Shown: positions 1-13,794 of the stretch, in pieces
Position numbering within the stretch: position 1 is the first letter of the stretch
Layout: every line of letters starts with the position of its first letter
The notes under the pieces: generated by a model
The model's database searches: none
What the model saw: the letters and a program-made list of their open reading frames with translations, nothing else
Told to the model about the DNA's origin: nothing
Origin: Acanthamoeba castellanii str. Neff
Taxonomy: Eukaryota > Discosea > Longamoebia > Acanthamoebidae
Assembly: GCF_000313135.1 (NCBI RefSeq)
Contig: NW_004457568.1
Span: 114,444-128,237 of the forward strand
Reading direction: 5' to 3'
DNA length: 13,794 nt
Program-made: the position numbers and the translations under genes

Positions 1-371
1 CTTCATCAAGCGAGCCCAAATGCTGTTCACGGCTGCTGATGAAGGTGTGAACTTGATGGCAGCCCCTTCCCAAGTCGTTCGCCATGACCTTAGCTCGCGC
101 TTGTGACCACCAGACGATTCGGGAGAGCTGAGCTTTGAGGAGGTCAAGGAGCTGCTGCCAACGCTCGACGTGGACGCCAAGACTGATGAAGAGGTACTCA
201 CTCCTGCACCTCCCCCACCACTTTCATTGCAGTCGAGAGACGTCACTCACCATCCGGCCTCAGGTGCGGCGAGTGATGAACGCGCTGGACAAGGACGCGT
301 CCGGAACCATCTCCTTTGAGGAGTTCGTCAACCTGCTCTTCTGCCTTATCTACGGCATTGCCCTCGAGTGA
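1..371 (+). CDS. EF-hand calcium-binding protein, C-terminal part
   Basis: Three exons are visible: 1-44 (cut by the window edge), 114-193 and 264-371, separated by GT-AG introns of 69 and 70 bases; the stop is TGA at 369-371. The joined reading shows two canonical 12-residue EF-hand loops. The first, DEDDSGELSFEE, is split by the first intron after its second residue. The second, DKDASGTISFEE, lies entirely in the last exon. Each has Asp at positions 1 and 3, Ser at 5, the invariant Gly at 6, a hydrophobic residue at 8 and Glu at 12, so both should bind calcium. The protein ends shortly after the second loop with a hydrophobic helix (LLFCLIYGIALE). Two paired EF-hands at the C-terminus fit a calmodulin- or calcineurin-B-like regulator, or a larger EF-hand enzyme; the missing N-terminus prevents a choice. 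Confidence 0.85.
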
Positions 372-580
372 CTCGATGGATAGACTTGACCGACATGCAA
401 GTACCCCTTGCCCCCAAGTGGTGCCGTTCTTAATTATTCAGCCCAACAAGCCAAGGTCTTCTTTTTTTTTGTTTTTTTGGCATTCTCTGCATTCCACCGC
501 CGCACAGGAACAAGAGCGCGTTGCACCAGCCGAACGGTCGTCTTCTGCGACTCTCTCGATCTGCGGCCGTTCGAGTGGAG

Positions 581-668
581 GAGGAGATCAGGGGTTCTGG
601 CGCTTCATGATGGGAGCTGCAATAGCATGCACGCAGGACAGGGTACTGTCGCCGCGACCCGGAGCTAA
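581..668 (+). promoter_or_regulatory. 88-bp conserved 5' block, copy A
   Basis: From gaggagatcagggg to cggagctaa, this block is the same length as 2812-2899 and differs at only three positions. The sequences around it have diverged by many substitutions and indels. It lies about 360 bp before the copy A start. Two of the three differences would change amino acids in the one open frame, so constraint on protein coding is unlikely. A shared promoter or 5' UTR element is the simplest reading, but that is inference. Confidence 0.45.
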
Positions 669-920
669 CATCGAAATTGTGTTATTGTGTTGCGCCAGGC
701 CAGGCCGTTGCCCGTGCGGCCGGACTTGGCCCAAGGCGTCAATGTCTCGGTGGCCACCAAGAACACCCAACACCCCACCACGCCAGCACTGGACCAGCCT
801 GGCCCGAAAGCGGGGTCCCAAGGAAAACTTTTCCAGATGCGTGTGCGATCTTGGCCACTGCGGCAAAGTGCGGCCCAATCACACCCGAAGCTGATCCCTG
901 AGGTGCGGCACTTCGCATAA
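669..920. other. 252-bp segment present only upstream of copy A
   Basis: The duplicated flank is interrupted here: copy A has agcTAA, then 252 bases ending ...cgcaTAA, then gagcggtacggcg, whereas copy B reads agcTAA directly followed by aagcgtacggcg. The TAA repeat at both ends could be a 3-bp target-site duplication from an insertion, or a 3-bp microhomology at a deletion in copy B. Terminal inverted repeats are not convincing (cgaa near both ends only), and no gene is recognised inside. Confidence 0.4.
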
Positions 921-1026
921 GAGCGGTACGGCGCACTCGCTGCTAGTCACTTGCTGAGAAAGAGCTCAGACCGAGACACCACTCACCACCCTCACCTCCA
1001 CCAGCCCGGTAGAAGAAGTAGCAAAA

Positions 1027-2519
1027 ATGGCCGCCAAGATCACTCTTCTCTTCATCGCCACCCTCGTCGCCGCAGTGGTGGCCCAGGACCCGACCTCCTA
1101 CATCACCGCCTACCCCGCCCGTTCTGTTGTAGGTGCCGTACCTCATCTCACCACCCTCTTCTCCTTCATCTACACCAACTCCGTTGCAAGCCAGAAAAAA
1201 TAACCTCCTCGTTTGATTTCTGGTCTGGTCTGATGATCAGGGTGCGGAGATTCGCCGTTCAACCTGACCATGCAGGCGTGGCAGGTCGAGCCCTGCACCT
1301 ACGTCATCAAGTACTCCATCTACGGCCGCCCGGGCATTTCCGACTTTGGCTTCAGGTACGCGGCGACCAGGAATTGGGGGGGGGGGCAAAAAGCGAAAGC
1401 GAAGGAAAAGAGCGAAGCCGACGCTAAACCCAACCCAACCAACAACAAAAAACAGTCTTTCTCCCAACGCTGGGCGCACCATCACCGTTTCCGGCTGTTC
1501 CTCCAACTCCTGGTACGCCACGGTCTTTCTTTTTCCTTTACATTTTTCCTCTAAAAGAAGTATGTTCGATGGTCGACCTGCGCAGGTCGTCGTCGGGAGG
1601 CAACGGCAACACCTGTACGACGGACGGTCCCTACGGGGGCTGGACCGCCGACGGCTCGATGGTCAAGATCGACGAAACCAAGGGCTGCGACCAGCAGGCC
1701 ACCTTCTACGTCAAGGCCACCCTCACCACCCTCATCACCACCGGTACGTCATCTTCGCCTTCAACCCCTCAACCGTTGGCCGTGCCAACGCATGTCTTGG
1801 GCTCCTCCTGATCTCGATCTCACTGACCAACACCAACACCAACAACACCAACAACACGAACAACACCAGGGTCGACGCTGGCGTTGAAGGCGGGGAGCTA
1901 CTGCTGGACGTGCGATAATGCGCCCTACGGCTTCGGCCCGGCCACATCGTGCACGTCGCCCTCGCCCACCGCCTCGTTGTCGCCCTCTCGCACCCCGTCG
2001 CCCTCCACCGTGCCCCCTTCGGCCACGCCCTCCATCTCCGCGTCGCCTTCCCGCCCGGCCACGCCCTCCATCTCCGCCTCGCCCTCGTCCGCCGTGTCTC
2101 CCTCCATCTCCGTGTCGCGCACGCCGTCGCCCTCCGTCTCGGCCACGCCCTCCATCTCGGCCACCGCCTCGCCGTCGACCTTCATTTCGCCGCCTTCGCT
2201 CCCGCCGTCGCCCTCCGGCTCGCCGTCGGCCGCGCTCTCGGTGTCGCCGTCGCCGCCGATCCTGTCCCAGTCGGAGGGCGGCGCGTCGAGCGGCGCGATC
2301 GCCGGTGGCGTGGTGGGCGGCATCGCCGGCGTGGGCGCCGCGGGCGCAGTGCTGGCCGGCGCGGGCTACCTGGTCCACCGCATGATGAACAAGCCGCCGG
2401 CCCCGGCCGCCCTCACGTCGGCCTTTGACGGCGTCGCCGACAACGCAGGCGGCGTCAATGCGCTCTTCGTCGACCAGGCCTCCATGCAGCCCAACCCGCT
2501 CTTCGCCGAGGTGCCCTAA
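1027..2519 (+). CDS. Secreted, membrane-anchored Cys-rich/Ser-Pro-rich surface protein (copy A)
   Basis: Five exons join in phase to a 361-residue product: 1027-1132, 1241-1355, 1456-1512, 1586-1743 and 1870-2519. The start sits in aaaaATGGCC. Residues 1-19 (MAAKITLLFIATLVAAVVA) form a classic signal peptide, with likely cleavage before Gln20. Residues 20-173 form an ectodomain with eight cysteines, enough for four disulfides, including a YCWTC motif. I do not recognise the fold. Residues 174-280 are a Ser/Pro-rich stalk built on PSISASPS-like repeats, probably heavily O-glycosylated. Residues 286-313 are a Gly/Ala-rich hydrophobic segment with GxxxG spacing, followed by HR, which I read as a single membrane span. 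A tail of about 48 residues ends NPLFAEVP. The topology suggests a type I surface protein, perhaps in adhesion or the cell coat; its function is unknown. Copy B downstream is its tandem paralogue. Confidence 0.8.
1775..1813 (+). other. Conserved segment inside intron 4 (copy A)
   Basis: Most intron sequence differs between the two copies, yet about 35 bases in intron 4 (cgtgccaacgcatgtcttgg, then gct[t]cctcctgatc) are almost unchanged at 3833-3872 in copy B. It could be a splicing or expression element, or simply a stretch not yet eroded since duplication. Confidence 0.35.
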
Positions 2520-3011
2520 GCTGGCGTGGATGAAAGTGCCTAGGCCTGTTCATTCTCCTGTTGTTGTACAAAGTTTTCAAAAGAAACACTTGGTTTTTGT
2601 CTGTACACAACGTAGAGAAAGTGAGAGAGACCAGTTGTTGTCCAACGAGGAGTGGTCCTCACTCAAACTCCCCTCGTGCTCTTTTTCTTTTGCTGCTTTT
2701 TCGTTGGCATTCTTAGCATTCCACGGCCGCACAGGAGCACAAGCGCGTTGCCCAAGCCGAACGGTCATCCTCTGCGACTCTCTCTCTCTCTCTCAATAAG
2801 CGGCCATTGGCGAGGAGATCAGGGGTTCTGGCGCTTCATGATGGGAGCTGCAATAGTATGCGCGCAGGACAGGGTACTGTCGCCTCGACCCGGAGCTAAA
2901 AGCGTACGGCGCGCCAAGGCAGGTCATTGCATCTCTGCTGACAGAGCTCAGACCTCGACTCACTTCCCACCAGCCCAAGAAGAAGCAGCCCCTTTGGGAC
3001 CCAACGAAAAA
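2520..3011. other. Intergenic region between copies A and B
   Basis: I see no gene in these 492 bases. The left 170 bases presumably hold the copy A 3' UTR; no AATAAA is visible. From about 2704 the sequence is the duplicated 5' flank, with a (CT)n run at 2778-2794 that is absent from copy A. The 88-bp block follows at 2812-2899, then a short leader before the copy B start. Confidence 0.6.
2812..2899 (+). promoter_or_regulatory. 88-bp conserved 5' block, copy B
   Basis: This is the counterpart of 581-668, with three differences in 88 bases (two transitions and one transversion). It lies 112 bp upstream of the copy B start codon, against about 360 bp for copy A. If it is a promoter element, its distance to the start differs between the genes. 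Confidence 0.45.
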
Positions 3012-4786
3012 ATGGCCACCAAGATCACTCTTCTCTTCATCGCCACCCTCGTCGCCGCAGTAGTCGCCCAGGACCCGACCTCCTACATCACCGCCTACCC
3101 CGCCCGTTCCGTTGTAGGTGCCGTTCCTCATCTCCGCCTCTCCCCTCCTTCCTCGACACCACCGCTCTCTTCGTTCTTTTTACGTGCCCTGGAGTAGCGG
3201 ACCAATCAAAAAAGGTGCCCAGTGCTGGGAGAAAAATAACCTCCGCGTTTCGTTTGTGGACTCTGCTACTCGCCAGGATGCGGAGGCTCGCCGTTCAACC
3301 TGACCATGCAGGCGTGGCAGGTCGAGCCCTGCACCTACGTCATCAAGTACTCCATCTACGGCCGCCCGGGGATCTCCGACTTTGGCTTCAGGTACGCGGC
3401 TACCGGTCGGTTTTGTGACAACACAGCACGACCATGAACCATGACCTCAACCCAACAAACAGTCTTCCTCGCAACTCGGCCCGTACCATCACCGTTTCCG
3501 GCTGTTCCTCCAACTCCTGGTACAGTGAAGCTCTTTTGTGCGAAACATGATTTTGTTTAATGGGCTGCTAATTCTGAAGCCCACAAAGGTCGTCGTCGGG
3601 AGGCAGGGGCAACACCTGTACGACGGACGGCCCCTACGGGGGCTGGACCGCCGACGGCTCGATGGTCAAGATCGACGAAACCAAGGGCTGCGATCAGCGG
3701 GCCACCTTCTACGTCAAGGCCAACCTCACCACCCTCATCACTACCGGTACGTAGCCAACCAACCTTTACTTTACATTCTCTTTGATTTCAACGTCATCTT
3801 CGTTCTCGCGTCATCTTCATCAACTCTCAATGGTTGGTCGTGCCAACGCATGTCTTGGGCTTCCTCCTGATCACTTGCCTCGCTGTGTTGCTGTTTGTTG
3901 CGAAACAACACCAGGGTCGACGCTGGCGTTGAAGGCGGCGACCCGCTGCTGGACGTGCGAGAAGGCGCCCTACGGCTTCGGCCCTGCCAAGTCGTGCCCG
4001 TCGCCCTCGAGATCGCCCTCGCATTCGCCTTGCCGCCCGGCCAAGCCCTCCAGCTCTCCGTCGCACTCGCCGTGCCGCCCGGCCAAGCCCTCCAGCTCTC
4101 CGTCTCATTCGCCGTGCCGCCCGACCAAGCCCTCCAGCTCTCCGTCGCACTCGCCGTGCCGCCCGGCTAAGCCCTCCATCTCTCCGTCTCATTCGCCGTG
4201 CCGCCCGGCCAAGCCCTCCAGCTCTCCGTCGCACTCGCCGTGCCGCCCGGCCAAGCCCTCCAGCTCTCCGTCGCACTCGCCGTGCCGCTCGGCTACGCCC
4301 TCCGTCTCCGCCGCTCCCTCCCGCTCGGCCACGCCGTCCATCTCCGTGTCGCGCACGCCCAGCGCCTCGCCCAGCGCTTCATCCGCCGCGTCGCCCTCCA
4401 GTTCGCCACGCCCTCCATCTCCGCCTCGCCCTCGTCCGCCGTGTCGCCCTCCATCTCCGTGTCGCGCACTCCGTCGCCCACCGTCTCGGCCACGCCCTCC
4501 ACCTCGACCACTCCCACTGCCACGCAGTCGCCGACCTCGTCGCCCTCCATCTCCGTGTCGCCGTCCAGCTCGGTCACGCCGTCCATCTCCGTGTCGCGCA
4601 CGCCGACGCCCACCGTCTCGCCGTCGCCCTCCACCTCGGCCACGCCCACCGCCTCGCCCTCGCCCACCGCCTCGCCCTCGGCCGTACCCCCGTCGCCCTC
4701 CGGCTCGCCGATCCTGTCCCGGAGGGCCAATTAGGGCGCAGTTCTTCTTTGTACATAAAAATAATATACAGAATAAAATAATGTAA
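3012..4786 (+). CDS. Surface-protein paralogue (copy B), frameshifted and without membrane anchor
   Basis: Exons 3012-3117, 3277-3391, 3463-3519, 3589-3746 and 3915-4786 join in phase to about 435 residues. The signal peptide (MATKITLLFIATLVAAVVA) and all eight ectodomain cysteines match copy A. The stalk begins with seven 14-residue repeats of the SHSPCRPAKPSSSP type (residues about 181-278), each adding a Cys and basic residues. Near 4400-4407 (agttcgccacg, where one g appears to be missing) the open frame departs from the copy A-like Ser/Pro frame. From about residue 309 the product is Arg/Pro-rich and ends at TAA 4784-4786. The copy A-like frame continues to TAG 4732-4734. In neither frame is there a membrane span, because homology to copy A ends just after ccgatcctgtccc. 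This could be a secreted derivative or a decaying copy; a sequence error at the frameshift is possible. Confidence 0.65.
3833..3872 (+). other. Conserved segment inside intron 4 (copy B)
   Basis: This is the counterpart of 1775-1813 in copy A. It contains cgtgccaacgcatgtcttgg followed by gcttcctcctgatc, with a one-base indel relative to copy A, inside an otherwise divergent intron. Confidence 0.35.
4019..4312 (+). repeat. In-frame 42-bp tandem array, seven units
   Basis: The tgccgc core recurs every 42 bases (4031, 4073, 4115, 4157, 4199, 4241, 4283). Each unit encodes 14 residues of the form SHSPCRPAKPSSSP. Variation is slight: PTK in unit 3, a PSIS end in unit 4, and CRSATPS in the last, which grades into the copy A-type stalk. 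Copy A lacks the Cys-Arg units, so the array expanded after duplication. The period keeps the frame, so units can be gained or lost without disrupting the protein. Confidence 0.9.
4772..4777 (+). terminator. AATAAA poly(A) signal for copy B
   Basis: A canonical AATAAA lies in an AT-rich tract after the TAG at 4732 and just before the TAA at 4784. If it works for copy B, the transcript ends within tens of bases of the PARG start codon, so the two genes are packed very tightly. Confidence 0.5.
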
Positions 4787-4827
4787 AGATAAAAAGATAA
4801 AAGATAAAAAGATAAAAAGATAAAAAG
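4785..4827 (+). repeat. GATAAAA(A) tandem repeat before PARG
   Basis: Five consecutive agataaaa(a) units run directly up to the PARG ATG at 4828. The tract is A-rich in an otherwise GC-rich region. It must form the PARG leader or lie at its transcription start, given the 41-bp gap after the copy B stop at 4786. Confidence 0.75.
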
Positions 4828-7226
4828 ATGGAGGAGACGTTGGGAGGGACGAGGGTGCGGCTGCCGCACTACGGCGAAGAGAACCGTGCGGCCTCACGAA
4901 GCTGGGGCTCGCATGTGGTGAACGTCGTGCAGCGGCGCCTGCCCGACCTGCCCGCCCTTCTCCACGGTGCCCCCTCCTCATAATGCCGTCGTCAGTCAGC
5001 GCGCACGCATGGGTAGCTGACCGCCAGGACCTGGGTCACCGGCGCTGGGGCAGCCCTGGCCGACATCGCTGGGGCGGAGGAGGTGTGCGGCGATGGCCTG
5101 CGCACCTTGCTCACCCCCGCGATGGTGGCCGACGACGACTTGAACGGAAGCGCCGTAGGGGGAGGCTTGCAGAGCCTGCTCTTGGCACGCCGCGCGCGGG
5201 ACTCGACGCCCGCTCTCGCCCCGGGTACACTCTCGAACGCGTCGGCGTTGTGCTCGACACAGTGTACACTGATCGTAGGTGGGTAGAAAAAAGGCCTGAC
5301 ACGACCCTACTACTACGATACGCCCTTGCAGAAGGGGTGGCCCGCTTCTACGGCGAGGTGCTGCCGGCCATGCAGCGACTGGCGCTACGCATCGCCGAGC
5401 TGTTTCCCGACCCACAAGCAACCCACTCGATCCCGCTCATGCTGCCTCAGCACCACACCACCGTCACGCTCACCCAGGTCCGTTGCGCGACGTGTGTGCG
5501 ATGTGTGCGTGTGCGGTGGTGCGTGTGCGTGTGCGTGTGCGTGTGCGTGTGCGTGTCGTGCCCTGATTGACACAGAACATAGGAGGAGTGCGGCAGCTTG
5601 CTGTCCAACTCGTTCTTCGGGACACTGTGGCACCGGCCATCGCTCTACAATCCGGTGCGAAGCAGCTGCTCACTTCGCTTCACGTTCGTTCATCAGCTTC
5701 ATCAGCGTCTCAATTGTCGGTGGCACACACACGCGCGCTCAGGGTGTCGGCTTCCCGCAATTCGATCTGCAAACGCTCGTGGCTTGCGGCGGTGGCCCAG
5801 GCCTCTCCACCCTGCGGTGTCTTCTCCACTACTTTGAGCGATTGGCCCTGAACGGTACAGTCGCGTCTATTCGTTCGTTGTCGGCGACACTGCCGTGTGC
5901 GTGTGCGTGTGCGTGGTGCGTGTGTGTGTGTGTTGTGTGTGTGTTGTCGCGCTGAGAGGTTGGCCCGACAGTGCCCGAGGGCAGTATCACGTTCAGGCGC
6001 CACTTCCTCAGCAGGGCTGAGACGTCCGACTGGGCCACCAGCGACCGACCACTGCGGCGAATCGTGGTGGAGCCCAAGGCCAACCTCGAAGACTCTCCCT
6101 GCCCCTATCTCGTCGACTTTGCCAACGCCTACGTCGGCGGCGGCACGCTCACCGGGGTGCACACCACACACACACCACACACGACACACACCGCACACAC
6201 TGCACACACCACACACACACACACACAGTTGGTTTTAGCACACCACACTTGCTCTTTGCTCACTGTGCTCTCAATGCGGATTTGTTCAGGCGTGCATGCA
6301 AGAAGAGATACTCTTCGCCACCCGACCCGAGTGCTTGGTCTCACTGTACGCGCGGCCGCGCTCGTTCTTCTTCAAACTCCAGTTTGCGCGCTTGATGACC
6401 ACCTCTTCTTGTCGACAGGCTGTTTTGCTCGCGGCTCGAAGACAACGAGGTGCTGTGCATCAAGGGCGCCGAGCGGTACAGCCTGCACTCGGGCTACGGG
6501 CATACCTTCAAGTGGAAGGCCGACCACAGCGACGCCACGCCCAGGTTTCGAGACTCACACCACTGCGCACTTCCCAGTCCAACTGATATATTTATTGAGT
6601 GCAGGGACGACAAAGGGCGGAGGGAGCGCACGCTGGTGGTGATGGACGCCGAGCAGGTCTCGGGTGCCATTCATGACTGGAAGCTGCACGTCGATCGCGA
6701 CCTGCGCAAAGCCTACGCCGGGTTCCATTTCGCTGTCGACGCCGATGAAGGCGAGGAGGCCGCGGGACCGATCGCCACCGGCAACTGGGGCTGCGGAGGT
6801 GCGGGCGTGCGTGCTCAATGCACTCGACCAGCATGATCGCTCACGTGTGCCGCTTTTGAGGGCTGACGTTGCTTCTGTTGCGGCCAACACAGCGTTTGGT
6901 GGCGACAAGTCGTTGAAGGTGATGCAGCAGATGATGGCCGCCTCGCAGGCCGGGCGAGACCTGGTCTACCACGCCTTTGGCACCACCTACCGCGGGCGGC
7001 TGCTGGCCGAGTGGATCGACGAGCTGCAGGGCCTGGTGGCGGCCCGCCAGCTCACAGTTGGTGACTGTCTCCTCCCCAGTAAAGCCAATGTTAGCAGCAT
7101 CTCAATCTCCTGCTACCGACTCACCATTCTCTCATGCCTCTAGGCGAGCTCTACCGCGCCATCATCGAAGCTACGCCAGGCACCAACCTCTTTCAAGTTG
7201 TACACACAGCCTACGCCGGCCAATAG
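4828..7226 (+). CDS. PARG: Poly(ADP-ribose) glycohydrolase (PARG)
   Basis: This enzyme cleaves the ribose-ribose bonds of poly(ADP-ribose) chains made by PARPs, releasing ADP-ribose, usually in the nucleus. Eleven exons join in phase to 483 residues: 4828-4966, 5054-5224, 5332-5477, 5583-5654, 5743-5854, 5972-6156, 6290-6345, 6419-6544, 6605-6798, 6893-7060 and 7144-7226. The family signature GGG-X7-QEE is complete: GGG at residues 269-271 and QEE at 279-281, split by intron 6, with the second Glu as catalytic acid. Other family landmarks are LLSNSFFGTL (helical domain), VDFANAYVGGG, GAERYSLHSGYG (Tyr320 as substrate-clasp tyrosine), ATGNWGCGAFGGD (393-405) and LTVGELY near the end. The length suits a compact, plant-type PARG without the long N-terminal region of animal isoforms. 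The start follows the GATAAAA tract; the first two exons are the least certain. The protein looks intact and active. Confidence 0.93.
5515..5556 (+). repeat. (GTGTGC)n microsatellite in PARG intron 3
   Basis: An imperfect gcgtgt repeat occupies most of intron 3 (5478-5582). Apparent open frames through it are simple alternating residues and are not genes. Confidence 0.85.
5894..5947 (+). repeat. (GTGTGC)n/(GT)n microsatellite in PARG intron 5
   Basis: An imperfect gtgtgc tract grades into pure gt near the middle of intron 5 (5855-5971). Confidence 0.85.
6158..6228 (+). repeat. (CA)n-rich tract in PARG intron 6
   Basis: About 70 bases of imperfect cacacaccacac follow the donor site in intron 6 (6157-6289). 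This intron separates the GGG and QEE halves of the PARG signature. The repeat is on the opposite strand phase to those in introns 3 and 5. Confidence 0.85.
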
Positions 7227-7296
7227 TAGCACCCAGCCGAGGCGAGGTGCAACAGGGCACGCTGGTTCATCGAAGACTCCAGATCTCAAGGTACTT

Positions 7297-7307
7297 GGTT
7301 CGATCCC
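7297..7307 (+). promoter_or_regulatory. Pol III B box (in T arm), upstream of the A box
   Basis: GGTTCGATCCC matches the B-box consensus. Because the gene is permuted, the B box lies about 50 bases before the A box instead of after it, so normal TFIIIC geometry is inverted. Confidence 0.65.
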
Positions 7308-7323
7308 AAGGCCGGGCACCAAA

Positions 7324-7346
7324 TGCGCGCACCATGGTGTTGCGCA
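7324..7346 (+). other. Hairpin in the spacer between the tRNA parts
   Basis: The 28-base spacer (7319-7346) begins with CCA directly after the discriminator base. It then folds as TGCGC (7324-7328) pairing with GCGCA (7342-7346), enclosing CAC-CATG-GTG (7330-7339). The stem ends exactly at the base before the mature 5' end, so it would stack against the acceptor stem and mark both processing sites. Confidence 0.6.
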
Positions 7347-7353
7347 GCCCGGC

Positions 7354-7365
7354 TAGCTCATTCGG
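7354..7365 (+). promoter_or_regulatory. Pol III A box (in D arm)
   Basis: TAGCTCATTCGG fits the A-box consensus except for T at tRNA position 15, where a purine is usual. It is downstream of the B box because of the permutation. Confidence 0.55.
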
Positions 7366-7404
7366 TAGAGCGTGAAATATGTCCAGCAGCCGCAACCACC
7401 TCCC

Positions 7405-7408
7405 TTTT
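7405..7408 (+). terminator. T4 run, likely Pol III terminator
   Basis: This is the first run of four Ts after 7261 and lies about 30 bases past the end of the 5' part. No T4 run occurs inside the permuted unit, so a Pol III transcript would cover leader, both parts, spacer and trailer before stopping here. Confidence 0.6.
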
Positions 7409-7447
7409 GATGTGTTGTTGGTGGAAACGGCAGAAGGAAAATAGGCC

Positions 7448-7470
7448 ATTTATTTATTTATTTATTTATT
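7448..7470 (-). terminator. AATAAA repeats: PSME4 poly(A) signal
   Basis: The (ATTT)n tract reads AATAAATAAATAAATAAATA on the minus strand, giving several overlapping AATAAA signals beginning 8 bases after the PSME4 stop. The PSME4 3' UTR is therefore probably very short and should end near the tRNA terminator. Confidence 0.65.
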
Positions 7471-7477
7471 GGCTTGA

Positions 7478-10400
7478 TTAGAGGTAGTAGGAGGTGGGGG
7501 TCTTGCCCAGGGCCACGACGACGCTGAGCTGCTCCTCGGTGAAGGCCTCCTGGTGCAGCTCCCACGCCTCCTGGTGCGTTCGATGGAACTCGGCGAACGA
7601 CTTTTTCATCTGTGTTGAGCGTGGGCGGTGCGTGCGGTGAGTGCGGTGAGTGCGGTGAGCGTGTGCGGTATGTGCATGTGTGCACGATGTGGATCTAGGA
7701 GGAAGGGGCTGCGATACCGCATCTTTGACAGACGAGTGGGCGTCGTCCTCGTAGGGGGCGAGGCTCACGAGAAGCGGCGGCAGCCACGCGGGCACCGTGT
7801 AGGTCACGCTCTGCACGATGGCCGCGAGGCCCAAGGCGGCGCCGTGCCTCAGCCTCTCCTCGGGCGCTGCACAACAACAATGTGAGCGATTTCTCTCCAT
7901 AGTGGCTACGACGAAAAGAAAACGAAGAGGCGGCGCGGCACACCATTCTTGAGGTCGCGCCTGCGGAGGGGCTGGCCCAGCGTGGCCAGGAAGCGTTGGG
8001 CGAGGGAGGTCACTTGCGCATCCTCCTCGCCGTGCAGAAGAGACGACAACGAAACGCTGGCCAGCTCACGCACCTGAGTCGACACGCTCACAGTGTTACT
8101 CATTCGACACCACCCCGACGCACACGAGACGCACGCGCCGACAAGGTTCAAGGTGCCTACCTCGACCCGAGCGTCGGCCAGCAGAGAGATGACGAGCTCC
8201 CGCACCTGCCGCCGTTCTTCCTCGTTGAGCAAGAAGCGGTGGTTGAACAGGAAGATCCTGTGTGGGAGAGTCGACCGAGGCGAGTGAGCCGGGTCCACGC
8301 ACACAGGCAGAGCAGAAGATGTGTAGAGAACGGAGGGAGCGGTGAAGGGGCCGACGTACTGAAGGAAGGGCAGCATGGCCGCGCGGGTGTGCCACAGGGT
8401 GTCGGGCTTGGGCAGCGCCAGGAGGTGCTCCACGAAGGAGGAGCGCGGGGCCTGTTCGGGCAGGATCATCTGCGCCGCCAACGCCGCGCACTGCTTCGCC
8501 ACGTTCACCGTGTCGCGGTCCTCGTCGCCGAGAGACGCGAACAGGAGCCGCAGGAAGTGGTGGACGTAGGGCGCGATGGCGCCCGACGCCGACGTCTTGG
8601 TGGCGTGCCACAGCGTCAGCAGCAGCGCCTCGCGGGCGTGCGACGTGTCCTCGGCGGGGGTCGACCGGACCTGGCCCTCCTCGTCCATGGCGTCGCCGTC
8701 ATCCCTCTTCGGCGGCGAGACGTCGGCGTCGACGTCGGCGGTCGTCTTCATCTTGTACACGCGGGCCGGGATCGCCGCGAAGAAGGCGGAGATGGCGTCG
8801 TCGCTGCCCCCGCGGGCCGCGCCAGCAACAGCCGGGTTGTGCCACAGATTGCGGAAGACGAGGACCAGCAGGTACGACAGCTCGCTCCGCACCTGCTTGA
8901 ACGGCGACGAGATGCGCGACGCAAGCAGGCCCAAGACCTGCCGGTTGTAGTCTGCAGCTCTCCACTATTTTTGTTGTGTTGTGTTGATTGTGTTTGGTTT
9001 GCAATTGAACCGTAAAATCAAGAGACTGGAGACGGGTGAGGGCGGGTGGCGACGTACGGTGGTTTCGGCCAGGAAAGGCTGCACGAACTGCAGCACCTTG
9101 GCGTCGCGGAGGGAGTCGCCCTCTTTCTTGGTGTCGGCCGTGAGCGTCTGCAGCTGTCGAACGAGGAGGTCGCCCAGCGGCACCACACGGCGCACGTCCA
9201 AGTTGTAGACGCCGAACCTGCGCCACCGAGCCCATTCGCAATTCGAGGCGATCAGCACTAGGCTTGGGCGGAAGCTGCTGATACAGAGATGGTGGCTGTT
9301 GGTGTCGTACCTGATGGCGATGAACCAGTTGCGCACGCAGTCGGTGGGCGCCTGGGCAATGATTCTCTCCAGGAACGGGATCCAGTAATTCCACAGCCTC
9401 TCGGCATAGTCGTAGCCTACATCACACGAAGAAGAACGAAGAAGAAGAAGAATGAAGAGCGGGGTCGTGAGTGTGAGTCTGCAGTGGAGGGTGCATGTCG
9501 TTTGCAACAGTCGGCCTAGAGTGGAGTACCGCCGTATTTGAGGCAGCGCATGGCGCCGGACATGATCTCGGCAGCGAGTGCGTGGCTGCGCTCCTGGTCG
9601 CCGGCGTGGACCCGGCCCGAGGCGTCGGTGCCCTCCTCGTTCCGCAGGAAGGCGTCGAGGAAGGGACGCAGGTGGGCATCGAACAGGTTCGTCGCAAGCC
9701 GGTTGTTGCCCCGAGCGAGAGACAGCTGGAAGAGGCCCTTGAACAGCTGGGCATTTTCAACCACGAACGAGTTGGGGCTGCTCGACGGCACCTGGACAGT
9801 AGCCATGGGTGGCACCGAGCGAGAAAAAGGTCTGCGTGAGCCAACGCGGGGCAAAGCCCGTGTGTGAGCGTGGTCGCACCTTGTTGGCGACATAAGGCCA
9901 GTGCTTGTTTTGCTTGAGCAGTTCGCGAAGGACTTCGTTGGCCGCCTGGGCCACCAGCGACTTGCCCATGTTGCCCAGTCTTCCGCTCAGAGCAGACCTT
10001 GAGAGCAGAGCGCAGGTACCACGTGTGAGTGAGAAAAAAATAATAAATAACACTAATAACGTGGTCCACTGGATGTTGTACCGGCCGAGCGCTGAGCCCA
10101 GAATGGAGGAGAGCTGCTTGACCATGTCATGGGAATGATCCTGCGACTTGCCCTCGGCTTCATCGGCCCGGACGTGGTGGTCCTGGGCGAGGTAGTGCAG
10201 GAACTGCTGCCTCATGAGCGGGTCGTCCAAGAACCCCGCCAGCTCATCGGCTACGTGCTGGATGGCCTCGTCTGTAAACGGCCGCGACATCGCGTCAGTC
10301 GCTCTCAGGGTTTCACTGTCGGGCTCTGTGCAACACTGCTACGTACCGGACGCAGCCGAAGCAGAGCGTTGTGAAGGTCTGACGTCTCCGGTGAAAACAT

Positions 10401-13400
10401 CGGCATTCCACCCCTCCCAATCTACCGACGATGCAGTCCCACCATCACCACCCGGCGTGTCAGTAAAGCCGGGCTATAAGGAATTGACTGACTGCGGTGA
10501 CGTACTGTTGTCTACGAATGTGGTGTTGCTCCATTCGTCCCTGGTCAGCGGCGTGTGAGCGCGCACCGCGTTGGCACGGTACTCGCCGTATGTGAAGTGA
10601 GTCGATCCCTGCTGCTGGGAGAAATGCGGCTTGTAGATCTTGAGCAAGATAGAGAGCGCCTTCCGGGAGAGGGTGCGCAGGGGCTGTAGCTCGTTCACGG
10701 TTCCCCGCAGGAACAGCCGCACGACCTGGAGCGATGGCAGCGGGTCGGGCCTCACCAGGAACAAAATGCATGCTACACACACACACACACACACCACACA
10801 CACACCACACACCACACACATACAGCAAATTTAACGTTACTATTGGTGGGCCACGTTAAATCAACTTTTACGCCGAAGGCGGGCTTACCGTATGAGATGA
10901 CCTGGTAGCGCCAATGAAGAGCAGGATCCTCGGCAATGGCCAGCAGATCCCTGAGCGCTGCACAGACAAACATTGACATGTGAGACACAGAGAGATGAGA
11001 ATTGATGGGCGGATGCGTGGGTTACCGTTATTGTAGCTCTCCACATTCTTCTTGTTGTGGAACTCGATTTCCTTGGCGGCGCGCTGGAGCGTGTCGGCAG
11101 AGAGTTGGAAGCCAGCGCCCGGCGGCAGGACAGCGGGCGGCGAGGGTGCGGCGAGCGGAACGGGGTAGGAAGAGACAGAGTAGAGCACGAAGAGCTGGTA
11201 GAGCAGCGTCTGCAGCTTTTCGTTGGAGTGGACGTGCGACGAGGCGATGCTGACGAGGAAAGGCGCCAAGTAGCGCCACTCGCGCGAGATGAGGCGGATG
11301 ACGCCACGGTTGAAGAGCAGGAAGGCGTTGCCCTTGAGCTCGTCCTCGCCCACGCTCTTGTCGCTCAGCTTGGCGATGATGTTGTGGAGGAACATGTGAC
11401 GCGAGAAGGGCCGGTACTTCCACGCGTTGTGGAGAGCGCCCTGGGCCTTCTTGCGCACACCGGCGTAGCCGCTGGCGAACGTAGCAAAGTCGTAGAGGTG
11501 GTGCAGCAGCTGTTTTCCCGCCTCGCCGACGTCGTTGTGCCAATTGGTCTGGTTGACGCGGGCCAGGTACTCGATGTGGGCGCGGTCGATGAGGATGCGG
11601 CGGTAGTGCTGCTTCTCCTGCTTCTCCTTCTCCGCTTCCTCTTCGATGTCCATAGCATCTATAGATCCGCGCTCACACGCACTTCAATACATCGGTCGAG
11701 GGCAACAAAAATGGAGGGGAGATACTACCTTGCTTGTCCGCTGCCGCTTCGAGCTTCTTGGCGTATCGACGCTTGACGCCCTTGTAGATGGCCACCTTCC
11801 AACGCAGCTTCTCCTGGGAGATGCCGTTGAAGTTGAGCACGAGGTTCATGAGCTTGAGCAGCTTGGCCAGCGACGTGATGTCGTCAGCCCGCGAGGTCTT
11901 GAACACTCGGCTGGCGGCACTCAGCGCCTGGGCGATGTCGCTCCGCACTTGGCCGTTGCGACCCTCGGCGATGCTTTGCCACAGATGGCTCGGATAGGTG
12001 ACGCTCGGCGGCTGCTCTCGGTGCGGCAACTCGGCGTCCCACTGCTCACGAGGCTCGCGGCTGCCCTTCTCCTGCGGGAGGATCGTCGCGGCGCCACGCA
12101 CAATGCTCCTCACCTGCTGCAGCACTACCCAGAGCTCGTCCTTGCCCAGCGCACTGCGCAGAGGCGGAGTCGCATTAGCACTGCAAGACAGGGGAACACC
12201 GTTGACACAGCAGACACGCACTTGGAATCGCTGCTCAGACTCTGGAGCTTCCGCAAGGCGTCGGGGAGAAGGTGCGCAACCAGATCGCTGGCCAGCTGGA
12301 GCTCGGTCTCGGTCTGCAGTGCGCGGTCGAGTGTCCGTAGGTGGTCAGCATGCCGCGTGCTAAAGAAGAAAAAACCAAAACGCTGGCAACACACGACGTA
12401 CCGGCTGATGCCACTGAACTGTGGGAACGCTAGCGTCTCCCTGCTGGCCCCAGGTCTTCCAATGCGTTCGGTCGAATTCTGGAGGCCACAGTGTGAGCTG
12501 GCGCACTGTTGCGGGTCAATGAGGCAGTGAGGGCTAATGCACCTTCAGAGTTCCACACGGCGGGCGGGGCCGAGCGGAAGTCGGTCGGGTAGTACTGCGA
12601 AAGGGTGTACAACACGTTGCGGAGCAGTTTCCCTGCTGCCTTGGCCAGCGCCTTCTTGTTGCTGGCGAAGCACTCGGTAATCACAGTGCGCAGTTTGTCG
12701 ACATGCGGCACCAGAGCCGGACCGGTGCGCTTGACCACCGAGGCCAGCAAATGGAGATACCACTTCATCTCGTCGTCGGAGCGATCCTTGAGCGTAGCTG
12801 GCGTGTTGTAGGTGCAGATAAAAATATTATAGTTAGCCAACACCATCACTCGCTCACACCCTAGTCAAGTGTTATCGTTGCTAACATGGAAGCCACCAGT
12901 ACCTGCGCCAGTCTCCTTGCTGAGCTTGATTATCTTCTTGTAGCAGAGGGGCAGATAGGTTTTCAGCGCTGCCTCTGGATTGGCCAGACTGGCTGACGCC
13001 ACCAGGAATCCAAACTGTGTTCAACAAATAGGATATTGCCGGATTGAGTAAAGTTAAGGAGCGAGAGAGTTTGGCGATGGTACCTCCTTGGTTGCATTGG
13101 GAACGACGTTGTAGGTGACGAAGTGGAGCAGCTTCTTGGACAGCGTGGTGTAAATCTGCGGGGAAAGCTGCTGGAAGAACAGCTCCACCATTTTCTGCAA
13201 CCACATGCGTTAGTTAGGCGCCTTATTGGGGGGGGACTATTTGAGTGCAGCTCTTTCACCTTGAAAAAGCTCCTGACGGCCTGGTCGTAGTGTTCGTTGC
13301 TGGGCTTGTCTTGGTTGCGCAGCACCGAGAAGAGAGTCTCCAACAGCTCGACGCTCCACTCGGAAAAGACTGCCGTGGCGTCCTTCGCAGCCGAGTCGGC

Positions 13401-13794
13401 ATCGGCTTCCTGGGAACAGGACGGCGCCTGAACGTTAGCTCCGCGACATATGGATTACGCGTATCTGGTCGAGGCCAACGTACTTCTCTCTGCTTCCTTC
13501 TCTTGCCTTCGTTTTCCGCTGGCACTCCACTGGCGTCGAAAAGTGGCACATGCGAGAACAAGGCTGCACGTCGGCCATGAAAAGAGGAACACAGAGTTAG
13601 CTTGGCCTGCATGGGGAGGTTAGTCCCCACATAAATGCGCTTACCGGCGTAAAAGGCGTAGGTGGCCATCGTCTTCCGCCTGTCGTTAGCATCAATGCCT
13701 GGGAGAGTGCTGCGGTGCGCGGAAACCAAGGTCAGTCACCACGATGCTCCCATTCCAAAGCGTGCAGAGGAGTTCGTCGACGTACAGTCTCAGC
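7478..13794 (-). CDS. PSME4: Proteasome activator PA200/Blm10, C-terminal ~1426 residues
   Basis: PA200/Blm10 is a giant HEAT-repeat protein that caps the 20S proteasome without ATP and opens its gate. Twenty-four exons, 5' to 3', join in phase: 13794-13786 (cut), 13709-13645, 13563-13484, 13409-13260, 13194-13084, 13014-12903, 12797-12543, 12418-12402, 12313-12222, 12153-11729, 11658-11026, 10957-10889, 10772-10506, 10421-10347, 10271-10082, 9997-9880, 9791-9530, 9416-9311, 9217-9058, 8937-8360, 8257-8161, 8073-7944, 7866-7718 and 7609-7478. Family landmarks include LPGIDANDRRKT, QWHQP (17-base microexon), VRELVISLLAD, RHGAALGLAAIV and FHRTHQEAWELH. The C-terminus is SYYL, an HbYX-type tail like the YYA of other members, which docks in the 20S alpha-ring. 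Helical, mostly soluble sequence fits HEAT repeats. The N-terminal quarter or more lies past the right edge. Exon starts near 9997 and 8937 are the least certain. Confidence 0.93.
7620..7680 (-). repeat. Imperfect GTGCGGTGA repeat in the last PSME4 intron
   Basis: The plus strand reads tgcggtgag repeatedly within the intron at 7610-7717. It explains the His/Thr/Arg-rich open frames seen on either strand here. Confidence 0.75.
8628..8757 (-). other. Acidic, KR-containing linker in PSME4
   Basis: Within the 578-base exon the protein runs KMKTTADVDADVSPPKRDD and on through a Glu/Asp-rich, Pro/Ser-containing stretch to about HAREALL. It sits between HEAT-like helices and looks like a disordered surface loop. 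The PPKRDD core resembles a weak monopartite basic signal or phosphorylation region. Sequence of this kind is not expected inside packed HEAT repeats. Confidence 0.5.
10774..10820 (-). repeat. (TG)n microsatellite in a PSME4 intron
   Basis: About 47 bases of cacacacacaccacac on the plus strand lie directly beside the 3' splice site of the intron at 10773-10888. In the sense transcript this is a (GU)n tract ending just before the acceptor, taking the place of a polypyrimidine tract. Confidence 0.8.
12402..12418 (-). other. 17-base PSME4 microexon
   Basis: The bases between CACAG and GTACGT encode the end of a Val codon and QWHQP. This matches the conserved Trp-His-x-Pro of PA200, and the phase then runs into the next exon (TETELQLAS). 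Removing it would also shift the frame. Confidence 0.75.

Follow-up and report, generated by a model that had tools for sequence, protein, structure and literature searches.

A circularly permuted tRNA-Trp(CCA)-shaped unit in Acanthamoeba castellanii and a family of related permuted loci

Introduction

Permuted tRNA genes are described, in the literature searched, from algae, a nucleomorph, and an archaeon, and no report of a permuted tRNA in an amoeba was found in that literature. In these genes (Cyanidioschyzon merolae, prasinophytes, the Bigelowiella nucleomorph, and Thermofilum pendens) the 3' part comes first, both parts lie on one strand, the acceptor spacer is short, and a complete cloverleaf is obtained once the parts are joined. 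A bulge-helix-bulge marks the junction of the known permuted pre-tRNAs, whose joints are given as 20/21, 37/38, 50/51, 59/60, and 15/16 (PMC3978253). The permuted two-piece tmRNA (Rfam RF04321) likewise has its acceptor halves in permuted order, separated by a loop. Vault RNA, an RNA polymerase III product with closed ends that is bound by TEP1, has a TTACTTCG stretch after its A-box. In the bacterial Y RNA YrlA, the RNA ends form a basal stem on which sits a tRNA-like domain comprising D-, T-, and acceptor arms (PMC8394870), and this domain has been suggested to compete for an anticodon nuclease (PMC7790460).

Here we analyse a window of 13,794 nucleotides of the A. castellanii genome (positions 114444-128237 of contig C87), which contains a permuted unit resembling the known permuted genes in order, strand, spacer, and joined cloverleaf. 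This unit and its relatives differ from those genes in their amoebozoan host, in the 29/30 junction, in the lack of a full bulge-helix-bulge at most junctions tested, and in a pairing leader and trailer common to loci of different anticodons; CCA is encoded at three of the loci, and they are redundant with ordinary genes.

Results

The Permuted Unit in the Window

When positions 7275-7318 of the window are joined tail to head with positions 7347-7375, located 28 bases downstream on the same (plus) strand, a complete tRNA-Trp(CCA) cloverleaf results, in which a scripted count found 21 of 21 stem pairs to be Watson-Crick. The permuted tRNA-Trp(CCA)-shaped unit claimed for an amoeba in the preliminary description was thereby borne out. 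The acceptor stem (GCCCGGC/GCCGGGC) is paired at 7/7 positions, the D-stem at 4/4, the T-stem (CTTGG/CCAAG) at 5/5, and the anticodon stem, formed across the junction by TGA|GA with TCTCA, at 5/5. The upstream part (7275-7318) represents tRNA positions 30-73 and includes the anticodon loop CTCCAGA (7277-7283, with the anticodon CCA at 7279-7281), the T-arm CTTGG TTCGATC CCAAG (7294-7310), inside which lies the B-box-like GTTCGATCC, and the discriminator A7318. The downstream part (7347-7375) represents positions 1-29, with the acceptor strand at 7347-7353, the D-arm at 7356-7371, and the start of the anticodon stem at 7373-7375. The junction falls between tRNA positions 29 and 30, 28/29 being equally possible because A7274 and A7375 are the same base. 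Read by eye, the joined sequence has U8, G18G19, U33, and U54U55C56, and positions 15:48 are T:A, departing from the R15:Y48 consensus.

The acceptor stem is closed by the spacer (7319-7346), consisting of CCA (7319-7321) followed by a hairpin (spacer fold -10.9 kcal/mol). The whole conserved unit, the presumed transcript, spans 7241-7408 on the plus strand: in BLAST comparisons, the surroundings (3.2 kb) of the window copy and of its nearest copy matched only at window positions 7241-7414. It begins with a leader (7241-7274) terminating in TTCATCGAA and ends with a trailer (7376-7408) whose pattern is common to the four class 1 loci described below. In the consensus fold of these four units, GAGGTG (7244-7249), GGC (7256-7258), and GCTGG (7261-7265) of the leader pair with CACCTC (7397-7402), GCC (7389-7391), and CCAGC (7383-7387) of the trailer, which closes with TTTT (7405-7408).

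ARAGORN called no tRNA in the window, that is, no tRNA gene in 5'-to-3' order, in agreement with the earlier expectation that standard finders miss this gene. The upstream neighbour named before, PARG, was also recovered: its reading frame matches PF05028 (Pfam) and its stop codon lies at 7224-7226. Downstream, the next minus-strand reading frame ends at 7478; three frames of the convergent gene previously named PSME4 were scanned against Pfam, and the sole match was a sub-threshold one to HEAT, in one frame.

A Family of Nine Loci in Three Scaffold Classes

The genome was searched by family, DNA, and pattern (the YrlA-model search scored 46 of 1931 candidates), and it contains at least nine permuted loci, belonging to three scaffold classes and carrying nine different anticodon triplets; further ones may exist. 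The family was assembled stepwise. With the window unit as DNA query, a 94% copy was recovered 24 kb away, on the other strand, together with a distant copy on contig C124; a trailer search gave a fourth locus; the Rfam YrlA model gave the C124 locus again and four more; and a later DNA query with two of the YrlA-found loci gave the ninth. Isotype names of permuted loci are used here on the basis of their anticodons only.

Class 1 comprises the window Trp unit (7241-7408, plus strand), its nearest copy, Met (C87:146035-146203, minus strand, loop CTCATAA), Tyr (C124:1750752-1750903), and a locus with the loop CATTTAA, referred to as Lys1, on C87 (trailer at 161497). The two class 2 loci are Lys(CTT) (C124:211189-211341) and a relative with the loop CATACAA (C93:489292-489444, minus strand) that is degraded. 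Class 3 consists of Leu(TAG) (C108:240016-240246), Ser(AGA) (C124:578291-578503), and Ser(GCT) (C124:92726-92951). The copies are clustered, with three on C87 within 40 kb and four on C124. The junction is 29/30 in class 1 and lies in the variable arm in class 3. T33 is present in seven of the nine anticodon loops and A33 in two. Locus L092 is degraded, with 5/7 acceptor pairs and the T-loop ATTGAAA. In the class 3 locus with the Leu(TAG) anticodon (L084), ARAGORN called a contiguous tRNA-Ser(cga); this call was rejected, as it used the leader as 5' part and left the acceptor poorly paired. The two class 3 loci with serine anticodons (L090, 1496-1729; L091, 1496-1736) have G3:U70, A73, and a body nearly common with that of the Leu(TAG) locus.

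Between the window unit and its Met copy, 13 of 168 positions differ, distributed as 0/34 in the leader, 0/66 in the tRNA body, 3/7 in the anticodon loop, 8/28 in the spacer, and 2/33 in the trailer; the three loop changes (CTCCAGA to CTCATAA) turn the loop into that of tRNA-Met. The spacers of three of the nine loci form hairpins (Trp, -10.9; Met, -11.8; CATTTAA locus, -13.2 kcal/mol), and no hairpin fold was obtained for the six shorter ones; the class 3 acceptor loops have only 5-7 bases. When surroundings of about 3 kb were compared by BLAST, long similarity within each of the three classes was confined to the unit, the aligned length being 175 bases for window/Met, 243 for Leu/Ser(AGA), 247 for Ser/Ser, and 162 for the class 2 pair. 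The window aligns with the Tyr locus over 58 unit bases and with the CATTTAA locus of C87 over 28, and other matches of 19-55 bases between the surroundings of class members lie elsewhere in these stretches. Exact matches to the scaffold motifs were found neither in the viral contigs nor in the bacterial and archaeal genomes searched.

Conservation of the Permuted Structure

To build a covariance model (R2), 15 of the genome's ordinary tRNAs were opened at the anticodon stem and rotated; none of the permuted loci was included, and an earlier model that had included four of them was set aside as evidence. R2 was run on the window and 61 of the 102 collected loci (199,297 bases), the remaining 41 being largely overlapping stretches or further copies. 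The nine permuted loci took ranks 1-9, with 57.3-37.4 bits (window, 55.9 bits, E 5.3e-16), and the tenth match, the best outside them, was an ordinary tRNA locus at 30.4 bits.

In a model-fitted alignment of the nine cores, 97.0% of cells pair, against a shuffled mean of 65.3%; 15 of 19 pairs are changed on both sides in some locus, including all seven acceptor pairs, which have zero unpaired cells, and 0/500 shuffles reach any of the five pairing measures. This alignment leans to structure, and the loci may have inherited their differences from distinct tRNAs. A stronger point is provided by class 1, whose members have leader and trailer in common and yet show three different acceptor sequences, each paired at 7/7 positions across the spacer. 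In class 3, both partners are altered in three pairs of the leader-trailer helix. When the entire named structure of this class is considered, the number of such pairs is reached by 14/500 shuffles, RNAalifold reporting 6 of 67.

Folding was less complete. The minimum-energy fold of the window unit alone contains the acceptor, the D-arm, the spacer hairpin, and the leader-trailer helices, without the T-arm and the anticodon arm, and its stability is modest (z = -2.14; 4/200 shuffles fold equally well). The class 1 consensus fold likewise did not recover the T-arm or anticodon arm, its covariation term being +1, and the underlying alignment misplaced the Tyr spacer. Taken together, we regard the permuted structure and the family as near certain.

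Ordinary tRNA Genes of the Same Isotypes

Ordinary counterparts were searched for the Trp, Met, Tyr, and Lys isotypes. The 3' half of an ordinary tRNA-Trp, CTCCAGATCAGAAGGTTGCGTGTTCAAGTC, occurs at nine places in the genome, all nine inside whole-tRNA matches above the Rfam cut-off, and ARAGORN identified the three that were fetched as tRNA-Trp(CCA). Given these nine genes, the unit is not the only source of tRNA-Trp, and the suggestion that it might be an important one finds no support. Two other tRNAs were called Trp(CCA): a lone second type on C28 (L035, 1488-1565, minus strand), with the loop CTCCAAA and a poorly paired acceptor (ARAGORN), which looks organellar or bacterial in style, and one on C78 (L059, 1470-1542), whose body is unlike those of the nine ordinary ones.

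Seven ordinary elongator-type tRNA-Met genes were found, and ordinary Lys(CTT) and Lys(TTT) genes are present. For tRNA-Tyr, two stricter patterns gave nothing convincing (four of the seven matches to the second were fetched, one of them lying beside an ordinary tRNA-Pro-like sequence). With a looser pattern, which gave 136 matches against 167 for its reversed control, one tRNA-Tyr 5' exon was found at at least eight places among the matches listed. Two such places were fetched; ARAGORN called tRNA-Tyr at one of them, with an intron of 24 bases at 37/38, and tRNA-Ile(gat) at the other, whose sequence is nearly identical. The idea of the permuted Tyr locus as sole source of tRNA-Tyr was rejected, given this exon at at least eight places, one of them confirmed as a gene.

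Junctions, Promoter Elements, and Encoded CCA

The 29/30 junction of the window is absent from the junctions tabulated in a 2014 review (PMC3978253). A first search for a bulge-helix-bulge, run without a control, examined 5832 placements per junction at six junctions and found none; for the strict 3-4-3 form at the precise cut position the control gives 0 as well, which makes it uninformative. A relaxed search covered five class 1 and class 2 junctions. At four of them (Trp, Met, Tyr, and the CATTTAA locus), 0/24,300 placements were a full motif, while eight full motifs were found at Lys(CTT) and 37 at the intron of an ordinary tRNA-Tyr, used as control. In the window, 36 partial forms were found, with the central helix and the exon-side helix only.

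An A-box-like stretch is present at leader position 12-14 in all five class 2 and class 3 loci, no RNA polymerase III A-box was found in the class 1 leaders, and the T-arm is intact, or nearly so, in all nine loci. The A-box-like stretches of classes 2 and 3 fit tandem duplication. CCA directly follows the discriminator in three of the nine permuted loci (Trp, Met, and Lys(CTT)), a fourth reading CGCCA, as compared with 1/45 distinct ordinary tRNA ends, in a list that contains many nearly identical genes and a few misread entries. Since Trp and Met share descent, these represent at most two or three independent cases. The encoded CCA would fit an origin from a circularised, CCA-tailed tRNA, which resembles scenarios in a review (PMC3978253, section 10).

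YrlA-Like Layout and TROVE-Domain Proteins

The permuted units resemble YrlA in having a predicted basal stem made of their own ends, followed by a T-arm, an acceptor-like stem closed by a loop, and a D-arm. They differ from it in the full anticodon arm (a loop and a five-pair stem in the window unit), which the Rfam consensus lacks, in being encoded in a eukaryotic genome, and in the type of TROVE protein found there. The Rfam YrlA model (RF02553) matched the window at a sub-threshold 24.4 bits and the Tyr locus, the best, over the whole model length at 44.0 bits (E 2.4e-7). None of the YrlA matches reached the gathering score of 69, and L091 gave no match at E up to 1. In 14 control genomes, sub-threshold matches (E up to 10) were obtained in 13, and scores of twenty-odd bits therefore carry little weight.

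TROVE domains were found at two places in the genome (C143:62153-63394 and C114:420847-422237). One of them scores 321.9 bits, its best hits being named TROVE or telomerase protein component 1, and PDB matches by sequence were marginal. The C143 gene has an open stretch of 639 residues in the fetched piece and a MIDAS-like DVSGSM. By the names of their relatives, these proteins look TEP1-like rather than Ro60-like. A TROVE-domain protein read from this genome shows identity over 92% of the query to one named from A. castellanii strain Neff, which places the window in that strain or a very close one.

Two other RNA families were compared. The permuted tmRNA model RF04321 gave no match in the window at E up to 5, and elsewhere it matched class 3 loci only, with 27.0 bits at best (L091) against a gathering score of 47; the loci differ from this RNA in their complete D-arm. 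As for vault RNA, class 2 leaders carry TACTTC just after the A-box-like stretch, in likeness to the vault RNA motif. No Rfam vault match was obtained in the window at E up to 5 or at the other loci at E up to 1, and the Acanthamoeba units differ in having a complete, permuted tRNA body.

Discussion

We favour the interpretation of the window unit as a structured noncoding mimic of tRNA over that of a tRNA precursor, and we give this interpretation an even chance of being right. RNA polymerase III would make an RNA from the unit and stop at the T-run; this RNA would stay in one piece and fold into a tRNA-shaped body, with the spacer closing the acceptor end, and its own 5' and 3' ends would form a long basal stem projecting, in classes 1 and 2, from the anticodon arm and, in class 3, from the variable arm. 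This would be the layout of YrlA with a readable anticodon added, the basal stem perhaps being held by a TROVE-domain protein, and such a mimic would engage tRNA-handling proteins without decoding codons. It is supported because the unit boundaries are kept in all three classes, because the class 1 junction is at 29/30 and a full bulge-helix-bulge is missing at four of five junctions tested, and because ordinary genes with the same anticodons exist (Trp, Met, Tyr, and Lys). Further support comes from the whole-length YrlA match at the Tyr locus, from the two TROVE-domain places, and from the three pairs changed on both sides in the class 3 leader-trailer helix. Against it, the canonical anticodon loops of seven of the nine loci need a special reason, whereas a decoding tRNA explains them directly; the YrlA matches are all sub-threshold and also occur in 13/14 controls, and the TROVE proteins appear to be closer to TEP1 than to Ro60; and in class 1 the predicted consensus fold lacks the T-arm and the anticodon arm, and the leaders have no A-box.

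The loci may instead be true circularly permuted tRNA genes, the ends being cut and ligated into a circle, RNase P and tRNase Z opening the acceptor, and the product being a decoding tRNA redundant with the ordinary genes; we consider this less likely than a mimic. The canonical anticodon loops speak most for a precursor and the junction most against it. The cloverleaves are complete, and each of the seven T33 loops is, up to and including base 37, the one that usually accompanies its anticodon in eukaryotes. Substitutions between near-identical copies exchange one canonical loop for another. The permuted and the ordinary Lys(CTT) of this genome both have T as base 73, and C1:G72 and A73, as expected of a eukaryotic tRNA-Tyr, are present in the permuted Tyr locus. 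However, the junction in the window unit lacks the full bulge-helix-bulge, a defining feature of permuted genes, which makes this mode of action less likely, and the motif is equally missing at three other junctions tested. Also against it are the ordinary genes for all isotypes checked, T15:A48 of the window in place of R15:Y48, and the encoded CCA there, which would be expected to hinder tRNase Z. The two loci with serine anticodons carry A73 and G3:U70, a combination that is poor for serine and favours alanine identity. The 29/30 junction is also outside those of the review table (PMC3978253). An RNA in two pieces, a tRNA or tRNA-like RNA, seems improbable: RNase P and tRNase Z would cut the acceptor loop, the junction would never be ligated, and the leader-trailer helix would hold the pieces together, as in two-piece tmRNA. 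The permuted order, the long leader-trailer helices, the splicing motif missing at most junctions tested, and the short acceptor loops of class 3 agree with this, but the permuted tmRNA family matches weakly, as described above, and the ribosome would probably not accommodate a long arm at 29/30.

Equally improbable, in our judgement, is a relic, in which tandem tRNA genes that lost their outer halves were spread by duplication without function. The clustering of the copies and the degraded state of L092 would agree with it, as would the A-box-like stretch in all five class 2 and class 3 leaders, such as a decayed upstream 5' half would leave. The ordinary tRNA-Trp genes differ in sequence from the joined parts. 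A simple relic of two truncated neighbouring genes, considered in the preliminary description, is not supported. Family members remain paired in the permuted register (97.0% of cells; shuffled mean, 65.3%), and this speaks against both chance and such a relic. The varied and fully paired class 1 acceptors argue against a relic as well, and no change separates the nearest copies at 100 positions of leader and body, while their flanks cannot be aligned.

A wider and rather unlikely extension of the noncoding mimic proposed above may be considered. The loci could represent a eukaryotic class of closed, anticodon-bearing tRNA mimics, of YrlA type and held by their basal stem on a TEP1-like TROVE protein, each member with a different anticodon and serving as decoy or sensor for proteins that read anticodons off the ribosome (such as synthetases, modification enzymes, or anticodon nucleases). 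Such a class would connect permuted tRNA genes with the Y RNAs of bacteria, and its encoded CCA would then be a trace of an origin from a reverse-transcribed, circularised, CCA-tailed tRNA. The competition for an anticodon nuclease suggested for YrlA would make an anticodon-bearing version of interest, a connection that is our own.

The nine loci would either extend permuted tRNA genes to another branch of the eukaryotes, where processing takes a novel route, or represent a eukaryotic counterpart of the bacterial Y RNAs, and tRNA mimics and permuted tRNA genes predict different RNAs. Since standard finders miss permuted loci, other genomes may hold more of them, and rotated-tRNA models are a direct way to look for them.

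Two minor observations concern the sequences around the permuted loci. The first third of the window (1761-4900) contains long, strongly repetitive, Ser/Pro-rich reading frames on both strands, and the permuted Lys(CTT) locus is preceded, at a distance of about 1.1 kb, by a 5S rRNA match (56.9 bits; L085, 257-389).
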